Origin: Herbidospora cretacea
GTDB taxonomy: Bacteria; Actinomycetota; Actinomycetes; Streptosporangiales; Streptosporangiaceae
NCBI RefSeq assembly: GCF_001570605.1
Contig: NZ_BBXG01000009.1
Coordinates: forward strand, 1-64,000
DNA length: 64,000 nt
Reading direction: 5' to 3'
The notes beneath the pieces are model-generated. The model searched no databases. It worked only from the letters and a program-made list of their open reading frames with translations, and was not told where the DNA came from. Below are positions 1 to 64,000 of the stretch, piece after piece; position 1 is the first letter of the stretch; each line of letters opens with the position of its first letter. A program made the translations under genes and the position numbers.

Positions 1-1799
1 CTCAGTGAGCCGGCGAGGTCGGGGAGGAAGGCGTCGGGGCGTGCCTCGGCTAGGACCCGGTAGATGCCAGTAGCCTCATCAGCTGCCTCCAATGCCTGCT
101 CCCGGTCGCCCAGTTGAGCAAGAGATACTGCCAAGTTTCCTTGCCTGCGTGCCCGGTCCTCGGGAGGGGCGTCACCGGGCAACATCTTGTAGATCCTGCG
201 AGAAACAACGGCATCAGCGGCGGCCAAGGCCACAGTCGGATAGGGGATTGCTGCATCGATCTCTTGGAGCTTGTCCAGAGACGACGGAGCGTGATCCAGC
301 GCAGTGGCCAGCAGGTCGCCTACGATGATCCCCGTTTGGAGTGCCACAGCAATCGCCGGGAGCGCGAGGTTGTCCAAATCAGCGGCGAGCATCTCTGAGA
401 TGATTTCTTCAGCCTGATCATGATGGGTGGTCGCACGAGCCAAGACCGTCAATGCGTTCGCTGCCTGGCGCGGTTCCAGATCGGTAGAACACGCGCGGCG
501 GAGTAGCGCCGAATCTGCAAGCTGAGTGGCGCAATGGTGTTCTGCCAGCAGGTCCGGCCGCACCGGTTCCAGCCACATCCCCGCCCGCCCTGGATAAAGC
601 TCCCGCAGCCAGCGTCCAACACGCCCGAGGCGCTCCAGATTGGCATCAGCCAAATCCGGAACACGCCTAAGCGTTTGGCTCACCACTTCCTCGTCAGGAC
701 CGCCAAGCAACGCTACGACTGCCACAAGGTGCTCAATTGTGGTCAGCGCTAATTCCAGCTTGGCCCGCTCGGCGCTGGCGGCCCACAACTTTCCTTCGTG
801 AGCCAGCAATGACGACAGCACGCCAAGATCAATGACCGCCCGAACCCCCGGGGCTTTGGTGATACTCGCCCGGCTGTCGAGCACTGCCACGAGCGCAGCG
901 GCATGCAGAACTAGTACTTCGGGTGAAGAACCTTCTATCACTGTGAACGACACCTGCGGCGGGTCGATCTGAAGGAGCCGCGCGAAACGGGGCACGGCGT
1001 CAGCGGCTACTTGCACCGGATCTTGGTTAGGATCCAATTCCGGGGCAAGATCCATCACGGTCGTGGCGGCCACCAAATCCCGGACCGCCACGGATGACTT
1101 CTTACCGAGCAGATTCCACCATTCCCCGGCCTGCCGAGCCACCAGCAGGACCCGTACCTCACCTGCGGCATCATCCGCGATCAGCGCGGCCATATCCGCG
1201 AGCAACGACTCCAGTTCGGCGAGGGTCTCGGCGTAATCCACCACCAGCAGCGTTGGTTCCCCCACGTCCACCGTTGCCGCCAACGCGGCCCGCTCCCGGC
1301 CTGAAGCCACCAAGACCGTTTTCCACGATGCTGCCCGACTGTCTTCGGAAAACTCCAAAGCCAACCGGGTCTTGCCCACCCCCCCAGAACCGGTCAGCAG
1401 CCGAACTGGGCACCCACCGTCAGCCTCACGCCACGCCCTTAGCCCATCCAGTTCCCTCCGCCGACCCAAAAAGGGCACCACCCCACGTTCCGGCCGCAGC
1501 AACCCTGTAAGACTCTCGTCTGAGGCAGGCAGTTCCCGTGTGCCTAGCAACTCAGCGCGTTTGTTCTCCTCCGTGGACTCCGCCTCGCTCTTCTGAACCT
1601 GCAGAGTTTCCCGCTTCTCCCAGGCGCGGTCCAGAGCAAGGCCGGCGACGGCGCTCACCACTGCGGTAGCCACCCCCACCACGCCCGCTGCGGCGGTATC
1701 GGCCGCGAGGACCCCAGCCACGGCAGCACCCGCCGTGCCGCCAACACCAGCCAGCATCAGCAGCAGCCAGCCGCGCCGAGGACGTCGAGGTCTACGCAT
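1..1799 (-). CDS. Membrane-tethered NB-type ATPase with TPR repeats (3' end outside window)
   Basis: The gene starts at ATG 1799 and is open for 599 codons to the left edge, so the C-terminus is missing. After a basic stretch, residues 11-57 hold two hydrophobic segments that probably anchor it in the membrane. A P-loop GSGGVGKT lies at residues 137-144 and a Walker B LLVVDYA at about 184-190, the arrangement of STAND/NB-ARC signalling ATPases. The last visible residues (ALEAADEATGIYRVLAEA) match the actinobacterial TPR type. Such proteins sense ligands or partners through the repeats and switch by nucleotide-driven oligomerisation; the partner here is unknown. It may be cargo of a mobile element, because a tRNA scar lies 260 bp upstream of its start. 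Confidence 0.75.
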   Translation of the reverse strand, partial: MRRPRRPRRGWLLLMLAGVGGTAGAAVAGVLAADTAAAGVVGVATAVVSAVAGLALDRAWEKRETLQVQKSEAESTEENKRAELLGTRELPASDESLTGLLRPERGVVPFLGRRRELDGLRAWREADGGCPVRLLTGSGGVGKTRLALEFSEDSRAASWKTVLVASGRERAALAATVDVGEPTLLVVDYAETLAELESLLADMAALIADDAAGEVRVLLVARQAGEWWNLLGKKSSVAVRDLVAATTVMDLAPELDPNQDPVQVAADAVPRFARLLQIDPPQVSFTVIEGSSPEVLVLHAAALVAVLDSRASITKAPGVRAVIDLGVLSSLLAHEGKLWAASAERAKLELALTTIEHLVAVVALLGGPDEEVVSQTLRRVPDLADANLERLGRVGRWLRELYPGRAGMWLEPVRPDLLAEHHCATQLADSALLRRACSTDLEPRQAANALTVLARATTHHDQAEEIISEMLAADLDNLALPAIAVALQTGIIVGDLLATALDHAPSSLDKLQEIDAAIPYPTVALAAADAVVSRRIYKMLPGDAPPEDRARRQGNLAVSLAQLGDREQALEAADEATGIYRVLAEARPDAFLPDLAGSL

Positions 1800-2058
1800 G
1801 CCACCATGCTCAACGCAACTCGCGATGTGGCATGCAACGACACCACTAGGGCCACACAACTGTTATCAACCGGTCACTGTAAGCAAGAATTGGTCTAACC
1901 GAATCAGTGCACATGGCCAGGGCAATACAGTTCCACAGCGTCCCCGAGTTGCCTACTCGAAGCGCAGCGACCCAACGCGATATCCACGCGATGATCAGCC
2001 ATCGAGGTGGTGATAAGGATGACGAATCCCCAGGCCAGGCCGGATCTCCTGTTGAGTG
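1800..2058. other. Intergenic stretch upstream of the NB-ATPase gene
   Basis: No convincing gene is visible. The stretch holds the promoter side of the minus-strand ATPase gene and the approach to the tRNA fragment. An open frame on the plus strand here begins as the antisense of the ATPase gene and has no recognisable protein content. Confidence 0.4.
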
Positions 2059-2126
2059 CAGTGGTGGTCTTGAAAACCGCTAGGGGCGGTGACGTTCCTC
2101 GTGGGTTCGAATCCCACGCTCTCCGC
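2059..2126 (+). other. 3' half of a tRNA-Ser(UGA) gene, probable attachment-site remnant
   Basis: The anticodon arm 2064-2080 pairs GTGGT with ACCGC around the loop CTTGAAA, giving anticodon TGA. A long serine-type variable arm (2081-2100), a T arm (GTGGG TTCGAAT CCCAC, 2101-2117) and the 3' acceptor strand GCTCTCC plus discriminator G follow. No matching 5' acceptor strand (GGAGAGC) or D arm lies upstream, so this is not a complete gene. Integrases commonly recombine in tRNA 3' halves and leave such a displaced copy. For a plus-strand fragment the inserted element would lie to the left, with the intact tRNA beyond the window; that direction is inference. Confidence 0.75.
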
Positions 2127-2305
2127 TTTGCTTGGAAAACGTGGTCTGACCTGGCCTTATGGGTGTCGGGTGCCTGGTGATCATTTCCTTGATGTGCAGC
2201 TGTGTGCTGCCTGATGCGGCTCTATGTCGTTGATCGCGACCTATACGCGGCATGATCTTGGTGGTGTTTTCCCGTCCGGGGGTGAATCCGAGCCGTCTGC
2301 TGTCC

Positions 2306-2531
2306 CGGCTCAGTGAAGGTGGCACGGCCGTGGTGCTGTGAGCTGGACACGTGCCAGGTTCACTGAGCCGACAGGTTCCAATGGCTCAGTGAACCTGGCC
2401 CCCGTAGAACCTCAGGCCTAAGGTTCAGCGACAAGAGCACGGTCTCACCCGCCTTAGCGGCGCCAGCGCCACCTCCTCTCAGCCGTCGTGCCGCATTGAG
2501 TGAGCCGGTGCCACTTTCACTGAGCCGGCAC
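2306..2531. repeat. Cluster of TTCACTGAGCC-type repeats, possible IS end
   Basis: Copies of GTGCCA-(N)-TTCACTGAGCC occur at 2351-2370 and 2508-2526 in direct orientation, and as the complement GGCTCAGTGAA at 2307-2317 and 2382-2392. A degenerate copy is at 2493-2507. Multiple short terminal repeats of this sort are typical of IS21-family ends, but no istA/istB genes are nearby, so the assignment is inference. Further copies lie at 6490-6531. Confidence 0.55.
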
Positions 2532-2695
2532 ATCCGGAACGGCCGCACGGTCGTTTTCGGCCGCCGACTGGTCGGGAAATTCGGACCGCTAATGACAAAC
2601 ATCCCAAGTGGGGGTTTATCGGTAAAGTGCTGAAATGTGCGGGCGGTATCGGAGAAGCTGTACAGCTGGTCTGATACATCCCAAGGGAAATGTCC

Positions 2696-4438
2696 ATGAC
2701 TATCACTGATAGAGCGTTCTATGTGGGTCCACCGCAGGAGCCCGACAAATACCGGCTGATTTCCCAGGTCGGTAGCGGGGGCGAGGCGGTGTTGTGGCAC
2801 GCGATGACGTCCGTGTCCGGCGAGTGGGAACCGGTCGCGGTCAAAATCCTCAACCACGACAAGCAGGTGGACGTCTGGCGGCGCCGGTGGGATGACCAGG
2901 TGGAACTGCTGCGACTGATCCAGCATCCCTCCGTGGTCGGAGTCCATCAGCAGTTCCAGGGGGCCGCCATGCATCGGCCCGGTACGGCCGCGCCGGGCGA
3001 CCGGCAGCAGCTCTACCTGGTGATGAATTGGGTGGAGGGCAGGCCTCTCGCCGAATGGCGCGCCCTGCACCAGCAGCCTGAAACGTTCTTCCAAGGGCTC
3101 CGGCACCTCATGCAGGTGGCCGACGTGCTGGCCTGGCTGCACCGGGGCGACGCGACGCCGTCCCGCCGGCCGGTCATCCACGCCGACCTGACGCCATCCA
3201 ACATCATCATCGACACGAACGGGCAGGCCGTCCTCGTCGATTTCGGCCTGGTACGCGTCGCGCAGCAGACCAATCAGGTGGCGGAGGGCACACGCGGCTA
3301 CTGGGCGCCGGAGGTCCTGCGCGAAGGACGGTACGCGCCCGCCTCCGACCGCTACAGCTTCGGCGCGCTGACCTTCTTCGTCCTCACCGGAGAACATCCG
3401 CCCGAGGACTACGCGGAGATCCGGGACCGCCTCTCCCGCGTCCCCCTGGTGACGGCGGTGCCCGCGCACCTCGACCATCTCATGCGCATGTTCGACCCGA
3501 ATCCGGACGCACGTCCTTCGCCTGACGAATGGATCCGCCGCCTCCGGCTCCACAGCACAACCACCTCGGGCCTGGCCGACGCCGCCCTGCCACCACCCCG
3601 CCCACCGGCGCGTTCACTCGACCCGCGCCGTCGCGAGTGGTGGGTCGTCGGGGCGATGGCGGCGGCGCTGCTCCTGGGCGCCCTCACGCTGTACCTGTCC
3701 GGACTTGGCGATCAGGGCGCGGGCGGACAACCGGCCGCGGCGACCACGAAAGACCCAGCTCCCAGCGCGACCCCGACGGCGACCCCGAGCCTGAGCCCGA
3801 AGCCGTCACCCGTGCCGGTGGCGGCTCCCACCGAGATGCCGGACCTCGTCGGCCAGCCGGCGGAGGAGTCCGCGGCCTTCCTCCGCGAGATGGGAATCAA
3901 GGTCACTCTGGTCCGCAAGTGGGACGAGGCGGCCGAGGACGAGGCCGTCATCGGCCAGCTTCCGAAAGCCGGCAGAAAACTGCCGACAGTGGTTCGCCTG
4001 ACCACAGCGCAACGCCCGATCGTGAACTACCTCAGCGCGATCAATCCCATCGATGGTGACAGTCCGGTTTATACAACCGCATATATCGGTGACAAGTCAT
4101 TCCCGCAGAGTGCCGTGTTCGGTTCCTGCACCATCCAGGACTGGATGACCTTGGGAACCGAATGGCGGAACTCAACCGAATATGACCTCAACCAGGCCTA
4201 TGTGGAGTTCCGCGCGACCATCGGGATCGGTTCCGCCGGCAAGGACGTCAGCGCCAAATTCCAAGTCATCGTCGACGGAGTCATCCGGAAGGCGGTCGTC
4301 GTGGCCTACGGCCAGAGCATGGACATCGTCGTTCCGCTCACCGGAGCGCAACGGCTGATCCTCAGATCCGACTGCAACGACGACGATGACCCGGCGGCGC
4401 AGCTCTGGGGTGACGCGCGCCTTCTCAAGAAGCCCTGA
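2696..4438 (+). CDS. Serine/threonine protein kinase with TM segment and PASTA-like sensor
   Basis: Residue numbers count from the ATG at 2690. I prefer the second ATG (2696) because AAGGGA at 2683-2688 is correctly spaced only for it. The kinase domain shows a glycine loop VGSGGEAVLW (27-36), VAVK with Lys52, the catalytic loop HADLTPSN (164-171, Asp166), DFG (184-186) and APE (206-208). One TM helix (about 317-337) and a Pro/Thr/Ser linker lead to an extracellular PASTA-like unit (about 383-440). A C-terminal beta-rich domain of about 135 residues follows, resembling NPCBM-type sugar-binding modules. The kinase probably senses a cell-wall or carbohydrate ligand and signals to the two FHA proteins downstream. 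Confidence 0.85.
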   Translation: MTITDRAFYVGPPQEPDKYRLISQVGSGGEAVLWHAMTSVSGEWEPVAVKILNHDKQVDVWRRRWDDQVELLRLIQHPSVVGVHQQFQGAAMHRPGTAAPGDRQQLYLVMNWVEGRPLAEWRALHQQPETFFQGLRHLMQVADVLAWLHRGDATPSRRPVIHADLTPSNIIIDTNGQAVLVDFGLVRVAQQTNQVAEGTRGYWAPEVLREGRYAPASDRYSFGALTFFVLTGEHPPEDYAEIRDRLSRVPLVTAVPAHLDHLMRMFDPNPDARPSPDEWIRRLRLHSTTTSGLADAALPPPRPPARSLDPRRREWWVVGAMAAALLLGALTLYLSGLGDQGAGGQPAAATTKDPAPSATPTATPSLSPKPSPVPVAAPTEMPDLVGQPAEESAAFLREMGIKVTLVRKWDEAAEDEAVIGQLPKAGRKLPTVVRLTTAQRPIVNYLSAINPIDGDSPVYTTAYIGDKSFPQSAVFGSCTIQDWMTLGTEWRNSTEYDLNQAYVEFRATIGIGSAGKDVSAKFQVIVDGVIRKAVVVAYGQSMDIVVPLTGAQRLILRSDCNDDDDPAAQLWGDARLLKKP

Positions 4439-4439
4439 T

Positions 4440-4453
4440 GGGAAGCGCTTCCC
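4440..4453. promoter_or_regulatory. Perfect 14-bp palindrome GGGAAGCGCTTCCC
   Basis: The palindrome begins one base after the kinase stop codon and precedes the first FHA gene. Its AAGCGCTT core is the core of LacI-family operators and is also found before two mannan-locus genes (30892 and 32275). It could be an operator for an internal promoter or a small hairpin. Confidence 0.4.
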
Positions 4454-4513
4454 TACCGGCAGGCGGCCATGACCGCTGAGATGAGGACATCCCCTCCAAC
4501 CGAAGGAGCGCCG

Positions 4514-5080
4514 TTGTCCGGCACGATCACCGAAGCGTCCACCGTCACCTGTGGTCTGCGGCGTGGTGACGGTCACCTGATGGCCGTCACCGCCGACGGG
4601 CTCGTTCTCGGCCGCACCGCCGCCGACCCGGGCCGTCTGCCCGACCCGCTCGTGTCCGCCCGCCACGCGCGGGTGATCCACACGCCGCACGGCCTCCAGA
4701 TCGAGGACCTGGGCAGCACCAACGGAACCTGGGTCAACGGGCAGCGCATCGTTGTGCGGCTCCTTCGCGATGGGGACATCCTGCGGCTCGGCCGGACGCT
4801 GCTGACCGCTGTCGTGCCCAAGCCCGGCGAGACGGCTCTTCCGGCCGACGCCGACAGCTGCCTCTGGCTGCTGGCCCGCTGGGAGCGGCTGCGTGCCCAC
4901 GCCCCAGGCGACGACTACCTCGACCGGCTGGCCCGAGACACCGGGGTGCCCAGAAGACGGCTGGCCGAGGTGCGGAACATGCGCAACGCCATCGCCCACG
5001 CTGACGGCACCTTGCCCGCCCAGCGGGTGGCGTCGGCCCTCCGGCTGGTCAGCGAGGCCGAGAGGGCGTTGCGGGCATGA
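4514..5080 (+). CDS. FHA-domain protein with C-terminal HEPN-like motif
   Basis: I place the start at TTG 4514, because AAGGAG at 4503-4508 is ideally spaced for it; the in-frame ATG at 4469 has only a weak site. The N-terminal half is an FHA domain: LVLGR, SARHARV and LGSTNGTWVNG carry the Arg, Ser, His and Asn residues that bind phosphothreonine. The C-terminal helical part ends with MRNAIAH (Arg157 and His162), an R-x4-H motif as in HEPN domains. Many HEPN proteins are RNases, but this match rests on one motif. The gene sits between the kinase and a second FHA gene, so it is probably a phospho-dependent partner of that kinase. Confidence 0.75.
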   Translation: MSGTITEASTVTCGLRRGDGHLMAVTADGLVLGRTAADPGRLPDPLVSARHARVIHTPHGLQIEDLGSTNGTWVNGQRIVVRLLRDGDILRLGRTLLTAVVPKPGETALPADADSCLWLLARWERLRAHAPGDDYLDRLARDTGVPRRRLAEVRNMRNAIAHADGTLPAQRVASALRLVSEAERALRA

Positions 5081-5772
5081 CAGAGGTACGGGTCAGAGCG
5101 GCCGGGCGGCTGATCCACCTGCCCTGCGACCGCAGTCTCACCTTCGGCCGTGACCGGGGCTGCGACGTCTGCCTCGACCCGGCCGATCGCGGCATCAGCC
5201 GGGTCGCGGGATCCATCGAGCACCAGGCGGGCACCTGGTGGGTCGTCAACCACAGTGCCAAGCGGGCGTTGCACGTCGTGGACGAGACCCGGCTCGCCCT
5301 TCCGCTCCCGGTCAACGCCGAAGGCTGGCCGCTGAGCAGGCAGGCGATCGGGGGCCGGCGGATCACCGTGCTGGTGGCGGGCGAGCTCTGGACTCATGAA
5401 CTGGTCGTGGAGCCCGTCGGGACCCAACACACCGACACGGCCTCGCGGAAGTCGGCCGATCCCCGCTCGACGATCTCCCACGTGCCGACGCTGACTGAGA
5501 ACCGCCGGGCCGCTCTCGTGGCTTTGGCCAGCGGTTATCTCCGGCCGCATCCCGACTACGACCCCCGTCCCCTCGGCTACGAAGACGCGGCGGCACTGCT
5601 GGGGATCAAAGGCACCCAGCTGAGGAAGCGCATCGAGCAGATTCGGGGCCAGTTGACCGACGCCGGGGTGACGGGGCTCGACTCCGTCGACGCGCGCCGG
5701 GCTCTGTGTGAGTGGAGCCTGGCCATGAGGTTGATCAGCCCGGCCGACCTGAGCCTGCTCCCACCCGCGTGA
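5077..5772 (+). CDS. FHA-domain protein with C-terminal helical HTH-like region
   Basis: The ATG at 5077 overlaps the upstream TGA by the sequence ATGA, so the two FHA genes are translationally coupled. Residues 1-90 form an FHA-like domain (LTFGRDRGCDV, ISRVAGSIEH) with a weaker phosphothreonine-binding signature than its neighbour, since the STNGT turn is replaced by NHSAKRAL. The C-terminal part contains GYEDAAALLGIKGTQLRKRI, which looks like a helix-turn-helix and could bind DNA or protein. With the kinase and first FHA gene it forms a three-gene signalling operon. The output is not known. Confidence 0.72.
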   Translation: MTEVRVRAAGRLIHLPCDRSLTFGRDRGCDVCLDPADRGISRVAGSIEHQAGTWWVVNHSAKRALHVVDETRLALPLPVNAEGWPLSRQAIGGRRITVLVAGELWTHELVVEPVGTQHTDTASRKSADPRSTISHVPTLTENRRAALVALASGYLRPHPDYDPRPLGYEDAAALLGIKGTQLRKRIEQIRGQLTDAGVTGLDSVDARRALCEWSLAMRLISPADLSLLPPA

Positions 5773-5939
5773 CCTTCACCCCGCCGAGCTGACGGTTCGG
5801 AGGCCTCGCGGGGGCATGTCCTTCAACCGCTTGTAGAGCGCGCCGGTGTCAGTAGTACGGGGGGCCGGGGGAAGGCTCGGCCGGGTCGGGTGTCCGGGTT
5901 TCTTAGCCCGGTGGCTTTGCGTTCCTTACCCGGGCGCGG

Positions 5940-6366
5940 TTGATCCTGGAGCCAGCCATCGCAGTGGGTGCGCGGCGCTGCCCGCCGATCCGGTCGCCGC
6001 CTGGCGGGATTAGCTGTACGCCCTGGACCTGGCCGAACACGGCGAATTCACAGCGACGGATGGAAGGACAATAGAGGGCGGCTGCTACGCCGCGTCGACC
6101 GGCACGGCACTACCGGTCCCTCATTGACCGGCGAATCGGTCAACGTCATCGTCGGCGAGCTGGCCATCCGTGCCGACATTGCTAACGCCGACACCGTACT
6201 GCCCACAGCCTGCGCTGGCGGTGCGACCGTCGCCTATGCTGCAGGCGTCCCCGTTTTGGTCATCGCCGTACACGGCCGCTGGGCACCCAACTCCCCGGTC
6301 ATCCTCAGCTATATCCGTGCGGTGGACTGCTGGCGTGACAACGCGATGCGCAACGTCGGCCTCTGA
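5940..6366 (+). pseudogene. Decayed tyrosine recombinase (integrase relic)
   Basis: Two frames together resemble the C-terminal half of a XerD-like phage integrase. One frame reads DPVAAWRD, then a stop, from about 5975. The other, from about 6090, reads LLRRVDRHG, LTGESVNVIVGELA, AGGATVAYAAGVPV, HGRW and SYIRAVD. Functional relatives have HSLRAGG where this copy has PTACAGG, so the catalytic His and Arg are lost, while HGRW and the Tyr remain. The internal stop, the frameshift and the missing residues mark it as dead. It lies close to an intact integrase and records an older integration at this spot. Confidence 0.7.
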
Positions 6367-6489
6367 CCAGCGCACCAGCGTCAGGCCAAAGCCTCGCACC
6401 TATGAGGCGCCATCTCATTGACCGCCAGCCCGGGAAGTAGCCCCAACTGGGTCACGTCCCCGTTTGATCGAGGCGCTTCGCGGTTATTT

Positions 6490-6531
6490 GGTGCCACTTC
6501 CACTGAGCCGTGCCAAATTCACTGAGCCGGG
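6490..6531. repeat. Two further TTCACTGAGCC-type repeats
   Basis: Two tandem copies (GTGCCACTTCCACTGAGCC and TGCCAAATTCACTGAGCC) match the cluster at 2306-2531. Together the two groups bracket the kinase/FHA operon and the integrase relic. Confidence 0.55.
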
Positions 6532-6580
6532 ACATCTGCGCAGGAACACTCCCGGAACGCGGCTTGATGGTGATCACACG

Positions 6581-6612
6581 AAAAAGCCCCCGGCCGATGT
6601 GGCCGAGGGCTA
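6581..6612 (-). terminator. Rho-independent terminator of int
   Basis: Read on the minus strand, AGCCCTCGGCC pairs with GGCCGGGGGCT around a five-base loop and is followed by a run of T. It lies 20 bp after the integrase stop and so ends the int transcript. Confidence 0.7.
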
Positions 6613-6631
6613 GGTGGAGCTTTGCCGGCGG

Positions 6632-8002
6632 TCAGCCTGCCAGCGCGGCACCGATCCGGCGGTTGGCGGATTCGGCGCCGCCGTCGACGCACTTCGCGTA
6701 CACCTTGAGCAGGACGTCGACTCCGTGTCCAGCCCGTTCGGCGACGTCGGGCGGTGCCACACCGGCGTTGAGCCAGAGGCTCACCGCAGCGTGGCGGAGG
6801 TCGTAGGGGCGCCCGGCCAAAGGTGAGGCGACCTGTTCCGGGCTCAAGGCGAGGGCTCGGGCCGCCTTCCACGCTTCGCAGTAGGTGCCGATCGAGATGA
6901 TCCCGCCGGTGAGGGTCCGGAAGAGGCGGCCGTCGTGGTTGGTGCCGAACTCGTCGATGTGCTCGTGCAGGATCGTCACGAGCTCCGGAGGGATGGGAAC
7001 CGGGCGGCCTTCGTTCTTAGCTCGGTGCTTGAGCCCTCGGTCATCGTGACCTTCCCCGCTGTCCGTCCAGCGCTTGTTGGACTGCGGCTTGGACTTGGCG
7101 ACGATCAGAAGGCCCCAGCCCTCCTCCGGAAGGTTGCAGTCCACCTTCCGCAAGGCCAGCGCTTCGGCCGGACGTAGGCCCGCGTAGTAGAGGCAGGCGA
7201 AGAACCCTTTCAAATGGCGCCCGCGCTTGACGAGGCCGACGTAGGTGACCGCCGTTAGAAGTTCCTTCGCCTGGGTGGGGTTCACGACGACGCGGCGGTC
7301 GACGACCTCACGGACTTTGGGTGGCTTCCACGCCTTAACCCTGTCAACCGGGTTGGATGCCAGGATTTCGAGCTCTACGGCGTACTGCAGGAGGTTGTAG
7401 AAGACAGATCGCTTGCGGGCGATGGTCGTCGCTCCGGCGGCGGTTCCGTCCAGCCGAAGGGTGATGGCGTCCAAACCCAGGCGAGTGACCCGGGGCTTGG
7501 CCAATTCGTCCATGGGGAGTGAATGCTTCTCCAGCCAGTCAATCGCCGACTTGATCTCTGGCGGGCGCGATTCGGTTCTGGCAGCAGGCGGGAGTGCGTA
7601 CTGCCGCAAGGCGCTCCGGAGAACGGCGGTTTCCGGGTTGTCCGTCGCGTCTACTTTGACGAGGGCGGGGATCACTGTCGCCAGCGCATCCGTCATGCTG
7701 TCCCGCGTCTTCGCGGCAGCGTGAGGCCATTTCATGTCGACGTACGCGAGGGCGAAATCGTAGAAGGTCTTCTGCTTCTCCACCTTCAGCATCGAGACCG
7801 GAAGGCCCGTTTCGACGTCGAACGCCTCGCCGCGCTTGGCAGCCTGCCTCAGGTCGGACAGGAAGCTTTCCGCCAGAGCCTTGGTCTTGAAGCTGGTCGA
7901 CTTGACCTGACCACCGACCTTTCTCCGGACTCTGTACGAGGGGCCGTTCTTGGTTTCGTGCCGCGTGATGTCCCAGAAGCGGACCTCATAGGAGAGGTTC
8001 AC
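6632..8002 (-). CDS. int: Tyrosine recombinase (AICE integrase)
   Basis: The start is GTG 8002, which follows GGGAGGT and overlaps the upstream xis stop by 4 nt; a longer open frame to 8254 only reads through xis. The 456-aa product has an N-terminal arm-binding region, a SAM-like core-binding region and a catalytic domain. The domain carries AGLRPAEAL (first Arg), PYDLRHAAVS (second Arg), AGHGVDVL (His) and KVYAK (the nucleophilic Tyr). This is the pSAM2-type integrase that inserts and, with xis, excises the element, usually at a tRNA 3' end. No tRNA copy is visible next to it. Confidence 0.9.
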   Translation of the reverse strand: MNLSYEVRFWDITRHETKNGPSYRVRRKVGGQVKSTSFKTKALAESFLSDLRQAAKRGEAFDVETGLPVSMLKVEKQKTFYDFALAYVDMKWPHAAAKTRDSMTDALATVIPALVKVDATDNPETAVLRSALRQYALPPAARTESRPPEIKSAIDWLEKHSLPMDELAKPRVTRLGLDAITLRLDGTAAGATTIARKRSVFYNLLQYAVELEILASNPVDRVKAWKPPKVREVVDRRVVVNPTQAKELLTAVTYVGLVKRGRHLKGFFACLYYAGLRPAEALALRKVDCNLPEEGWGLLIVAKSKPQSNKRWTDSGEGHDDRGLKHRAKNEGRPVPIPPELVTILHEHIDEFGTNHDGRLFRTLTGGIISIGTYCEAWKAARALALSPEQVASPLAGRPYDLRHAAVSLWLNAGVAPPDVAERAGHGVDVLLKVYAKCVDGGAESANRRIGAALAG

Positions 8003-8190
8003 GAGACCTCCCGCAGGGAGTCCAGCCAGGTGGCGAGTTCGCTGCGGTAGACGCGGATCTCGCCGTTGGGCAGCTTGAGGCCGCGCGGGGCCTGCCCGGT
8101 CTCTCGCCAGCGGTAGAACGTCCGGCGGGAGACTCCGCCGAGCGCGTCGAGGATCTGCGGCACCGTGAGGAGCTCGTCGTGGCGGCTCAC
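7999..8190 (-). CDS. xis: Excisionase-like HTH protein
   Basis: This 63-aa protein starts at GTG 8190, overlapping the rep stop, and ends overlapping the int start; both overlaps are GTGA. It contains an AlpA/MerR-type winged helix (LTVPQILDALGG, SRRTFYRWRETG, RVYRSELATWL), the normal form of AICE excisionases. It probably bends DNA at the attachment site to direct the integrase toward excision. The arrangement rep-xis-int is typical of pSAM2-like elements. Confidence 0.85.
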   Translation of the reverse strand: MSRHDELLTVPQILDALGGVSRRTFYRWRETGQAPRGLKLPNGEIRVYRSELATWLDSLREVS

Positions 8191-9542
8191 AGGGCACCGC
8201 CGACGATGGCTCGGGTGAGAGCCTGCTCGGCCAGGCTGAGCCCCTTCCCGGCATATGACCAGTCGCCGATGACGGCGACGGCGTCTTCCGGGAAGAGGGG
8301 GAGCCGGCCGGTGGTGATGGCCTCGCCGCGTCGGTGTTCCTCGCGGGCGGCCCGCAGCGCGCCGAGGGTGGTGGAGTAGCGGCGGCTCTTGGTGGAGAAG
8401 TGGCCGCGGAAACCGAGCATGTGGGCCCAGCGGTCGAGCTTCAGGTCGGCCAGGTCGTCGAGGGTGGCCAGGCGGAAGCATTCGGCGATGTGGCGGCGGG
8501 CGTGCTCCGAGATGGGCAAGGCGGCGAGGTTCTCCAGCGGCTGGATGCGCCGGTCGAGGGTGCCAGTGCTCTCGGCGGATTTGGTGGCGTACTTGGCGAT
8601 GTAGCCCGCCACGGCCTGGTCGGTGAGGTCGCCGGTCAGCGTGATGGGGCGGATGTCGAGCTGCTTACCCCAGGTCAGAGTTCGCTCGGGCAAATCGTCG
8701 ATGGCAGGGACGGTCACCGAGACGACACCGGCCGCGTGGTGGATGGCGTCCGTGAGCAGCGCGACTGTGGCCCAAGCCGGAGGCGGCGAGGCGGGTCCAT
8801 CCGTTCCGTCGGGGCGGACGACGGCGTGAAAGTGCACTACGCCCCGGTGCTGATACTCGGCGACTTTGGCGAAGGAGATCGTGAGGACCTGGCGCAGTTC
8901 CTTGTTCGAGAGGCCCGACAGCTTGGCGACGCGACGGCGCAGCGCTTCCGTGAACCGGCGCCAGAGCTCGGGGGCCAGCGCGTTGAACAGCACGGCCTCG
9001 GTGTAGCCGTAGCAGTCGAAGCAGAAGGGCTCGCCGAGCCGCGTGTCGTTAACGGAATGCTTGGCCGGGCACGTCATCTTGACCCCGTGAGTGCAGTTTG
9101 GTGCCGCTCGACGGACGCGGCAGCGCGGTGTCTTCGTCTTCTTCGCGCCCCGGTTGTGGACGATGCCGAAGGACGGCGCGGTCAGCGTGACGAGCAAGCT
9201 CGGGTGGGTGATGACCGAGGCCGGTACGCCTTTGCCGCCGACCAGGCCGGCGCGCACCAACTGGTAGGTGTCGGCGCGATAGATCTCCGCGCAGGCGGGG
9301 CAACGGGTGGCGCGGCGGGTCTTGCAGGGGACGTTCAGCACGCCACCGAGTTCGGTACGCGTGGTGTAGCGGTGCAGGACGCCGCCGGTGGCCTGGTCGA
9401 TGTGCTCGACGTGGCCGCGCAGCCGGATGGGCTGGCGGCAGCCGCCGGTGCCACGGATCTGGGAGGCCCAGCGATCGAAGCTGGGGTCGTCCAGCCGGGC
9501 GATAATCCCGGCTATCAGGTGCGCGTTGGTGTTCTGAGGCAA
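8187..9542 (-). CDS. repSA: RepSA-family rolling-circle replication initiator
   Basis: The predicted start at 9542 is TTG with a weak ribosome site, so the true N-terminus may differ slightly. The 451-aa protein has zinc-type cysteine pairs (CPAC at 81-84; CFDCYGY at about 174-180) and an HUH motif VVHFHAVV (His237 and His239), which binds the metal used in nicking. GYIAKYATKSAE further on is a candidate for the catalytic Tyr segment. RepSA proteins nick the element's double-strand origin and allow it to replicate as a plasmid after excision. The origin itself is not identified here. Confidence 0.85.
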   Translation of the reverse strand: MPQNTNAHLIAGIIARLDDPSFDRWASQIRGTGGCRQPIRLRGHVEHIDQATGGVLHRYTTRTELGGVLNVPCKTRRATRCPACAEIYRADTYQLVRAGLVGGKGVPASVITHPSLLVTLTAPSFGIVHNRGAKKTKTPRCRVRRAAPNCTHGVKMTCPAKHSVNDTRLGEPFCFDCYGYTEAVLFNALAPELWRRFTEALRRRVAKLSGLSNKELRQVLTISFAKVAEYQHRGVVHFHAVVRPDGTDGPASPPPAWATVALLTDAIHHAAGVVSVTVPAIDDLPERTLTWGKQLDIRPITLTGDLTDQAVAGYIAKYATKSAESTGTLDRRIQPLENLAALPISEHARRHIAECFRLATLDDLADLKLDRWAHMLGFRGHFSTKSRRYSTTLGALRAAREEHRRGEAITTGRLPLFPEDAVAVIGDWSYAGKGLSLAEQALTRAIVGGAL

Positions 9543-9634
9543 GATGGGGCCGTCCTCTCCAGTGTTGCTGGGTGGATGGCCCCCGGCCTGGCGCGGATCT
9601 TGGTGGATGTGTGGCCAGGCGGGGGGCGTTGTGC

Positions 9635-9736
9635 TTACGCGCCGAGGTCGAATCCGGTGCCGCGGCAGTGGGGACAGCTTTCGCCGTCCCCGTTGACGCC
9701 GGTCCCGTTGCAGGCGCAGCAGAGACAGCCGGTCAC
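9635..9736 (-). CDS. 33-aa protein with two CxxCxGxG motifs
   Basis: The GTG start at 9736 overlaps the stop of the preceding small gene by 4 nt. The tiny product contains CCACNGTG and CPHCRGTG, the CxxCxGxG pair used by DnaJ-type zinc centres. It therefore probably folds around one zinc ion. It belongs to the run of small genes between rep and the transfer genes of the AICE. Its function is unknown. Confidence 0.55.
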   Translation of the reverse strand: MTGCLCCACNGTGVNGDGESCPHCRGTGFDLGA

Positions 9737-9828
9737 GGCTTGTTCTTGTGGTCCCGGGGGATGAGCTTCAGGTACACCCGGTAGGGGCGGCACCGGGTCT
9801 CCGGCGCATGGCAGATCTTGATGGGCAT
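9733..9828 (-). CDS. 31-aa AICE small protein
   Basis: The ATG at 9828 opens a 31-codon frame (MPIKICHAPE through HKNKP) that ends in a 4-nt overlap with the zinc-motif gene. The coupling to its neighbours and its position inside a compact AICE operon are the reasons to call it. No family is recognised. Confidence 0.45.
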   Translation of the reverse strand: MPIKICHAPETRCRPYRVYLKLIPRDHKNKP

Positions 9829-9831
9829 GGT

Positions 9832-10122
9832 CTAGGACTCCTGAGTCCGGTACGGCGCGGCGGTGCTGCAGATCGCCACCGCCCTCCACTCGACGGGACC
9901 GAAGTTCCGGCTGGTGGCGTAGTGGCCCCGCTCGAAGGTGATGGGCGTTTCGAACTGCGCGGCGTAGTCGTCGATCTCCGCCTTCATCACCTCGTCGGCC
10001 GCCCGGGTCGCGAAGGTGTAGACCGTGACGTCGGCCAGCACCGGTATGGCGGGGCGGGCCTCCATGAAGTCGGCCAGGGCGCGCAGGCCGGCGATCATCT
10101 CGGTGCGCTGGTCGTTGATCAT
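9832..10122 (-). CDS. AICE conserved hypothetical protein
   Basis: This 96-aa protein starts at ATG 10122, overlapping the stop of the SpdB-like gene by 4 nt. It begins MINDQRTEMIAGLRALADFM and contains a beta-rich middle (VTVYTFATRAADEVM) without signal peptide or membrane segment. Short proteins of this type are common between transfer and replication genes of AICEs. No biochemical role is known to me. Confidence 0.65.
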   Translation of the reverse strand: MINDQRTEMIAGLRALADFMEARPAIPVLADVTVYTFATRAADEVMKAEIDDYAAQFETPITFERGHYATSRNFGPVEWRAVAICSTAAPYRTQES

Positions 10123-10676
10123 CTGGTTCCCTTCAGCGTGCGGAACAGGTCGGTTGCGAGCTGGGCGGAGACACCCAGCCGGGCTTGGAGCGTCGTGGGG
10201 CTGATGGCCTCGCCGTGCTTGGCGCGGTGTTCGTCGGCCAGTCGCTGTGCGTAGGCGACGAGCGCGGTAGACGGGCCAGGAGCGGGTTCGGCCGTGCCGG
10301 AGGCGCGGCGTTCGAGCATGGAGATCGCGATGAGGAAGGCGACGGCTGGTGTCGCTGCGGTGAGCCAGCCCCAGACAGTCGGGTAAGCCTGGTGCAGATT
10401 GGCGGCCAGTGACAGGGTGATCCCGCCGGTCATGACCACGACAGGCCAGGACACCCGGCCGGTCGTGGTTCGGCCGGTCCGCTTGTCCCGTTGGCGTTCA
10501 CGGGCGGCCATGACGCACGTCAGGTCGATGCAGATCGCGATGGCCCACGCCATCCAGCCGGTCTGGCCGTTCTCCAGGGCCGTTCGGCGGATGTGACTGA
10601 ACGACCCGGCGCCCGCTATGAGCGCGAGGACGACGACCGGCCCGGAGTCGAGCAGCCAGCGAACGACGCGGGACAC
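10119..10676 (-). CDS. SpdB-like (DUF2637-type) membrane protein for plasmid spread
   Basis: The start is GTG 10676, with a perfect AAGGAGG 8 nt upstream. The 185-aa product has four hydrophobic helices (VVVLALIAGAGSF, WMAWAIAICIDLTCVM, WPVVVMTGGITLSLAA and AVAFLIAISML). A C-terminal helix-turn-helix-like segment (TTLQARLGVSAQLATDLF) follows. Such proteins help move the element between compartments of the recipient mycelium after TraB-driven transfer. Its start lies inside the traB reading frame, which continues out of frame for 179 nt. Confidence 0.7.
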   Translation of the reverse strand: MSRVVRWLLDSGPVVVLALIAGAGSFSHIRRTALENGQTGWMAWAIAICIDLTCVMAARERQRDKRTGRTTTGRVSWPVVVMTGGITLSLAANLHQAYPTVWGWLTAATPAVAFLIAISMLERRASGTAEPAPGPSTALVAYAQRLADEHRAKHGEAISPTTLQARLGVSAQLATDLFRTLKGTR

Positions 10677-12021
10677 CGATTTCCTCCTTCCGAGATCGAG
10701 CCATCAGATCCGGGATGCGCGCGCCGGCCAGAACCGCACCCCAGCTCGGAGCCATGTGCGCCCATCGCTGGGTCGCTTCTTCCGCGGTCTCGTTGGCGAC
10801 GAGTGAGGAGCGGGACCGGTACCACTGGCCGTTCTCGTGCGCGGCGATGGCGACGCCAGGGCTGGCGGCGGGAATCATGCGGGCCGAGTCGAGCGCGGCC
10901 GGGTCGAGGTCGCCCAGCGCCATGACGGCCGTCTCGGGGTCGTTGACGCGGTGGCAGACCCGTCCTGAACACTGGGCGCGAAGGGCGGTGACGCCCGTGC
11001 CGAGGTCGGAGCCGATGCGCTGGCCGCAGCACACGAGGTAGATGCCAAACGCCCGGCCGAGCTGAGCCACGCGCAGGAGCGCGGTGGAGATCGCGGCGAC
11101 CTCGTCCTTCTCGCTCTTGTCGGCCATGAGGTAGAGCTCGGCCAGCTCGTCGATGAGGATGACGACCGGGAGCGGCTGCAGGTCGGGGTGTAACTGCCAG
11201 ATGTTGCGCGCCCCGGCCGCGCGGCACATGTCCATCCGGCGCTGCATCAAGGTGCCGACCTCGGTGAGCAGGCTGAGGCACTCCGGCCGAGACGTGGCCA
11301 GGGCGGACAACCGCGGGCTGTACGGGGCGAACTCGACGCCGCCCTTGAGGTCGAAGCCGACCAGGGCGACCGGTTGCGGAGCCAGCCCGACGATGAGGGC
11401 GTTGGCCAGGTTCGACTTTCCGGACTGGGTCGCCCCGGCGACCATCCAGTGCGGCACCGTCTTAAAGTCGATGACCCAGGGACGGCCGGTCTCCAGGCAG
11501 CCGACCGTGACCTGGAGCAGTTCGGCGGGGTCCGCCGGGGCGGCGACGTTCACCAGCGGATCGCGGATCGTGACCGACAGGACAACCCGGCCCGGCCGGG
11601 GTGAGCTGACCCGGACGCCGTGCACGCGCCAGGAGTGGGCCAGCCGTTCGGCGACCTTGCTGTAGTCCTGCGGGACCTGCCCTTCGAGGGTGCGGATGGT
11701 GACCCGCCAGCCGTGCCGGGTGGGCATCGGCCACCACATCCACGGCTTGGCGTCCAAGCCCACCCGACGCCAGCGGCGATTCACCTGAACCGTGCCCGTC
11801 TCCAGCACCAGGCGCGGCACTCGCAGGAACCGGGGCCGCTGGCGTCTCTTGGTCAGGCCGCAGCCCAGGGCGATCTTCCGCCAGGTCAGTCGTACCCGGA
11901 TCGAGGTCAGCAGGTAGCCGATCACGAGCCAGAACGAGGCGGTGTAGAAGTGACGCCAGGCCCAAAGCCCGGCCGCCGAAGCAGCCAGGGCGATGAGCGC
12001 GACGTGCAGCTCGTCAGACAC
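10498..12021 (-). CDS. traB: FtsK/SpoIIIE-type DNA translocase TraB (AICE conjugative transfer)
   Basis: The start is GTG 12021 after GGGGAGGAC; a longer frame to 12150 reads through the upstream gene. N-terminal hydrophobic segments (about 8-40) anchor the protein. The motor domain has Walker A GATQSGKS (196-203) and Walker B VVILIDELAEL (about 286-296). TraB pumps double-stranded DNA of the element into the recipient, unlike single-strand type IV transfer. The last 59 codons overlap the SpdB-like gene in another frame and are rich in Arg and Pro. This suggests the original stop was lost by a frameshift near 10680, or that a long overlap is tolerated. Confidence 0.88.
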   Translation of the reverse strand: MSDELHVALIALAASAAGLWAWRHFYTASFWLVIGYLLTSIRVRLTWRKIALGCGLTKRRQRPRFLRVPRLVLETGTVQVNRRWRRVGLDAKPWMWWPMPTRHGWRVTIRTLEGQVPQDYSKVAERLAHSWRVHGVRVSSPRPGRVVLSVTIRDPLVNVAAPADPAELLQVTVGCLETGRPWVIDFKTVPHWMVAGATQSGKSNLANALIVGLAPQPVALVGFDLKGGVEFAPYSPRLSALATSRPECLSLLTEVGTLMQRRMDMCRAAGARNIWQLHPDLQPLPVVILIDELAELYLMADKSEKDEVAAISTALLRVAQLGRAFGIYLVCCGQRIGSDLGTGVTALRAQCSGRVCHRVNDPETAVMALGDLDPAALDSARMIPAASPGVAIAAHENGQWYRSRSSLVANETAEEATQRWAHMAPSWGAVLAGARIPDLMARSRKEEIGVPRRSLAARLRAGRRPRAHSGRRVVQSHPPNGPGERPDRLDGVGHRDLHRPDVRHGRP

Positions 12022-12343
12022 GCACGTCCTCCCCGACGGGGAGGAGCGCGGCGGCGCGGTAGGAGATCCCCCACCGGCCATCGAAGTCCCACAGGTAGCC
12101 GACCAGGCCGACCGGGTTGATCTGCTGGCCGGCGACCACGGGCGGTTCACCGCTGATGCCGATCTTCATCAGCTCAAGCCGCCCGGCGTCGTCTTCCACC
12201 GAGACGGTGACCTCGTAGACGACCTGGCCGGTCTTGTCGAGCTTGATCTCGCCGGTCTCGCGGTTCAGAAGGCGGGGCTTGGGGTTCTTCACGCAGGTGA
12301 GCGTGAGGCGGGTCGGGTCGACCGGGATCGGGATGGTGCGCAT
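12014..12343 (-). CDS. AICE conserved protein upstream of traB
   Basis: This 109-aa protein (MRTIPIPVDPTRLTLTCV...) ends 8 nt inside the start of traB, so the two are co-translated. It has alternating beta strands (YEVTVSVEDDAGRLELMKI, GLVGYLWDFDGRWGISYRA) that could form an OB-like barrel. It is the first gene of the leftward AICE transcript and follows a likely operator. Proteins of this family sit at the same place in many Streptomyces AICEs. Their function is not established. Confidence 0.7.
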   Translation of the reverse strand: MRTIPIPVDPTRLTLTCVKNPKPRLLNRETGEIKLDKTGQVVYEVTVSVEDDAGRLELMKIGISGEPPVVAGQQINPVGLVGYLWDFDGRWGISYRAAALLPVGEDVRV

Positions 12344-12365
12344 GTGCTTCCTCCTCTGAGATTTT

Positions 12366-12397
12366 CTTAGAACACATAGAACGCTTGGTATTCTAAG
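12366..12397. promoter_or_regulatory. Inverted repeat operator between the divergent AICE transcripts
   Basis: CTTAGAA (12366-12372) and TTCTAAG (12391-12397) form a perfect inverted repeat with an 18-nt spacer. It lies in the 138-bp gap between the leftward transfer operon and the rightward GntR gene. A KorSA-type repressor would silence transfer genes from such a site. Confidence 0.55.
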
Positions 12398-12481
12398 TTG
12401 TCAAGGGATTCTTTGGCGGCCTGGTTGGCAGGCCGGTCGCGCTGTGCTGGACTGAGGGGATCACCTCATGAAGGGCAGGCC

Positions 12482-12856
12482 ATGGTCGAGAAGACCGGGC
12501 GTCCGGGCTATCTCCAGATCGCCGACGACCTCCGGAGCCAGATCCAGTCAGGCAAGCTGGCACCCGGTGCCGCGCTGCCCTCGACGGCGGAACTCGGCGC
12601 CCGTTACGACGTCTCGGCGAGCGTCGTGAAATCGGCCATCTCCGTACTTCGCACGGAGAAGCTGATCATCGGTCAGCAGGGCAAGGGCGTGTTCGTCCGG
12701 GAGCAACTGCCGGCCGCGCCGTCCGAGGCGTCTTCGGATGGGGAGTCCGAGCTCCTGCGGCAGCTCGTCATGATGCGCGAGGCGGTCCAGGACCTCGGGC
12801 AGCGGGTTGCGGATCTTGAGAAGATCGTTTTGTCAGAGCGGAAAGGATCCGACTGA
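12482..12856 (+). CDS. GntR-family transfer repressor (KorSA-like)
   Basis: I choose ATG 12482, since the winged-helix domain starts just after it and the longer frame from 12398 would cover the operator. The 124-aa protein has a GntR DNA-binding domain at residues 9-77 (YLQIADDLRSQI, LPSTAELGARYDVSASVVKSA, GQQGKGVFVRE). A C-terminal heptad-rich helix (RQLVMMREAVQDLGQRVADL) replaces a ligand domain and probably serves for dimerisation. In pSAM2 the related KorSA represses pra and so replication and transfer. Here it is divergent from the traB operon. Confidence 0.8.
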   Translation: MVEKTGRPGYLQIADDLRSQIQSGKLAPGAALPSTAELGARYDVSASVVKSAISVLRTEKLIIGQQGKGVFVREQLPAAPSEASSDGESELLRQLVMMREAVQDLGQRVADLEKIVLSERKGSD

Positions 12857-12926
12857 TCCGGCAGAGAAGCCCGTCGAGATCTGACCGTATTGCCTGTAGT
12901 TCCTGAATGACCTCATTGTCGTCCAT
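12768..12926 (-). CDS. Possible 52-aa protein overlapping the GntR gene on the opposite strand
   Basis: The frame from ATG 12926 begins with an amphipathic helix pattern (MDDNEVIQELQAIRSDLDGL). Its 3' third is antisense to the GntR coding region and reads as low-complexity Pro/Gly/Arg. A GAGGG lies 8 nt upstream of the start. The call is weak. Confidence 0.25.
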   Translation of the reverse strand: MDDNEVIQELQAIRSDLDGLLCRISRILSALTKRSSQDPQPAARGPGPPRAS

Positions 12927-13010
12927 TTCCTGTGCCCTCAACTCTCGAACCGGCATCTCGGTGGCGCACAGGAAGTTCATCAGTGCCGACCGCATTCGGG
13001 TATCACGCGC

Positions 13011-13022
13011 GTTTAGCTAAAC
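13011..13022. promoter_or_regulatory. Perfect 12-bp palindrome GTTTAGCTAAAC
   Basis: It lies 112 bp before the HTH/P-loop gene in AT-richer DNA than its surroundings. It is a plausible operator for that gene's own XRE-type domain. Confidence 0.35.
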
Positions 13023-13133
13023 TCTTTCACTGGTAGTTGCGCACCGATTACACAGGGTCTTCACTCGTTCTAAGTACACGTCACTAGGTGCGCGACACCA
13101 GGCGCGACCCTCCTCGTGACCCATAAGGATGCA

Positions 13134-14147
13134 ATGAAGGCAAACCGGCCAGGCTGGACCCCCGCGCGGCTGCGCGAACACCGTGAAGCCCACGGCCTCA
13201 GCCTCGAAGCGGCTGGAGAAAAACTCCGCGAAGTCGCTGAAAGGAACGAACTCGGCACGTTAGCCGCGAACTTCCAGACGCTCTGGTCACATGAGAGCGG
13301 CGCCGTATATCCCAGCCCCGCATATCGCCGGGCCTACTGCCTCATGTACCAGGCAACCGAATCAGTGCTGGGATTCCGGCGCCCACTCCCAGGTGAACGG
13401 CACCAGAGCCCGATCTCTGTCCTTCCCCGCTCCACGGACCCTGCCATCGACGCCCAGACCGCCTCTGTCATCGAACAGACCTTGGTCCAGCTCTCCGCCC
13501 GGCTCTCCCCACCCGGCCATGAGCTGGACATGCTCCGTCAACGGGTTGTCGACGCGTGGCACCGCTGTCCCAGTCCGCGGCCGATCCTCATCCTGATCGG
13601 CGGACACTCCGGCTCCGGCAGGACAGAGTTCGCACGATTCCTGGCCGATGTCACCGGCTGGGCGCTGCTCGACAAGGACACACTGACTCGCGCGCTCACC
13701 GAACGTCTGCTGACCACCCTCGGGGGCGACCCCCACGACCGGCACAGCGACCTCTACCTCACCGAGGTGCGCCCCCTGGAATACCGATGCCTCATGGACG
13801 CGGCCTTCGACAACATCGCAGTCGGGACCTCAACCGTCCTGTCGGCCAACCTCGTCGCCGAACTCCACGACGACGCGTGGCTATCCCGGCTGACCAACCG
13901 CTGCGCCGCCAAGGGCGTCGACGTCGCGGCAGCATGGGTGACCTGCGACCCCGACACGATGCGCGAGTACATCGAACACCGAGCAGCCCCACGCGATGCC
14001 TGGAAACTGACCAACTGGGACAGCTACACCGCTGCGCTCAAGCTCAACAACAGTCCTGGCGCGCACCTCACGCTCGACAACACCCTCTTCGCCGCCATCA
14101 GCCTCGCTGATCAGACCCGTGAGGCGCTCAAGCAGATCCTCACGTGA
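13134..14147 (+). CDS. XRE-type HTH fused to a P-loop kinase-like domain
   Basis: ATG 13134 is preferred because AAGGA lies 5 nt upstream; a GTG at 13116 would add six residues. The first 90 or so residues form a helix-turn-helix (TPARLREHREAHGLSLEAAGE, NFQTLWSHESGAVYPS) of the XRE type. The middle is variable. From about residue 150 a P-loop GGHSGSGRTEFARFL begins an AAA_33/zeta-toxin-like kinase domain with LLDKDTLTRAL and a lid-like segment EHRAAPRDAWK. This combination suggests a regulator that phosphorylates or senses a small molecule, or a toxin-like kinase under its own control. The gene stands alone beside the AICE. Confidence 0.65.
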   Translation: MKANRPGWTPARLREHREAHGLSLEAAGEKLREVAERNELGTLAANFQTLWSHESGAVYPSPAYRRAYCLMYQATESVLGFRRPLPGERHQSPISVLPRSTDPAIDAQTASVIEQTLVQLSARLSPPGHELDMLRQRVVDAWHRCPSPRPILILIGGHSGSGRTEFARFLADVTGWALLDKDTLTRALTERLLTTLGGDPHDRHSDLYLTEVRPLEYRCLMDAAFDNIAVGTSTVLSANLVAELHDDAWLSRLTNRCAAKGVDVAAAWVTCDPDTMREYIEHRAAPRDAWKLTNWDSYTAALKLNNSPGAHLTLDNTLFAAISLADQTREALKQILT

Positions 14148-14956
14148 GCGATCTCTGCTGCAACTGCCCCAACGCCGCTGATGCGGTTCGATGAAGGTCG
14201 CATGAGCGATGTGGCCCTGGTAAGCCGTCCCGCCCTATCGACTGTTCTCCGCCGCCTCTGGTCACGATCGTTTCCGTTACGGCTTCGCCTGGCCGGCCAT
14301 CCGAGCAACTCCTACCTACGTCTGTCCTCGCTCATGGCCCTATCGAACCACGGACGCCCAGGCTGCTGGATGAGAACTTTCTCTACGTAATCAAGCCGGC
14401 CCGCCTGCGGCGGTCCGGCGCGCGTCGGGCGGCCGCGGGCCGCGCTGCGGCTCTTCGGCCGGTCGCGGCCCGCGCCGCCCACGCGCCGACCGCATCGGGA
14501 CCGCGTCATTGGAGAGTCCCTTCGGTCTGACCCCGTGACAGCATCGTGCGTTCAGAGGTCGTCCCTCTGCATAGACAAGGAACGACGAGCAAAACCGCCC
14601 TAAAGGGGCGTTGACTACGGTCCGGGCCGGAAGTGGAATCGAGTTATGAACCTTCGGATTAAAAGACGAATTTCTTAGTGCCATTTAGTTCCGTAGGCTA
14701 TCTATTTCTATCATCCGGTCCGGGTTTGCCGCCGCCAAAATGCCCGACGATGATGCACAATGTTGTCCCGTATCGAAGCCCATGAGCAACCACCGAGCAA
14801 CCATCAGCTACCCTGTCCGGCTTTACTGAAACGCGATCGCGTGCTCTCTACCTTGTATCCTACGCTAAAGTGTCCGAGTTACCGGGCAAGGCGGAATAAT
14901 CTTTGAGGCCCACAGTAACGGGCGCGTCCCTGTCGTGCGCCGCCGGGAAGTCGGCT
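14148..14956. other. Gene-free stretch with GC-rich hairpin
   Basis: I see no intact gene. Open frames here have no recognisable content and composition swings from GC-rich (14400-14500) to AT-richer (14570-14720), as expected for remnant or insertion-derived DNA. The stretch ends at the first transposase relic. Confidence 0.45.
14409..14493. repeat. Long GC-rich inverted repeat
   Basis: The left arm (CGGCGCG, GGGCGGC and GCGGGCCGC, from 14416) is mirrored by GCGGCCCGC, GCCGCCC and CGCGCCG ending at 14488. GCGGT and ACCGC extend the stem outward. The loop is about 20 nt. It could be a transcription barrier or an element end. Confidence 0.5.
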
Positions 14957-15150
14957 TCGGCTACTCATCCTCTACCTGCAGTACTACAAGACGGCCGGAC
15001 CTCACCGCAGCATCGGACAGTTGTCCTCATCGCAAGCCAAACCGGACTGCCAACCCCAATCGACCTGGCCAACCATCGAGTCATGCAGAGCCATCCTCGG
15101 CGGCCGCATGCACCCGTGTCAGATAGCTGGCCGACACCACCAAGAACCGG
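14957..15150 (+). pseudogene. Transposase relic (C-terminal end of an rve integrase core)
   Basis: Translated pieces read YLQYYKTAGPHRSIGQL, then in the next frame TPIDLANHRV, then again in the first frame AILGGRMHPCQIAG. Together they match the end of DDE (rve) transposases, which close with HRxIGQ, a spacer and LGGLxHEYQIAA. At least two frameshifts and the missing upstream domain make it a dead fragment. Confidence 0.6.
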
Positions 15151-15164
15151 CAGGCCAGACATCG

Positions 15165-15395
15165 AATCTTATTATTGAGCCCCACAGGCACAATGCCCTG
15201 CGCGAGTACAAACAGTTCTACAACCGGTATCGGACCCATCAAGCCCTCGCCCAAGCCGCCCCGCTACGTCCCGGAGCCGATCATTGATCCCGAGCGAATC
15301 GCGAGCTTGACCATCCGCCAGCGAGACTGGCTCGGCGGAATCCCTCCACGAATACTCACATGCCGCTTGAGCTGCATGGATGAGGTTTTCGGCAG
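15165..15395 (+). pseudogene. Second rve transposase C-terminal relic
   Basis: The frame to 15287 reads NALREYKQFYNRYRTHQALAQAAPLRP, which I give here only as its motif pattern YNxxRxHQALxQAAPLRP. After a frameshift, PERIASLTIRQRDWLGGI and a garbled HEYSHAA end follow. It is a different transposase from the one just upstream, so two insertion sequences decayed side by side. Confidence 0.65.
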
Positions 15396-16065
15396 GTGCA
15401 GTCTCCTTCAAGACCTTGAGAGCGCCTTGGAGTGTTCGGCGCTGCCGGTCAAGGTCAATCTTGCTCCGCCCGTCGAGCCCGAACTCGCTGACGAACGCGG
15501 TTCCCGCGATGAGCGAACGAATGATCATCAATCTGGCACAGGCGCGTGAATGAATTCACGCGCTGTGAACATCAAGGTCGTCTACGTGCACGGGGAACGC
15601 CGCGACGCCGTTGTCTACAGCACTGCGCCTGCCGATTATTCCATCCGTCCTGGTCACGACCTTGCAGGCAGGCTTCGACTCCTGACGAGGAGTAGTGCGG
15701 CAGGATGACTGGCGCTTTTTGGGAGGGCAGACCTTTGTGCGCCATTGATCGGCATAAGGTTGATCAAGAGGGTAAACACAACAGCGCTCGCGCCGCAGCT
15801 AAGCAAGCCGGGCATGCGCGGGTCCGGTCCCATGGAATCAGCTTTCCGGCCTGTGCCTGATGTAGCAGTATCCTAGCTATCTCACTTCTTTCCGAGGCCG
15901 GAAGTCAAGAGAGTTGCTCAGCGCCCGGGTGCCCATGAACCTAAATAGACTAAGCGCTTTTCCAGAAATCCTGCGCGTAACGGGGCGTGGGGTGCGGAAA
16001 CTCTGCCGTAGTGGTTGACCTGGGGGTTCATGGCTCGAGCATGATGAGGTCTCGGGCATCCTGCT
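15396..16065. other. Gene-poor stretch with one short open frame
   Basis: A 52-codon frame at 15550-15708 (MNSRAVNIKVVYVHGERR...) is the only plus-strand candidate. It has no ribosome site and no family I know. The remainder holds nothing recognisable and separates two transposase relics. Confidence 0.4.
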
Positions 16066-16362
16066 GACGGTGTTGTGGTCCTTTCTCTACCTCTTCCTCG
16101 GGGTGTCTTTCAGCTTCTGATCCTGCTGGGCCGGAGTGATCGGGCCAAGGCGATCGAGATCGTGGTGCTTCGCCATCAGGTCGACGTGCTGCGTCGTCAG
16201 GTGAGCCAGCCCGAGCTTCAGCCTGGAGATCGGGTCGTGCTCGCGGCCCTGTCGCGGCTGCTTCCCCGCTCCTCGTGGGATGTCTCCTTCGTCACCCCCG
16301 CGACGTTGCTGCGCTGGCACCGTGCCCTGGTGACGCGCCGGTGGACCTACCCGTCCAGATGA
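16066..16362 (+). pseudogene. Truncated transposase N-terminus (rve/IS3-like group)
   Basis: The frame reads FQLLILLGRSDRAKAIEIVVL, RHQVDVLRRQV, VVLAALSRLLPRSSWD and FVTPATLLRWHRALVTRRWT. This is the standard N-terminus of actinobacterial integrase-core transposases. It stops at TGA 16360 where the catalytic domain should begin, so the element is cut. Confidence 0.7.
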
Positions 16363-16414
16363 TCTACCTGGAGGTGGTGGCAGGCTTACACTGATCATGA
16401 GTAGTTAAGTGCAC

Positions 16415-16825
16415 ATGAGTTTGCTGTGGGAATTCGTTCGCGCCCATCAGACCCTGGTGGCAGGTGCCTTCGCTGGGGTAAGCGCTGGAATCGCCGGGCT
16501 AGTCCTGATCGGTACTAGGCATGACCGGCGGGAGCGGCGGGACCTTGTCTCGGCCGACCGGTTCGAGGCGGCAGAGAAGGTCTTGATGAAGGCCTCGGAG
16601 ATGGCCCTAGCGGCCAGACGCGGCGTTCATCCTCACGAGGATTGCGCCCTGCACGATCACATCCTGGGATTGGTCCGCCGCCTGCGGCAGCATCCGCGAG
16701 GCAAGGCGCTGGCACGCGCGTTGGAGAAGGTTCACCACACGATGGACATGCCTCACAGTGCCGCCGAGCTTGATCTGGACAGGTACGCCGAGCTGCTGTC
16801 CCGGCAGACCGGGCCCAGAAGCTAG
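16415..16825 (+). CDS. Small membrane-anchored protein of unknown function
   Basis: The ATG at 16415 is taken rather than the GTG at 16409. The 136-aa product has one N-terminal membrane helix (about residues 14-34, LVAGAFAGVSAGIAGLVLIG) followed by a basic, helical cytosolic part. The latter includes HPHEDCALHDHILGLVRRL and other His-containing helices. No family is recognised. It precedes the HEPN gene by 300 bp on the same strand at the edge of the defence island, so a defence role is possible but unproven. Confidence 0.5.
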   Translation: MSLLWEFVRAHQTLVAGAFAGVSAGIAGLVLIGTRHDRRERRDLVSADRFEAAEKVLMKASEMALAARRGVHPHEDCALHDHILGLVRRLRQHPRGKALARALEKVHHTMDMPHSAAELDLDRYAELLSRQTGPRS

Positions 16826-17125
16826 TGGATATATGCCGGCCGGGCGTCGGGAGGAGTAAGCGGGCGGTGCGCTGCTGCACCTGAACCCCGAAAGAACCGC
16901 GCCCTGGCGGCGCTACCGCCCAGAAGATTCGCATCGGATACCGGGTTGAGGAACCCCAGGCAAACCGATTCGATTGGTCCCACTTCCTGAGATTCGAATC
17001 CGTGCGGCCGTCGGGACTCGGCGCCGAATCCACCTGCGCGGGGCCGATCGCTCTGGCATCCTGATGGGCTCGTCTTCTAGCGAGCCCCGATGCTCGGGCT
17101 TTCCCAGCGAACAGGAGCTTGCACC
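16826..17125. other. Intergenic stretch upstream of the HEPN gene
   Basis: The 300 bp carry no gene. AGGAG at about 17113 is the ribosome site of the gene that follows. Confidence 0.4.
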
Positions 17126-18490
17126 ATGGCGATCCGCTACGACGACATGCACGAAATCACCGGTGCACTGATGATCGCGGTGCTAGAGGAACTGACCGTT
17201 GCCGGGCAGGCGCCCGTGTTCGCTGAGTACGTCGGTCAGGACGGTTGGTCGCGGAGTAGCCAAGAGACGCTGATGGTGATTCGACGCCAGCGATGGCGGC
17301 ACCCCATGGCGCTGTCCAGCCCGTACTGGTGGGAGCAACTTCCCCAGATGCGGGCTTTCCGCACCGTGCTGGCCAGTCATCCCGAGTTGTCCAGCAGAGT
17401 TGACACTCTGATCGGGTTCGACTTCTCGGCCCAGAGGCGGGACCTGCAGCAACTCCTGATCGTGGACTTGCTGACGCCGCTGGTGGAGGCGGCCCGTGAC
17501 TACGTCTTCGACCGTACGGTCTTCGACGTGGCTTACGAGCGGGTGGAGGCAGGTCTCCTCGCGGAGAATGTTCGGTGGTCGCAGATTGTGCCGCTTCTCG
17601 GCTTCGACATGGCGCAGCGGCTTCAGGTCGACCTGGGGGACGGGTTGGTCATCCGGCTGATGACCGACGTCGAACTGTCGGCGGCTGTCCAAGCTGGCCT
17701 GCCTGACCAGGCGAGCTTCGGGACCCTGAGCCGCGAGGTGTCGCGGCTGTATCAGTGCGCCGTGATCAAGGTGACCACCTACCCGATTCGCGCAGGAGAG
17801 ACGGTTGATCACGTCGTTAGACCAGCGTCTATCGCTGATGACGCGTCGCGAGTCCAGATCGCCCTGCGGTTGGTCTGCGGGGGGTCGGTCACCACAGGCC
17901 GGCTGCTGGAGATGCAGCATCCCGATGACTTCCCCGCCACTCATGGGTATTCGGTTTCGCGTAGTTGGAGTGACGCGCCTGACCTGGACCGGCCAACCCT
18001 CCTTCTCGATCCGGTCCAGGTCACAGCGGTACAGCGGATGATGGTGATGCTCGCCGATCCGGCGATCACGGGTAACCGGCCGCTTCAGCTGGCGATCCGT
18101 CGGCTGATGTGGGGGGGTTCTCGCGATCAACCTGAAGATCGCCTTATCGATCTGACGATCGCCGCAGAGGCACTGTTTATCCACGGTAAAGGGAGTGGCG
18201 GAAAAGGGGGCAAGAGTGCGCCGATTGCTGCGGGTGCGGAAGCGCTGCTCGCTGGAGACCACGAGCTTGGCGTACCTGCCGCTGAAATTTCCTCGTTTGT
18301 CACCCACGCGTACAAGCGCCGAAATCATGAAGTCCATGCAGACCCCGGCACCTTCTGGCCGCTCAACCTTCTCGACGGCTCCCAGGCGCCGGACCTTCGA
18401 TCTATGGTTAACGATCTAGAGCGATTGATATGTCGCGCCGTGGCTTTGACGATCCACCGGTCAGCCACTTCTCTCCAGCTTTCACCGTGA
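17126..18490 (+). CDS. Apea-like HEPN domain protein, probable defence effector
   Basis: ATG 17126 follows AGGAG with good spacing; a frame from 17090 lacks a site. The 454-aa protein has a long N-terminal region of no known family. A C-terminal domain then reads DLTIAAEALFIHG and FVTHAYKRRNHEVHAD, with Arg399-x4-His404. This is the catalytic pattern of Apea-type HEPN domains, which are mostly RNases used in abortive infection or toxin systems. It is convergent with the HamA-HamB-Ymh operon, whose last gene also has a HEPN motif. It may be an independent effector or the fourth part of that island. Confidence 0.7.
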   Translation: MAIRYDDMHEITGALMIAVLEELTVAGQAPVFAEYVGQDGWSRSSQETLMVIRRQRWRHPMALSSPYWWEQLPQMRAFRTVLASHPELSSRVDTLIGFDFSAQRRDLQQLLIVDLLTPLVEAARDYVFDRTVFDVAYERVEAGLLAENVRWSQIVPLLGFDMAQRLQVDLGDGLVIRLMTDVELSAAVQAGLPDQASFGTLSREVSRLYQCAVIKVTTYPIRAGETVDHVVRPASIADDASRVQIALRLVCGGSVTTGRLLEMQHPDDFPATHGYSVSRSWSDAPDLDRPTLLLDPVQVTAVQRMMVMLADPAITGNRPLQLAIRRLMWGGSRDQPEDRLIDLTIAAEALFIHGKGSGGKGGKSAPIAAGAEALLAGDHELGVPAAEISSFVTHAYKRRNHEVHADPGTFWPLNLLDGSQAPDLRSMVNDLERLICRAVALTIHRSATSLQLSP

Positions 18491-18675
18491 CGTATTCCCG
18501 CAGGCAACACTTCGGCGGTCGGCGGGTCAGGTGCTCGGCGAGCAGACACAGGCCTCCCCATCCCACATCGACGCACGTCGCGGTTGCGGTGATCGTCATG
18601 GCCGCGTGCTGGTGGTAGATGACCGAGGTGCCGGGCTGCGGCCTTGAACCGCGTCGGCAGAACCCATCGATGTTC

Positions 18676-19518
18676 TCAAGGACGAATGCTCGCGGTGTCC
18701 AGGCGTCGGTGCAGCATCGATATCAAGGTCAGCACGTCGAGGGCGTCTGATCTAGAGGTGGCCCAGAGGACCTTTGGCGCGTGAGCGGTTGGATTGCGAA
18801 AGGTACTGAACAGGCCCTTCATCAGCATCACCAAGCCGTTCTGTTCCGATCGTTCCCACTCGGTCGCCAACGTGTTAAAAGCAATACGCGGACCTTGTCC
18901 GATAGAGCACGTCTTGTCCACAAGGCTAGAGCCGTCGCCGTGCTCACCGGTTAGAGTTCGCAGCTTGTCAGCCACACTCTTTGAAGCCTCTAGTACAGCG
19001 TGAAAGTAGTTACGCTGCAGCAACTCAGCACGGCAAAAGTGCAGAACGTCAGGATGGACGTTGCGTCGGTTCAACTCTGCACGTAGGTCATCTGCACGCT
19101 GCTGCGCTTCTGCCACGGTGGTGGCGGCCGTGGTACGAGCGACCTTGCCGTCGTCCCGGACTTTGTAGCCGCTGTAGAGAAGACTTTCGTTGACTGCGGT
19201 TCGCACTTGTTCGAAGGCAGGGCCAGATGTGAAACGAACCGGTCGCATCACCTCGCCAACGAGGCGCAGCATGGCGTTGCCATCCCCTTGCCGGTTCTGT
19301 CGATCGGCGACAGCGTTGAACAACCGCTTCCACTTGGTTTGCCCCTCACTGTTGGGGGGTTCGGTGACTTTGAGTGGAGCGATGAGGTTGGGGATCTGCG
19401 TTCCCGTTACCGCATCGGCCAGTGCTTTGCAGATCTGCTCTACCGAAGCGGCAGGGAATGGCGCGGGAGGGGGGTGTGCTGTCTGAGACATGGCATCCAT
19501 GGTCCTCGTATGCTCCAT
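18676..19518 (-). CDS. TIGR02391/Hypoth_Ymh family HEPN protein
   Basis: This 280-aa protein has a C-terminal domain matching the Ymh family: YFHAVLEASKSVADKLRTL, GDGSSLVDK, GLVMLMKGLFSTFRNPTAHA and LTLISMLHRRLD. Arg241 and His246 form the R-x4-H HEPN motif. The N-terminal third is poorly conserved. It starts 43 bp after the helicase stop on the same strand and so is probably the third gene of the Hachiman-type operon. Such proteins occur near many restriction and defence genes; an RNase role is inferred from the fold. Several ATGs (19518, 19500, 19491) could be the start. Confidence 0.72.
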   Translation of the reverse strand: MEHTRTMDAMSQTAHPPPAPFPAASVEQICKALADAVTGTQIPNLIAPLKVTEPPNSEGQTKWKRLFNAVADRQNRQGDGNAMLRLVGEVMRPVRFTSGPAFEQVRTAVNESLLYSGYKVRDDGKVARTTAATTVAEAQQRADDLRAELNRRNVHPDVLHFCRAELLQRNYFHAVLEASKSVADKLRTLTGEHGDGSSLVDKTCSIGQGPRIAFNTLATEWERSEQNGLVMLMKGLFSTFRNPTAHAPKVLWATSRSDALDVLTLISMLHRRLDTASIRP

Positions 19519-19560
19519 GGAACGCTACCGATTTGCTCGGGCTGTATTTTGTTGCTCAGG

Positions 19561-22500
19561 CTAACGTGCTCGCTGTGTTACTTCTAAAGCTCTGATGATC
19601 TGATCTTGTTCGGGCGTCGTGACCCCGGGGATTGCACCTTCGGCCAGTTCCTTGAATCGGCCAAAGGCCCAGCGTTGCAGTTCATCGTCGGCTTGTCCTT
19701 CTGGCGGTGACAGGATTCCGTTGAGCGTATGCGCTGCGGTGCGAGTGCGGACGCCCGCGCGTATCCACGCGAGTACCTCCGGGGTATCAGCTCCAGAGCG
19801 GATGGCGAGTGGCAGTAGGTTCAGCGCTCGCATGCTCTCGTCCGGCAGGTTCCACAGGCTGTCTGGCTCGTGTTCATTGCCGTTAGTGACGATAGCTACC
19901 AGGGAGCCGGCAATGAGCGAAAGTCCAAAGCGGAAACCATTGCTGACGATAGCAATGACTCGTGGTAGCGGATCTAGTACACCACGGCGACTGTTATTTT
20001 TCACTGCCGCGGGATGAGTCTCGATAGCTACGTCAATTAAAGGCTTTCCAGCCATCCATGCCTTAAGTGTCCGACTGTATGCTTTCCAGCCAACCTGGCG
20101 ATCGGAAGAACTGGTCTCATAAATATCGGCAAGGCGGCTGGATCCATAAGAATTCTTCGGCAGGATGCGTTCGAGTTGTTCGGGGGGAAGCGTATTGAGT
20201 ACGTGGAGCAAGAGGTCTGCCCAAAGGGAAATCTTGTTAGGGGTTGGGCCTTCCGCGAGTCGCGCTCGTAGCTCTATATAGATCGATACTGTCTCGGGCA
20301 GCGGAAGACCAGATTGATGAGCTGCGAGTGACAGCCAAGATGGCACGCCAGCGCGCTGGATGTAGTCCTGCCCGGCTGCCTCAATGGAACCGGCGATTTC
20401 CTCAGCACGAGAGCGGGCGTTTGCTCGATGTGCCGCCCATGTCTTGCCGATGATGCCTTGTGCATCACTCTCGTTGCCCCCTGCGAATGACAGGAAGCTG
20501 AAGGCAACCTGTTCTGCGCTGGACATCGCCTCTACGCCGAAGTCGTCGGACAGCGCATTGGTTATAAGCCCGTCCAGTGAACTTCGGAGAGCGGAAGATG
20601 CATCCTCGTCTTGCAGGAACTCGGCTTGACGGACCGCCCGTCTGGCATCTTCGGCGGAATCTAGCACTACAAGTTTATTCGGCACCACTATCGCCATGGA
20701 CCTTGGTGCAACGTGCGCCCTGCCCGCTCGACCGATGGCATTCAGCAGCTGGGAGCGGGCTCGGTTCTTCTTCTGCTGCTCGTCGGCCTGGTCGTCGTAG
20801 CCAATGTCAGTGCCGCCAATAATGACAGCAGTTGCTGGCATATTAAGCCCTTGTGCCATTGTGCCAGTCGCGAACATGGCGGTAGCGATGTTCTTGTCGA
20901 AGGCGATTTCGCTGGCTCGTTGTTCTTCGCTGAGTAGTGCACTGGTATGGACTGCAACGCCCTTCCTCAGCGCGGGCCTCAAGGCGGACTCTGTGCCCAA
21001 TTCTAGTTCCGCAAGGACAAGGAAGGCCTCGACTGTTTCACCAAGAGCGAGTGATGCGTCTCTGAAGCCAGGTATTTCGATTGCCGCCAAGAAGCTGTCG
21101 TGCTTGCTGCGGGGAAGGAAAGCCAATACCTTTTCGCCCTCTTCCCCAAGTTGCTGTGCGATTGCAGTGGTAGCCGGCCTGCAATATCCTTTGCTGTCGA
21201 ATGTTTTCGCACGACGAATTTTCAGAGGAAAACGAATGTCGGTGCTCACTACACAGTAATCTTCTTTGATGGTGCTCCGCCAGGCTCCCTGGAGCCCGGC
21301 AAGCAGGTCCACTGGTGCCAAGAATCGCTCGTTCTTGCGGTGCGGTCCGTAGCCTGCGAGGCGCGCATACGCTTCGGCGGCGGCAGTGTTACGGCGTTGC
21401 CGATCGACTCCGGCTATCGCCCGCAGCGTTCTCGTTGGCCGCCACGGCGCGTCCACCACGATGGAAGGTGAAAGTGTGGCGGCCTGGAGCCATGTGGCAA
21501 GTTCATCAGGGTTCGACACAAGTGCCGACATCAGCATTATCCGGGCCTGGGGAGCACGGTTCATCACTTCGGCGAGAACGAGTTCGGCGATCATTCCACG
21601 GCCATTGAGCTCGCCAAGAAGATGGGCCTCATCGAGGACGCACATTGCTAGTTGGTGGAATGCTTCGGGGTTCTGTCTCAGCGCCAACGAGCACTTTTCC
21701 GGCGTCATCACCAGCACCTGACGATTGTCAATCTCGGTGAAGGATTCGCCGGTAAGTTGAGTATATTCAGCGCCACCGACGAACTCGCGAACAGCAGTCG
21801 GGCCGAATACATCTGCGGTGTGCCTGCGGATCTGCCCCACGAGCGCGTTGGTGGGGGCAAGGTAGAGCACCCATCCTCTGCACAACGCCTGGCCGACAGC
21901 CAGTTCCGCTACTGATGACTTCCCTGAGCCGGTGGGCACCGAGACCACGGCATGCGCGCTGGGTCCGGGTAGGGCTTGGTCCGCATAGCTTTGGGCTGCA
22001 GGCCACAGAAGCGGTCTGGACGCGGCGCGTTTACGCTGATAGGCGACAAAGCGCCCATCGTCGTCTGGTGGTGGCGGCACGTTCCGTAGTGCGCGACTGG
22101 CGGTGCCTTCGCAGGCTGTTGCCAGTAGTAGGAGCAGATGGTGCAAGTCGGGGTGAGCCGCAGGTCTTGCCCGATCGCTTGAGCGATCCTCCAACTGTCC
22201 GGCCAGTGTCCGCAACGCGGCGCCGGATTCAGGGTTGTCCTGTCGACCAAACGTTAGCCAGTCCAGATGCTCGGCTACATGAGTGCCGATTCGTCGCCAG
22301 ATCTCGTGCCGGACAGCGGTTCTCAACGGGGCCAGAGGGTCCGCTGTAGGCGGTTCGCGTTCGGTGGGGGTATTGGCGAGGCGAAGCAGGTTGAGGATCT
22401 TATCCAGGGCCCACTGGCTGATCTGGCGCTCCGGATCTTCGAGAGCGTCTGGCGGCTCACCCAGCTCACTGATAGCTAAGGCGGCGTTAGCGTCATAGCC

Positions 22501-22872
22501 GGCGATGAGGTAGAGCAGTCCCGACTCAATCTGCTCGAACCGCCGCACGGACCCAAAGATCCAGTACTGCTCCTCCTGTTCTGTGGACGGCTCAAGCTCG
22601 TGCGCAACCATGATCGCTTCAGCGGCGACGAATCCACACGCCTGAACAGTGCCGAACTCCAATTCCGGTCGCAGGATGGCATGTACCTCCAACGCGGTCG
22701 CTAGTCGGCGCAAGTCGTCAGCAAGAGTGACATCGGCCTGGCGGTCAATACCGAGGCGGGAGTCTTTCGCTTCCAGCCACGCGAGGGTCAGCATGCGGCG
22801 GATCTCAGCAACCGTAAGGCCTTCGACAGACGGCAGCGCCTGCAGCAGGACCTCGATACCACGGTTGAACAT
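19561..22872 (-). CDS. hamB: Superfamily 2 helicase, HamB of a Hachiman-type defence system
   Basis: The 1103-aa protein is a Ski2/Hel308-like helicase. It has Walker A PTGSGKSS (313-320), motif Ia YLAPTNALVGQI, DEAH at 414-417, motif III LMSALVSNP and motif VI QLLNAIGRAGRAH. The N-terminal 280 residues are helical and specific to the family. The start ATG 22872 shares its A with the TGA of the upstream nuclease gene (TGATG), so the two are translationally coupled. In Hachiman, HamB senses or translocates on DNA and restrains or releases the HamA nuclease. The match rests on domain order and size. Confidence 0.78.
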   Translation of the reverse strand: MFNRGIEVLLQALPSVEGLTVAEIRRMLTLAWLEAKDSRLGIDRQADVTLADDLRRLATALEVHAILRPELEFGTVQACGFVAAEAIMVAHELEPSTEQEEQYWIFGSVRRFEQIESGLLYLIAGYDANAALAISELGEPPDALEDPERQISQWALDKILNLLRLANTPTEREPPTADPLAPLRTAVRHEIWRRIGTHVAEHLDWLTFGRQDNPESGAALRTLAGQLEDRSSDRARPAAHPDLHHLLLLLATACEGTASRALRNVPPPPDDDGRFVAYQRKRAASRPLLWPAAQSYADQALPGPSAHAVVSVPTGSGKSSVAELAVGQALCRGWVLYLAPTNALVGQIRRHTADVFGPTAVREFVGGAEYTQLTGESFTEIDNRQVLVMTPEKCSLALRQNPEAFHQLAMCVLDEAHLLGELNGRGMIAELVLAEVMNRAPQARIMLMSALVSNPDELATWLQAATLSPSIVVDAPWRPTRTLRAIAGVDRQRRNTAAAEAYARLAGYGPHRKNERFLAPVDLLAGLQGAWRSTIKEDYCVVSTDIRFPLKIRRAKTFDSKGYCRPATTAIAQQLGEEGEKVLAFLPRSKHDSFLAAIEIPGFRDASLALGETVEAFLVLAELELGTESALRPALRKGVAVHTSALLSEEQRASEIAFDKNIATAMFATGTMAQGLNMPATAVIIGGTDIGYDDQADEQQKKNRARSQLLNAIGRAGRAHVAPRSMAIVVPNKLVVLDSAEDARRAVRQAEFLQDEDASSALRSSLDGLITNALSDDFGVEAMSSAEQVAFSFLSFAGGNESDAQGIIGKTWAAHRANARSRAEEIAGSIEAAGQDYIQRAGVPSWLSLAAHQSGLPLPETVSIYIELRARLAEGPTPNKISLWADLLLHVLNTLPPEQLERILPKNSYGSSRLADIYETSSSDRQVGWKAYSRTLKAWMAGKPLIDVAIETHPAAVKNNSRRGVLDPLPRVIAIVSNGFRFGLSLIAGSLVAIVTNGNEHEPDSLWNLPDESMRALNLLPLAIRSGADTPEVLAWIRAGVRTRTAAHTLNGILSPPEGQADDELQRWAFGRFKELAEGAIPGVTTPEQDQIIRALEVTQRAR

Positions 22873-23756
22873 CAGACAACCACCTCCTCCACCGCGGCCC
22901 GCATCGCGTCTGCCACCGCGTCGAAGAACGCGTGAAACCCGGACAGCCTCACCACGATCACCCTGCGGCGTTCCAATGGCTGACCGAGCTTGGCAAGCGT
23001 CGGCCGTTCGCGGAGGAAGTCATATTCGTCTTGGTACACGATCATGGGGAGGTAGGAGGCGTTGTCCGTCCACAAGGCGTCTTTTACCTGGTCCTGGAGG
23101 TGGGAGGGCAGCACGTACCGGAATGCACTCAGCTTGGCCCTCAAATCTGGGCCGTGCACGCCCCGCTCGACCTCGACAAACAGCTTGATAGCCTCACCAA
23201 GATTCTTGCTGGCGTATGAGCAGGTCGTCTTGTTCTCACCGATCGCCACGCCCAGAACGTCCGCTTGGACGTACATCCCCACCGAGTCCAGACCTTGACG
23301 AGTGGGCGTTTGATGAACCTCCGCCAGGGCGCAGATCTGGCCGTCCACGCACGTTGTCTTGTGACGAGCGCTCAGCATCAACAGAGCGTGACCGACGCCT
23401 TCCCCCATCCAGGCATTGCGACGCATATCCCGGAACAACTCGTCCTCTTCGGTCGGAAAATCGTTCGATTTTCCGATCAGCGACAGGACCGTGCGACGCA
23501 TCTCCTCACGTCGGTCAACACCGCGCGCGAGCAACTGCTCTGACAACTGAGCATCAATACCTACAGCCCCGGCAAGAGCCCCGACGAGATAACGACCAAA
23601 GGCGGCTGGTGCCGATGACTGCTCAACCCCGGTAACTGTAACGACGACATGGCTGGGACCACGCACGGCTGGCGAGAACTGGACGACCTGCCCAAGGTGA
23701 TCAAGGGCCGCCTCCAAGATGTCAATGGGCGCCACGACCTGGACACTCACGGACAT
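22872..23756 (-). CDS. hamA: DUF1837-like nuclease, HamA of a Hachiman-type defence system
   Basis: ATG 23756 follows GAGGGGAGG. The 294-aa protein has RRNAWMGEGVGHALL (113-126), GLDSVGMYVQADVLGVAIGE (155-174) and then NK. This gives Asp157 and Glu174-x-Lys176 as a PD-(D/E)xK active site as in DUF1837. A helix (NLGEAIKLFVEVERG) follows. HamA degrades DNA when released by its helicase partner. It is the first gene of the operon; an ISL3 insertion ends about 215 bp upstream and may have changed its promoter. A related AbpA-type protein is the main alternative. Confidence 0.7.
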   Translation of the reverse strand: MSVSVQVVAPIDILEAALDHLGQVVQFSPAVRGPSHVVVTVTGVEQSSAPAAFGRYLVGALAGAVGIDAQLSEQLLARGVDRREEMRRTVLSLIGKSNDFPTEEDELFRDMRRNAWMGEGVGHALLMLSARHKTTCVDGQICALAEVHQTPTRQGLDSVGMYVQADVLGVAIGENKTTCSYASKNLGEAIKLFVEVERGVHGPDLRAKLSAFRYVLPSHLQDQVKDALWTDNASYLPMIVYQDEYDFLRERPTLAKLGQPLERRRVIVVRLSGFHAFFDAVADAMRAAVEEVVV

Positions 23757-23971
23757 TGCCTCCCCTCACTTCAACCCCATCCGGGACAGGGCGCCGGCAC
23801 GCGATTGACCGCGCTCTGCTGTTCAGGGGTCGCGTATACGTTGGGGAGCCGAACGACCGCAAGATCTCACGCTATTGCATCGCTCCAGCCCTGCCGACAG
23901 GTTTCGCCCAAACTGCCCACTTTTCTGCATGTCGGCCGATGAGGGACTGTAAGACACACACGACAACGACG

Positions 23972-25595
23972 AACGGCTCTGTCTCTCTTTCGGTGGTGGC
24001 GGAGCGTTAGGCCAAGAGGATGCGGTGGCGGAGCAGCGCGAAGCCGGCCCGGCCGTGCATCTGGCGCATGATGCGTTTGGTTTTGGTGTTGACGCCTTCG
24101 GTGCCGCCGTTGTGGAAAGGCAGGGTGACGGCCGCGCGGACGGCGTCACGGTCCTGGTCGAGGCCGCGATGAAGGCGTGCAGGTGAGGAAGATCGCAGGC
24201 CTTGGCGGTGGCGATCCACGCATCAAGACGGTCGGCGTTGCCCTCGTGTGGCCGCAGCAGATCGGCGAAGCGGCGCACGAGTTCGGCCAGGTCGATCATC
24301 TGCGGGCAGGCGGTGGTGAGGTCGTCCAGCAGGCGGCGGTGCTCGTCGTTGAGGTCGCCGGGCCGGGTGAGCAGGAGCCGGGTCAGGCGGCGGGGTGAGA
24401 TGGGCGGTCGGTCGGCTTCGACCCGTCCCTGGGTGATGTAGCGGTAGAGAAGGTTGAAGCTGCCCGGGTAGCCCAGGGCCTTGATCTCGTTGAACAGATG
24501 CGAGACGGGGACGGCGGGATCGGCCGATCGGCGGCGCCGTAGATGGTCGCGGTAGGGGTCGACGAGGGTGGGCCGGTATTGCGGGGCGCGTTGCAGGCGT
24601 TCGGGTTCGCCTGCGCGGGCGTAGCGTTTGACGGTGTTGAGGGAGATGTTCAGGCGGCGGGCGCATTCCAGCAGGCCGACGCCTTTGCCGAGCAGGTCAT
24701 GGATGTGATGCCAGCGCTCGCGGGTGGTGGTGGCGCGCCGGCCGTCCTGCAGGGGCGGTCCGGCCGTGGCCCAGCAGGAACTGTGTGCGGCCACTTCTTT
24801 CCCGGCGGCCTGGCCGAGGTTGTGCCACAGATGCCAGCGGTCGCTGACCTGGACGGCGTCCGGCAGCGCGCGGCGCACGGCCTCGGCGTAGGCGCCTGAG
24901 CCGTCCCGGCACACCACCTGCACCCCGGGATGGGCACGAAGCCAGGCCTCCAAGACATCGGCGGTGCGGCCAGGCAGAACATCAACGCGCCGGCGTGTCT
25001 CGGCGTCGATGAGCACGGTGGCGTATCGGTGACGCCGGCGCAGAGCGAAGTCATCCACGCCGAGCACCCGCGGCACCCGGGGCTGAGGTGTGGGCAGACG
25101 CAGCAGAAGGCGCAGCGCGGTGTGCCGGGACAGGACGACGGCCAGCGCGGATAAGGCGCGCACGCCGGCTCGTCCGGCCAGTTCACGGACCACCGCACCG
25201 ATCTGCGAGGTCAGACGTGGTGTGCGCCGCTGGTAACGCTCCAGCACACCGGGCAGTTGTTCACGGAAGGTCCGGCGGCAGCCGCGCGTCGGGCAGACCA
25301 GGCGGCGGATCCGCACCACCACCAGCACCTGGCGTGCGTCGACCGGGACATCGGCAACGGTCCGGTCGTGATAGGCGTGGACTTGCGTTGTCGCAGCTCC
25401 GCACGCCGAGCAGGCGACCGGCCTGTCCGGGGTCTGCGCCCGCACTCGGATCCGCTCGCCCTCGTCCACGACGTTCTTCACCACCAGTGGCGACAATCCC
25501 GAGAACACCACGCCGACCAGCTCATCAAGATCAATCACGACTCACTGTGACGCAGCCAGACGTTTCGTCACCACCGAATCTGCGACAGAGCCGTT
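23972..25595. mobile_element. ISL3-family insertion sequence
   Basis: The ends are inverted repeats. GAACGGCTCTGTC followed by TTCGGTGGTG lies at 23971-23996, and its complement CACCACCGAA followed by GACAGAGCCGTTC lies at about 25570-25595. One transposase gene fills the element. No flanking direct repeat is apparent. A partial copy of its ends lies at 47420-47556. Confidence 0.75.
24007..25538 (-). pseudogene. ISL3 transposase with a frameshift near its 3' end
   Basis: Reading from ATG 25538, the N-terminus has a zinc-finger region (CSACGAATTQVHAYH, CPTRGCRRTF), then a DDE transposase core with VLGVDDFALRRRHRYATVL and VCRDGSGAYAEAV and the HTH-like LNISLNTVKRYARAG. At about 24163-24170 the frame breaks. 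The proper ending (GLDQDRDAVRAAVTL, NGGTEGVNTKTK, FALLRHRILLA, stop at 24007) continues in another frame, consistent with one missing base. In the unshifted frame, translation runs on to 23823 as nonsense. The last acidic residue of the core lies beyond the break, so this copy is probably inactive unless the shift is a sequencing error. Confidence 0.78.
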
Positions 25596-25762
25596 CAGGA
25601 GTGGACAGACCCCCGCTGGGAGCGGAACGGCGACGACAGTCCCAGCAGGCGATGTCGGAACCGGGCCGACTCGATTTAGATCTTCGCTGTCCGTGCATGA
25701 CCGCTGGCGTCGAGAAGTGCCGGTGGGAGAGCGTGGGGGATCCCTCCCACCGGCTGCGTTGA

Positions 25763-26653
25763 CTAGATCGCGGGCACGTTCACCCAGAAGCGGGTGTCAT
25801 TGGTCAGGTTGGCCGAGTTGGAGTTCAGCTGGTCCCTGATCCAGTAGATGGCGTTCTTGTAGTTGTTGATGTCGGAGGTGTTGGGGTAGTTCAGACCGGT
25901 CTCGCCGTTCCGGTGGCCGGCGAACCAGCGGTCCAGCCCGTAGTAGCTTTGGCTGGCGTTGAGACACTGGACGTCCGCGCTGAGGTTGGTGTTCAGCACC
26001 GCACCGTTGTTGTACTGGCTCACGCTCTGGCCGGAGAAGCGGCTGCAGGACTGCCGGAGCATCAACCAGTTCTGCTTGAAGAGCCCGAAGTTGGCCGCGT
26101 CGCCCGACTTGTTGTCGCCGTAGGCGTAGTTGGTCTGCATGTTCTCGGTCTCGAGCATCGCGATCGCGATGTCCAAGGCGTCGCCGCCGGCGTTACGGAT
26201 GGCCTGCTTGCGTGAGCCGAGTCCGCTCACCGTGTAGCAGCCCCGGTCGGAACCGCCGGTGCAGGTTCCTCCGCCGCCGCTCGAACCGCCGCCGCTGGAA
26301 CCGGGGTCGGCGGAGCTGCCTCGCACGACGCAGGACTGGCTGTTCTCCCAGCCCCAGCCGTCGCCGTCGGGATCGCTGGAGCTGCCGTTGTTGCAGTAGG
26401 GGTAGCCGTTGGACGCCGTGCCTCCGCTGCTGCCACCCGAGCCGGCGGCGGGATCGGCCCGGCTGCCTCGCACGACGCAGGACTGGCTGTTCTCCCAGCC
26501 CCAACCGTCGCCGTCGGGATCGCTGGAGCTGCCGTTGTTGCAGTAGGGGTAGCCGTTGGGGGCGTTCTCCGCGCTCGCCGGCGTGACCATGAACGAGAGA
26601 GCGCCGATGACGGCCAGGAGCAGGGCCGTGAAGGCTGAGATGGTGCGTCTCAT
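25763..26653 (-). CDS. Secreted GH134 endo-beta-1,4-mannanase with two CBM10-like repeats
   Basis: ATG 26653 follows AAGGAGG at good spacing; the 27 extra residues of the longer frame lack a site. The 296-aa protein starts with a signal peptide (1-28, ending TPASA). Two identical 32-residue modules at 33-64 and 82-113 contain YPYC, DPDGDGWGWEN and SC, the CBM10 pattern, separated by Gly/Ser linkers. The C-terminal domain (about 138-296) matches GH134, the lysozyme-fold inverting mannanases. It has AMLETENMQTNY and YGDNKSGDAANFG, so Glu168 and Asp180 have the 12-residue spacing of the known catalytic pair. It cleaves beta-mannan outside the cell and opens the mannan locus. Confidence 0.82.
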   Translation of the reverse strand: MRRTISAFTALLLAVIGALSFMVTPASAENAPNGYPYCNNGSSSDPDGDGWGWENSQSCVVRGSRADPAAGSGGSSGGTASNGYPYCNNGSSSDPDGDGWGWENSQSCVVRGSSADPGSSGGGSSGGGGTCTGGSDRGCYTVSGLGSRKQAIRNAGGDALDIAIAMLETENMQTNYAYGDNKSGDAANFGLFKQNWLMLRQSCSRFSGQSVSQYNNGAVLNTNLSADVQCLNASQSYYGLDRWFAGHRNGETGLNYPNTSDINNYKNAIYWIRDQLNSNSANLTNDTRFWVNVPAI

Positions 26654-27001
26654 ACGCAACCTCCTTCGAGGGGGTTCGATTGATTTGGCGATTCCGGGCA
26701 TGCCGCAACCAGGACTGGTGCTGAAGTTCATGAGGAATAGAACTGCGGAATGGCCCTATCGCTAAACCGGGAAAGCTGCCTTCGGTCGATGTGATATCCA
26801 GCCACGAAGAGCAGAGTGCGATGTCATCGGCACAGGCCATGCGGTGGTATCGGGGTGGGTGCCAAGCCTTTTCGATGGATGGGAATATCTGCTCCGCGAG
26901 ATGTGAACTCTCTGTCAGGCCATCGCCGCAGACAGGGTCGGGCGTGCTCGTTCCTTTCCTTTCATTTGATTGACGCCCTGGGGTCAGAATCCTCATGACA
27001 G

Positions 27002-27019
27002 CACTTAAACAGTTAAGTG
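27002..27019. promoter_or_regulatory. LacI-type operator CACTTAA-ACAG-TTAAGTG
   Basis: Seven-base arms are perfectly inverted around four bases. The core CTTAA-ACnG-TTAAG recurs at 27332 and, with variation, at 37844. It lies 350 bp upstream of the GH134 gene. Confidence 0.6.
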
Positions 27020-27331
27020 TCAACGATGCTTCTGGGGCATTTCATCCGTGTTGCCCCCGCCGCGTTCCGAGGGATTTGTCCGCGTCCTGCACTAAATTGC
27101 GACGCCCGCCCGGTGATGAAAGTTTCTTTGGCCGACCGCGCGCGGGCGAGCTCGGCGGGCCAACGACGGATGCCTCAGGCGCCCGTCTGCGCAGCCGGCA
27201 GCGGGGATCCGCTTCTCCCTTCCACCAGCCAGGAGACGTCGAGGGTGGTCGGCCATGAGCCTGGGGCCGGGGTATAGGTGGCCCCCTGTGCCGGAGTGGG
27301 AGCTCAGGCTTGGATGCCGCACATGCCTTGA

Positions 27332-27345
27332 CTTAAACGGTTAAG
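27332..27345. promoter_or_regulatory. LacI-type operator CTTAA-ACGG-TTAAG
   Basis: Five-base arms are perfectly inverted around ACGG, about 87 bp before the pectate lyase start, a position suited to blocking its promoter. It shares CTTAAAC and GTTAAG elements with the site at 27002. Confidence 0.6.
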
Positions 27346-27431
27346 CGGACTTGGCTCACCGAAATCACGTTAATGACCTGCGGTTTCAGGGTGCGCGGCT
27401 TCGGCCTGGCGCCCAAGAAGGAGGCAAGAAC

Positions 27432-28832
27432 ATGCCCATGCGACAACGACACCTGGCGGTCCTCGGGGGTGCCGCAGGAGTTCTCTGCCTGGTGGCGATC
27501 CTCATCGCGGCGCCGGCCTCCGCCGCGGCGGGTTGCCAGGTCACCTACTCGGTGACCTCCCAGTGGAACGAAGGGTTCGGTGCCAACGTCGCAATCACCA
27601 ACCTGGGCGACCCGCTCACCAGTTGGGAGTTGAAATGGTCGTTTCCAGCCGGACAGGCCGTGACGCACGGCTGGAACGCGGTCTTCTCCCAGAGCGGCAG
27701 CGCGGTGACCGCCGCGAATGCCTCGTACAACGGCAATCTGCCGAGTGGTGCCGTCGCCACGATCGGCTTCAACGGAAGTTGGAGCGGCTCCAACCCGGTG
27801 CCAGGTTCTTTCACCCTCAACGGGGTCACGTGCACGGGATCGGTCACCAACTCGCCATCGCCGAGCCCGACCTCCTCGCCGACCCCGACGTCCACTCCGA
27901 CGTCCACTCCGACGCCCACCCCGACCCCGACCCCGACGCCTTCGCCCAGCCCATCCACCTCACCTCCGCCGCCCGACACAACAGGTTTGGTCGGCTGGGC
28001 GACCCAGGGTGGCGGTACGACCGGGGGCGGTAACGCGTCCGCCACCACGGTGACCAGCGCCTCAGCCCTGACCAGCGCGGCCTCGGGGACAGGCGCGGCC
28101 GTGATCCGGGTGTCGGGCACGATCTCCTGCTCGGGAATGCTGAGGATCGGTTCCAACAAGACGATCATCGGTAACTCGGGCGCGGCGATCGTCGGCTGCG
28201 GCCTGAACGTCTCCAACGCGTCCAACGTGATCATCCGGAACCTGACCTTCCGGAACTGGGATGACGACGCGATCAACGTCCAGTACTCGACTCGGGTCTG
28301 GATCGACCACAACACGCTGTCCAACGGCTACGACGGCGCCATCGACATCAAGCGCGCCAGCGACTACGTCACGGTGTCGTGGAATCACCTGTATGACCAC
28401 GACAAGGCCATGCTGCTCGGGCACAGCGACGACAACGGCTCTGAGGACAGCGGTCACCTGCGAGTGACCTATCACCACAACTGGCTCGACGGCACCACCC
28501 AGCGCGGCCCCCGGGTGCGCTTCGGCAATCCGGTGCACGTCTACAACAACTACTACTCCGACGTCAGCGGGTACGGCGTCGCCTCCACCGAAGGCGCCGG
28601 CGTTCTAGTCGAGGGCAACTACTTCGAGAACGTCGATGACCCGTACCACCTGGGCGAGGCCTCCTCTGGCCCCGGCACCCTGGTGGCCCGCAACAACTAT
28701 CTGACCGGTTCCGGCAGCGGGCAGCAAGGCGGTTCGGTCGCGTCCATCCCGTATTCCTACAGCCTCGATGGAGCCTCATCCGTCAAGTCCATCGTCACTT
28801 CGGGCGCGGGAGCAGGAAAGGTCAGTCTCTGA
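27432..28832 (+). CDS. Secreted pectate lyase (PL1) with N-terminal CBM2
   Basis: ATG 27432 follows AAGGAGG. The 466-aa protein has a signal peptide (about 1-32, ending APASA) and a CBM2 cellulose-binding domain (about 33-135, with WNEGFGANVAITN, LTSWELKWSF and FTLNGVTC). A Pro/Thr/Ser linker leads to a parallel beta-helix lyase domain. The latter shows VWIDHNTLS, YDGAIDIKRASDYVTVSWN and RGPRVRFG, whose Arg is the expected catalytic base of PL1. It cleaves polygalacturonate by beta-elimination with calcium. Pectin attack beside mannan genes suggests plant cell-wall breakdown under shared control. Confidence 0.87.
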   Translation: MPMRQRHLAVLGGAAGVLCLVAILIAAPASAAAGCQVTYSVTSQWNEGFGANVAITNLGDPLTSWELKWSFPAGQAVTHGWNAVFSQSGSAVTAANASYNGNLPSGAVATIGFNGSWSGSNPVPGSFTLNGVTCTGSVTNSPSPSPTSSPTPTSTPTSTPTPTPTPTPTPSPSPSTSPPPPDTTGLVGWATQGGGTTGGGNASATTVTSASALTSAASGTGAAVIRVSGTISCSGMLRIGSNKTIIGNSGAAIVGCGLNVSNASNVIIRNLTFRNWDDDAINVQYSTRVWIDHNTLSNGYDGAIDIKRASDYVTVSWNHLYDHDKAMLLGHSDDNGSEDSGHLRVTYHHNWLDGTTQRGPRVRFGNPVHVYNNYYSDVSGYGVASTEGAGVLVEGNYFENVDDPYHLGEASSGPGTLVARNNYLTGSGSGQQGGSVASIPYSYSLDGASSVKSIVTSGAGAGKVSL

Positions 28833-29236
28833 GCCGTGGAGCCGGCTTCTGGGGACCGAACCGAGGAAGTATCGCGTCCTCGGCGGGAAGGGGAGAACTG
28901 AACACCACTTAAAATCTTGACGCTCCCATTGGTGCTCCCTAGCCTTCTCTCATCGATATTCAGGGAGCGTCTATCGATAACGGCGCCCAGTATGACACTT
29001 GAGGAATCATCTTCGTCGGGTGTCATATTGGCGTCGGTTCAATTGCGATGCGGTTGGCGCGGAGGAGCGGCCTTGAACGAGCTGTTCGTCGCGACGACAT
29101 CTCCGGCGCAGCGGGTCGACTCACCGGGATTATCACTTCGGCCGGGGCTCCGGAACCGGGCCCCATGAGAAATAGACGCCGAGTTATGCGCCGTCCTCGG
29201 CGTCACACAGCTCGCGATGACCTGGAACCGGCGGAC
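28833..29236. other. Intergenic stretch before the condensation-domain gene
   Basis: The stretch holds part of an open frame continuous with the next gene (from 29048), but the translated text is not protein-like until about 29237. No operator like those at 27002 or 27332 is complete here. Confidence 0.35.
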
Positions 29237-30757
29237 ATGAATGACTTGAAGGTCGATTTCTCGGGCTCCCGATCGGGCCGGTGGCCCATGACCGCCGCTC
29301 AGCGGAATGTGCTGGAGTGGCTCAGTCCGGATCAGCCGGGGCCATCCGATATTCTGTCGGCAGTGGTACGTGTTCCCCGGGTGTGCACCATAGATGCGGT
29401 CGGTGCGGCTTTGGGCAGCCTCATCAGCCGTCAGGAGTCGCTGCGGACCTTACTGCGGGACGGCGAGCAGCTCGTGCACGCGTCAGGAACACTGCTTGCC
29501 GAGGTGGTCGAGGCCACGGGCACCGACCCGAACTGGCTCCTGCCCGTCCGGGCTTTCGACCCCGCTGTCGACTTCCCGATCAGAGTGCGCGTGGTGACCC
29601 GGTCGGGAGCTCCGTTTCTGGTCGTCCTCCATGTCTCACACGCGGCGGCCGACCTGATGGCGATGACGATTCTGCGCACCGAACTCACCGCTCTGCTGGC
29701 GGATCGACCCCTCCCTCCCGCTACCTACCACCCCGCCGATCGCGCCACCTACGAACTCTCCCCTGCGGGGCAGCGCCAGCTGGGGAATTCAGCCAGGTAC
29801 TGGGCCCGCCACGTCACCGACAGACCGCTGTGCTCGCTTGGTCTGCCTTTGCGTTTTCCCGACGCCCGCGGCCATCATCACGTCCTGCTGGGCTCTCGCC
29901 CTGCTGCGGCGGCGCTGGCTCGTGTCGCGGCGACGACGAATGCGCGGCCCGTGGCCGTTGTCATGGCCGCTTTCGCGGCAGTGCTGACGAACTGGACCGG
30001 CGACCCGGATTGCCAGCTGAACTGTCTGTGCGGCAACCGATTCTCTCCGGAGTTGCGCGACTACGTCGGCACTGTGGCTCAGGAAACGATCTTCTCGTTC
30101 ACCACCTCGCCGTCGTTCTTCCAGGCGGTCTCCCTGACGAACTCGGCGGCCCTGGCCGCCTACAAATACGGCCGTTACGACGCGGTCCAGCTGTCCGAAG
30201 CGGTCAGCGAGGCGGAACGGGCGCGCGGCATGCGCTGCCACCGCGATGTGGTCGTCAATAACATGACCGGCCATTCGCGCGCGACTCTGCCGGTGGTCGG
30301 TGTGGAAGTTGCCACCGGTAACCGTGTCTTCGACCCTCCGGCGGAGTTCGACATCTATCGCCTGGACGGCAAGCTCAACTGCGGACTCGCCCTCGACACC
30401 CGCCTGGCAACCGCCGAGGAGGCCGCTGGCCTCCTTCAAGGAGTCGAGCGGCTCATCATGGCCGCCGCGGACGGCGACGTCGATCCATCGGGCTTTGGCA
30501 TCCCTGCGGCGGAACGAGGGCCGGGCTGGGTACGCGCCCGCTCGTGCTGGGTCGATCTTGGCGGAGTTCAGGCGGCGGCGGACCTGGCCCTCGGCGTCGG
30601 CGTCACGCGGATCGAGGCCGTTGGCGGCAGACTCATCGCTCACGTCGGCGCGGGCATCGCTCTGTCCGCTGCCGCGAAGGCCGTACTCGCCGAGGTCTTG
30701 CGCGAAGAACGCCACGGAGTGGTCGCACCCAGCCAGTACGTGCGGGCCGTCGGCTGA
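29237..30757 (+). CDS. Free-standing condensation-domain protein
   Basis: The start is uncertain; I use ATG 29237, where similarity begins. The 506-aa product resembles an NRPS condensation domain: RWPMTAAQRNVLEWL, a degenerate active site LHVSHAAADLM (second His and the Asp of HHxxxDG kept, first His replaced by Ser), NRFSPELRDYVGTVAQ and a C-terminal region without a carrier or adenylation domain. Stand-alone members can make amides or esters, or act as acyltransferases. No NRPS module is nearby. It lies between the pectate lyase and the first LacI gene. Whether it belongs to the sugar locus is unknown. Confidence 0.68.
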   Translation: MNDLKVDFSGSRSGRWPMTAAQRNVLEWLSPDQPGPSDILSAVVRVPRVCTIDAVGAALGSLISRQESLRTLLRDGEQLVHASGTLLAEVVEATGTDPNWLLPVRAFDPAVDFPIRVRVVTRSGAPFLVVLHVSHAAADLMAMTILRTELTALLADRPLPPATYHPADRATYELSPAGQRQLGNSARYWARHVTDRPLCSLGLPLRFPDARGHHHVLLGSRPAAAALARVAATTNARPVAVVMAAFAAVLTNWTGDPDCQLNCLCGNRFSPELRDYVGTVAQETIFSFTTSPSFFQAVSLTNSAALAAYKYGRYDAVQLSEAVSEAERARGMRCHRDVVVNNMTGHSRATLPVVGVEVATGNRVFDPPAEFDIYRLDGKLNCGLALDTRLATAEEAAGLLQGVERLIMAAADGDVDPSGFGIPAAERGPGWVRARSCWVDLGGVQAAADLALGVGVTRIEAVGGRLIAHVGAGIALSAAAKAVLAEVLREERHGVVAPSQYVRAVG

Positions 30758-31169
30758 GATCTCTTCTCGGCAGTGGGGCGCGTGGGGCGCTTCGTGTCGT
30801 CCGTGGCGGGTGCTTAGACGCTCACCGATGAAGCGAATCCGGCGATCTCTGCCCTTGCGGCCACGATTCGCACCTCCGGCTTAACGCACCAAAGCGCTTC
30901 CACTGACCAAACGGCGTCAGCTCTAGAAAAACCGAGTAAGTTCGCGTTAGCTTGGGACTCACGTCACCTCGGTGTAACGAGCGCGAAACGTAATGGCCGA
31001 TTCACCTGCATCTTTGCAGCACTGTCATGGTGAAGTGCGCTGATGGGTCGCAACGACTGCCAGATGTCTATGACAGTGGGTGGTGGCGAAAGATCGATAA
31101 GTGACTGTTCCCTGCTCTCCAGGGGATCGTTACTGAACCGAGAAAGTACGCCAGAACCGGAGGTGCCGC
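30758..31169. promoter_or_regulatory. Promoter region of the first LacI gene
   Basis: No gene is seen in these 412 bp. AAGCGCTT at 30892-30899, the LacI-family operator core, lies about 270 bp before the regulator start. GGAGGT just before 31170 is the ribosome site. Confidence 0.45.
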
Positions 31170-32201
31170 GTGAAGCGACCCACGATCTCCGACATCGCCG
31201 CGGAGGCGGGCGTATCCAAGGGCGCGGTCTCGTATGCGCTTAATGGGCGGTCGGGTGTGTCCGAGGAGACTCGGCAGCGGATTCTCACGATCGCGGACCG
31301 GCTGGGTTATCAGGCCAGTATGGCCGCCAGGGCGTTGGCCGGAACGCGCGCGAGGGTCATCGGCATGGCGTTGCCGCGCCCGCCGGCCACGTTGGGCATC
31401 GAACCGTTCTATATGGAGCTGATCAGCGGACTGGAAGCCGAACTCTCCCTGCATGGATACGGTCTGCTTCTGCAGATGGTGCCAGACGAGTCCGAGGAGA
31501 TCACCTGCTATCGGAGCTGGTGGCGGGAGAGCCGCGTGAGCGGCGTTCTGGTCTGCGACCTCCGGGTGCGCGACCGCCGGGTCAAGGCTCTGGGCGAAGT
31601 GGGGCTTCCCGCCGTCGCGATCGGACCGCCCAGCGCGGCGGGATCGCTCGCGAGCATCTGGTCCGACGACGGTGTCTCCATGATCGAGGCCGTGGAATAC
31701 CTGGCCGCGCTCGGGCACCGGCGGATAGCGCGCATCGGGGGGATACCTCAGCTCGCGCACACCGCGATTCGTACTGACGCCTTTCTGGCGGTCGGCCGCC
31801 GCCTGGGCCTGGCCGCCACCATCGCGTCCACGGACTACTCGGCCGAGGACGGAGCGCGGGCGACGGTCCGCCTGATGGAGATGGCCGCGCCACCCACCGC
31901 GCTGATCTATGACAACGACATCATGGCGATCGCGGGCCTGTCGGCCATCCGGGAGGCCGGCCTGTCGGTTCCCGGCGACATCTCGATCGTCGCATGGGAC
32001 GACTCACCGATCTGTCCACTACTCGACCCGCCGTTGACCGCGCTGACCCGGGACATAGGCGCATACGGCAGGCACGCGGCACGGCTGCTGCTGGCCGCCG
32101 TGCAGGGCGCCGGAGTCAAGGACGTTCACGATGAGCCCGCGCTCCTGACGCCGCGAGGCAGCACCGCGCCGCCGCGAGTGAGCGACGAAACAGCGGTGTA
32201 A
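31170..32201 (+). CDS. LacI-family transcriptional regulator 1
   Basis: GTG 31170 follows GGAGGT. The 343-aa protein has the LacI helix-turn-helix with hinge at residues 1-55 (TISDIAAEAGVSKGAVSYAL, TIADRLGY, AARALAG). A periplasmic-binding-type sensor domain with GIEPFYMELISGL and ALIYDNDIMAIAGL follows, and SIVAWDDSPIC lies near the end. It is one of three paralogues within 7 kb and lies directly before the transporter genes. It probably represses the importer and responds to a manno-oligosaccharide or related sugar. Confidence 0.88.
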   Translation: MKRPTISDIAAEAGVSKGAVSYALNGRSGVSEETRQRILTIADRLGYQASMAARALAGTRARVIGMALPRPPATLGIEPFYMELISGLEAELSLHGYGLLLQMVPDESEEITCYRSWWRESRVSGVLVCDLRVRDRRVKALGEVGLPAVAIGPPSAAGSLASIWSDDGVSMIEAVEYLAALGHRRIARIGGIPQLAHTAIRTDAFLAVGRRLGLAATIASTDYSAEDGARATVRLMEMAAPPTALIYDNDIMAIAGLSAIREAGLSVPGDISIVAWDDSPICPLLDPPLTALTRDIGAYGRHAARLLLAAVQGAGVKDVHDEPALLTPRGSTAPPRVSDETAV

Positions 32202-32271
32202 CAGTTCGACATCGACCACACCTTGGGCTTTACTTACCGGGTTTTAGTGAGCAGCATTTCGCTCACTTGGG

Positions 32272-32284
32272 CTAAAGCGCTTAA
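32272..32284. promoter_or_regulatory. LacI-type operator upstream of the sugar transporter
   Basis: CTAAAGCGCTTAA holds the perfect palindrome AAGCGCTT (32275-32282) and lies 55 bp before the binding-protein start, where it would overlap the promoter. Confidence 0.6.
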
Positions 32285-32338
32285 TAAATGGCGCAGTCGG
32301 CACATCCGCGTGCCCGTTGATCCCCCAAGGACGGAGTC

Positions 32339-33670
32339 ATGGATATGCGCAGTAAGGTCTTGACCGGCGTTGCGCTGGCCTCGATGCTGCTCGCCGCGGC
32401 CTGCGGCAGCGACACGCCCCCGCCGTTAGGCGCTTCGGCACCCCCCACGTCCGCGGCGTCGATCGACCCTGCCAAGGTCACCGGCACTGTCACGGTCCTC
32501 ACCAACCGGACAGACCTCGTGACCGACGGCACGATGGAGAAGTACGCCACTGAATTCAAGAAGACCTACCCCGATGTCACGGTGAAATTCGAAGGCGTCA
32601 CCGATTACGAAGGCGAAGTCAAGATCCGCATGAACACCGAGAACTACGGTGACGTGCTCTTGATTCCCAATACGATCGGTAAGGAGGATTACCCCAAATT
32701 CTTCGAACCGCTCGGCAGTGCGGCCGATCTGGACAAGAAATACGTCTACACCAGCAAGAGCAACGTCGGCGGCACCATCTACGGCATCCCCGGCTTCTCG
32801 TCCGTCAACGGCTTCGTCTACAACAAGGGCGTGTGGGAGAAGGCCGGTATCGCCGACTGGCCTACCACACCAGACGAGTTTCTCGCCGATCTACAGGCGA
32901 TCAAGGACAAGGGCGGTGCCGTCCCGTATTACACCAACTACAAGGACGGCTGGCCGCTGACGGCGTGGACCAGTGCTCTCGGTTCACCCTCTTGCGACGC
33001 AAAGGCGACCGACAACCTCGCCACCGACTTGGAGCCGTGGAAGGCGGGCGGTGACCTCCACATCGCCGACACGCTTCTCTACAACATCGTGAACCGGAAG
33101 CTGTCGGAGGCCGACCCCACGACGACCAACTGGGAGGACTCCAAGAGCCAGCTCGCCACCGGCAAGATCGCGACCATGTGGCTGGGCTCGTGGTCCATCG
33201 TGCAGATGCAGGACGCGGCCAAGCAAGCGGGCCAGGACCCCTCGGTGATCGGGTACATGCCCTTCCCGGCCCAGAAGGACGGCAAGTACTGCACCATGGT
33301 GACGCCGGACTACCTGTACGCCGTCAACATTCACTCCGAGAACAAGCCCGCCGCGCGGGCCTGGCTCGAGTGGATGGTGGAGAAGTCCGGCTTCGCCGAG
33401 ACCAACCAGGCGATCTCCAGCGTCGCCGGCGCCCCCCTGCCCACCGCGCTGCAGCCCTACAGCGATGCGGGTGTCGAGTTCGTCGAGCTCTCCCAGGCCG
33501 AGACCGGGAAGTTCAACAAGATCGACAACGAGTCGGAGGTCGGCATGAACAAGCCCGACTACCGGCAGAAGCTGATCGACATCGCCCGTGGCGCGGGGTC
33601 CGGCGACCTGAACGGTCTGTTCTCCGAGCTGACCACCAAGTGGGCCGACACCGTCAAGATGAGCGGCTGA
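32339..33670 (+). CDS. ABC transporter sugar-binding lipoprotein
   Basis: ATG 32339 follows AAGGACGGAG. The 443-aa protein has a lipoprotein signal (LLAAACGS, Cys22) and the fold of cluster-B/family 1 extracellular binding proteins (VTVLTNRTDLVTDGTMEKYA, WPLTAWTSALGSP, MWLGSWSIVQM, FSELTTKWADTV). Tethered to the outer membrane face, it captures oligosaccharides released by the secreted mannanases and delivers them to the two permeases downstream. A hairpin between it and the permease genes would favour higher expression of this subunit. The exact ligand is inferred from context. Confidence 0.88.
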   Translation: MDMRSKVLTGVALASMLLAAACGSDTPPPLGASAPPTSAASIDPAKVTGTVTVLTNRTDLVTDGTMEKYATEFKKTYPDVTVKFEGVTDYEGEVKIRMNTENYGDVLLIPNTIGKEDYPKFFEPLGSAADLDKKYVYTSKSNVGGTIYGIPGFSSVNGFVYNKGVWEKAGIADWPTTPDEFLADLQAIKDKGGAVPYYTNYKDGWPLTAWTSALGSPSCDAKATDNLATDLEPWKAGGDLHIADTLLYNIVNRKLSEADPTTTNWEDSKSQLATGKIATMWLGSWSIVQMQDAAKQAGQDPSVIGYMPFPAQKDGKYCTMVTPDYLYAVNIHSENKPAARAWLEWMVEKSGFAETNQAISSVAGAPLPTALQPYSDAGVEFVELSQAETGKFNKIDNESEVGMNKPDYRQKLIDIARGAGSGDLNGLFSELTTKWADTVKMSG

Positions 33671-33716
33671 CCGCCGCCTCTTCCGTCATCCGCATGGGAC
33701 CAGTAGCGCCATCATC

Positions 33717-33749
33717 CTGGACGGGCGTGCTCGCCCTACGCCCGTCCAG
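33717..33749 (+). terminator. Intergenic hairpin after the binding-protein gene
   Basis: CTGGACGGGCGT and ACGCCCGTCCAG form a perfect 12-bp stem with a 9-nt loop and no T run. In sugar ABC operons such hairpins stabilise the upstream message or attenuate the permease genes. Confidence 0.6.
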
Positions 33750-33773
33750 GGTGCCGCATCCGAAGGACACCCG

Positions 33774-34709
33774 ATGGCCATCACCCCGTTGACCGCCAGG
33801 ACCAGGAAGTCGTTCGAGCCACAACACGCGGCTCCGCCTCAGCGCAAGTGGCGGCGTCTCACCCCGTGGCTGTACCTGCTCGTTCCGCTGGCTTTCCTCG
33901 TGACCTTCACCTACGTGCCGGTCGCGAACATGATCTCCTACAGCTTCACCGACTGGGACGGATTCAGTCCCGAGAAGCAGTACGTGGGGCTGGACAACTA
34001 CGCCCAGTTGTTCACCAGGCCCGAGCTGTTCCAGGTCTTCTACGTCAGCCTCTTCTACCTCGTCGCCTCTCTGCTGCAGATCGCCCTGGCGCTCTACTTC
34101 GCCACGGTGCTGAGCTTCAACATGCGCTTCCGGAACTTCTTCAAGGGAGTGCTTTTCTTCCCCTACCTGCTCAACGGCGTCGCGGTCGCGTTCGTCTTCC
34201 TGTACCTCTTCCAACCCGGCGGGACGCTCGACAGCGTGCTGGCCCTGTTCGGCATCGACAACAAGATCCTTTGGCTCGGTGACCCGGATCTGGTCAACGT
34301 CTCGCTCTCGGGGGTGTCGGTGTGGCGCTTCCTCGGCCTGAACTTCGTCCTGTTCCTCGGGGCGATCCAGTCAGTGCCCTCCGAGATCCACGAGGCCGCC
34401 GAACTGGATGGGGCCACGCGTCCGCAAGTCTTCTGGCACGTCATCCTGCCCTCCATCCGCCCCATCATCAGCCTGAGCGTGATCTTGGGGATCACCGGGT
34501 CACTGTCGGTATTCGAAATCCCGTGGATCATGACGGGCGGCTCTGGAGAGAGCAAGACCTTCGTCATCCAGACGATCAAACTGGCGTTCCAGTTCAACAA
34601 GATGGGCCTGGCCTCGGCGGCGGCGGTCGTCCTGCTCGTCGCGATCCTGCTGATCGCCTGGGTTCAGCGCCGGTTGATCCCCGACGAAGTGACGGCTGGT
34701 TCCCGATGA
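33774..34709 (+). CDS. ABC sugar permease (MalF-like)
   Basis: This 311-aa inner-membrane protein has six predicted helices, beginning with WLYLLVPLAFLVTFTYVP. It has the EAA loop of binding-protein-dependent permeases (EIHEAAELDGATRPQVFWHV) that docks to the ATPase. It pairs with the next gene to form the channel. No ATPase gene is present, as in many actinobacterial sugar operons that share an MsiK-type ATPase encoded elsewhere. Confidence 0.9.
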   Translation: MAITPLTARTRKSFEPQHAAPPQRKWRRLTPWLYLLVPLAFLVTFTYVPVANMISYSFTDWDGFSPEKQYVGLDNYAQLFTRPELFQVFYVSLFYLVASLLQIALALYFATVLSFNMRFRNFFKGVLFFPYLLNGVAVAFVFLYLFQPGGTLDSVLALFGIDNKILWLGDPDLVNVSLSGVSVWRFLGLNFVLFLGAIQSVPSEIHEAAELDGATRPQVFWHVILPSIRPIISLSVILGITGSLSVFEIPWIMTGGSGESKTFVIQTIKLAFQFNKMGLASAAAVVLLVAILLIAWVQRRLIPDEVTAGSR

Positions 34710-34723
34710 AAGGAAGTTCCGAG

Positions 34724-35593
34724 ATGGCCGTGCGGGCGGTCCGCGCGAACCTGTGGTACCGAACCCCTTGGGCTCGCGTGATCGCAACCGCGCTGAAATA
34801 CCTCTCCCTGGCCGGGGCCTCGGTGGTGGTGGTGCTGCCGCTCCTGACCATGCTCACCACCTCGTTGAAGACGAGGCGTGAGATGGCGGAGGGGGGAATC
34901 CTGTCTCTGCCGAGCAACTGGTTCAACTTCGACAACTACGTGACCGCGTTCAACAACGGGAACATGCTGCTGGCCTTCGGCAACACCGCCTTCCTCCTGG
35001 TGTTCTCGATCGTCGGAGCCATTTTGATCGGGACGATGGCCGCGTACGCGATCGACCGGTTCACCTTCCGGCTGCGCGGGCTGGTCATCTCCCTGTTCCT
35101 GATCGCGACGCTGGTGCCCGGTGTCACGACTCAGGTCGCGACCTTCAAGGTGATCAACGCGTTCGGGCTGTTCGACACCCGGTGGGGTCCGATCCTGCTG
35201 TACATGGGGACGGACATCGTCTCGATCTACATCTTCCTGCAGTTCATCAGGAACATCCCGGTATCGCTCGACGAGGCGGCCAAGATGGACGGCGCCTCGT
35301 CGTTCCGGATCTACCGCACCGTGATCCTGCCGCTGCTCAAGCCGGCGATCGCGACCGTGGTGATCATTAAGGGGATCATGATCTATAACGAGTTCTACAT
35401 CCCCTTCCTCTACATGCCCTCGGAGGAACTAGGGGTGATCTCAACATCGCTGTTCCGGTTCAAGGGCCCCTTCGGCGCGCAATGGGAGGTCATCTCAGCA
35501 GGCGCGGTTCTCGTCATCCTCCCCACCCTGATCATCTTCTTGGTCCTGCAACGCTTTATCTACAACGGCTTCACATCAGGAGCGGTCAAATGA
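34724..35593 (+). CDS. ABC sugar permease (MalG-like)
   Basis: ATG 34724 is preferred because AAAGGAAG lies 7 nt upstream. An in-frame ATG at 34706 would overlap the previous stop as ATGA and is the alternative; a frame from 34322 is spurious. The 289-aa protein has six helices and the EAA loop (SLDEAAKMDGASSFRIYRTV). With the MalF-like gene it makes the import channel for manno-oligosaccharides or related sugars. Confidence 0.9.
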   Translation: MAVRAVRANLWYRTPWARVIATALKYLSLAGASVVVVLPLLTMLTTSLKTRREMAEGGILSLPSNWFNFDNYVTAFNNGNMLLAFGNTAFLLVFSIVGAILIGTMAAYAIDRFTFRLRGLVISLFLIATLVPGVTTQVATFKVINAFGLFDTRWGPILLYMGTDIVSIYIFLQFIRNIPVSLDEAAKMDGASSFRIYRTVILPLLKPAIATVVIIKGIMIYNEFYIPFLYMPSEELGVISTSLFRFKGPFGAQWEVISAGAVLVILPTLIIFLVLQRFIYNGFTSGAVK

Positions 35594-35690
35594 CCTAGAT
35601 CAGGACGTGGGTATCCTCCTCACCAAGCAGTCTGTGGCGTACGCGGCGATCAGTCGTGGATCGTCCGCATCGGACGAAGGAATCTGGCGC

Positions 35691-36722
35691 GTGAAGCGAC
35701 CGACGATCAACGACATTGCCAAACGCGCGGGCGTATCGATCGGAGCCGTTTCCTTCGCCCTGAACGGCCGCCCCGGCGTGTCCCTGGAGACCCGCAGGCG
35801 GATCATCGCCATCGCCGATGAAATGGGGTGGCGCCCGAACGCGGCGGCACGCGGACTGTCCGAGTCGAGGGCGCACACCGTCGGACTGGTTCTCGCCCGG
35901 CCCGCCGACACGCTGGGCATCGAACCGTTCTTCATGAAATTCATCTCCGGTCTGGAGAGTCAGCTGACCCTCTCCAGGACGGCGTTGCTGCTCCAGGTCG
36001 TCCCCGACCATGCCAAAGAGATCGAAGCCGTAGGGGCCTGGTGGGCCGAGCGGCGTATCGACGGCCTCATCGTCATGGATCTGTGGTCGGAGGACTCCAG
36101 AGTGGCCACGTTGGAAACCATGAAGATTCCCGCGGTTCTGGTAGGACGGCCGCGACCGGATTCGGCTCTGCCCGCCGTCTGGAGCGATGACGCGGCCGCC
36201 GTGGCAGAGACCGTCGACTACCTGGTCGGGCTGGGCCATACGCGCATCGCACGCGTCGCCGGATTGCCGGCACTGGAGCACACACGGGTGCGCGGTGAGG
36301 CGTTCCGGGTGGCGCTGGCGCGTCATGGACTCGAGCCGTCGGCCATCATCGACACCGATTACACATGGGAGGCGGGAGCAGAGGCGACGACATTCCTCCT
36401 GACGAACAGACAGCGGCCCACGGCCATCACCTTCGACAACGATGTGATGGCCACGGCGGGGCTGAGCGTGGCGCGCAAGCTCGGCGTGAACGTGCCGGGG
36501 GAACTGTCGATCGTCGCGGGAGACGACTCTCAGCTCTGTGAGATGGTCTATCCGCCGCTCTCGGCGCTGTCGCGAGACGTCCAGGCCTACGGCATGAATA
36601 CCGCTCGTACGCTCCTGGCCCTGCTCGACGGCAAGGAGCCCGCGTCCTACCAGGACGCGACGGCCCGACTGCGGATTCGCGGAAGCTCAGTGGCGAGATC
36701 CGGGTCCGACCGTCCGGTCTAG
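35691..36722 (+). CDS. LacI-family transcriptional regulator 2
   Basis: GTG 35691 has AAGGA at 35676-35680; a longer frame from 35607 has no site. The 343-aa protein begins with the HTH TINDIAKRAGVSIGAVSFAL and is close to regulator 1 over its length (GIEPFFMKFISGL, AITFDNDVMATAGL, SIVAGDDSQLC). It follows the permease genes by 97 bp and may be part of their transcript. Duplicate regulators probably respond to different sugars or bind different operators. Confidence 0.88.
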   Translation: MKRPTINDIAKRAGVSIGAVSFALNGRPGVSLETRRRIIAIADEMGWRPNAAARGLSESRAHTVGLVLARPADTLGIEPFFMKFISGLESQLTLSRTALLLQVVPDHAKEIEAVGAWWAERRIDGLIVMDLWSEDSRVATLETMKIPAVLVGRPRPDSALPAVWSDDAAAVAETVDYLVGLGHTRIARVAGLPALEHTRVRGEAFRVALARHGLEPSAIIDTDYTWEAGAEATTFLLTNRQRPTAITFDNDVMATAGLSVARKLGVNVPGELSIVAGDDSQLCEMVYPPLSALSRDVQAYGMNTARTLLALLDGKEPASYQDATARLRIRGSSVARSGSDRPV

Positions 36723-36764
36723 CATGGTGCTGCCGCGCTGGGATGGATGTCCGCTGGAGGGTCG

Positions 36765-37781
36765 ATGGGGAACCAGGTGACGATGAGCGACATCGCTCGT
36801 CGCGCCGGCGTCTCCCGCGCGACCGTTTCCTATGCGCTCAACGGCCGGCCAGGCGTGTCGGAGGAGGTCCGGGAGCGCATTCTGCGCATCGCCAGTGAGG
36901 TCGATTTCCGGTCCAGTGTCCCGGCGAAAGCTCTGCGCGGAGCCGGAACACACGCGATCGGCATGACGCTGCGACGGCGCGGAGCCACGGTCACCATCGA
37001 AGCGGTTCGACGACGGCTGATCAGTGGAATCCAGAGTGAGCTCGCCGTGCATGGCTTCGGCCTGGTGCTCCAGTTCGTCGATGAAGGCGCGCAGGAGATG
37101 GAGGTCTACCGTCTTTGGCGCGCAGAGGGGCGTGTGGACGGGGTGATCGTGTGCGATCCGCAGATCGGAGATCCACGGCCGACCGCGCTCGCCGACATGG
37201 AGATGCCGACTGTCGTGCTCGGACAGCCCGAGCACGACGAAGGGCCTCCTCACGTATGGACCGACCCTGTGCGGGCGAGCGAGTCGGTGATCTCCCACCT
37301 CGCCGCGCTCGGGCATCGGCACATCGCCCGGATCGGTGGTCCCGAGACACGCTCCGACCCCTTCTACGCCGTCGAGACCTTCTCGGCTGTGTGCGCCGGC
37401 GCCGGGATCACGGCGACGGTCGTGATGGCCGCGCAGGGCGCCCGTGAGGGAGTCCGCTCCACCCGCCGACTACTCGTGACGCGTCCGCGGCCGACGGCCA
37501 TCGTGTATGACAGCGACATCATGGCGGTCGCCGGGCTCGGTGTGGCCAAGGAGCTCGGCCTGCGGGTTCCGGCCGAGCTGTCGATCCTCGCCTGGGACGA
37601 CTCTGTTCTGTGCGGGCTCGTCCGGCCGGCCATCACCGCGCTGAGCCGGGACGCCGTCGCCGATGGAGGACGCGCGGTGCAACTCCTTCTCCGCGACATT
37701 GCGGGAGAACGGCCGGCACACGTAGAGGTGCCGGTGCCGTACCTGGTGGTACGGGACAGCACGGGCCGACTGGACGACTGA
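36765..37781 (+). CDS. LacI-family transcriptional regulator 3
   Basis: The start could be ATG 36747 or 36765; GGAGGG at 36756-36761 favours neither strongly. The HTH TMSDIARRAGVSRATVSYAL leads to a hinge and a sensor domain that is more divergent than those of the other two (RRRLISGIQSELAVHG, AIVYDSDIMAVAGL, SILAWDDSVLC). It lies just before the beta-mannosidase operon, separated by an operator-like palindrome. It is the best candidate for control of the enzyme operon. Confidence 0.87.
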   Translation: MGNQVTMSDIARRAGVSRATVSYALNGRPGVSEEVRERILRIASEVDFRSSVPAKALRGAGTHAIGMTLRRRGATVTIEAVRRRLISGIQSELAVHGFGLVLQFVDEGAQEMEVYRLWRAEGRVDGVIVCDPQIGDPRPTALADMEMPTVVLGQPEHDEGPPHVWTDPVRASESVISHLAALGHRHIARIGGPETRSDPFYAVETFSAVCAGAGITATVVMAAQGAREGVRSTRRLLVTRPRPTAIVYDSDIMAVAGLGVAKELGLRVPAELSILAWDDSVLCGLVRPAITALSRDAVADGGRAVQLLLRDIAGERPAHVEVPVPYLVVRDSTGRLDD

Positions 37782-38100
37782 GCCATTCGGCGCGTTTGGC
37801 GAACAGATCATTGACACGATGAGGTTCCCGCCGTACTTTCAAGATGCTTACTCGGTTAAGCATTGGAGTCGTGGAAGGGACGGGCGAGAGCGGACGCTCT
37901 TCGCGAAGATCCCGTACGTGCCTGGGCGAGAGCACGTAACCACACTCATATAGCCAGTTCGGCGGGTCAGATCCTGTCCGCGGCACTCCGTGTTGTGCGC
38001 GACACGCATGTCCGCCATTGGCAATACCGGTTCAGTCAACCTTGTCTCAGGGGTGATTCTCCGTGCCCTGGGCGGTGTGACCCAACTCTGAGGAGCCTTC
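37782..38100. promoter_or_regulatory. Promoter region of the beta-mannosidase operon
   Basis: The 319 bp have no gene. They contain the palindrome at 37844-37863 and the promoter of the GH2-ROK-GH5 operon. Confidence 0.45.
37844..37863. promoter_or_regulatory. LacI-type operator ATGCTTA-CTCGGT-TAAGCAT
   Basis: Seven-base arms are perfectly inverted around six bases. The CTTA...CGGTTAAG text matches the sites at 27332 and 27002, which supports a common regulator for the secreted enzymes and the intracellular operon. Confidence 0.6.
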
Positions 38101-40491
38101 GTGACCACCACTCATCTGCTGGACTCTCGCTGGACGCTCACAGCGGTGTCGGACGAGGTCGCCATCGCCGGCGTGCCGGCGGTCGTTCCCGGGTGCGTTC
38201 ATACCGATCTCCTGGCCGCCGGGCTGATCCCCGATCCCTACCTGGACGACAACGAGGTCAGGCTCGGCTGGATCGGTCGCACCACGTGGGCTTACGAGAC
38301 GACCTTCCCGTGGTCGGCCGACCAGCACGACAACACGGACCTCGTCTGCGACGGTCTCGACACGGTGGCCACCCTGCTTCTCAACGGGGTGGAGATCGCG
38401 CGTACCGCTAACCAGCACCGCTCGTATCGGTTCCCGGTGCGTCACCTCCTCGAAGAGGGAGACAACCACCTGACAGTGATCTTCGATTCCGCCTACGGGT
38501 ACGCCGAGAACTACGAGCAGACGCTGGGCTCCCGGCCGGGGCCCTATGAGAAGCCCTACCAGTTCATCCGCAAGATGGCCTGCAACTTCGGGTGGGACTG
38601 GGGCCCCGCCTTGGTTACCGCGGGGATCTGGAAGCCCATCGCCCTGGAGAGCTGGACGGGGACGCGCCTCGCGGAGGTACGGCCGGTGATCACCACGCGG
38701 CCGGGCCTGGCAGGCGCGGACGGGCGGGTCGAGGTGCACGTGACGATCGACGGTCGCCTCGACAGCCCGACGATCGTCAGCGCCGAGGTCGGCGGGGTGT
38801 CGGCTGAGATCGTCCTGGCGGCAGGTGACCAGGAGGGCGTGCTGTCGCTCGACGTGCCCTCACCCTCGCTGTGGTGGCCTCGCGGCTATGGCGACCAGGC
38901 CCGCTACAAGCTGAATGTACGACTGGGGGACCAGGTCTGGACCCGCGTGATCGGCTTCCGGTCCATCGAACTGGACGGCGACGCCTTCACCCTGTCGGTG
39001 AACCAGGCGCCGGTTTTCGTCCGAGGGGTGAACTGGATCCCGGCCGACTGCTTTCCCACCCGGGTGACCCGCGAGCTCCTGGCCGAGCGGTTCGGCCAGG
39101 CGATCGAGGCGAACGTCAACCTGCTGCGCGTGTGGGGCGGCGGCCTCTACGAGAGCGAGGACTTCTACGACCTGGCCGACGAGCTGGGCCTGATGGTCTG
39201 GCAGGACTTCCCCTTCGCCTGCGCCGCCTACCCGGAGGAGGAGCCCTTCAGGAGCGAGGTGGAGGCCGAGGCCCGGCAGAACATCGTCCGGCTGAGCCCG
39301 CACCCCAGTCTCGTGTTGTGGTGCGGCAACAACGAGAACATCGAGGGTCACGCCGATTGGGGCTGGCAGGACACGCTGGGCAGCCGGTCCTGGGGCGCCG
39401 GCTTCTACTTCGACCTGCTGCCCGGCCTCGTCGCCGAGCTTGATCCGTCGCGCCCGTACTGGCCCGGAACGCCGTACTCGGGAGCGCCGGATCTGCCGCC
39501 CAACGATCCGTCCAGGGGCACCATCCACATCTGGGACGTCTGGAATCGTGAGGACTACCTTCATTACGGCGATTTCCGCCCGCGCTTCGTCGCCGAGTTC
39601 GGCTTCCAAGGGCCGCCCTCTCACGCCGTCATGCGTGAGGCGATCAGCGGCGAACTCGCCGCCGACGCGCCACTCGTCCTTCATCACCAGAAGGCCAAGG
39701 ACGGCAACGGCAAGCTGCTGCGGGGTCTGCGACCGCACCTTCCCGAACCTGAGACGTTCGATGACTGGCACTATCTGACGCAGCTCAACCAGGCACGCGC
39801 GATCACCTTCGGTGTCGAGCACTTCCGGGCGCAGATGCCCGAGTGCATGGGCACCATCCTGTGGCAGCTGAACGACTGCTGGCCGGTGACGTCGTGGGCG
39901 GTCATCGATGGCGGAGGCCACCGCAAGCCCGTGTGGTACGCCCTGCGGCGGATCTACGCCGACCGCCTGCTGACGGTTCGCGACGGCGCCGTGACGGCGA
40001 TCAACGACAGCGCCGAGCCCTGGGAGGGCGAGGTCACCGTGATTCGCGCCAGGCTGGATGGCACCCTCCTCGCCAAAGAGATTCTGCCGCTCTCTGCAGG
40101 TGCCAGGAGCGTTCAGCGCGTCGCCCTTCCCGAAGCGATCTCTGTATCGGACGATGCGGCGGCAGAGCTGATCGCCGCCACCGTCGGGGAGCACCGCGCT
40201 TTTGGCTTCTTCGCCGAGGACATCCGCATCGACTGGCCGGTCGCGCGGTTCGACACGCACGTGGACCGGGTCGCCGAAGGCTACCGGGTCTCAGTGCATG
40301 CCCACACCCTCCTCCGTGATCTGACGATCTTCCCCGACCGCCTCGACCCCTACGCCTCGGTGGACGACATGCTGTTGACCCTGCTCCCCGGCGAGAGCGC
40401 AGAGGTCACCATCACCTCCGACCAGGACCTGGATCCAGAGGCACTGGTCCGTCGGCCGGTACTGCGTGTGCTGAACGAGGGCATTCAGTGA
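38101..40491 (+). CDS. GH2 beta-mannosidase, cytosolic
   Basis: The GTG start opens a 796-aa protein without a signal peptide, so it acts inside the cell on imported oligosaccharides. It has the GH2 sugar-binding, Ig-like and TIM-barrel order of beta-mannosidases (VPGCVHTDLLAAGLIPDPYL, FGWDWGPALVTAGIWKPI, FPTRVTRELL). WCGNNENIEGH places the acid/base at Glu412 and VAEFGFQGPPS places the nucleophile at Glu499. It removes mannose from non-reducing ends. The ROK kinase gene overlaps its end by 4 nt, so the mannose is probably phosphorylated at once. Confidence 0.9.
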   Translation: MTTTHLLDSRWTLTAVSDEVAIAGVPAVVPGCVHTDLLAAGLIPDPYLDDNEVRLGWIGRTTWAYETTFPWSADQHDNTDLVCDGLDTVATLLLNGVEIARTANQHRSYRFPVRHLLEEGDNHLTVIFDSAYGYAENYEQTLGSRPGPYEKPYQFIRKMACNFGWDWGPALVTAGIWKPIALESWTGTRLAEVRPVITTRPGLAGADGRVEVHVTIDGRLDSPTIVSAEVGGVSAEIVLAAGDQEGVLSLDVPSPSLWWPRGYGDQARYKLNVRLGDQVWTRVIGFRSIELDGDAFTLSVNQAPVFVRGVNWIPADCFPTRVTRELLAERFGQAIEANVNLLRVWGGGLYESEDFYDLADELGLMVWQDFPFACAAYPEEEPFRSEVEAEARQNIVRLSPHPSLVLWCGNNENIEGHADWGWQDTLGSRSWGAGFYFDLLPGLVAELDPSRPYWPGTPYSGAPDLPPNDPSRGTIHIWDVWNREDYLHYGDFRPRFVAEFGFQGPPSHAVMREAISGELAADAPLVLHHQKAKDGNGKLLRGLRPHLPEPETFDDWHYLTQLNQARAITFGVEHFRAQMPECMGTILWQLNDCWPVTSWAVIDGGGHRKPVWYALRRIYADRLLTVRDGAVTAINDSAEPWEGEVTVIRARLDGTLLAKEILPLSAGARSVQRVALPEAISVSDDAAAELIAATVGEHRAFGFFAEDIRIDWPVARFDTHVDRVAEGYRVSVHAHTLLRDLTIFPDRLDPYASVDDMLLTLLPGESAEVTITSDQDLDPEALVRRPVLRVLNEGIQ

Positions 40492-41447
40492 ACGTACTCG
40501 CCATCGACATCGGCGGCACGAAGATCGCCGCGGCCGCAGTGAACTCGGATGGAAGGATCCTCGCGCGTCACGAGGTGCTGCTTGCGGCCGCCGGATCGCC
40601 TGACCGCGCCCTCACCACGATCATCGAGGCGATCCTCGCCCGCGTCCCTGCGGACGAACTGCAGGGCGTCGGCATCGGGAGCGCCGGCCCTCTCGATGTC
40701 GCGCGCGGCGCGGTCAGCCCGATCAACATTCCCGCATGGCGTGATCACCTCTTGGTCGACGCGGTAGCCGCCTTGCTGCCCGATCGGCCGGTGCGCCTCG
40801 CCGGTGATGCCCAGTGCATGGCCCTGGGGGAGTGGTGGCGCGGAGCCGCCCTGGACCGACGCTCGGAGACCCTCCTCGGCATCGTGGTGTCGACCGGCGT
40901 CGGCGGGGGTTGGGTGCTGGACGGCGTCCCCTACCTCGGCTGCACCGGAAACGCCGGTCATATCGGTCACATCGCCGTCGATCTGGACGGCGATCGATGC
41001 TCCTGCGGTTCATTCGGCTGTGTCGAGACGATCGCGAGCGGTCCGAGCATGACGGCGTGGGCGCGGCGCCGAGGCTGGAATGGTAGCGACGCGCGCGCCC
41101 TCGCTTTGGCCGCGGCGGAAGGTCATCCCATCGCGGTGGCGGCTTTCGGCCGGGCGGCGGACGCGCTCGCCACCGCGATCCTCACCGCGGCGGTCCTCAT
41201 GGACCTCGACCGCGTCGTCATCGGCGGTGGCGTCGCCGCCGCCGGCTCGGTTCTGTTCGGCCCTCTCGGCCAGGCGGTGGCGGATCGCAACTGCCTCCCC
41301 TACACCCGCCGACTGCGAATCGGCCCCACCACGCTGGGTCGCGACGCAGGCCTTCTGGGAGCTGCGGCTCTGGCCTTGGCCCCCTCCAGCCCAGCGCTGG
41401 TCCCGCACCCCCCGCACCCCCCGCACCCCCAAGGAGCATCCTTATGA
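40488..41447 (+). CDS. ROK-family sugar kinase
   Basis: GTG 40488 overlaps the beta-mannosidase stop (GTGA). The 319-aa protein has the phosphate motif DIGGTKIAAA (6-15) and the ROK signature with its zinc ligands (GNAGHIGHIAVDL, CSCGSFGCVETIASG). Family members phosphorylate glucose, fructose, mannose or N-acetyl sugars. Directly downstream of a beta-mannosidase, mannose to mannose-6-phosphate is the likely reaction, though glucose is possible because glucomannan would yield both. It ends overlapping the next gene by ATGA. Confidence 0.88.
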   Translation: MNVLAIDIGGTKIAAAAVNSDGRILARHEVLLAAAGSPDRALTTIIEAILARVPADELQGVGIGSAGPLDVARGAVSPINIPAWRDHLLVDAVAALLPDRPVRLAGDAQCMALGEWWRGAALDRRSETLLGIVVSTGVGGGWVLDGVPYLGCTGNAGHIGHIAVDLDGDRCSCGSFGCVETIASGPSMTAWARRRGWNGSDARALALAAAEGHPIAVAAFGRAADALATAILTAAVLMDLDRVVIGGGVAAAGSVLFGPLGQAVADRNCLPYTRRLRIGPTTLGRDAGLLGAAALALAPSSPALVPHPPHPPHPQGASL

Positions 41448-43405
41448 GATGGACCCGATGGCTCATCGCCGCAGTGGTCGTCGCGTCGAGTTCGACAGTG
41501 GCGTCGACCACTCCGGCCACCGCATCCCCGTCGGACTTCGTCACTCGCCAGGGATCGCAGTTCACGCTCAACGGTGAACCCTTCCGCTACGCGGGCACCA
41601 ACAACTACTACCTGATGTACCGCTCACCGGCGATGGTCGATGACGTCTTCGCCAGAGCGAAAGCGGCCAAGCTTTCGGTGATCCGCACCTGGGGTTCGCT
41701 CGACATCGGCAACCAGGATGGAACCAACTCGATCCACCACAAGGAGGACGGTGTCTACTTCCAGTACTGGGACGGCGCCCAGCCCGCTTACAACGACGGC
41801 GCCGACGGCCTCGAGCACCTGGACTACGTCCTGTGGAAGGCCCGGCAGTCGGGCATCAAGCTGATCATCCCCTTCATCAACAACTGGAGCGCCTTCGGCG
41901 GCATCGACCAGTACGTCCGCTGGTCCGGGGGCACCTACCACGACGACTTCTACACCAACCCCACCATCAAGAAGTGGTATGCCGACTGGGTCGGCCATCT
42001 GCTGAACCGGGTCAACACCCTCACGGGGATCAAGTACAAGGACGATCCCACCGTCATGGCGTGGGAACTCGCCAACGAGCCGCGCTGCAAAGGCTCGGGC
42101 AACTACCCCACTTCGCCCACCTGCTCCACCACCACGCTGAACACCTGGGTGGCGGAGATGTCCAAGCACGTGAAATCCATTGATCGGCGCCACATGGTGA
42201 GCGTCGGCGACGAGGGCTTCTACTGCAGTGCGTCAGGAACCGACTTCACCGACGACTGTTCCGAAGGCGTGGACACTCTGGCCTACGCCTCGATTCCCAC
42301 CATCGACTACCTGTCGCTCCACCTGTACCCGGACCACTGGACCAAGGACACGGCCTGGGGCACGAAGTGGATCACTCGGCACACCTCAGACGCGCGCAGG
42401 CTGGGCAAGCCCGTCGTCCTCGGCGAGTTCGGGATCCTCGACAAGACCACTCGCAACCCGGCCTACCGCGCCTGGCTGGATGCCTTCATCCTCGGCGGCG
42501 GCGACGGCTTCAACTACTGGATGATCGCTGGGACGCAGGACGACGGCACCCTTTACCCGGACTACGACGGGTTCACGGTCTACTGTCCCAGCCCGGTGTG
42601 CCAGACCATCACCAACGCCGGCGCGATGATCCGCGGCAAGCTGCCGCTATTCCCCCCGGTGGCGGACGACGACACCGCCATCACCACCTTCGACACGCCC
42701 ATCACCGTCGGCGTCACCACGAACGACATCGCCTACCTGGCCAAGGTACGCGCCGACAGCATCGACCTCGATCCGGACCAGCCGGGGCGGCAGACCACAC
42801 GCGTCACCGGTTCGGGCACGTTCTCGGCCGCGTCGGGAAAGATCACATTCAGCCCGGTCGCCGGGTTCAGCGGAAGGATCGATACGAAGTACACGGTCCG
42901 CGACACGCTGCTCCGCGTCTCCAACGCGGCCACGCTTTCGATCGTCGTGAAGCCCGACCCCGGCGCCGCCATCGTCATCGCCTCCTTCGAGAACGGTGTC
43001 CAGGGGTGGGCCTCCGCGAGCTGGCAGACCGATGCCGGCACGGTCGTGGCCTCTGACCAGCACGCGACCGCCGGCACCGGCAGTCTGCGCGTCGACGCCA
43101 CCGGCGGCGGCTGGTTCGGCACCGCGTTGCCCGAACCGCTCGACCTGTCGACCAAGGGCAGCGTGAAGTTCGATCTGGGCAGCACGACGACCGGGACCTC
43201 GACCAACATCGCCTTCCAGACCGGACCGGACTTCACCTGGTGCCAGTCGACATGGGGCTACCAGAACCCGGAGACCACCGGCACGGTGGAAGCGGACCTG
43301 CTTTCCGGGCTGTCGTGCTCCACACAGGATCTGACCGACGTCCGCGGCATCTATGTCTGGGCCGGTTCAGGCACGTTCTACATCGACAACGTACGAGCCG
43401 AATAG
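41444..43405 (+). CDS. Secreted GH5 endo-beta-mannanase with C-terminal accessory domains
   Basis: ATG 41444 follows AAGGAG and overlaps the ROK stop. The 653-aa protein has a signal peptide (about 1-28) and a GH5 barrel (about 29-400) of the mannanase subfamily (TNNYYLMYRSPAMVDDVFA). The acid/base is Glu212 in ELANEPRC and the nucleophile Glu328 in VVLGEFG. An Ig- or cadherin-like domain (about 405-505) and a C-terminal beta-sandwich follow. The latter begins IASFENGVQGW and resembles mannan-binding CBMs. It produces oligosaccharides for the importer. A secreted enzyme in the same transcript as cytosolic ones fits induction by breakdown products. Confidence 0.88.
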   Translation: MRWTRWLIAAVVVASSSTVASTTPATASPSDFVTRQGSQFTLNGEPFRYAGTNNYYLMYRSPAMVDDVFARAKAAKLSVIRTWGSLDIGNQDGTNSIHHKEDGVYFQYWDGAQPAYNDGADGLEHLDYVLWKARQSGIKLIIPFINNWSAFGGIDQYVRWSGGTYHDDFYTNPTIKKWYADWVGHLLNRVNTLTGIKYKDDPTVMAWELANEPRCKGSGNYPTSPTCSTTTLNTWVAEMSKHVKSIDRRHMVSVGDEGFYCSASGTDFTDDCSEGVDTLAYASIPTIDYLSLHLYPDHWTKDTAWGTKWITRHTSDARRLGKPVVLGEFGILDKTTRNPAYRAWLDAFILGGGDGFNYWMIAGTQDDGTLYPDYDGFTVYCPSPVCQTITNAGAMIRGKLPLFPPVADDDTAITTFDTPITVGVTTNDIAYLAKVRADSIDLDPDQPGRQTTRVTGSGTFSAASGKITFSPVAGFSGRIDTKYTVRDTLLRVSNAATLSIVVKPDPGAAIVIASFENGVQGWASASWQTDAGTVVASDQHATAGTGSLRVDATGGGWFGTALPEPLDLSTKGSVKFDLGSTTTGTSTNIAFQTGPDFTWCQSTWGYQNPETTGTVEADLLSGLSCSTQDLTDVRGIYVWAGSGTFYIDNVRAE

Positions 43406-43409
43406 TGCC

Positions 43410-43446
43410 CCTCGTGCGGACGCCTAAGGGTGGCGTCCGCACGAGG
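43410..43446 (+). terminator. Strong hairpin ending the GH2-ROK-GH5 operon
   Basis: CCTCGTGCGGACGCC pairs perfectly with GGCGTCCGCACGAGG across a 7-nt loop and is followed by TTTC. It starts 5 bp after the mannanase stop. Confidence 0.75.
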
Positions 43447-43626
43447 TTTCAATTGAATATCCTCTTCTCATAATTTCGAAGTAGTGGTTTTGGAACGATC
43501 CAGAAGTTTTCCAGAGATCATTATTTAACTGCCGCGAAACCGTTGAAACTAAAATGGTTCAGCCCTTGACTCGGGATTGTCGGACTTCGTGTCCGGCCAT
43601 CCCAACTCGTCAGGGAGACGCACACC

Positions 43627-46479
43627 ATGAACGGCCAGCCCCCCACGCTGAGACGCCCGCGCCTCATCACCGTCTGGGCACTCGTCCTCGCGGTCGTCGT
43701 CGCGGTCGCCGGACTCAACCTGTTACGGCCACAGACCGCCTTCGCCGCGCCCGCCGGCTTCGCCTACCGCTGCGGAGTCAATTTCTGCCTCGACGGCAAC
43801 AAGTATTTCTTCGCCGGCGCCAATACCTACGACGTCTTCACGTACGGCAGCGCCTGGGGTGACACCGAGACGCAGTACATGGACAAGAGCCAGATCGACG
43901 CGCATTTCGCGCGGCTGAAAGCCGACAAGGTCGACGTGCTGCGGCTCTGGTTGTTCAGCCACGAGAGCTGGCATGGATTTGAACCCGAGAAGGGTGTCTA
44001 CAACGAGCAGCAGTTCGCTCTGTTCGACTACATCATCCAGTCGGCGAAGAACCACGGGGTCAAACTGCTGCCCGTCTTCGAGAACTATTGGGAGGCGTAC
44101 GGCGGCATCGATACCCGGCTGCGGTGGGAGGGGCTGTCCGGCGGTCACCCGCAGCGCGCGGCCTTCTTCGACAAGACCAAGTGCCCCGGCTGCTTCACGT
44201 CGTACAAGAACTATGTCAGCTACGTCCTCAACCGCACGAACCACTACAGCGGAGTGAAGTACAAGGACGAGTCGACGATCTTCGCGTGGGAGCTGATGAA
44301 CGAGCCTCGCTACCAGGACGTCAGCGCGGCCGAGAACACCAGCGGGACCACGCTGCGCAAGTGGGTCGACGAGATGGGGGCCTTCATCAAGGGCATCGAC
44401 CCCAACCACATGCTCGGCACCGGCCTCGAAGGCCACGAGACGAGATACGGCTTCGGCGGTGATGAGGGCAACCCCTTCATCTACATCCACCAGTCGCCCT
44501 ACATCGACTTCACCTCGGCCCATCCCTACCCGACCGAGTCATGGGCCGACCTGGACATCAACGAGACCAAGGCACTGATCCGGACCTGGATCTCCGAGTC
44601 GCACAACATCGTCGGAAAGCCCTTCTACATGGGCGAGTTCAGTACGCACAACGTCGATCGCACCACATGGTGGAACGCGATCTTCCAGGAGTTCGAAGCG
44701 GCCGGCGGTGACGGTACCGGCTTCTGGTGGTACCAGAACCGCAACGTCGACGGGAAGTTCGGCGTCTCCGAAGGCGCGCCCGAGCTGGCGGCTTTCCGCA
44801 GCCACTCCGCCCGTCAGGCCGCCAAGAACGGGCCGGCCCCGAGTGGTTCCCCTTCGCCGTCCCCCTCGCCATCGGCGAGCCCCAGCCCGTCCCCGTCCCC
44901 GTCCCCGTCCGCGTCGCCTTCGCCGACCCCGTCACCCACACCCACCTCGTCGAGCGGGTTCGTGAAGGCGTCGAACGGTTCCTTCGTCCTGGACGGCCAG
45001 CCCTACAAGTTCGGCGGCACGAACAACTACTACCTGCACTACAAATCGCCCGCCATGGTCGATGACGTCTTCGCCGACGCCCGGGACGCGAACCTCAAGG
45101 TCGTCCGGGCATGGGCCATGATCGACCGCGGCTCACTGGATGGATCGGTGCCCAATGTCGACGGCGTGGGGCACAAGGACGGCTACTACATGCAGTACTG
45201 GGATCCGTCCAGCGGAAAGCCGGTCGTGAACGACTCGGCGACGGGCCTGCGACAGCTCGACTACATGATCGCCTCGGCGAAGCGGCACGGCGTCAAGCTG
45301 ATCCTCACGCTGACGAACAACTGGAAAGAGTTCGGCGGCATGGACCAGTACGTGCGCTGGCGGGGCGGGCAGAACCACGACCAGTTCTACACCGACTCAA
45401 CCATCAGAGGCTGGTACAAGAACTGGGCGTCGACCCTGATCAACCGCACGAACAGCGTGACGGGAACCAAGTACAAGGACGATCCGACCATCTTCGCCTG
45501 GGAGCTCGCCAACGAGCCCCGTTGCTCCAACGGCAACCTGGGATCCTCCGGCTCCTGCACCACCCAGACAATCGTCAACTGGGCGAGCGAGATGTCGTCG
45601 TACATCAAGGGCCTGGACCCCAACCACATGGTCGCGGTCGGCGACGAGGGTTTCCTCAAGCGGAACAACCAGAGCGACTGGGCCTACAACGCCGGTGAGG
45701 GTGTCGACCACGAGGCGCTGACCTCGTTGTCCTCAGTCGACTTCGGCACCTACCACCTCTATCCCAACCACTGGGGGAAGAGCGCCGACTGGGGCACGCA
45801 GTGGATCAAGGACCACAACACCGCCGCCGTCGGCTACAACAAGCCCGTCATCCTTGAGGAGTTCGGCTACCTGGACCAGGGCCAGCGCGATGGGGTCTAC
45901 CAGTCGTGGACCGACGCGGTACGCACCGGAGGCGGCGACGGCTGGAACTTCTGGATCCTGACCGGCGTCCAGGACGACGGCTCCCTCTACCCGGACTACG
46001 ACGGCTTCCGTGTCACCTACCCCTCGAACACGTCCACAGTGCTGAAGAGCGCCGCCACAGCGCTCGGCGGAAGCCCCGACCCGAGCCCGTCTCCTTCGCC
46101 GTCCCCGAGCCCCTCTCCCAGCCCGTCGCCGTCGCCGAGCCCGTCTCCCTCTCCCGGGGGGGCCTGCACGGTCACGTACACGATCTCGGACTGGGGAAAC
46201 AGCTTCAACGCCGAGGTCACCATCAAGAACAACAGCGCGGCTGCGATCAACGGCTGGACGCTGAAGTGGTCGTTCCCCGGTAACCAGACGATCAACAGCG
46301 TGTGGAATGCCAAGGTCACCCAGAGCGGTAAGGCGGTAACGGCCGTCAACGAGCCGTGGACGGCGGTCATCCAGGCCGGCGGAACCGTCAGCTTCGGTAT
46401 GAGCGCCAACTCCGTCGCGGGCACCAACGGTGTCCCGGCGAGCTTCACGCTGAACAACGCCACCTGCGCGAAGGGCTAG
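43627..46479 (+). CDS. Secreted two-catalytic-domain GH5 mannanase with CBM2
   Basis: The 950-aa protein has a signal peptide (1-40, ending QTAFA), a first GH5 domain (about 45-395), a Pro/Ser linker (about 404-443), a second GH5 domain (about 444-810), another linker and a CBM2 (about 845-950). The first domain has Glu226 in ELMNEPRY and Glu337 in YMGEFS. The second, close to the preceding gene, has Glu630 in ELANEPRC and Glu745 in ILEEFG. All four catalytic glutamates are present, so both domains should be active. The CBM2 targets cellulose-rich walls. No complete LacI-type palindrome is seen upstream, and a separate promoter follows the terminator at 43410. Confidence 0.9.
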   Translation: MNGQPPTLRRPRLITVWALVLAVVVAVAGLNLLRPQTAFAAPAGFAYRCGVNFCLDGNKYFFAGANTYDVFTYGSAWGDTETQYMDKSQIDAHFARLKADKVDVLRLWLFSHESWHGFEPEKGVYNEQQFALFDYIIQSAKNHGVKLLPVFENYWEAYGGIDTRLRWEGLSGGHPQRAAFFDKTKCPGCFTSYKNYVSYVLNRTNHYSGVKYKDESTIFAWELMNEPRYQDVSAAENTSGTTLRKWVDEMGAFIKGIDPNHMLGTGLEGHETRYGFGGDEGNPFIYIHQSPYIDFTSAHPYPTESWADLDINETKALIRTWISESHNIVGKPFYMGEFSTHNVDRTTWWNAIFQEFEAAGGDGTGFWWYQNRNVDGKFGVSEGAPELAAFRSHSARQAAKNGPAPSGSPSPSPSPSASPSPSPSPSPSASPSPTPSPTPTSSSGFVKASNGSFVLDGQPYKFGGTNNYYLHYKSPAMVDDVFADARDANLKVVRAWAMIDRGSLDGSVPNVDGVGHKDGYYMQYWDPSSGKPVVNDSATGLRQLDYMIASAKRHGVKLILTLTNNWKEFGGMDQYVRWRGGQNHDQFYTDSTIRGWYKNWASTLINRTNSVTGTKYKDDPTIFAWELANEPRCSNGNLGSSGSCTTQTIVNWASEMSSYIKGLDPNHMVAVGDEGFLKRNNQSDWAYNAGEGVDHEALTSLSSVDFGTYHLYPNHWGKSADWGTQWIKDHNTAAVGYNKPVILEEFGYLDQGQRDGVYQSWTDAVRTGGGDGWNFWILTGVQDDGSLYPDYDGFRVTYPSNTSTVLKSAATALGGSPDPSPSPSPSPSPSPSPSPSPSPSPSPGGACTVTYTISDWGNSFNAEVTIKNNSAAAINGWTLKWSFPGNQTINSVWNAKVTQSGKAVTAVNEPWTAVIQAGGTVSFGMSANSVAGTNGVPASFTLNNATCAKG

Positions 46480-46484
46480 CCCGC

Positions 46485-46516
46485 GAGCTGAGGGCCGGAG
46501 CTCCGGCCCTCAGCTC
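46485..46516 (+). terminator. Perfect 32-bp palindromic terminator hairpin
   Basis: GAGCTGAGGGCCGGAG is followed directly by its complement CTCCGGCCCTCAGCTC, five bases after the stop of the mannanase gene. It closes the mannan locus. Confidence 0.75.
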
Positions 46517-46649
46517 ACCAGGCGACTTCACGCGATCCACGTTCTTCCGGGCATCTCGGCGCACGGGGTCGTCGGCGCGCGGTTAGGCACCACACCACCG
46601 GTAGTCAGACGGCTGATGCCGGAAAACCGCCAGCCCTCTCCATGGTCTT

Positions 46650-46975
46650 CGACTCCACCCAAGGCGACACCTCGTCGTGGAGGCTGGCTTTCCGCACGGC
46701 TACCACCTTGACACCCACTCTCACACTGAGGGCCAGCTCGTCTATGCGGCCGCAGGAGCCTTGGCCACTACGACTGAACGCGGAACCTGGGTCGCCCCGG
46801 CCAACCGCGCGACGTGGACGCCGCCCGGATTCGGGCATTCCCACCGCTTCTATGGCGAGACCGACGTCCGTCTGCTCACCATCCTGGCCGAACTATGCAG
46901 CGCGCTCGTGCCCCGTCCCGGGCTGTTCGCGGTGAGCCCTCTGCTGCGAGAAGCCCTCCTGGCGAAGAGCGGGTC
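46650..46975 (+). pseudogene. AraC-family regulator N-terminal relic
   Basis: The frame reads GYHLDTHSHTEGQLVYAAAG, ERGTWVAPANRATWTPPG and FGHSHRFYGETDVRLLTI, the cupin sensor of AraC-type regulators, then LVPRPGLFAVSPLLREALL. It breaks off before the DNA-binding domain and joins another gene fragment. There is no start codon with a ribosome site. Confidence 0.65.
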
Positions 46976-47358
46976 CTTCCCCTGCGCAGCGTGGTGTACA
47001 GCCCCATGAGCCGCGGCAAGCTCTACCTGCTCGGCGACGCGGCACACATCGTCCCTCCGATGAGCGCGAAGGGAATCAACCTCGCGCTCAATGACGCCGA
47101 GGTGTTCGCCCGCGCCGCGATCCAGCAGATCCAACAGGGCGATTCGCGTCTACTCGACAGTTACTCCGACACCTGCCTCAGCCGCATCTGGAACTACCAG
47201 GCGTTCGCGGCATGGATCACCGAAATCATGCACAACGTCGGCGACACCTCCTACGCAGGAGAGTTCCGCTAGCAGTTCGCCCGCGCGGAACTACAACGCC
47301 AGTTCACCTCTCCCACAGCAACCAGCTCTTCGGCGAATTCACCTCCGGGGTGAACTGA
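46975..47358 (+). pseudogene. pobA: 4-hydroxybenzoate 3-monooxygenase C-terminal relic
   Basis: Starting inside the gene, the frame reads LPLRSVVYSPMSRGKLYLLG, DAAHIVPPMSAKGINLAL, SDTCLSRIWNYQAFAAWITE and AGEFR, matching the FAD-binding GDAAH segment and C-terminus of PobA hydroxylases. It hits a stop at 47270 but similarity runs on (FARAELQRQF). In many genomes pobA lies beside an AraC-type pobR. A single deletion between the two genes explains this fusion. Confidence 0.7.
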
Positions 47359-47419
47359 CGACGCGACGAACTTCTGCGCCGGCGTTGCTCCGCGGGGTGC
47401 CGGGCACAGGAATGCGCGT

Positions 47420-47556
47420 TCTCCGCCGATGTGCGGCTGGCCAGCCGCACCGGCTTCGCGCTGCTCCGCCACCGCATCCTCTTGGCCTAACGCTCCGCCA
47501 CCACCGAAAGAGAGACAGAGCCGAATCTGCGACAGAGCCGTTCAGTGGACAGACCC
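47420..47556 (+). mobile_element. ISL3 remnant: transposase 3' end with both terminal repeats
   Basis: The sequence FALLRHRILLA, stop, then the left terminal repeat in reverse (CACCACCGAAAGAGAGACAG) matches the complete element at 23972 on the opposite strand. It is directly followed by ATCTGCGACAGAGCCGTTCA and GTGGACAGACCC, which also follow the other end of that element. The body of the element has been deleted. Confidence 0.65.
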
Positions 47557-47693
47557 GCCGATGAACGCACAGGCGGGACACATGGCGAAGGCTGAAGCGG
47601 TCCAGGTCGATGGAGACTTCGATGTTGCCCGGACCCGCCTCACCTACCCCTAGCCACCTTTGATGAGGGCTACTGGGAGCAGGGCAGGGTCGC

Positions 47694-48262
47694 TCAGACA
47701 ATGGCGAGCTTCTCCAAACGCGCCACGCAGTCGTTGATCATGGCTGGGGGCATGCGCTTGGCGGCGGCTTCGGCCGCTGACTCAGGGGCGGCGCCGTACT
47801 GCCACCAGACCTGGCCGGTGGTTCGGTCGGTGACGAGGAAGCGGTCCTTGACGGCCGGTCCTCGCACGATGAGGGAGACGGTGTCGGGCCGGGAGACGGC
47901 GGCGTGGACCATGCTGTGGTGCGGGGTGTAGCCGGGGCCGGGCTGTTCGGTGCGGACCATGAGGGGCTGGAGGGCGGCGACGTCGATGGTGTTGTCGAAG
48001 TCGTCTTCGGTGCCGTACAGGCTGGGTATGTGGCGGCCGGACAGCAGGCGGGCGGAGTAGGTCCAGCGGTGGTTGTGGGGTCGGTCGTAATGGTCGGGGC
48101 CGAACAGATGCAGCCGGACGCGGAAGCCGGACGGGTCGTCGTGCAGGACCAGCTTGTCCAGGATGTCGTAGTGCTTGCACAGGCTCGGGAGGCGCTCGTC
48201 CCCGTACACCGGTTCGACGACCTGCCGCAAGGCGGTCGTGGTCCTGGGCTGGCGGAGAGCAG
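47694..48262 (-). pseudogene. Truncated second copy of the cupin gene
   Basis: The 178-aa frame from 48230 is nearly the same as the full cupin protein at 52065-52718 (shared HYDILDKLVLHDDPSGFRV, LFGPDHYDRPHNHRWTYSAR and others). It lacks the first 40 or so residues. Just upstream, LSA and RTTTALRQ of the missing part are still readable in another frame. It may still yield a shortened protein, but the indel and truncation suggest a dead duplicate left from a second copy of the downstream operon. Confidence 0.65.
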
Positions 48263-48277
48263 GCCCCAGTGAGCGCC

Positions 48278-49459
48278 CTACGGAACGATGCGAAGCACCG
48301 GACGCTGGTCGGCTATCCCGAGAAGTTCACGGACCCGGGAGGCAGGCCAGGCGAGCTGGCCTGCCAGATCGTGCATGGTGAGCCCTGTCTGCTCGGTAGC
48401 GAGTTCGAAGGCTTGCCGGAGGAGAACTGGAAGTTCCCCTGGATAGCCGGTAATCGACTCGGACGTGAAGCCGGGTTGGCTCCGGAGCTCATGAAGTCGC
48501 TGATAGCCGCGGCTGGCGGCTGAGTCGGACAGCAGGCCGACCTCGCGGCAGCGATAGAGGAGCGAGTCGACCGACACTCCCCATTTGTGGCGGAGCTCCG
48601 CCAGACGGCGCAGATCCAGTCGGCCTGGTAGCTCGGAGAGGATGCTGTCCCGGGGGGTGAGGAATTCTGCGGCGAAGCTGTCCGCTTCGCGTTCTTGCCG
48701 GGAGTCGCCTGCGGGAGCGTCGCCGTGCAAGATCAGATGGCCGAGTTCGTGAGCTGCGGTGTAGCGGTAGCGGTGAATGTCGTCGTATCGGTTGGCGGTG
48801 AGCACGATGATCGGCCGGGGTAGTTGAAGCGTGGAGAACGCGTCCACGGTCGCCACGTCTTTGTCCGCAGGAGGAAGCACCACGATGATCCCGTGTGCCT
48901 CAAGGTGTCGGACGAGGTGGGAAATCGGGCCGGTTCCAAGCCCCCACCGCTGTCGCAGAGCTTGAGCGGCACGTACTGGGTCACGGGACAGCTCTGTACC
49001 AGGGTGGACTTCTCCGCCTGAGAATCCGGGTAGGTCGACAGGAGGGAACGTGACTTGTTTCTCCAGGGCCAAGGCCAGCTCCCAGACCTGTTCGACCAAG
49101 GCCATGGCTTTGGCCCGCTGGTACACCCTGGCTGATCGCAGGCTTCGGAAGTAGGTCATAGAGCCGTCCAACTTGCCGTGCGGCCGGCCCGCCAGGAAGA
49201 ACTGCATCGGAACACCGAGCACGTCGGCCAGTCGTGGGACCAGATCCCATCGTGGGCGGTTCGTCCCTGTTTCGTATTGGCCGATGGCGGCTGGGGAGAC
49301 ATCGATGCTGTCCGCGAGCTCCTTCTTCGTCATCCCGGCAAGGTGTCGCGCCTGCGTCAACCTGGCTGGGTCGAACGCATCGAGGATCGCCTGAGGACTC
49401 GACGACTCATCGAGACCGGACTGTCCCGAAATGCGTCGGCCCTGCTTGCTACTGCTCAT
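48278..49459 (-). CDS. XRE-family HTH protein with ImmA/IrrE-type metallopeptidase domain
   Basis: ATG 49459 overlaps the stop of the upstream gene by 11 nt; the longer frame to 49630 is its shadow. The 393-aa protein has an XRE helix-turn-helix at about 30-90 (LTQARHLAGMTKKELADSI, AAIGQYETGTNRPRW) and a zinc peptidase domain. HELGH at 237-241 and EADSFAAEFL (Glu257 region) give the metal ligands. Members of this fused family cleave repressors or antitoxin-like partners under stress. Its co-translated partner upstream is the likely target or effector. This looks like a regulatory or defence pair. Confidence 0.8.
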   Translation of the reverse strand: MSSSKQGRRISGQSGLDESSSPQAILDAFDPARLTQARHLAGMTKKELADSIDVSPAAIGQYETGTNRPRWDLVPRLADVLGVPMQFFLAGRPHGKLDGSMTYFRSLRSARVYQRAKAMALVEQVWELALALEKQVTFPPVDLPGFSGGEVHPGTELSRDPVRAAQALRQRWGLGTGPISHLVRHLEAHGIIVVLPPADKDVATVDAFSTLQLPRPIIVLTANRYDDIHRYRYTAAHELGHLILHGDAPAGDSRQEREADSFAAEFLTPRDSILSELPGRLDLRRLAELRHKWGVSVDSLLYRCREVGLLSDSAASRGYQRLHELRSQPGFTSESITGYPGELPVLLRQAFELATEQTGLTMHDLAGQLAWPASRVRELLGIADQRPVLRIVP

Positions 49460-50240
49460 GATCCTCAGCGGATGCGGTCTCCTCGTCCGCCTCACTGTTG
49501 ACGGGGAAGACCGCTTCGTTCTTCCGCTCGATCTCGGGCCGCGGGGTGATCGTAAGGTCGGGCAGCGTTCCGTGGTCGAAGCGCTCGGTGGATTCCAGCT
49601 CCGGAGTCGCAACACTGCGGAGACGGCCATCGGGCCGGGTCAGCTGGATCAGCTCTTTATCGATCCACTTGAGACGCCCGAAGGCGTCAACGACGACAGC
49701 CTCCCCCCAATACAGCTGGATGGGGCCAGCCTTGTCGTTGGCCGCGTGGGCGATCAGAATCAGCCGCGTCCCCTCCGGCAGGTGAGTCAGAACGGGCTCG
49801 GGGCCGGTGTCCTCGGGTGTGTCCCAGATGGGGTCCTGTACGTAGGAAGGCTTCGGGCCGAACTGGTTGAACAGGCTTTCCACAAGTCCAGAGAGCCGGC
49901 TCTCACCAATACGCGCGTCCTCGATAGGGGTCGTGTTGTCCTTGGCGTACCGGAAAGGGAAGAGCAGGTTCTCGCCGACCAGGACGAGTTCGTACGGGGC
50001 GGCTTTAGGCTTGACGATCTGGACTTCCGGAAGGTCACGGAAGTTCTCGACGAGCCTTTCGTAGCGAAGGGTCATCAGCGTCGAGCCGAAGGTGAATCGC
50101 TTCTTGCTGCCCGACACCTCCTGGGCGTCCTGGGCGTTCGCCACGGCTTGGAGAAACGACTTGGACACCAGGTCTCGTATCGCCCCGGCCTGCTCGCCGA
50201 AACGTCTGGTCGCCCAGTTGGAGCTCTCGTCGCCGCTCAC
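49449..50240 (-). CDS. Unknown protein paired with the XRE-ImmA/IrrE gene
   Basis: The 263-aa protein has no signal peptide or membrane segment. It begins MSGDESSNWATRRFGEQAGA and contains FTFGSTLMTLRYERLVENF, VLVGENLLFPFRYAKD, RLILIAHAANDKAGPIQLYW and an acidic C-terminus. I recognise no family. The overlap with the peptidase gene and the shared transcript make it the obvious partner. A role as toxin, sensor or protease substrate is possible. Confidence 0.6.
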   Translation of the reverse strand: MSGDESSNWATRRFGEQAGAIRDLVSKSFLQAVANAQDAQEVSGSKKRFTFGSTLMTLRYERLVENFRDLPEVQIVKPKAAPYELVLVGENLLFPFRYAKDNTTPIEDARIGESRLSGLVESLFNQFGPKPSYVQDPIWDTPEDTGPEPVLTHLPEGTRLILIAHAANDKAGPIQLYWGEAVVVDAFGRLKWIDKELIQLTRPDGRLRSVATPELESTERFDHGTLPDLTITPRPEIERKNEAVFPVNSEADEETASAEDHEQ

Positions 50241-50601
50241 GCAGACCTCTCCTTCGCTTGGGTTCGGTGCTCGGGAACTAGCCAGGGACTTTAGTTTTCA
50301 ACATCATACTCCCGTAATCGCTTCAGTCGGCAACTCGTCCATGGGCGTCCAGTAGTTGATCGGGACGCTTGCCGTCAAGCGTCTCGCCGACGCCGGAAGC
50401 GCATAAGGCGAGCCGGGTTGTAGTCGCTGCGGAGCCCGGTCCGTTTTAGAGACCCCAATGAGGGCTTCGGGTGGAGAACGTGGCGGCTCACGTGCTGCAG
50501 CACTTGGCGCATCTGCTGCACAACGATCCCGTGGTCGCCGTGGCGTTCGCGGTGACACCTGCTGTCGTCCAGCGGCTGCGCCGGATGCCGTCCCGAACTG
50601 G
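50241..50601. other. Gene-free stretch next to decayed genes
   Basis: No intact gene is recognised. It holds the promoter of the leftward partner/peptidase pair at its left end; the rest has open frames without recognisable content. Confidence 0.35.
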
Positions 50602-50860
50602 TCACGGCCTGGATGTCAGCAGCAAGGTAACGGCTGTAAGGGCGGCGAGCGGGACCCAGGGGGCGGTGAAGCCGCCGGTCAGGTCGGTCAGCAGGCCGAG
50701 GACGGTCGGTGCCAGGATGACGGCAACCTGGTTGATCGCCATCGCCAGGCCGAGGGCGAAGCTGGTGTGGCCCGGCGGCGCTGATTCGGCGGCGTAGGCG
50801 ATCCACGGGCCGTACCAGCCGATCCCAAGAAGCCGAGCCACGTGCCGTTCCCGATGCTGT
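50602..50860 (-). pseudogene. MFS transporter C-terminal relic
   Basis: The minus-strand frame reads GPWIAYAAESAPPGHTSFAL, GLAMAINQVAVILAPTVLG and PWVPLAALTAVTLLL, which is the last helices of a major facilitator protein. Nothing of the first ten helices is present. Confidence 0.6.
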
Positions 50861-50879
50861 AGCAGAGGTGAGCGGCTCC

Positions 50880-51130
50880 GAGCTGTGTCAGTAGCTGCCC
50901 GCGACAGCGTGACGGCGATGGGTGAAGCGGGTGAGCTCGGCGATCGCCAGCTGGAGCTGAACGCCGACGTCCAAGTTTCCGTCAGGGACGGGATGCAAGC
51001 TGATCTGGCCGCCGCTGGCGTGGGCGAGTTGCTGAACGACCGGTCAGGCCCAGGCCGATGCCGTCGTGGCTGCCGGGAGCGTGCCAGAACCGGTCGAAGG
51101 CGAGGCATGGTCGGCCACGCGCATGCCCGA
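50880..51130 (-). pseudogene. Histidine kinase ATPase-domain relic
   Basis: On the minus strand, FDRFWHAPGSHDGIGLGLT (F and G2 boxes) continues after a one-base shift as VQQLAHASGGQISLHPV and ends ELTRFTHRRHAVAGSY. This is the end of a sensor kinase whose front is missing. Confidence 0.55.
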
Positions 51131-51668
51131 GCCGGGCCTTCTGGGCATTGGGCTGAGGGCAGATCATTCGCTGTCAGCCCTCATCGTGGAGGAACTGTCT
51201 GACGGCGGATTTAGGACGCAGGTTGAGGCCGCGATGGATATCGCAGACGGGCCTCCTTGTCACGACAATGATGTGATTTGCATCACACTGCGAGTATTGC
51301 GATCGGTGAAGAAGGCAACGGTTTATGGCGTGGATTGAACGTTTGCGGATATTTGTGGTTGTTCCTGGCGATGTGTATCAATCTAGACCCGATTTTCCTG
51401 CCGGGTGCCTGCGAAGTTCTCGCGAAGTTGCGCTCAGTTGCGGTCAGTACCGCAACTACCTGCCCCAAATAGCCTTCAGGTGTGGGCTACCTTCCGAAGG
51501 CGGTGTTTCGTCTTCGAAGTTGTGTGCGTCGAAGTGAGTAATGGAAACGCGTAGGCTGTCCGTATCCACTCCGGTGTCATCGCTAGTCGGTCTTCATGCA
51601 TGGGGCCGACCGGTTTGGCCCTTCGGTCTGTCCCTCGGTTAAAGGGCCAAGAAGGAGGAAACTCAGCG
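51131..51668 (+). promoter_or_regulatory. Untranslated region ahead of a 38-aa ORF, with hairpin
   Basis: The 540 bp have no supported gene. A perfect hairpin GTTGCGGT-CAGT-ACCGCAAC lies at 51437-51456, and AAGGAGG for the next ORF is at about 51651-51657. Confidence 0.4.
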
Positions 51669-51785
51669 ATGGTGGCTGGTAGGCGCCGTAAGCGGCAGCT
51701 TTCTGGCGGAGAGGGGGCTCTGCTTGTGGTTCGGGCAGTCCTCATCTTCCTGGACTGGGTTTTTAACGGAGGGGGACTCAGGTAG
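51669..51785 (+). CDS. 38-aa small peptide with strong ribosome site
   Basis: ATG 51669 is preceded by AAGGAGG at ideal spacing. The peptide starts MVAGRRRKRQLSGGEGALLV and ends VFNGGGLR: a basic N-terminus, a short hydrophobic stretch (ALLVVRAVLIFLDWVF) and a Gly-rich end. A hairpin spans its stop and a clear terminator follows. It converges on the ten-gene operon at 52065-60510. It could be a small membrane peptide, a toxin, or a peptide substrate for the radical SAM operon; nothing in the sequence decides. Confidence 0.55.
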   Translation: MVAGRRRKRQLSGGEGALLVVRAVLIFLDWVFNGGGLR

Positions 51786-51821
51786 GGGGCTAGCCTCCTG
51801 AGTCCGTTCTACTCTCCGCGG

Positions 51822-51858
51822 GCCCCGAATGATCCTCGGATCGTTCGGGGCTTTCTCT
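51822..51858 (+). terminator. Terminator of the small-peptide transcript
   Basis: GCCCCGAATGATCC pairs with GGATCGTTCGGGGC (one G-T pair) around TC and is followed by TTTCTCTT. A second hairpin, GGACTCAGG with CCTGAGTCC, lies at 51774-51805. Confidence 0.75.
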
Positions 51859-52064
51859 TGCCCGTCAGCTTATTGCTGATCAGTGATTTTGTTGCCTGTA
51901 TGCGTGCGCGCCTCACCGTTATGCATGCATGCATAAGCGCAGTCTACGCCAGGCTTGACACCCAAATACACCGCTCAATCTCGGCTATACGTCTATGGGT
52001 TCCAAAGTCCACAGCACGCGCTGTAGGCCCTGCCGGGGCGAGGCGGGTCTGCTGGTCGTGGCGA

Positions 52065-52718
52065 TCAGATGAGCGCGAGCTTTTCCAGCCGGGCTATGCA
52101 GTCGTTGATCGTGACGGGGGTCATGCGCTTCACGGCTGCTTCGGCCGCAGATTCGGTGGCGGCGCCGTACTGCCACCAGACCTTGCCGGTCGCGCGGTCG
52201 GTGACGAGGAAGCGGTCCTTGACGGCCGGACCTCGCACGATGAGAGAGATGGTAGCGGGCCGGGCGACGGCGGCGTGGACCATGCTGTGGTGCAGGGTGT
52301 AGCCGGGGCCGGGCTGTTCGGTGCGGACCATCAGGGGCTGGAGGGCGGTGACGTCGGTGGTGTCGTCGAATCCGTCTTCGGTGCCGTACAGGGTGTGGGT
52401 GTAGCTGCCGGACAGCAGGCGGGCGGAGTAGGTCCAGCGGTGGTTGTGGGGCCGGTCGTAGTGGTCGGGACCGAAGAGGTGCAGTCTGACTCGGAAGCCG
52501 GACGGGTCGTCGTGCAGGACGAGCTTGTCCAGGATGTCGTAGTGCTCGCACAGGCTCTGGAGGTGCTCGTCGCCAGACACCGCCTCGACGGCCTGCCGCA
52601 GCGCGGTCGTGTCCTGGGCCAGGGCCGAGAGCAGTTCCCCGGTGGCCGCCTCGACCTGGGCGGCGTCGTTCCAGTCCAGTTCGCGCAGGGCCCGGGTGTA
52701 GGAGTCGATCAACGTCAT
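52065..52718 (-). CDS. Cupin-fold protein, last gene of the radical SAM operon
   Basis: ATG 52718 follows TAGGAG, 10 bp after the PfkB stop. The 217-aa protein has a helical N-terminus and then a cupin-like core: FRVRLHLFGPDHYDRPHNHR has an HNH that could hold a metal, with HSMVHAAV in the second strand pair. Cupins serve as dioxygenases, isomerases or binding proteins. The presence of a truncated duplicate 4 kb away shows this gene, perhaps with its operon, has been copied. Its reaction is unknown. Confidence 0.65.
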   Translation of the reverse strand: MTLIDSYTRALRELDWNDAAQVEAATGELLSALAQDTTALRQAVEAVSGDEHLQSLCEHYDILDKLVLHDDPSGFRVRLHLFGPDHYDRPHNHRWTYSARLLSGSYTHTLYGTEDGFDDTTDVTALQPLMVRTEQPGPGYTLHHSMVHAAVARPATISLIVRGPAVKDRFLVTDRATGKVWWQYGAATESAAEAAVKRMTPVTINDCIARLEKLALI

Positions 52719-52728
52719 GCTGGTTCTC

Positions 52729-53604
52729 CTAGTGTGGAAGAGACAGTGGTGACGGTTCGGGCGAGCAGTGTTCGGTGCCGGTCCGGCAGGCGTGGATCAG
52801 GCAGTCCTTGATGTCGCTGCCGGCGAGATGGGCGACGGCGAATCCGGCGGAGAACGCGGCACCGGCGCCGTGGGTGTGCGCGATCGGTCCGGTGCATGCG
52901 GGCTCGTGGTGGAAGCCGGTCTCGGTGCGGGCGAGCACGCCGTGTCGGCCGAGGGTCACGAGCGTGATCTGCGGGCGTAGCTGCTCATAGACGCTGTCGG
53001 CGGCTCTCTCGGCTGCATTCACCTGGTTGTCGGGAAGGCTGGTCTGGACGGCGAGGAGGTTGGTGCCGACAGCGGCTTTCTGGATGGCTGGGTGGATCGG
53101 ATCGCCGCCGAGGTTCAGCATGATCGGGCCGTCTGAACGGGTGACGTGCTCGAGGGCTTGGACGGCCGCGTCGGTGATGATTTCGTAGCAGTCGATGTAG
53201 GCGAGCCGGGCCGGGGCGAGCAGGGACATGTCCGCGTCGAGAAGGTCAGCGGTCGCCGAGCTGAGATGGGCGAACCACGTTCTGGTGCCGGTCCGATCAG
53301 TGATGACCGTCAGATTCGGCGTGACGGTCCCCGGTCGGGCGGAGATGCGGTGTCGGACCCCGTAGCGCTCCAGTTGCGCGAGGAGGTCGAGGCCGACGGC
53401 ATCTTCGCCGACGTCATTTCCGCTGAGGGCCACCCGCAGGCCCTGGCTGGCAGCGGTGATGGCGGTGATGGGTCCGTCGCCGGCCAGGGACTGGAGGGCA
53501 TCGTGGACCTCGGCGCCGGTGTCGGCCGCTGGGTAGCGGTCGACGGTGAGCAGGCGGGCGGCGGCGAGGTAGCTGAAGCAGGAGAGGTCCACGATGCTGG
53601 TCAT
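52729..53604 (-). CDS. PfkB-family protein lacking the catalytic Asp
   Basis: The 291-aa protein has the PfkB/ribokinase fold (ITAASQGLRVALSGNDVGED, TRTWFAHLSSATADLLDADM, ITLVTLGRHGVLARTETG). The second signature, normally DTxGAGDxFxxG, reads HTHGAGAAFSAGF. The catalytic Asp is therefore Ala, and ordinary sugar kinase activity is doubtful. It may bind a nucleoside or sugar as a regulator, or use another base. It begins one base after the NUDIX stop. Confidence 0.75.
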   Translation of the reverse strand: MTSIVDLSCFSYLAAARLLTVDRYPAADTGAEVHDALQSLAGDGPITAITAASQGLRVALSGNDVGEDAVGLDLLAQLERYGVRHRISARPGTVTPNLTVITDRTGTRTWFAHLSSATADLLDADMSLLAPARLAYIDCYEIITDAAVQALEHVTRSDGPIMLNLGGDPIHPAIQKAAVGTNLLAVQTSLPDNQVNAAERAADSVYEQLRPQITLVTLGRHGVLARTETGFHHEPACTGPIAHTHGAGAAFSAGFAVAHLAGSDIKDCLIHACRTGTEHCSPEPSPLSLPH

Positions 53605-53605
53605 G

Positions 53606-54043
53606 TCAGGACCAGCCGCGCTCGGAGTACACGTCGCCCTTGATGCAGTGGGCCAGCGCGTCGGCGGCGTAGGGGATCATCTGGTCGGGGAGCGCGTCGA
53701 GGGGGAACCAGCGCCACTCGACGCATTTGTCGGGCTCCATGTTGGTGATCTCGCCGGTCCACTGTTCGGCCTCGTAGAACAGGGCGGTGCGGGCGTCGTT
53801 GGTGTAGTGGTGCATGAGGTGGGCGAACTGGACGTCGCCGGGTTCGATCGTGACGCCGATCTCCTCGGCGGCCTCGCGGAGGGCTCCCTGGCTGGCCGAC
53901 TCGCCGGGGTCGAGGTGGCCGCTGGGCAGGTGCCAGGACCCGTCGGCGTAGCCGGTGTTCTGGCGCTGGCCCAGCAGGACCTGGTCGCCCCGGCGGAGGA
54001 TGAGGTGCAGGTCCACGCAGGTCTTGTAGCGCTCGCTCGACAT
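53606..54043 (-). CDS. NUDIX hydrolase
   Basis: ATG 54043 follows AAGGAG; the longer frame to 54493 is a shadow of the radical SAM gene. The 145-aa protein has the complete NUDIX box GHLDPGESASQGALREAAEE followed by IGV, which binds metal for pyrophosphate hydrolysis. Substrates are nucleoside diphosphates linked to another group. In this operon it could trim a nucleotide intermediate or an activated sugar, next to an adenylate-kinase-like gene and a PfkB gene. Confidence 0.85.
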   Translation of the reverse strand: MSSERYKTCVDLHLILRRGDQVLLGQRQNTGYADGSWHLPSGHLDPGESASQGALREAAEEIGVTIEPGDVQFAHLMHHYTNDARTALFYEAEQWTGEITNMEPDKCVEWRWFPLDALPDQMIPYAADALAHCIKGDVYSERGWS

Positions 54044-54060
54044 AGGTGCTCCTTGGTGGG

Positions 54061-55200
54061 TCAGTTGGCCGGGGTGGATTTCCACAGCCGGCAGACGGGG
54101 ACGATGTCCGGCTCGGTGCAGGAGGCGGCGCCGTCGATGAGTTCCTCGGCGGGACAGCCGCCCATGCACGAGGTGGTGGCCTTGCAGTCGCCGCAGGCGG
54201 CTTTGGTGAGGGCTCCGGTGAACAGGTCGAACTCGTTGGGGCCCTTGTTGATCTCGATCTGGCCGTTCGTGCTGGTGGCGTAGTTCAGTTCGGTGTCGAA
54301 CAGGAAGGAGCACACGTAGGCGCGTCCGTCGGGGAAGATCGAGATCCGGTCCAGGGTCCGGCCTATGCAGCCGCGATAGCCCTCTTCCTCGTAACGGGGC
54401 ATCTCGGAGCGGCGCGCGAAGGTCGGCTGGTACCAGACGCGGGTGCGGTGCTTGGCGGCGATCAGGGGAAGTTCGTCGCAGAACTGGAGCCACTCGGTGG
54501 GGTTCATGCCCCAGGACTCGTTGTCGTGGCCGCGTCCGATGACGGAGAAGACGTGGAACTTCACCAGGCTGACACCGAGGTCGTCGGCGATGGTCAGCAG
54601 GTTCAGGCAGTCGCTCTGGTTGGCCTTGTTGACGGTGCAGATGATCCGGGTGTCGAAGCCGCGCCCGGTCAGTTCCCGGATGGTCTCCAGCGTGGTGGCG
54701 AAGGTGCCCTCGCCGCGGACGGCGTCGTGGGTGGCGGGTGATCCGCCGTCCATGCTGATCTGCACGTAGGCGAAGTCGGAGGGCTCCAGGCGCCGGAACT
54801 TCCTGGCGGCCGGGCCCAGGCCGTTGCTGGTGGTGATGACGTGCTCGTACCCGAGCTCGCCCGCCAGCCGGATGGTGTCCTCGTAGCGCGGGTGCAGGGT
54901 CGGTTCGCCGCCGAGGATGGTCAACTTGGAGCCGCCCATCTGCCGCCAGGCCGTGAGGTTGTTACGGATCTCCTCGAAGGGCATCTTGAGGGCGCGTTCC
55001 AGCCGCTGGCCCATGTAGCAGGAGCCGCAGCGGAGCTGGCACGCCTCGGTGATGTAGAGGTAGACGTTGCGGAACCTGCCATAGGGCACGCGGTCGATGC
55101 GCCGGACCTCGGGGTCGTCGGCAGAGACTGGCATCCTGGCGTGGCCGTAGGCATCGCTGCCGGTCCTGATCGCCGGCATCGGGAGGTCGACGGAAGTCAC
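54061..55200 (-). CDS. Radical SAM enzyme with SPASM-type C-terminus
   Basis: GTG 55200 overlaps the preceding stop. The 379-aa protein has the cluster motif CQLRCGSC (Cys54, Cys58, Cys61), GGEPTLHP and the SAM-binding strands. A C-terminal Cys-rich SPASM-like region (CIGRTLDRISIFPDGRAYVC, AACGDCKATTSCMGGCPAE) holds extra iron-sulfur clusters. SPASM enzymes mostly modify peptides, but some act on sugars or small molecules. The operon has two tiny ORFs nearby that might be peptide substrates. This is the central enzyme of the proposed pathway. Confidence 0.88.
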   Translation of the reverse strand: MTSVDLPMPAIRTGSDAYGHARMPVSADDPEVRRIDRVPYGRFRNVYLYITEACQLRCGSCYMGQRLERALKMPFEEIRNNLTAWRQMGGSKLTILGGEPTLHPRYEDTIRLAGELGYEHVITTSNGLGPAARKFRRLEPSDFAYVQISMDGGSPATHDAVRGEGTFATTLETIRELTGRGFDTRIICTVNKANQSDCLNLLTIADDLGVSLVKFHVFSVIGRGHDNESWGMNPTEWLQFCDELPLIAAKHRTRVWYQPTFARRSEMPRYEEEGYRGCIGRTLDRISIFPDGRAYVCSFLFDTELNYATSTNGQIEINKGPNEFDLFTGALTKAACGDCKATTSCMGGCPAEELIDGAASCTEPDIVPVCRLWKSTPAN

Positions 55201-55883
55201 TGGCTACTCCTGGTCGAGGGACAGTTGGAGACTGCGTCCAGAGCGACGGCGAGGACCTCGCAGGCCGGAGGGTGGCTGTCGACCGTGCGCCACGGAATCC
55301 CGTGACCGGTCAGAGCCGTGTAGATCTCGGGCAGGCGGCTGGTGAAGCGCTGGGTGCGGGAGCTGAGCCGGTCCGGGTTGTCGTCTTGGCGCTGAAGCAG
55401 GGTGTTGCCACATCTGGCGCAGGTATCGGCGGTGGTGACCTGGGCTGGCTTGTGTGGTTGTCCCGTGGCGGTTGGCTCGCAGTGGAGGCAGACGCGCCGG
55501 AGTTGAGCTCGTTGCAGAGCGGTTGCCCAGTCGGCGCGGAGGTGGATCACCGTCGCGGAGACGTCCAAACGGGTCAACAGGTCCGCCAGGTGCCGGGATT
55601 GCACACCGTTGCCGGGGTAACCCTCGAACACCACAGGTGTTTCACCAGGCTGGAAGGGACCGGAGATGGCGTCGTGAACGAGCTGGGTGGCGATGTCGTC
55701 CGGGAGCCAGCCGAGGGAGTCCCGGCTCGTCCCTTTGAGAACAGCCGTCTCAGCTTCGGGAAGGCTCTGGACGTACTCGCGTAATCGGAACAACCGTGCG
55801 TTGCGCTTGGCTACGAGTTGCTCGGACAGGGTGCTCTTTCCGCTCGCTGGCGGACCGAAGAGGATCACCACCGGCCCCGTCAC
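55197..55883 (-). CDS. Adenylate-kinase-like P-loop kinase with zinc lid
   Basis: GTG 55883 overlaps the GNAT stop. The 228-aa protein has a P-loop GPPASGKST near its start, a lid region with CLHC and CARCG that could bind zinc, and VFEGYPGNGVQSRHLADLL like the nucleotide-binding segment of adenylate kinases. It is longer and more divergent than Adk. It probably phosphorylates a nucleotide or nucleotide-like product of the pathway. Confidence 0.75.
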   Translation of the reverse strand: MTGPVVILFGPPASGKSTLSEQLVAKRNARLFRLREYVQSLPEAETAVLKGTSRDSLGWLPDDIATQLVHDAISGPFQPGETPVVFEGYPGNGVQSRHLADLLTRLDVSATVIHLRADWATALQRAQLRRVCLHCEPTATGQPHKPAQVTTADTCARCGNTLLQRQDDNPDRLSSRTQRFTSRLPEIYTALTGHGIPWRTVDSHPPACEVLAVALDAVSNCPSTRSSQ

Positions 55884-56818
55884 GACACCCTCCCGTTAGC
55901 CCTGAAGTAGCGGATCTGTCCTGCCGGGGCCAGGCCGACCGCGTGCAGGTCGGACAGAAGGTCGGTAGCGCTGTCCGGAACGATCGCGCGCACCACCGGG
56001 GCGTGATGGCGGAGCCCGGCGGCGAGGGCAGCGGCGATCAGCGGCGCGGCAACGTCGGACCGCTCGGTGGCTGGGTCGATGAGGACATCAGCCAGCAATG
56101 CCTCAGTGGGTTCGGCAGGGTCCATATGGGCCAACGGGTACATCAGGGCGGCTCCGCGGAGTTGATCCCCGGTTCCGGCGGCGATGAGAAGGCCGTCGCT
56201 GACGAAGCGTTCGTCTGCGGTCCAGCGCAGGTAGGTGTCCTCGGCGACCTGCTGCCCATGCTCAGGGTGAATGGACTGGTAAAGGCGGCTCAGGGCGTCG
56301 GCATCGGAAGCTTCGGCCTGCCGTACTCCCACACGGCCGGGGTGAGGAACATCCGGCAGGGCAGTGAGGTCGGCTTTCAGCAAGGTGGCGGTGGAATGGA
56401 GCTGCCATCCAGCCCGCTCGAAGAATTCGCACCCGTGTTTGCGAGCCTCCGGGATTTCGGCGGTGAGCAGGCTTGCTCCACCGTCGTGGCATCTAACCGC
56501 CTGCTGCAGCAACGCCGTACCGAGTCCGCGCCGCTGCCATTCTGGAGCGACGATGGGACCCCACAGCCGCGCCGACAAGCCGGGTGCCGTCCCATGCCGA
56601 AGCGCAGCAGCGCCGGCCAGTGTGCCGTTCGGCAGACGGGCCAGGAGCATCGTCGTCGGCTGGGCATTGCCGTTGCGGCGGAGCCGGGAGCGTACTAGAG
56701 CAGAGGTCACCGGCCGTTGGTCGGGCCAGCCGCGCATGGCGGCGTACCCCAGGTCCGCAAGCTTCTCGTCCAGCGCGGTGCCGGGCAGATAGACAACGCT
56801 ACTGATTGGCGGTGTCAT
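55880..56818 (-). CDS. Double GNAT acetyltransferase-like protein
   Basis: ATG 56818 overlaps the methyltransferase stop by ATGA. The 312-aa protein has two GNAT domains in tandem. The first, about 1-150, has the acetyl-CoA motif WQRRGLGTALL and EFFERAGWQL. The second, about 160-312, is more degenerate (VRQAEASDADALSRLYQSI, RYFRANGRVS at the end). It probably acylates an amine in the pathway product or gives self-resistance. Confidence 0.75.
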   Translation of the reverse strand: MTPPISSVVYLPGTALDEKLADLGYAAMRGWPDQRPVTSALVRSRLRRNGNAQPTTMLLARLPNGTLAGAAALRHGTAPGLSARLWGPIVAPEWQRRGLGTALLQQAVRCHDGGASLLTAEIPEARKHGCEFFERAGWQLHSTATLLKADLTALPDVPHPGRVGVRQAEASDADALSRLYQSIHPEHGQQVAEDTYLRWTADERFVSDGLLIAAGTGDQLRGAALMYPLAHMDPAEPTEALLADVLIDPATERSDVAAPLIAAALAAGLRHHAPVVRAIVPDSATDLLSDLHAVGLAPAGQIRYFRANGRVS

Positions 56819-57621
56819 GGGCGCCTCGGTCGGGTGGCTGCTATGCCGACGCAGACGCTGCCGCGTCCGGTCAGAAAGGCGGGATGGAGAGCCAGCGCGG
56901 CCGTGGGAGGGGCGCTACGGGTGAACACGCGAACCTGGCCGAACCTGCTGCGAAAGACGCTGGCGATTTGGTTTTGAGAGGCGAACGGGCTGGGCCGGGA
57001 CGGACGGCGAAGCCGCTGTCGGGCGAGATCCATCCGCTCTGCCGAGGTCGCGGGCCACGTAGTGGCCGTCAGGGCCTGTCCAACTCGGCCGATCCGGTCG
57101 TACTCAAGGTGGCCGGCAAGCCCGGCGACGCGGGTGGTGTAGAGCAGCAGGCCGTCGTCGGAAAGAAGACCCGCCAGCCGGGCGAGCACCGCTTGGCGGT
57201 CGGCCGGGCCGGGCAGCAGTGACAGCAGTCCATCGGTGACAACCAGGTCGAACGGCCCAGCTATCCCGCAGAGCTCAGGTGCTTCGGATTGCAGGGCGGC
57301 AACCTGCACACCGGTTTCCTTCGCCCAAGCGTTGATCAGAACCAACGGTGTGGGACAGGAGTCGGCCACCGTGATCCGCATGCTGGGCTGAAGCTCGGTG
57401 AGGACCTGCGGCATGGTCTCGTCCGAGGAGCCGCACACCAGGGCTTCCGACGGCTGCCTGCCGGCCAGCGCACGCTGATAGAAAGCGCTGTGCCAGCGGG
57501 GGTTGCCCTTCAGACCCGTTCGCCGGAACAGCCGCCACGAGGCGTGGTAGCAGAAACAGCCCCGGGCGCAGTTCTCGCGGGCGGCGGTCCAGGCGCCTCT
57601 GATCGTGAGAGAGCCCGTCAT
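56815..57621 (-). CDS. Class I SAM-dependent methyltransferase-like protein A
   Basis: ATG 57621 overlaps the next upstream gene's stop. The 268-aa protein has a Rossmann-like methyltransferase core with an unusual motif I (EALVCGSSDETMPQVL), acidic strand 2 (ITVADSCPTPL) and FDLVVTDGLLSLLP. The N-terminus contains CARGCFCYH, a short Cys-rich patch. The weak motif I leaves open whether it still binds SAM. Confidence 0.68.
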   Translation of the reverse strand: MTGSLTIRGAWTAARENCARGCFCYHASWRLFRRTGLKGNPRWHSAFYQRALAGRQPSEALVCGSSDETMPQVLTELQPSMRITVADSCPTPLVLINAWAKETGVQVAALQSEAPELCGIAGPFDLVVTDGLLSLLPGPADRQAVLARLAGLLSDDGLLLYTTRVAGLAGHLEYDRIGRVGQALTATTWPATSAERMDLARQRLRRPSRPSPFASQNQIASVFRSRFGQVRVFTRSAPPTAALALHPAFLTGRGSVCVGIAATRPRRP

Positions 57622-58394
57622 TGTTTCCGCCCTATGAGGTGGAATAGACGGGCGACCTGTCGGTAGGGGTCACGACATCCGGCCTGCCACTCGGCTTCCA
57701 GGACGTAGTCGAATCCTTCGCCGACCGGGGCGTCGCCGAGGTGGTCGGTGAAGACCCGCACCCCGTACCACTCGGAGGTCGTCACACCGGCGTCCCCGAG
57801 GATCGTCTCGACTGCGGCGAGAGTGTCGGCCCTGCTGCTCACCCCGAGGTTGCCCTCAACGGAACCGGCCCCCATCACCGCGGCCGCATCCGCCCACCGG
57901 CCTTCCAATCCGGGGCGCATCGCCAATGCGTCCGCGTTCTTGGTCAGCAGCGATAGCAGGCCGCCCGGCCGCACCGCCGACGCGAGGTCGGTCAGAAAGG
58001 TGTGGGGGTCCTCGGCGTACATCAGCACGCCGTGGCAACAGACGAGGTCGAAGCCGTTCTCGGCCAGGTCTCTGGCCTGATCGGCGGTGCCTTCGACCAG
58101 CATGACCCGAGTACGGACCTGATCGCTTTCCGCCGTCAGCCGGTCGGTAGCCCGCTTGTGCATGCCAGGATCGGGGTCTAGCAGTGTCACTCGATGTCCG
58201 GCCCGTGCGAGCAGGACGGCCTGGTGGCCATCGCCGCCGCCGACGTCCAGGACCTGCTGAGGGTCGGCGGGCAGATGGATGCGCAGGGCGCGGGCGACCA
58301 GCGCGTGGCGGAGTGCGCCTCGCAACGTCCCGGCGTGACGGGCGTAACCGGCCGACAGGTCGGCTCCGGACGCCGATGTCCAGCTGTTGCTCAC
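57618..58394 (-). CDS. Class I SAM-dependent methyltransferase B
   Basis: GTG 58394 follows AAGGAGA and overlaps the previous stop; the frame to 58871 reads through the upstream gene. The 258-aa protein has a canonical methyltransferase fold: VLDVGGGDGHQAVLLA (motif I), VTLLDPDPGMHKRA, FDLVCCHGVLMYAEDP and LASAVRPGGLLSLL. It resembles the Cmo/SmtA-type small-molecule methyltransferases. Methyl transfer yields S-adenosylhomocysteine, which fits with the SAH-hydrolase-like gene that begins the operon. Confidence 0.82.
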   Translation of the reverse strand: MSNSWTSASGADLSAGYARHAGTLRGALRHALVARALRIHLPADPQQVLDVGGGDGHQAVLLARAGHRVTLLDPDPGMHKRATDRLTAESDQVRTRVMLVEGTADQARDLAENGFDLVCCHGVLMYAEDPHTFLTDLASAVRPGGLLSLLTKNADALAMRPGLEGRWADAAAVMGAGSVEGNLGVSSRADTLAAVETILGDAGVTTSEWYGVRVFTDHLGDAPVGEGFDYVLEAEWQAGCRDPYRQVARLFHLIGRKQ

Positions 58395-59029
58395 GGGTGT
58401 GTCTCCTTCGGCGAGAGCAGCGAATCGAACAGGTCCTGGTGCTGAAGCACCAGGCGGATCGACAGGTAGCGGGTCCGCAGCAGCTCGCGGAGCACGCGGA
58501 CGCCCGGCGTGTCGGGGAGGGTGCCCTCGCGCGCGGCGCGGCGCAGCGCGATCAGCTGGGGTATGCGCGCTTCGACCTGCTGCAGGTCGATCGGGAGGTC
58601 GCGGTCCAGCCACGAGCGGAGCCTCTCGACGGTCATGACCTCCCACACCACGGCATCGCCCCAGACTCCGTCCGGGCCTGCGGCGGTGACCAGGTGCGGG
58701 ATGCGGCACAGCCGTGATTTGGGCAGTGGCGGCGGTACCGGGCTGGTCACACATGCGGCCTCCCCACTGCGACGGCCCCGGATCTGGCTCAGGTGCCTGG
58801 AGAAGGCCAGCGCCAGACCGGTCTGTGCCAAAGCGATTCCGGTCGGGGCGATGGCCACGGCTTCGACCCACGAGCGCTGGGCCGAGGTCAGCGCGAGGCG
58901 TACGGCGGCGAGGGGATCGTGTTCCTCGTGCCAGACCCGCCGTCGTGCCCCGCAGGTGACGACCCCCGGACTGAGCAGGAGGCCGGCGTCTTGGGCGGTA
59001 AAGAGCCGCTCACCCTGGGCGGTGATCAC
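58391..59029 (-). CDS. Unknown operon protein
   Basis: GTG 59029 and the stop at 58391 overlap both neighbours by 4 nt. The 212-aa protein has helices (SWVEAVAIAPTGIALAQTGL, IDLQQVEARIPQLIALRRAA) and no recognised domain. The acidic-aromatic segment WGDAVVWEVMTVERLRSWLD is notable. Its place between the SAH-hydrolase-like and methyltransferase genes argues for a role in the pathway. I do not know its family. Confidence 0.65.
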   Translation of the reverse strand: MITAQGERLFTAQDAGLLLSPGVVTCGARRRVWHEEHDPLAAVRLALTSAQRSWVEAVAIAPTGIALAQTGLALAFSRHLSQIRGRRSGEAACVTSPVPPPLPKSRLCRIPHLVTAAGPDGVWGDAVVWEVMTVERLRSWLDRDLPIDLQQVEARIPQLIALRRAAREGTLPDTPGVRVLRELLRTRYLSIRLVLQHQDLFDSLLSPKETHP

Positions 59030-60510
59030 CGGGTCGCCTCCGGGCCGAACCGCGCGTAGTAGCGCTCAAGCAACCCGCAGGACTCCAGGACCCGGTTGGA
59101 GGCTTCCACGTTGTGCCCCGCGATGAAGCCGTGATCTGGCGCCGCGAGGGTGGACGCGGCCACCAGGAGGCTGGCGAGGATCAGGTCGGAGTACATGTTC
59201 GGCAGGGACTCGGCGTGGTGGAAATTGATGGGGAAGCCGTCGCCCACGAGCGTCACCTGTACACCCGATGGAAGATGCAGCCGCGTTCCCAGCACACCTT
59301 CGTCGGTGACCAGCCGCGCCTCTTCTTCCAGCTCCGCGACCGCGAACTCCCGGTTACGAGAGGTCGTGGAGACCAGGTAGCAGTTCCGGCCGATCGCGGC
59401 GGCATGTTCGCCGCGTAACCCGGTCCGGCCGGTGCAGCCGATGACCAGCAGCGGCCGGTGGTCGCGCAGGAGGGTGCTGAGGCACCGGTTGGTGAGGTAT
59501 CCGCGTTCGTGCGCTGCGATCAGGCGAACCAGCTGCCGGTCATGGACGGCCACGCGCATGCGGCGTGATCTCAGGACGTCGGCGATGTGTTCGCCGATCC
59601 GCCCGAACCCGACCACGAGGGCAGGCCGGCCTTCGAGTTTCTCCTCCGGGAGAAGGCGCAACAGGTTGCGGACCGCGGCGTCGGCGATGCCGTAGCACTC
59701 TACCGTCGCCTTCAGCCGCGACTCGGCGACCGAGAAGATCGGCAGTGGAAGCCGCCCTTCCCAGGGTTCCAGCCGGGTGATGCCCGAGATCGTCTGCTCG
59801 ACGAGGCCGATGAAGTGCGGAAGCAAGTCGGGGCGCTGCGCCAGCAGGACTGGAAGTGTGTAGCCACCGTCGTCGATCAGCAGTCCTCGCAGGCCGAGGG
59901 CGGCGGCACGCCGGGTGTGATCGTCCAAGGCGTCCGTCGCGTTCGTCCACGGCCATACCGCGATGCCTTGCCTGGTCAAGTGGGCGTCTACCCGGTCGGT
60001 GTGCTGGTAGGGGTACCCCTTGTCCAACACAGTGATCGCCTGCGCGGGCACCCCCATCGCCAGGACCGATTCCACCATCACCAGGAAATCGGTCATGTGA
60101 TGAACCGTCAGCACCGGAGCCAGCGAGGACAGAGTTCCCGGCGGAAGAAAGGCGGGCAGTTCGCCCGTCAACGGCATCTGACCGCGCAGCGCCTTCATCT
60201 CGGTCGTGGTGAACGGAATCCGTCGTACGGCGGTCTGAAGCGTCTGCACCTGGTCGGGAGACAGGCCTTCCGTCTCCTCCATGATCAGGGTCGCGATGTG
60301 GGTGTCCGAGGAGGTCGCCTTGGGTCGGGACGGCGTGCTGACAAATAGGCGGACGCATGCCTCGGTTCCCAGACGTAGGCGTGTGCCGGCGCCGTCGTGG
60401 GTTGCCTCTCCGATGTCAGTGACCTTGGCGATTGCCTCGATCACCGCATTACGCACCATCAACAAATCTGCAGCTTCACCACGGATCTCGGTGGTTACGA
60501 CGCTCTCCAT
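59026..60510 (-). CDS. S-adenosylhomocysteine hydrolase-like NAD-binding protein
   Basis: This 494-aa protein starts at ATG 60510 as the first full gene of the operon. It has a central Rossmann fold (ALVVGFGRIGEHIADVL) and the SAHH-type arrangement on either side (VAESRLKATVECYGIADAAV before it; LVTDEGVLGTRLHLPSGVQV and GFPINFHHAESLP after it). The K-DN-YGC core of true SAHH is not clear, and the N-terminal 100 residues are unrelated to SAHH. It may act on a modified nucleoside or a thioether rather than SAH itself. Confidence 0.72.
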   Translation of the reverse strand: MESVVTTEIRGEAADLLMVRNAVIEAIAKVTDIGEATHDGAGTRLRLGTEACVRLFVSTPSRPKATSSDTHIATLIMEETEGLSPDQVQTLQTAVRRIPFTTTEMKALRGQMPLTGELPAFLPPGTLSSLAPVLTVHHMTDFLVMVESVLAMGVPAQAITVLDKGYPYQHTDRVDAHLTRQGIAVWPWTNATDALDDHTRRAAALGLRGLLIDDGGYTLPVLLAQRPDLLPHFIGLVEQTISGITRLEPWEGRLPLPIFSVAESRLKATVECYGIADAAVRNLLRLLPEEKLEGRPALVVGFGRIGEHIADVLRSRRMRVAVHDRQLVRLIAAHERGYLTNRCLSTLLRDHRPLLVIGCTGRTGLRGEHAAAIGRNCYLVSTTSRNREFAVAELEEEARLVTDEGVLGTRLHLPSGVQVTLVGDGFPINFHHAESLPNMYSDLILASLLVAASTLAAPDHGFIAGHNVEASNRVLESCGLLERYYARFGPEATR

Positions 60511-60515
60511 GGATA

Positions 60516-60590
60516 TCAGGAACGCCCTTCCGCGGTCGGCCGCGTCGGGGCGGTGCGCCTGTCACCTGCACTGCTCGAAAAGTTGATCAC
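60516..60590 (-). CDS. 24-codon leader ORF before the operon
   Basis: GTG 60590 has AAGGGAG 7 nt upstream and the frame ends five bases before the SAHH-like start. The peptide begins MINFSSSAGDRRTAPTRPTA. It may be a leader that couples translation of the operon or a small modified peptide. Confidence 0.4.
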   Translation of the reverse strand: MINFSSSAGDRRTAPTRPTAEGRS

Positions 60591-60827
60591 TCGTGTGCTC
60601 CCTTGCTGACGTGACCGAGACTCGGCCGAACCGATGAAGACGGCAGGAGTTCGTACAGGTAAGGGGAGGTGGCGGCGTCGCATGGCGATAGGTCCGTGAG
60701 ACGCCGCCGGAGGGCGAGGGCAATGGGCAACCCTCGCTCCTCATGTACGGCCGAACTGTCCCCTCCTTCACCAGCAGGGCCGTACGTCGGATGGCGCGAT
60801 ACGCCGCACCCGCATCGCGCCCCATGG

Positions 60828-61139
60828 TCAGCGGGGCGGCAGGACGCCGGTGCGGATGAGGCTCATTTCCGCATTGAGAACGGCTCGGCGAAGTTCCTTC
60901 GGCGTGGGCGCGGTGACGACGAGCGGCGTGTCGACCGGCCATTGGGCCATGGCGCAGAACTCGCGCTGCCAAGTCAGCCAGATGACCAGCCAGCCGGAGT
61001 GCTCACGGTTGAGTTCGTCGGCGAAGCGATGCCCGGCGTAGTGGTCGATGCGCCGGTCCCGGCGGGCGGTACGGGATGAGCCCGGGTGGTGGTCGCCCTT
61101 GGGGTGCTTGAAACGGTCGATAGCTCGACGGAGGACCAT
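60828..61139 (-). CDS. Unknown conserved small protein
   Basis: ATG 61139 shares its A with the preceding stop (TGATG). The 103-aa protein reads HYAGHRFADELNREHSGWLV, IWLTWQREFCAM and PTPKELRRAVLNAEMSLIR. It is soluble, with no known family. It and the next gene form a pair upstream of the radical SAM operon and could be regulatory subunits. Confidence 0.6.
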   Translation of the reverse strand: MVLRRAIDRFKHPKGDHHPGSSRTARRDRRIDHYAGHRFADELNREHSGWLVIWLTWQREFCAMAQWPVDTPLVVTAPTPKELRRAVLNAEMSLIRTGVLPPR

Positions 61140-61780
61140 CACGACTGGTACTCCTCGTCGGCTCGCTGGGCGATCTGTTCCTGGCTGTTGATCGCTCGGG
61201 CCAAAGCGGCGAGGTCGTCCGCGTCGACGGCCGGAGTGGCGCCCGCCTCGCGTGCGGTCTTGCCGAAGTCCTCCTTCCGCCAGGCCCACAAGCGCCCGAC
61301 GTCGCTGGTCAGGTATCTCCACGTGTCGGGAACCTCGGGCGTCGGGCTGGGCATGGCGCGGACCTCCGGTGCGTGGGAGGAAGAAGTAGAGGGACGAGGT
61401 GCCTTCGACGTGAGCGGACGGCTCGGAGGGCGGTTCGGCATCGGCCGGGTGCGGGAAACGACCGTGCTTCGGGGACGGTCGGTACGACGCCGCTGCGCCG
61501 GCACCAACGCGGGAGTCTCCTCCGAGGGGGTGACAGCTGCGGGAGCGGTCGGCCGGGGAAGAGTCTGAGGTCCGGTCGCGCGGCGGGCCGCGAGACGTCG
61601 GGCCGCCTGGTCTGAACTCGGGGGGACGTAATCGTGGTCGTGCTGGTCAGAGCATGCATGCGCGTACGGGGCATGGCCGCAGTCGCCACACCCCATGGGC
61701 ATGGGCATCGATTGACCGAAGCAGACGCAGTTCTCTGAGTGCGCGATGCCTCGTTCGAGGGTCGCACTAGTGTTGGCCAC
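61139..61780 (-). CDS. Unknown protein with Cys/His-rich N-terminus
   Basis: The 213-aa protein has an N-terminal CVCFGQSMPMPMGCGDCGHA, which with nearby His could hold zinc. A long Pro/Ser/Arg disordered middle and a helical C-terminus (WRYLTSDVGRLWAWRKEDFG, LAALARAINSQEQI) follow. The pattern suggests a scaffold or regulator. It is co-translated with the gene that follows. Confidence 0.6.
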   Translation of the reverse strand: MANTSATLERGIAHSENCVCFGQSMPMPMGCGDCGHAPYAHACSDQHDHDYVPPSSDQAARRLAARRATGPQTLPRPTAPAAVTPSEETPALVPAQRRRTDRPRSTVVSRTRPMPNRPPSRPLTSKAPRPSTSSSHAPEVRAMPSPTPEVPDTWRYLTSDVGRLWAWRKEDFGKTAREAGATPAVDADDLAALARAINSQEQIAQRADEEYQS

Positions 61781-61941
61781 GGGTCAGGGCTCCATCCTGA
61801 TCAAGGGCTCGTCCGGTCGTTGCAGCGCCGGGCGGGCCCGCATTTGTGCCTACGGCTGTCCAGATTCGTGCGGAAGTGACTACTTAGAGTGACTGTCGAA
61901 GACGTGCGTCAACGCTGTCGACTGCCAAAGGGCTTGGGGAG

Positions 61942-62247
61942 TTATGTAGCCGCGCCGGAGAGGATTTTGCGCCACAGAGTGTCGGCTTCTTCGTGCCGGG
62001 TCGGCGGGCTTTCAAGCGGTACGGCGCCGGAGCCGTCGCTCTGGTTCGTGTGCCGGATCAGGTAGCTGCCGCCGACCATGAGCTTTTCGTAGACGATCGG
62101 CCAGCAGGCGCAGGTCCAGGCGATCACATGCGGTCTGCGGGCGAACCGTTTCGCTGATTGAGTCGGCCGCCAATGCACGTGTTTGGGCTCGGCGCGGAGA
62201 ACCGGCAGGGGTAAGTGGTGGTCGCACGTGGACTGTTGCCCATTCAT
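61942..62247 (-). CDS. Unknown 101-aa protein next to the GntR regulator
   Basis: ATG 62247 follows GAGGAAAGG. The protein (MNGQQSTCDHHLPLPVLRAE...) contains a basic middle and YEKLMVGGSYLIRHTNQSDG, with no known domain. A strong promoter (TTGACA, 17 nt, GACTAT) on the minus strand lies in the repeat at 62463-62520. It would read this gene and perhaps all the leftward genes. Confidence 0.55.
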   Translation of the reverse strand: MNGQQSTCDHHLPLPVLRAEPKHVHWRPTQSAKRFARRPHVIAWTCACWPIVYEKLMVGGSYLIRHTNQSDGSGAVPLESPPTRHEEADTLWRKILSGAAT

Positions 62248-62462
62248 GGCCTTTCCTCTTGTTCGGCTGGACCTGCCGTCGCTCGTCAATGGCCGGGCGG
62301 GGGTGGGAAGACTAGGGTTCGACGGGTCAGAAATGCCTGCCTGGTCGAGGGTTGTCGCGGCGCTGGCTACGCCGAGCAAGCCTCCTGTCTGCGGGGGTGT
62401 GTCTCATGAGCCGACTGTCGTCAGTGCGAGCCCTGGTGGCTACTCCAGCGTTTCATGAGCAG

Positions 62463-62520
62463 ATTGTCTTGGGACTATAGTCAGACCTCGCTGCCCTGCT
62501 GTCAATTATCCCAAGACAAT
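62463..62520. promoter_or_regulatory. Divergent promoter with 12-bp inverted repeat
   Basis: ATTGTCTTGGGA (62463-62474) and TCCCAAGACAAT (62509-62520) are perfect inverted arms, 34 nt apart. GACTATAGTC (62472-62481) is a second palindrome. The minus strand shows TTGACA, 17 nt, GACTAT within it. This is a likely GntR operator controlling both directions. Confidence 0.65.
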
Positions 62521-62544
62521 TTCAGTGGAAGATAGGGTTGTGTG

Positions 62545-63351
62545 ATGGCCGTGCACTCGCGTTACCTGGACCTCGCCGCTCAGATCCGAGCGCGAATCGA
62601 GGCCGGTGAGTGGGAACCGGGAGCCAAGCTCCCTCGCCTGGACGACTTCGCATCCGAGTACGGCGCCAACAGGGACACCGTCGGCCGGGCGATCGGTGTG
62701 CTGGAGTCTGAAGGGGTCGTCTGGGCCGTTCAGGGCCGGGGAATCATCGTCCGACACGGCATGATGCGGCTGCGCAGACCACGAGGGAACCTCGTGAAGC
62801 GAAACGTCGCCGCCGACGGTCCCGGCTACTCCTTCCCCTCGGCATCCGGCCAGGAGGTCTGGAAGCACCATGTTCCCGCCACTACGTCGATCGAGCCGCT
62901 GACGGATCCGAGGATCGCGAAACTCCTGGGAGTGCCAGCGGGCAGCTCGGTGATGCGCCGGTTCCGCGTGACCGGGCCGGAGTCCGAACCACCGTTCCAG
63001 ATCAGCGTCTCGTGGATCCATCCGCGTGGGGTCGAGGACGTCTCGGACATCGATGCTGAGGCGACCAGCCCAAGCGAGTGGCTGTACCGGCTGGAGAAAG
63101 CCGGTCACTGGCCCATCACCTGGATGGAGATCCACAGAGCCCGCATGCCCACCAAGGACGAGGCGACCCTGCTGGAGATCCCCACCAGCCTGCCGGTATT
63201 GGAGATCGTCCGGGTGGGGACCTCGGGAGGTGACGGCAAGCCCATCGAGGTGACGGAGTACATCGTGGCCGGTGACCGCGTGGAGACCGTACATGTTCTC
63301 CACCGCGACGAGTCGGCCCAGTGTCCGTGGCCGGATGAGGCCGCACGATGA
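62545..63351 (+). CDS. GntR-family regulator with UTRA effector domain
   Basis: ATG 62545 is used (GTG 62542 is one codon earlier). The 268-aa protein has the GntR winged helix (YLDLAAQIRARIEAGEWEPG, FASEYGANRDTVGRAIGVL, GRGIIVRHG). A UTRA ligand domain (IAKLLGVPAGSSVMRRFRVT, WMEIHRARMPTKDEATLLEI) follows. UTRA domains bind small molecules, so the regulator probably senses a pathway metabolite. It overlaps the phosphatase gene and is divergent from the unknown genes. Confidence 0.85.
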   Translation: MAVHSRYLDLAAQIRARIEAGEWEPGAKLPRLDDFASEYGANRDTVGRAIGVLESEGVVWAVQGRGIIVRHGMMRLRRPRGNLVKRNVAADGPGYSFPSASGQEVWKHHVPATTSIEPLTDPRIAKLLGVPAGSSVMRRFRVTGPESEPPFQISVSWIHPRGVEDVSDIDAEATSPSEWLYRLEKAGHWPITWMEIHRARMPTKDEATLLEIPTSLPVLEIVRVGTSGGDGKPIEVTEYIVAGDRVETVHVLHRDESAQCPWPDEAAR

Positions 63352-64000
63352 GCCTCACTGTCACAACCGCTGCCGGCACCCATGTCGGCCTGGTACGCCG
63401 CCGCAACGAAGACGCCTTCTACTGCGGTCAAGCCCTGTTCGCCGTCGCCGACGGGCTCGGTGGCCATGTATCGGGTGACATCGCGAGCAACACGGCCATC
63501 GACGCTCTGCGACCGTACGACAAGGAGACGGCGCCTGCGGATCTGCTCACCGCTCTGGGGCGGATGGTCTACGCAGCGAACCAGGCGCTGCGAGAGAAGG
63601 TCGAAGCCGAGCCCGAGTCCGCAGGGATGGGCACCACACTGGTGGCGATGTTGTGGGCCGGCTCGATGGTGGCATTCGCGAACATCGGAGACTCCCGCGC
63701 CTACCTGCTCCGCGATGGCGACACCGACCATGGCGAGGCTGAGCTGATCCCGCTCACCGAGGATCACACTTACGGCAACCTGGTCTCCGACGCCTCCACC
63801 GTGCCGAACCTGCCGCCGAAGATGTCCCGTTTCCTGGACGGACGGGTTGACGGTCGTTCCCCTGACCTAAATATCCGCGAGCTGGCGGATGGCGACCGCT
63901 TCCTCTTGTGTTCAGATGGGCTGAGTGCGGTGGTTCCTCCGCATCTCATACGCGAAGCTCTGCGTTCATCACCTGATCCAGGCGACGCAGTGGATCGGCT
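63348..64000 (+). CDS. PP2C-family protein phosphatase (3' end outside window)
   Basis: ATG 63348 overlaps the GntR stop by ATGA. The visible 217 codons show PP2C motifs: GLVRRRNEDAF, FAVADGLGGHVSG, IGDSRAYLLRDG and FLLCSDGLSAVV, with the metal-binding Asp residues in place. Such phosphatases reverse Ser/Thr kinase signalling. The gene is cut by the right edge. Confidence 0.85.
   Translation, partial: MSLTVTTAAGTHVGLVRRRNEDAFYCGQALFAVADGLGGHVSGDIASNTAIDALRPYDKETAPADLLTALGRMVYAANQALREKVEAEPESAGMGTTLVAMLWAGSMVAFANIGDSRAYLLRDGDTDHGEAELIPLTEDHTYGNLVSDASTVPNLPPKMSRFLDGRVDGRSPDLNIRELADGDRFLLCSDGLSAVVPPHLIREALRSSPDPGDAVDR

Follow-up and report, generated by a model that had tools for sequence, protein, structure and literature searches.

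We take the catalytic residues of the S-adenosylhomocysteine (SAH) hydrolase AhcY to be H55, D131, E156, K186, D190, H301 and H353 in human numbering. AgmF of the angustmycin A pathway is annotated as an SAH hydrolase and is described, in the accessible part of its report, as rejecting SAH and acting on a nucleoside, with H56, D129, K184, D188 and H299 essential; the agm cluster also includes the phosphoribosyltransferase AgmE and the phosphatase AgmB (PMC8599513). Below, we describe a ten-gene unit that begins with an SAH-hydrolase-like gene, found in a window of DNA from the soil actinomycete Herbidospora cretacea (the whole 64,000-nucleotide stretch that was analysed). The preliminary description knew of no described pathway with this set, and we likewise found no description of it in open-access papers, subscription papers being mostly outside reach.

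The unit consists of ten ORFs on the minus strand at 52065–60510, and all ten claimed genes are present when checked against the window sequence; the first start codon is 80 nt downstream of the boundary earlier placed at 60590. Four-nucleotide GTGA or ATGA overlaps, said to occur at most junctions, were counted at six of the nine (genes 1 to 7), the remaining three being gaps of 17, 1 and 10 nt. We refer to genes 1–5 (SAH-hydrolase-like, gene 2, MT1, MT2 and GNAT) as block A and to genes 7–10 (radical SAM/SPASM, NUDIX, PfkB-like and cupin-like) as block B; gene 6, the adenylate-kinase (ADK)-like kinase, is counted with either.

59026..60510, minus strand: gene 1, block A, SAH-hydrolase-like NAD enzyme, 494 aa (NCBIfam adenosylhomocysteinase, E 6e-23)
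58391..59029, minus strand: gene 2, block A, conserved protein of no known family, 212 aa
57618..58394, minus strand: gene 3, block A, class I methyltransferase MT1, 258 aa (Methyltransf_11, E 3e-17)
56815..57621, minus strand: gene 4, block A, diverged methyltransferase-like MT2, 268 aa (Methyltransf_12/25)
55880..56818, minus strand: gene 5, block A, GNAT-type acetyltransferase, 312 aa (Acetyltransf_1, E 7e-12)
55197..55883, minus strand: gene 6, either block, P-loop kinase resembling adenylate kinase, LID with four cysteines, 228 aa (ADK profile, E 5e-19)
54061..55200, minus strand: gene 7, block B, radical SAM/SPASM protein, 379 aa (Radical_SAM, E 1.5e-20)
53606..54043, minus strand: gene 8, block B, NUDIX hydrolase, 145 aa (NUDIX, E 1e-21)
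52729..53604, minus strand: gene 9, block B, PfkB-fold protein without catalytic Asp, 291 aa (PfkB, E 1e-17)
52065..52718, minus strand: gene 10, block B, cupin-like, 217 aa (PHNH motif)
60828..61322, minus strand: possible eleventh member, small ORF upstream of the ten genes, mostly inside a piece matching copy 2

The ten genes are a discrete unit. A complete second ten-gene copy is found elsewhere in the same genome and matches the window over 60507–52065 with 86% DNA identity; the similarity ends at the stop codon of the last gene, the cupin, and dN/dS between the copies is 0.07–0.31 for each of the ten genes. Thus, the gene set is not due to chance, and the single-unit claim is upheld. The dS between the copies falls at the border of the kinase and radical SAM genes, genes 7–10 being far less diverged than genes 1–6. 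Upstream, a piece at 60691–61155 matches the equivalent place in copy 2 with 71% DNA identity over 470 nt. A promoter scan (no sites found, 1.0 expected) and a terminator scan (six found, 4.4 expected) were both uninformative. There is no transporter among the ten genes.

Conservation of all ten genes together in distant genera had been named as a sign of a unit; instead, the full set was seen nowhere but in the window and copy 2, and it is each half of the set that is co-conserved in distant genera. Comparison of gene orders shows that the unit joins two blocks that occur apart in other actinomycetes, the kinase going with either. Block A is found without block B in two Herbidospora congeners and in another family, standing in the latter behind an ADK-like kinase of the same kind. 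In loci G193 and G223 it stands in order behind an ADK-like gene, and in H. yilanensis it is followed by an AKR, a phosphatase-family protein and a B12-radical SAM protein. Plasmids of Streptomyces and Kitasatospora carry a variant of block A, in which SAH-hydrolase-like, gene 2-like, MT1, GNAT, phosphoribosyltransferase and HAD hydrolase genes are together in all three plasmid loci whose SAH-hydrolase-like protein has at least 49% identity, and two further loci at 29–31% (L135, by annotation, and L136, by tblastn) have no block A neighbours. A plasmid search with MT2 gave no match. The phosphoribosyltransferase was found only on those three plasmids, being absent from the 49 radical SAM loci, the window, copy 2, G193 and G223. 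A Ter-type nucleoside-like metabolite module, which we take to need a Ter-type phosphoribosyltransferase with extra domains, was considered and rejected, the enzyme of plasmid locus L130 matching only Pribosyltran (E 4e-5, under cut-off).

Block B, often with the PfkB-like gene, is found with the kinase and without block A in many Nocardia. Among 49 radical SAM loci, a count that includes one record twice (L080 and L040, N. farcinica) and the short, truncated or distant matches L120–L125, the kinase is present in 44, NUDIX in 43, the cupin in 43 and PfkB in 25. The same XRE-type regulator, divergently oriented, accompanies 44 of the 49 and also G193 and G223. In another genus of the same family (G905), a distant SAH-hydrolase-like gene precedes the order kinase, radical SAM, NUDIX, PfkB, cupin. 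The radical SAM gene was found in 2 of 396 genomes of a phylum sample, the window's own included, and the SAH-hydrolase-like gene (E <= 1e-100) in three of seven Herbidospora. A near-identity plasmid search matched only 2% of the whole operon, in N. farcinica.

Pfam and NCBIfam back the named folds of genes 1, 3 and 5–9, and the NUDIX and SPASM motifs are intact; to that extent the enzyme labels first given stand, but they fail for the catalytic residues of the SAH-hydrolase-like, PfkB-like and ADK-like proteins. Key residues are lost in these three, and the steps they catalyse are therefore uncertain. Gene 1 shares with AhcY its fold, the NAD motif (Rossmann GxGxxG) and equivalents of H55, D131 and K186. 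It differs in scoring 81.3 bits against NCBIfam adenosylhomocysteinase, far under the curated cut-off of 275, and in the equivalents of E156, D190, H301 and H353, which are altered in all 12 SAH-hydrolase-like rows aligned with a canonical-type reading frame of the same genome as reference. The family has its own signatures, TSR and NFH(H/Y)AES. Judged by these residues it is probably no ordinary SAH hydrolase, and the proposal of SAH recycling is not sustained, the Herbidospora genome also encoding that frame with canonical SAH hydrolase residues. A role for gene 1 as an AgmF-type dehydratase was rejected: the equivalent of AgmF D188 is Glu (Gly in two fusion proteins) and that of H299 is Ser (Thr in the two fusions), the equivalence being drawn through AhcY with AgmF itself outside the alignment.

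Genes 2 and 10 have no Pfam or NCBIfam match at E <= 0.1, nor has gene 2 a PADLOC match, and their predicted structures (pLDDT 49 and 35, respectively) are unusable; relatives of gene 2 (30–41%) adjoin the SAH-hydrolase-like gene in Streptomyces, Kitasatospora, G193 and G223. The methyltransferase label of gene 4 is weakly backed (E about 1e-3, under curated cut-offs), and gene 5 has a mycothiol-synthase-like layout (MshD profile, E 2e-4, residues 35–220). In the gene 6 family the P-loop and four LID cysteines are invariant and several Arg are kept, but Gly replaces the AMP-phosphate Arg of DGFPR in all 17 rows, and an ordinary adenylate kinase was rejected. In the gene 9 family GAGD has become (G/C)AGA, with Ala for the catalytic aspartate in 13/13 rows, and an ordinary PfkB kinase was likewise rejected; thus, neither kinase can be taken at face value, as had been done. 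The gene 7 family has C-x3-C-x2-C and the full seven-cysteine SPASM pattern, the cysteines invariant in six of six rows, while one spacing varies, being x5 in both Herbidospora rows and x4 in the remaining ones. Gene 8 has the Nudix box GX5EX7REUXEEXGU, with G42, E48, R56, E57, E60, E61 and G63 invariant in 12/12. Gene 10 reads as cupin-like on just two features, the PHNH motif (invariant in 19/19 rows) and a non-significant PDB match to mercaptosuccinate dioxygenase (E 0.39), which ranks second of four behind an unrelated N-terminal one (E 0.19).

The best reading of these predicted functions, held at a little below even odds, is a modular cluster for a nucleoside- or nucleotide-type metabolite; of the modified nucleoside or peptide first suggested, the former fits best, and no precursor was found for the latter among short ORFs within 5 kb of the radical SAM gene. 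The reading follows from the recurrence of nucleotide-acting enzyme types (the ADK fold with P-loop and four-cysteine LID, the intact Nudix box, an endonuclease/exonuclease/phosphatase-family protein, and phosphoribosyltransferase with HAD) and from the precedent of AgmF, as far as its report is accessible. The SAH-hydrolase-like enzyme, rather than hydrolysing SAH, would use NAD to oxidize a hydroxyl group on the ribosyl part of a nucleoside-like substrate. MT1 and MT2 would methylate and the GNAT protein acylate such a substrate, and the ADK-like kinase would transfer phosphate to an acceptor other than AMP. The SPASM enzyme may functionalize a C–H bond, the NUDIX enzyme cleave a nucleoside-diphosphate-type intermediate, and the cupin-like protein oxidize or isomerize; the PfkB-like protein, deprived of its usual kinase activity, may serve to bind a nucleoside or a sugar. 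Against this, the unit in the window has no glycosyl-bond-forming enzyme, most characterized SPASM enzymes act on peptides, and the cupin's relatives fit an aminosugar equally.

That alternative, in which kinase, NUDIX, PfkB-like protein and cupin (as ketoisomerase) would handle sugar nucleotides towards a nucleotide-activated or free aminosugar-like product, we consider improbable. Plasmids of S. europaeiscabiei and Nocardia NBC_01327, as well as G135, carry a gene 10-type cupin next to a DegT aminotransferase and a formyltransferase, and with them an AKR, a phosphatase-family protein and a B12-radical SAM protein; this DegT protein has a long N-terminal extension, with sub-threshold P-loop/thymidylate-kinase matches there in S. 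europaeiscabiei. However, formyltransferase is found in none of the 49 radical SAM loci and DegT in one (L125, distant), both are missing from the window, copy 2, G193 and G223, and the SAH-hydrolase-like enzyme suggests a nucleoside instead.

A ribosomal peptide (RiPP), or a peptide-derived cofactor of the mycofactocin or PQQ kind, made by the SPASM enzyme is somewhat less probable again. The complete SPASM motif favours it, as does the mycofactocin maturase as second-best NCBIfam match of gene 7 (82 bits, cut-off 265), and the absence of a transporter would suit a cofactor. Yet none of 206 short-ORF families includes the window or copy 2, in a search of 45 loci for ORFs of 22–110 aa that lie within 5 kb of the radical SAM gene and clear of known genes, the ten included; the families occur only among other loci, most of the 14 largest with low coding signal, and no peptidase or recognition domain is matched among the ten genes. 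A viperin-like prokaryotic anti-phage system, with kinase and radical SAM enzyme yielding a modified nucleotide, is very improbable: PADLOC pVip profiles match the radical SAM core (E 1e-17 and 5e-13) and kinase and NUDIX adjoin it, but the NCBIfam viperin score of 48.5 bits falls short of the cut-off (180), gene 7 has the full SPASM extension and there are seven further biosynthetic-type genes. Equally slight is the chance of an RNA (tRNA) modification operon with an RNA-modifying radical SAM enzyme: CmoM as top NCBIfam match of MT1 favours it, but at only 100 bits against a cut-off of 366, and sporadic distribution (radical SAM in 2/396 genomes, SAH-hydrolase-like in 3/7 Herbidospora), duplication and module swapping are atypical of one.

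Returning to the nucleoside or nucleotide reading, a bolder form of it, which we think rather doubtful, is that actinobacteria make a new class of nucleotide-derived small molecules combinatorially, pairing a scaffold block (neofunctionalized SAH-hydrolase-like oxidoreductase, methyltransferases and GNAT) with interchangeable partners (SPASM/NUDIX/cupin, B12-radical SAM/AKR/phosphatase, or phosphoribosyltransferase/HAD), in many cases centred on an altered adenylate-kinase-like enzyme and a single type of regulator. If so, different genomes would hold different members, and one genome two versions; these copies, differing mainly outside block B, permit direct comparison. The SAH-hydrolase-like family, the kinase with altered acceptor site and the PfkB-fold protein without catalytic base are open to testing, each of them linked to a single radical SAM enzyme common in Nocardia, and the natural separation of the blocks shows which genes can be expressed alone.

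Gene 7 belongs with the mycofactocin, PQQ and ScmF maturases in superfamily and complete SPASM pattern, and differs from them in its scores (ScmF 89 bits against a cut-off of 400, PqqE 62 against 381, mycofactocin as above) and in having no precursor peptide found near the unit. The best solved relative of its core is BlsE, the cytosylglucuronate decarboxylase of blasticidin S (7vob, E 3e-11), the match being limited to residues 42–211; the NCBIfam score is 47.8 bits where the cut-off is 400. The accessible part of that report names no radical SAM, NUDIX, cupin or GNAT protein for agm, and AgmF, in contrast to gene 1, retains the canonical catalytic residues. As far as that account goes, the likeness to agm lies in an SAH-hydrolase-like enzyme within a nucleoside pathway and, for the Streptomyces and Kitasatospora relatives of block A, in the accompanying phosphoribosyltransferase and HAD hydrolase.

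The preliminary description of ten minus-strand genes, most sharing 4-nt ATGA/GTGA overlaps, is borne out: ten ORFs on that strand of the window form the unit, encoding, in order, an SAH-hydrolase (SAHH)-like protein (gene 1), gene 2, two methyltransferases (MT1 and MT2), a GNAT protein, an adenylate kinase (ADK)-like kinase (gene 6), a radical SAM/SPASM protein (gene 7), and NUDIX, PfkB-like and cupin-like proteins (genes 8–10). With starts adopted at 58394 (MT1) and 54043 (NUDIX), 4-nt overlaps (GTGA or ATGA) occur at six of the nine junctions (1–2, 2–3, 3–4, 4–5, 5–6 and 6–7), and the last three (7–8, 8–9 and 9–10) are spaced by 17, 1 and 10 nt. Upstream of the unit lies:

62542-63351, plus strand, GntR/UTRA gene

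A second copy of the unit lies on contig C5 of the window's own genome, where tblastn matches all ten proteins in order at 72–96% identity. Positions 60507–52065 of the window align with 333550–342028 of C5 at 86% identity (BLASTN); downstream, identity drops to about 0.5–0.6, and upstream the sole match is a 470-nt piece (60691–61155; 71%). Purifying selection appears to act on both copies, as dN/dS is 0.07–0.31. Genes 7–10 have a later shared history than genes 1–6, given a dS of 0.08–0.21 versus 0.46–0.78, the level shifting where the kinase gene meets the radical SAM gene. The drop may reflect gene conversion, or else a later insertion that was copied into each location. The cupin gene has a third copy in the window, shortened at the N-terminus (47694–48230, minus strand; 83–84% identical) and lying behind an HTH/IrrE-domain gene (48278–49630), and a further cupin fragment lies at 371692–371841 of C5.

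Genes 1–5 (block A) occur without genes 7–10 (block B). Herbidospora yilanensis and H. mongoliensis have block A (72–90% identical), and genes 6–10 were not found with it in the 18-kb stretches searched. It is followed in H. yilanensis by an aldo/keto reductase (AKR), an endonuclease/exonuclease/phosphatase-family protein (EEP) and a B12-radical SAM protein, and in H. mongoliensis AKR and EEP are read after it (domain calls were made on relatives, the B12 match being just below its cut-off). The SAHH-like protein has a match (E <= 1e-100) in three of seven Herbidospora genomes, including the window's own. MT2 was matched in three of 246 genomes of the class (E <= 1e-12), namely the window's and two from another family (G193 and G223), which share a single order: ADK-like (33–35%), SAHH-like (56–57%), gene 2-like (40–41%), MT1 (48%), MT2 (34–37%) and GNAT (38–39%), with genes 7–10 not found within 19.5 kb. 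A similar set (GNAT 31–33%, SAHH-like 50–53%, gene 2-like 30–32%, MT1 38–40%), joined by a phosphoribosyltransferase and a HAD hydrolase, lies on three plasmids, from Streptomyces sp. MMBL 11-1 and NBC_01724 and from Kitasatospora sp. NBC_01519. Because gene 2-like genes lie beside the SAHH-like gene in all five of these loci, gene 2 is no orphan, although only two loci with close relatives emerged when 84,980 species were scanned directly. Two further plasmid loci with a 29–31% identical SAHH-like protein had no block A neighbours that could be found. H. mongoliensis also has a solitary SAHH-like gene (L018, 10061–11398; 47% to gene 1), the other nine being absent from 13 kb. Elsewhere, an APH-type phosphotransferase gene adjoins genes for SAHH-like proteins that are long and include an additional, Gfo/Idh-like Rossmann part (L021 and L022 by domain calls, L135 by annotation, L023 by reading).

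Block B is likewise found without block A. Radical SAM family A1 occurs in two of 396 genomes of the phylum (E <= 1e-60; one is the window's own), two of the 35 from G151's family, four of 250 in the window's family (its own genome counted) and 41 of 148 (E <= 1e-40) in the genus of G170, taken as Nocardia, since an N. farcinica record falls in it; one of the 41, G725, has only distant relatives. Within 7 kb of the radical SAM gene in 49 fetched loci were the kinase (44), NUDIX (43), cupin (43), PfkB (25) and SAHH-like (one) genes, and none of genes 2–5. In Nocardia the order is kinase–radical SAM–cupin, followed in most cases by PfkB and NUDIX in convergent orientation; that of Herbidospora and G905 (locus L119), from another genus of the window's family, is kinase–radical SAM–NUDIX–PfkB–cupin. 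The linkage therefore survives rearrangement. G905 supplies the single SAHH-like case (29% over 273 aa): a QueC-like PP-loop protein gene, the SAHH-like gene and a P-loop-type ORF precede the kinase (identities: kinase 40%, radical SAM 79%, NUDIX 71%, PfkB 56%, cupin 72%). On Kitasatospora and Nocardia plasmids (L041–L043), tandem radical SAM pairs (31–38% to gene 7) adjoin a gene annotated as glutamate--tRNA ligase and one with a nucleotidyltransferase domain; two of these three loci also have an FAD monooxygenase. Genome G233 has three partial relatives of gene 7 on separate contigs (L121, L125), two of them 48–49% identical.

A divergent upstream XRE-type (HTH_31) regulator, of the type in locus L045, accompanies 44 of the 49 radical SAM loci and also the block A loci of G193 and G223; an alpha/beta hydrolase is present in G193 as well as in 17 of the 49. 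No counterpart of either was detected in the loci of Herbidospora, at the G905 locus or in the three Streptomyces/Kitasatospora loci searched. In genome G135, counterparts of the H. mongoliensis AKR (66%) and EEP (54%) and of the H. yilanensis B12-radical SAM protein (63%) adjoin a gene 10-type cupin (45%), a formyltransferase and a DegT aminotransferase. Similar sets occur on Streptomyces europaeiscabiei and Nocardia NBC_01327 plasmids, where the DegT protein has a long N-terminal extension. The 49 radical SAM loci, the window, copy 2, G193 and G223 gave no match (E <= 1e-10) for AKR, EEP, B12-radical SAM, phosphoribosyltransferase, HAD or formyltransferase, and one for DegT (L125, of G233). 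Gene content and modularity are shown by these comparisons. A separate cluster type (L047, L133, L134) combines B12-radical SAM, AKR, a phosphatase-family protein, formyltransferase, DegT aminotransferase and a gene 10-type cupin.

Sequence divergence is likewise shown, and changes at active-site residues are plain in the alignments. Twelve SAHH-like rows were compared with a canonical-type frame of the window's own genome, in human numbering: equivalents of H55, D131 and K186 are kept, and those of E156, D190, H301 and H353 changed, in all 12, with TSR at the H301 place in nine. The rows from Herbidospora, G193 and G223 have the motif NFHHAES, and the two Streptomyces rows NFHYAES. Next to the genome's canonical AhcY-type frame (contig C19) is a second frame with canonical catalytic residues. 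In the ADK-like kinase the arginine of DGFPR is glycine (17/17), with the P-loop and four LID cysteines retained; GAGD of the PfkB-like protein has become (G/C)AGA (13/13). The NUDIX box is intact (12/12), PHNH of the cupin-like protein is invariant in 19 rows (one, L082, departs from the common frame mid-gene), and the SPASM cysteine pattern of gene 7 is C54/C58/C61, C278-x13-G-x4-C297, C336-x2-C339-x(4-5)-C345-x3-C349, C370 (6/6).

We infer every chemical step of the proposed mechanism, and likewise its product class. The preliminary description knew of no described pathway with this set, and the open-access literature yielded none, nor any description of the gene set. We read the unit as a biosynthetic gene cluster. 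AgmF of angustmycin A is a precedent for an SAH-hydrolase-like enzyme turned to nucleoside chemistry (PMC8599513).
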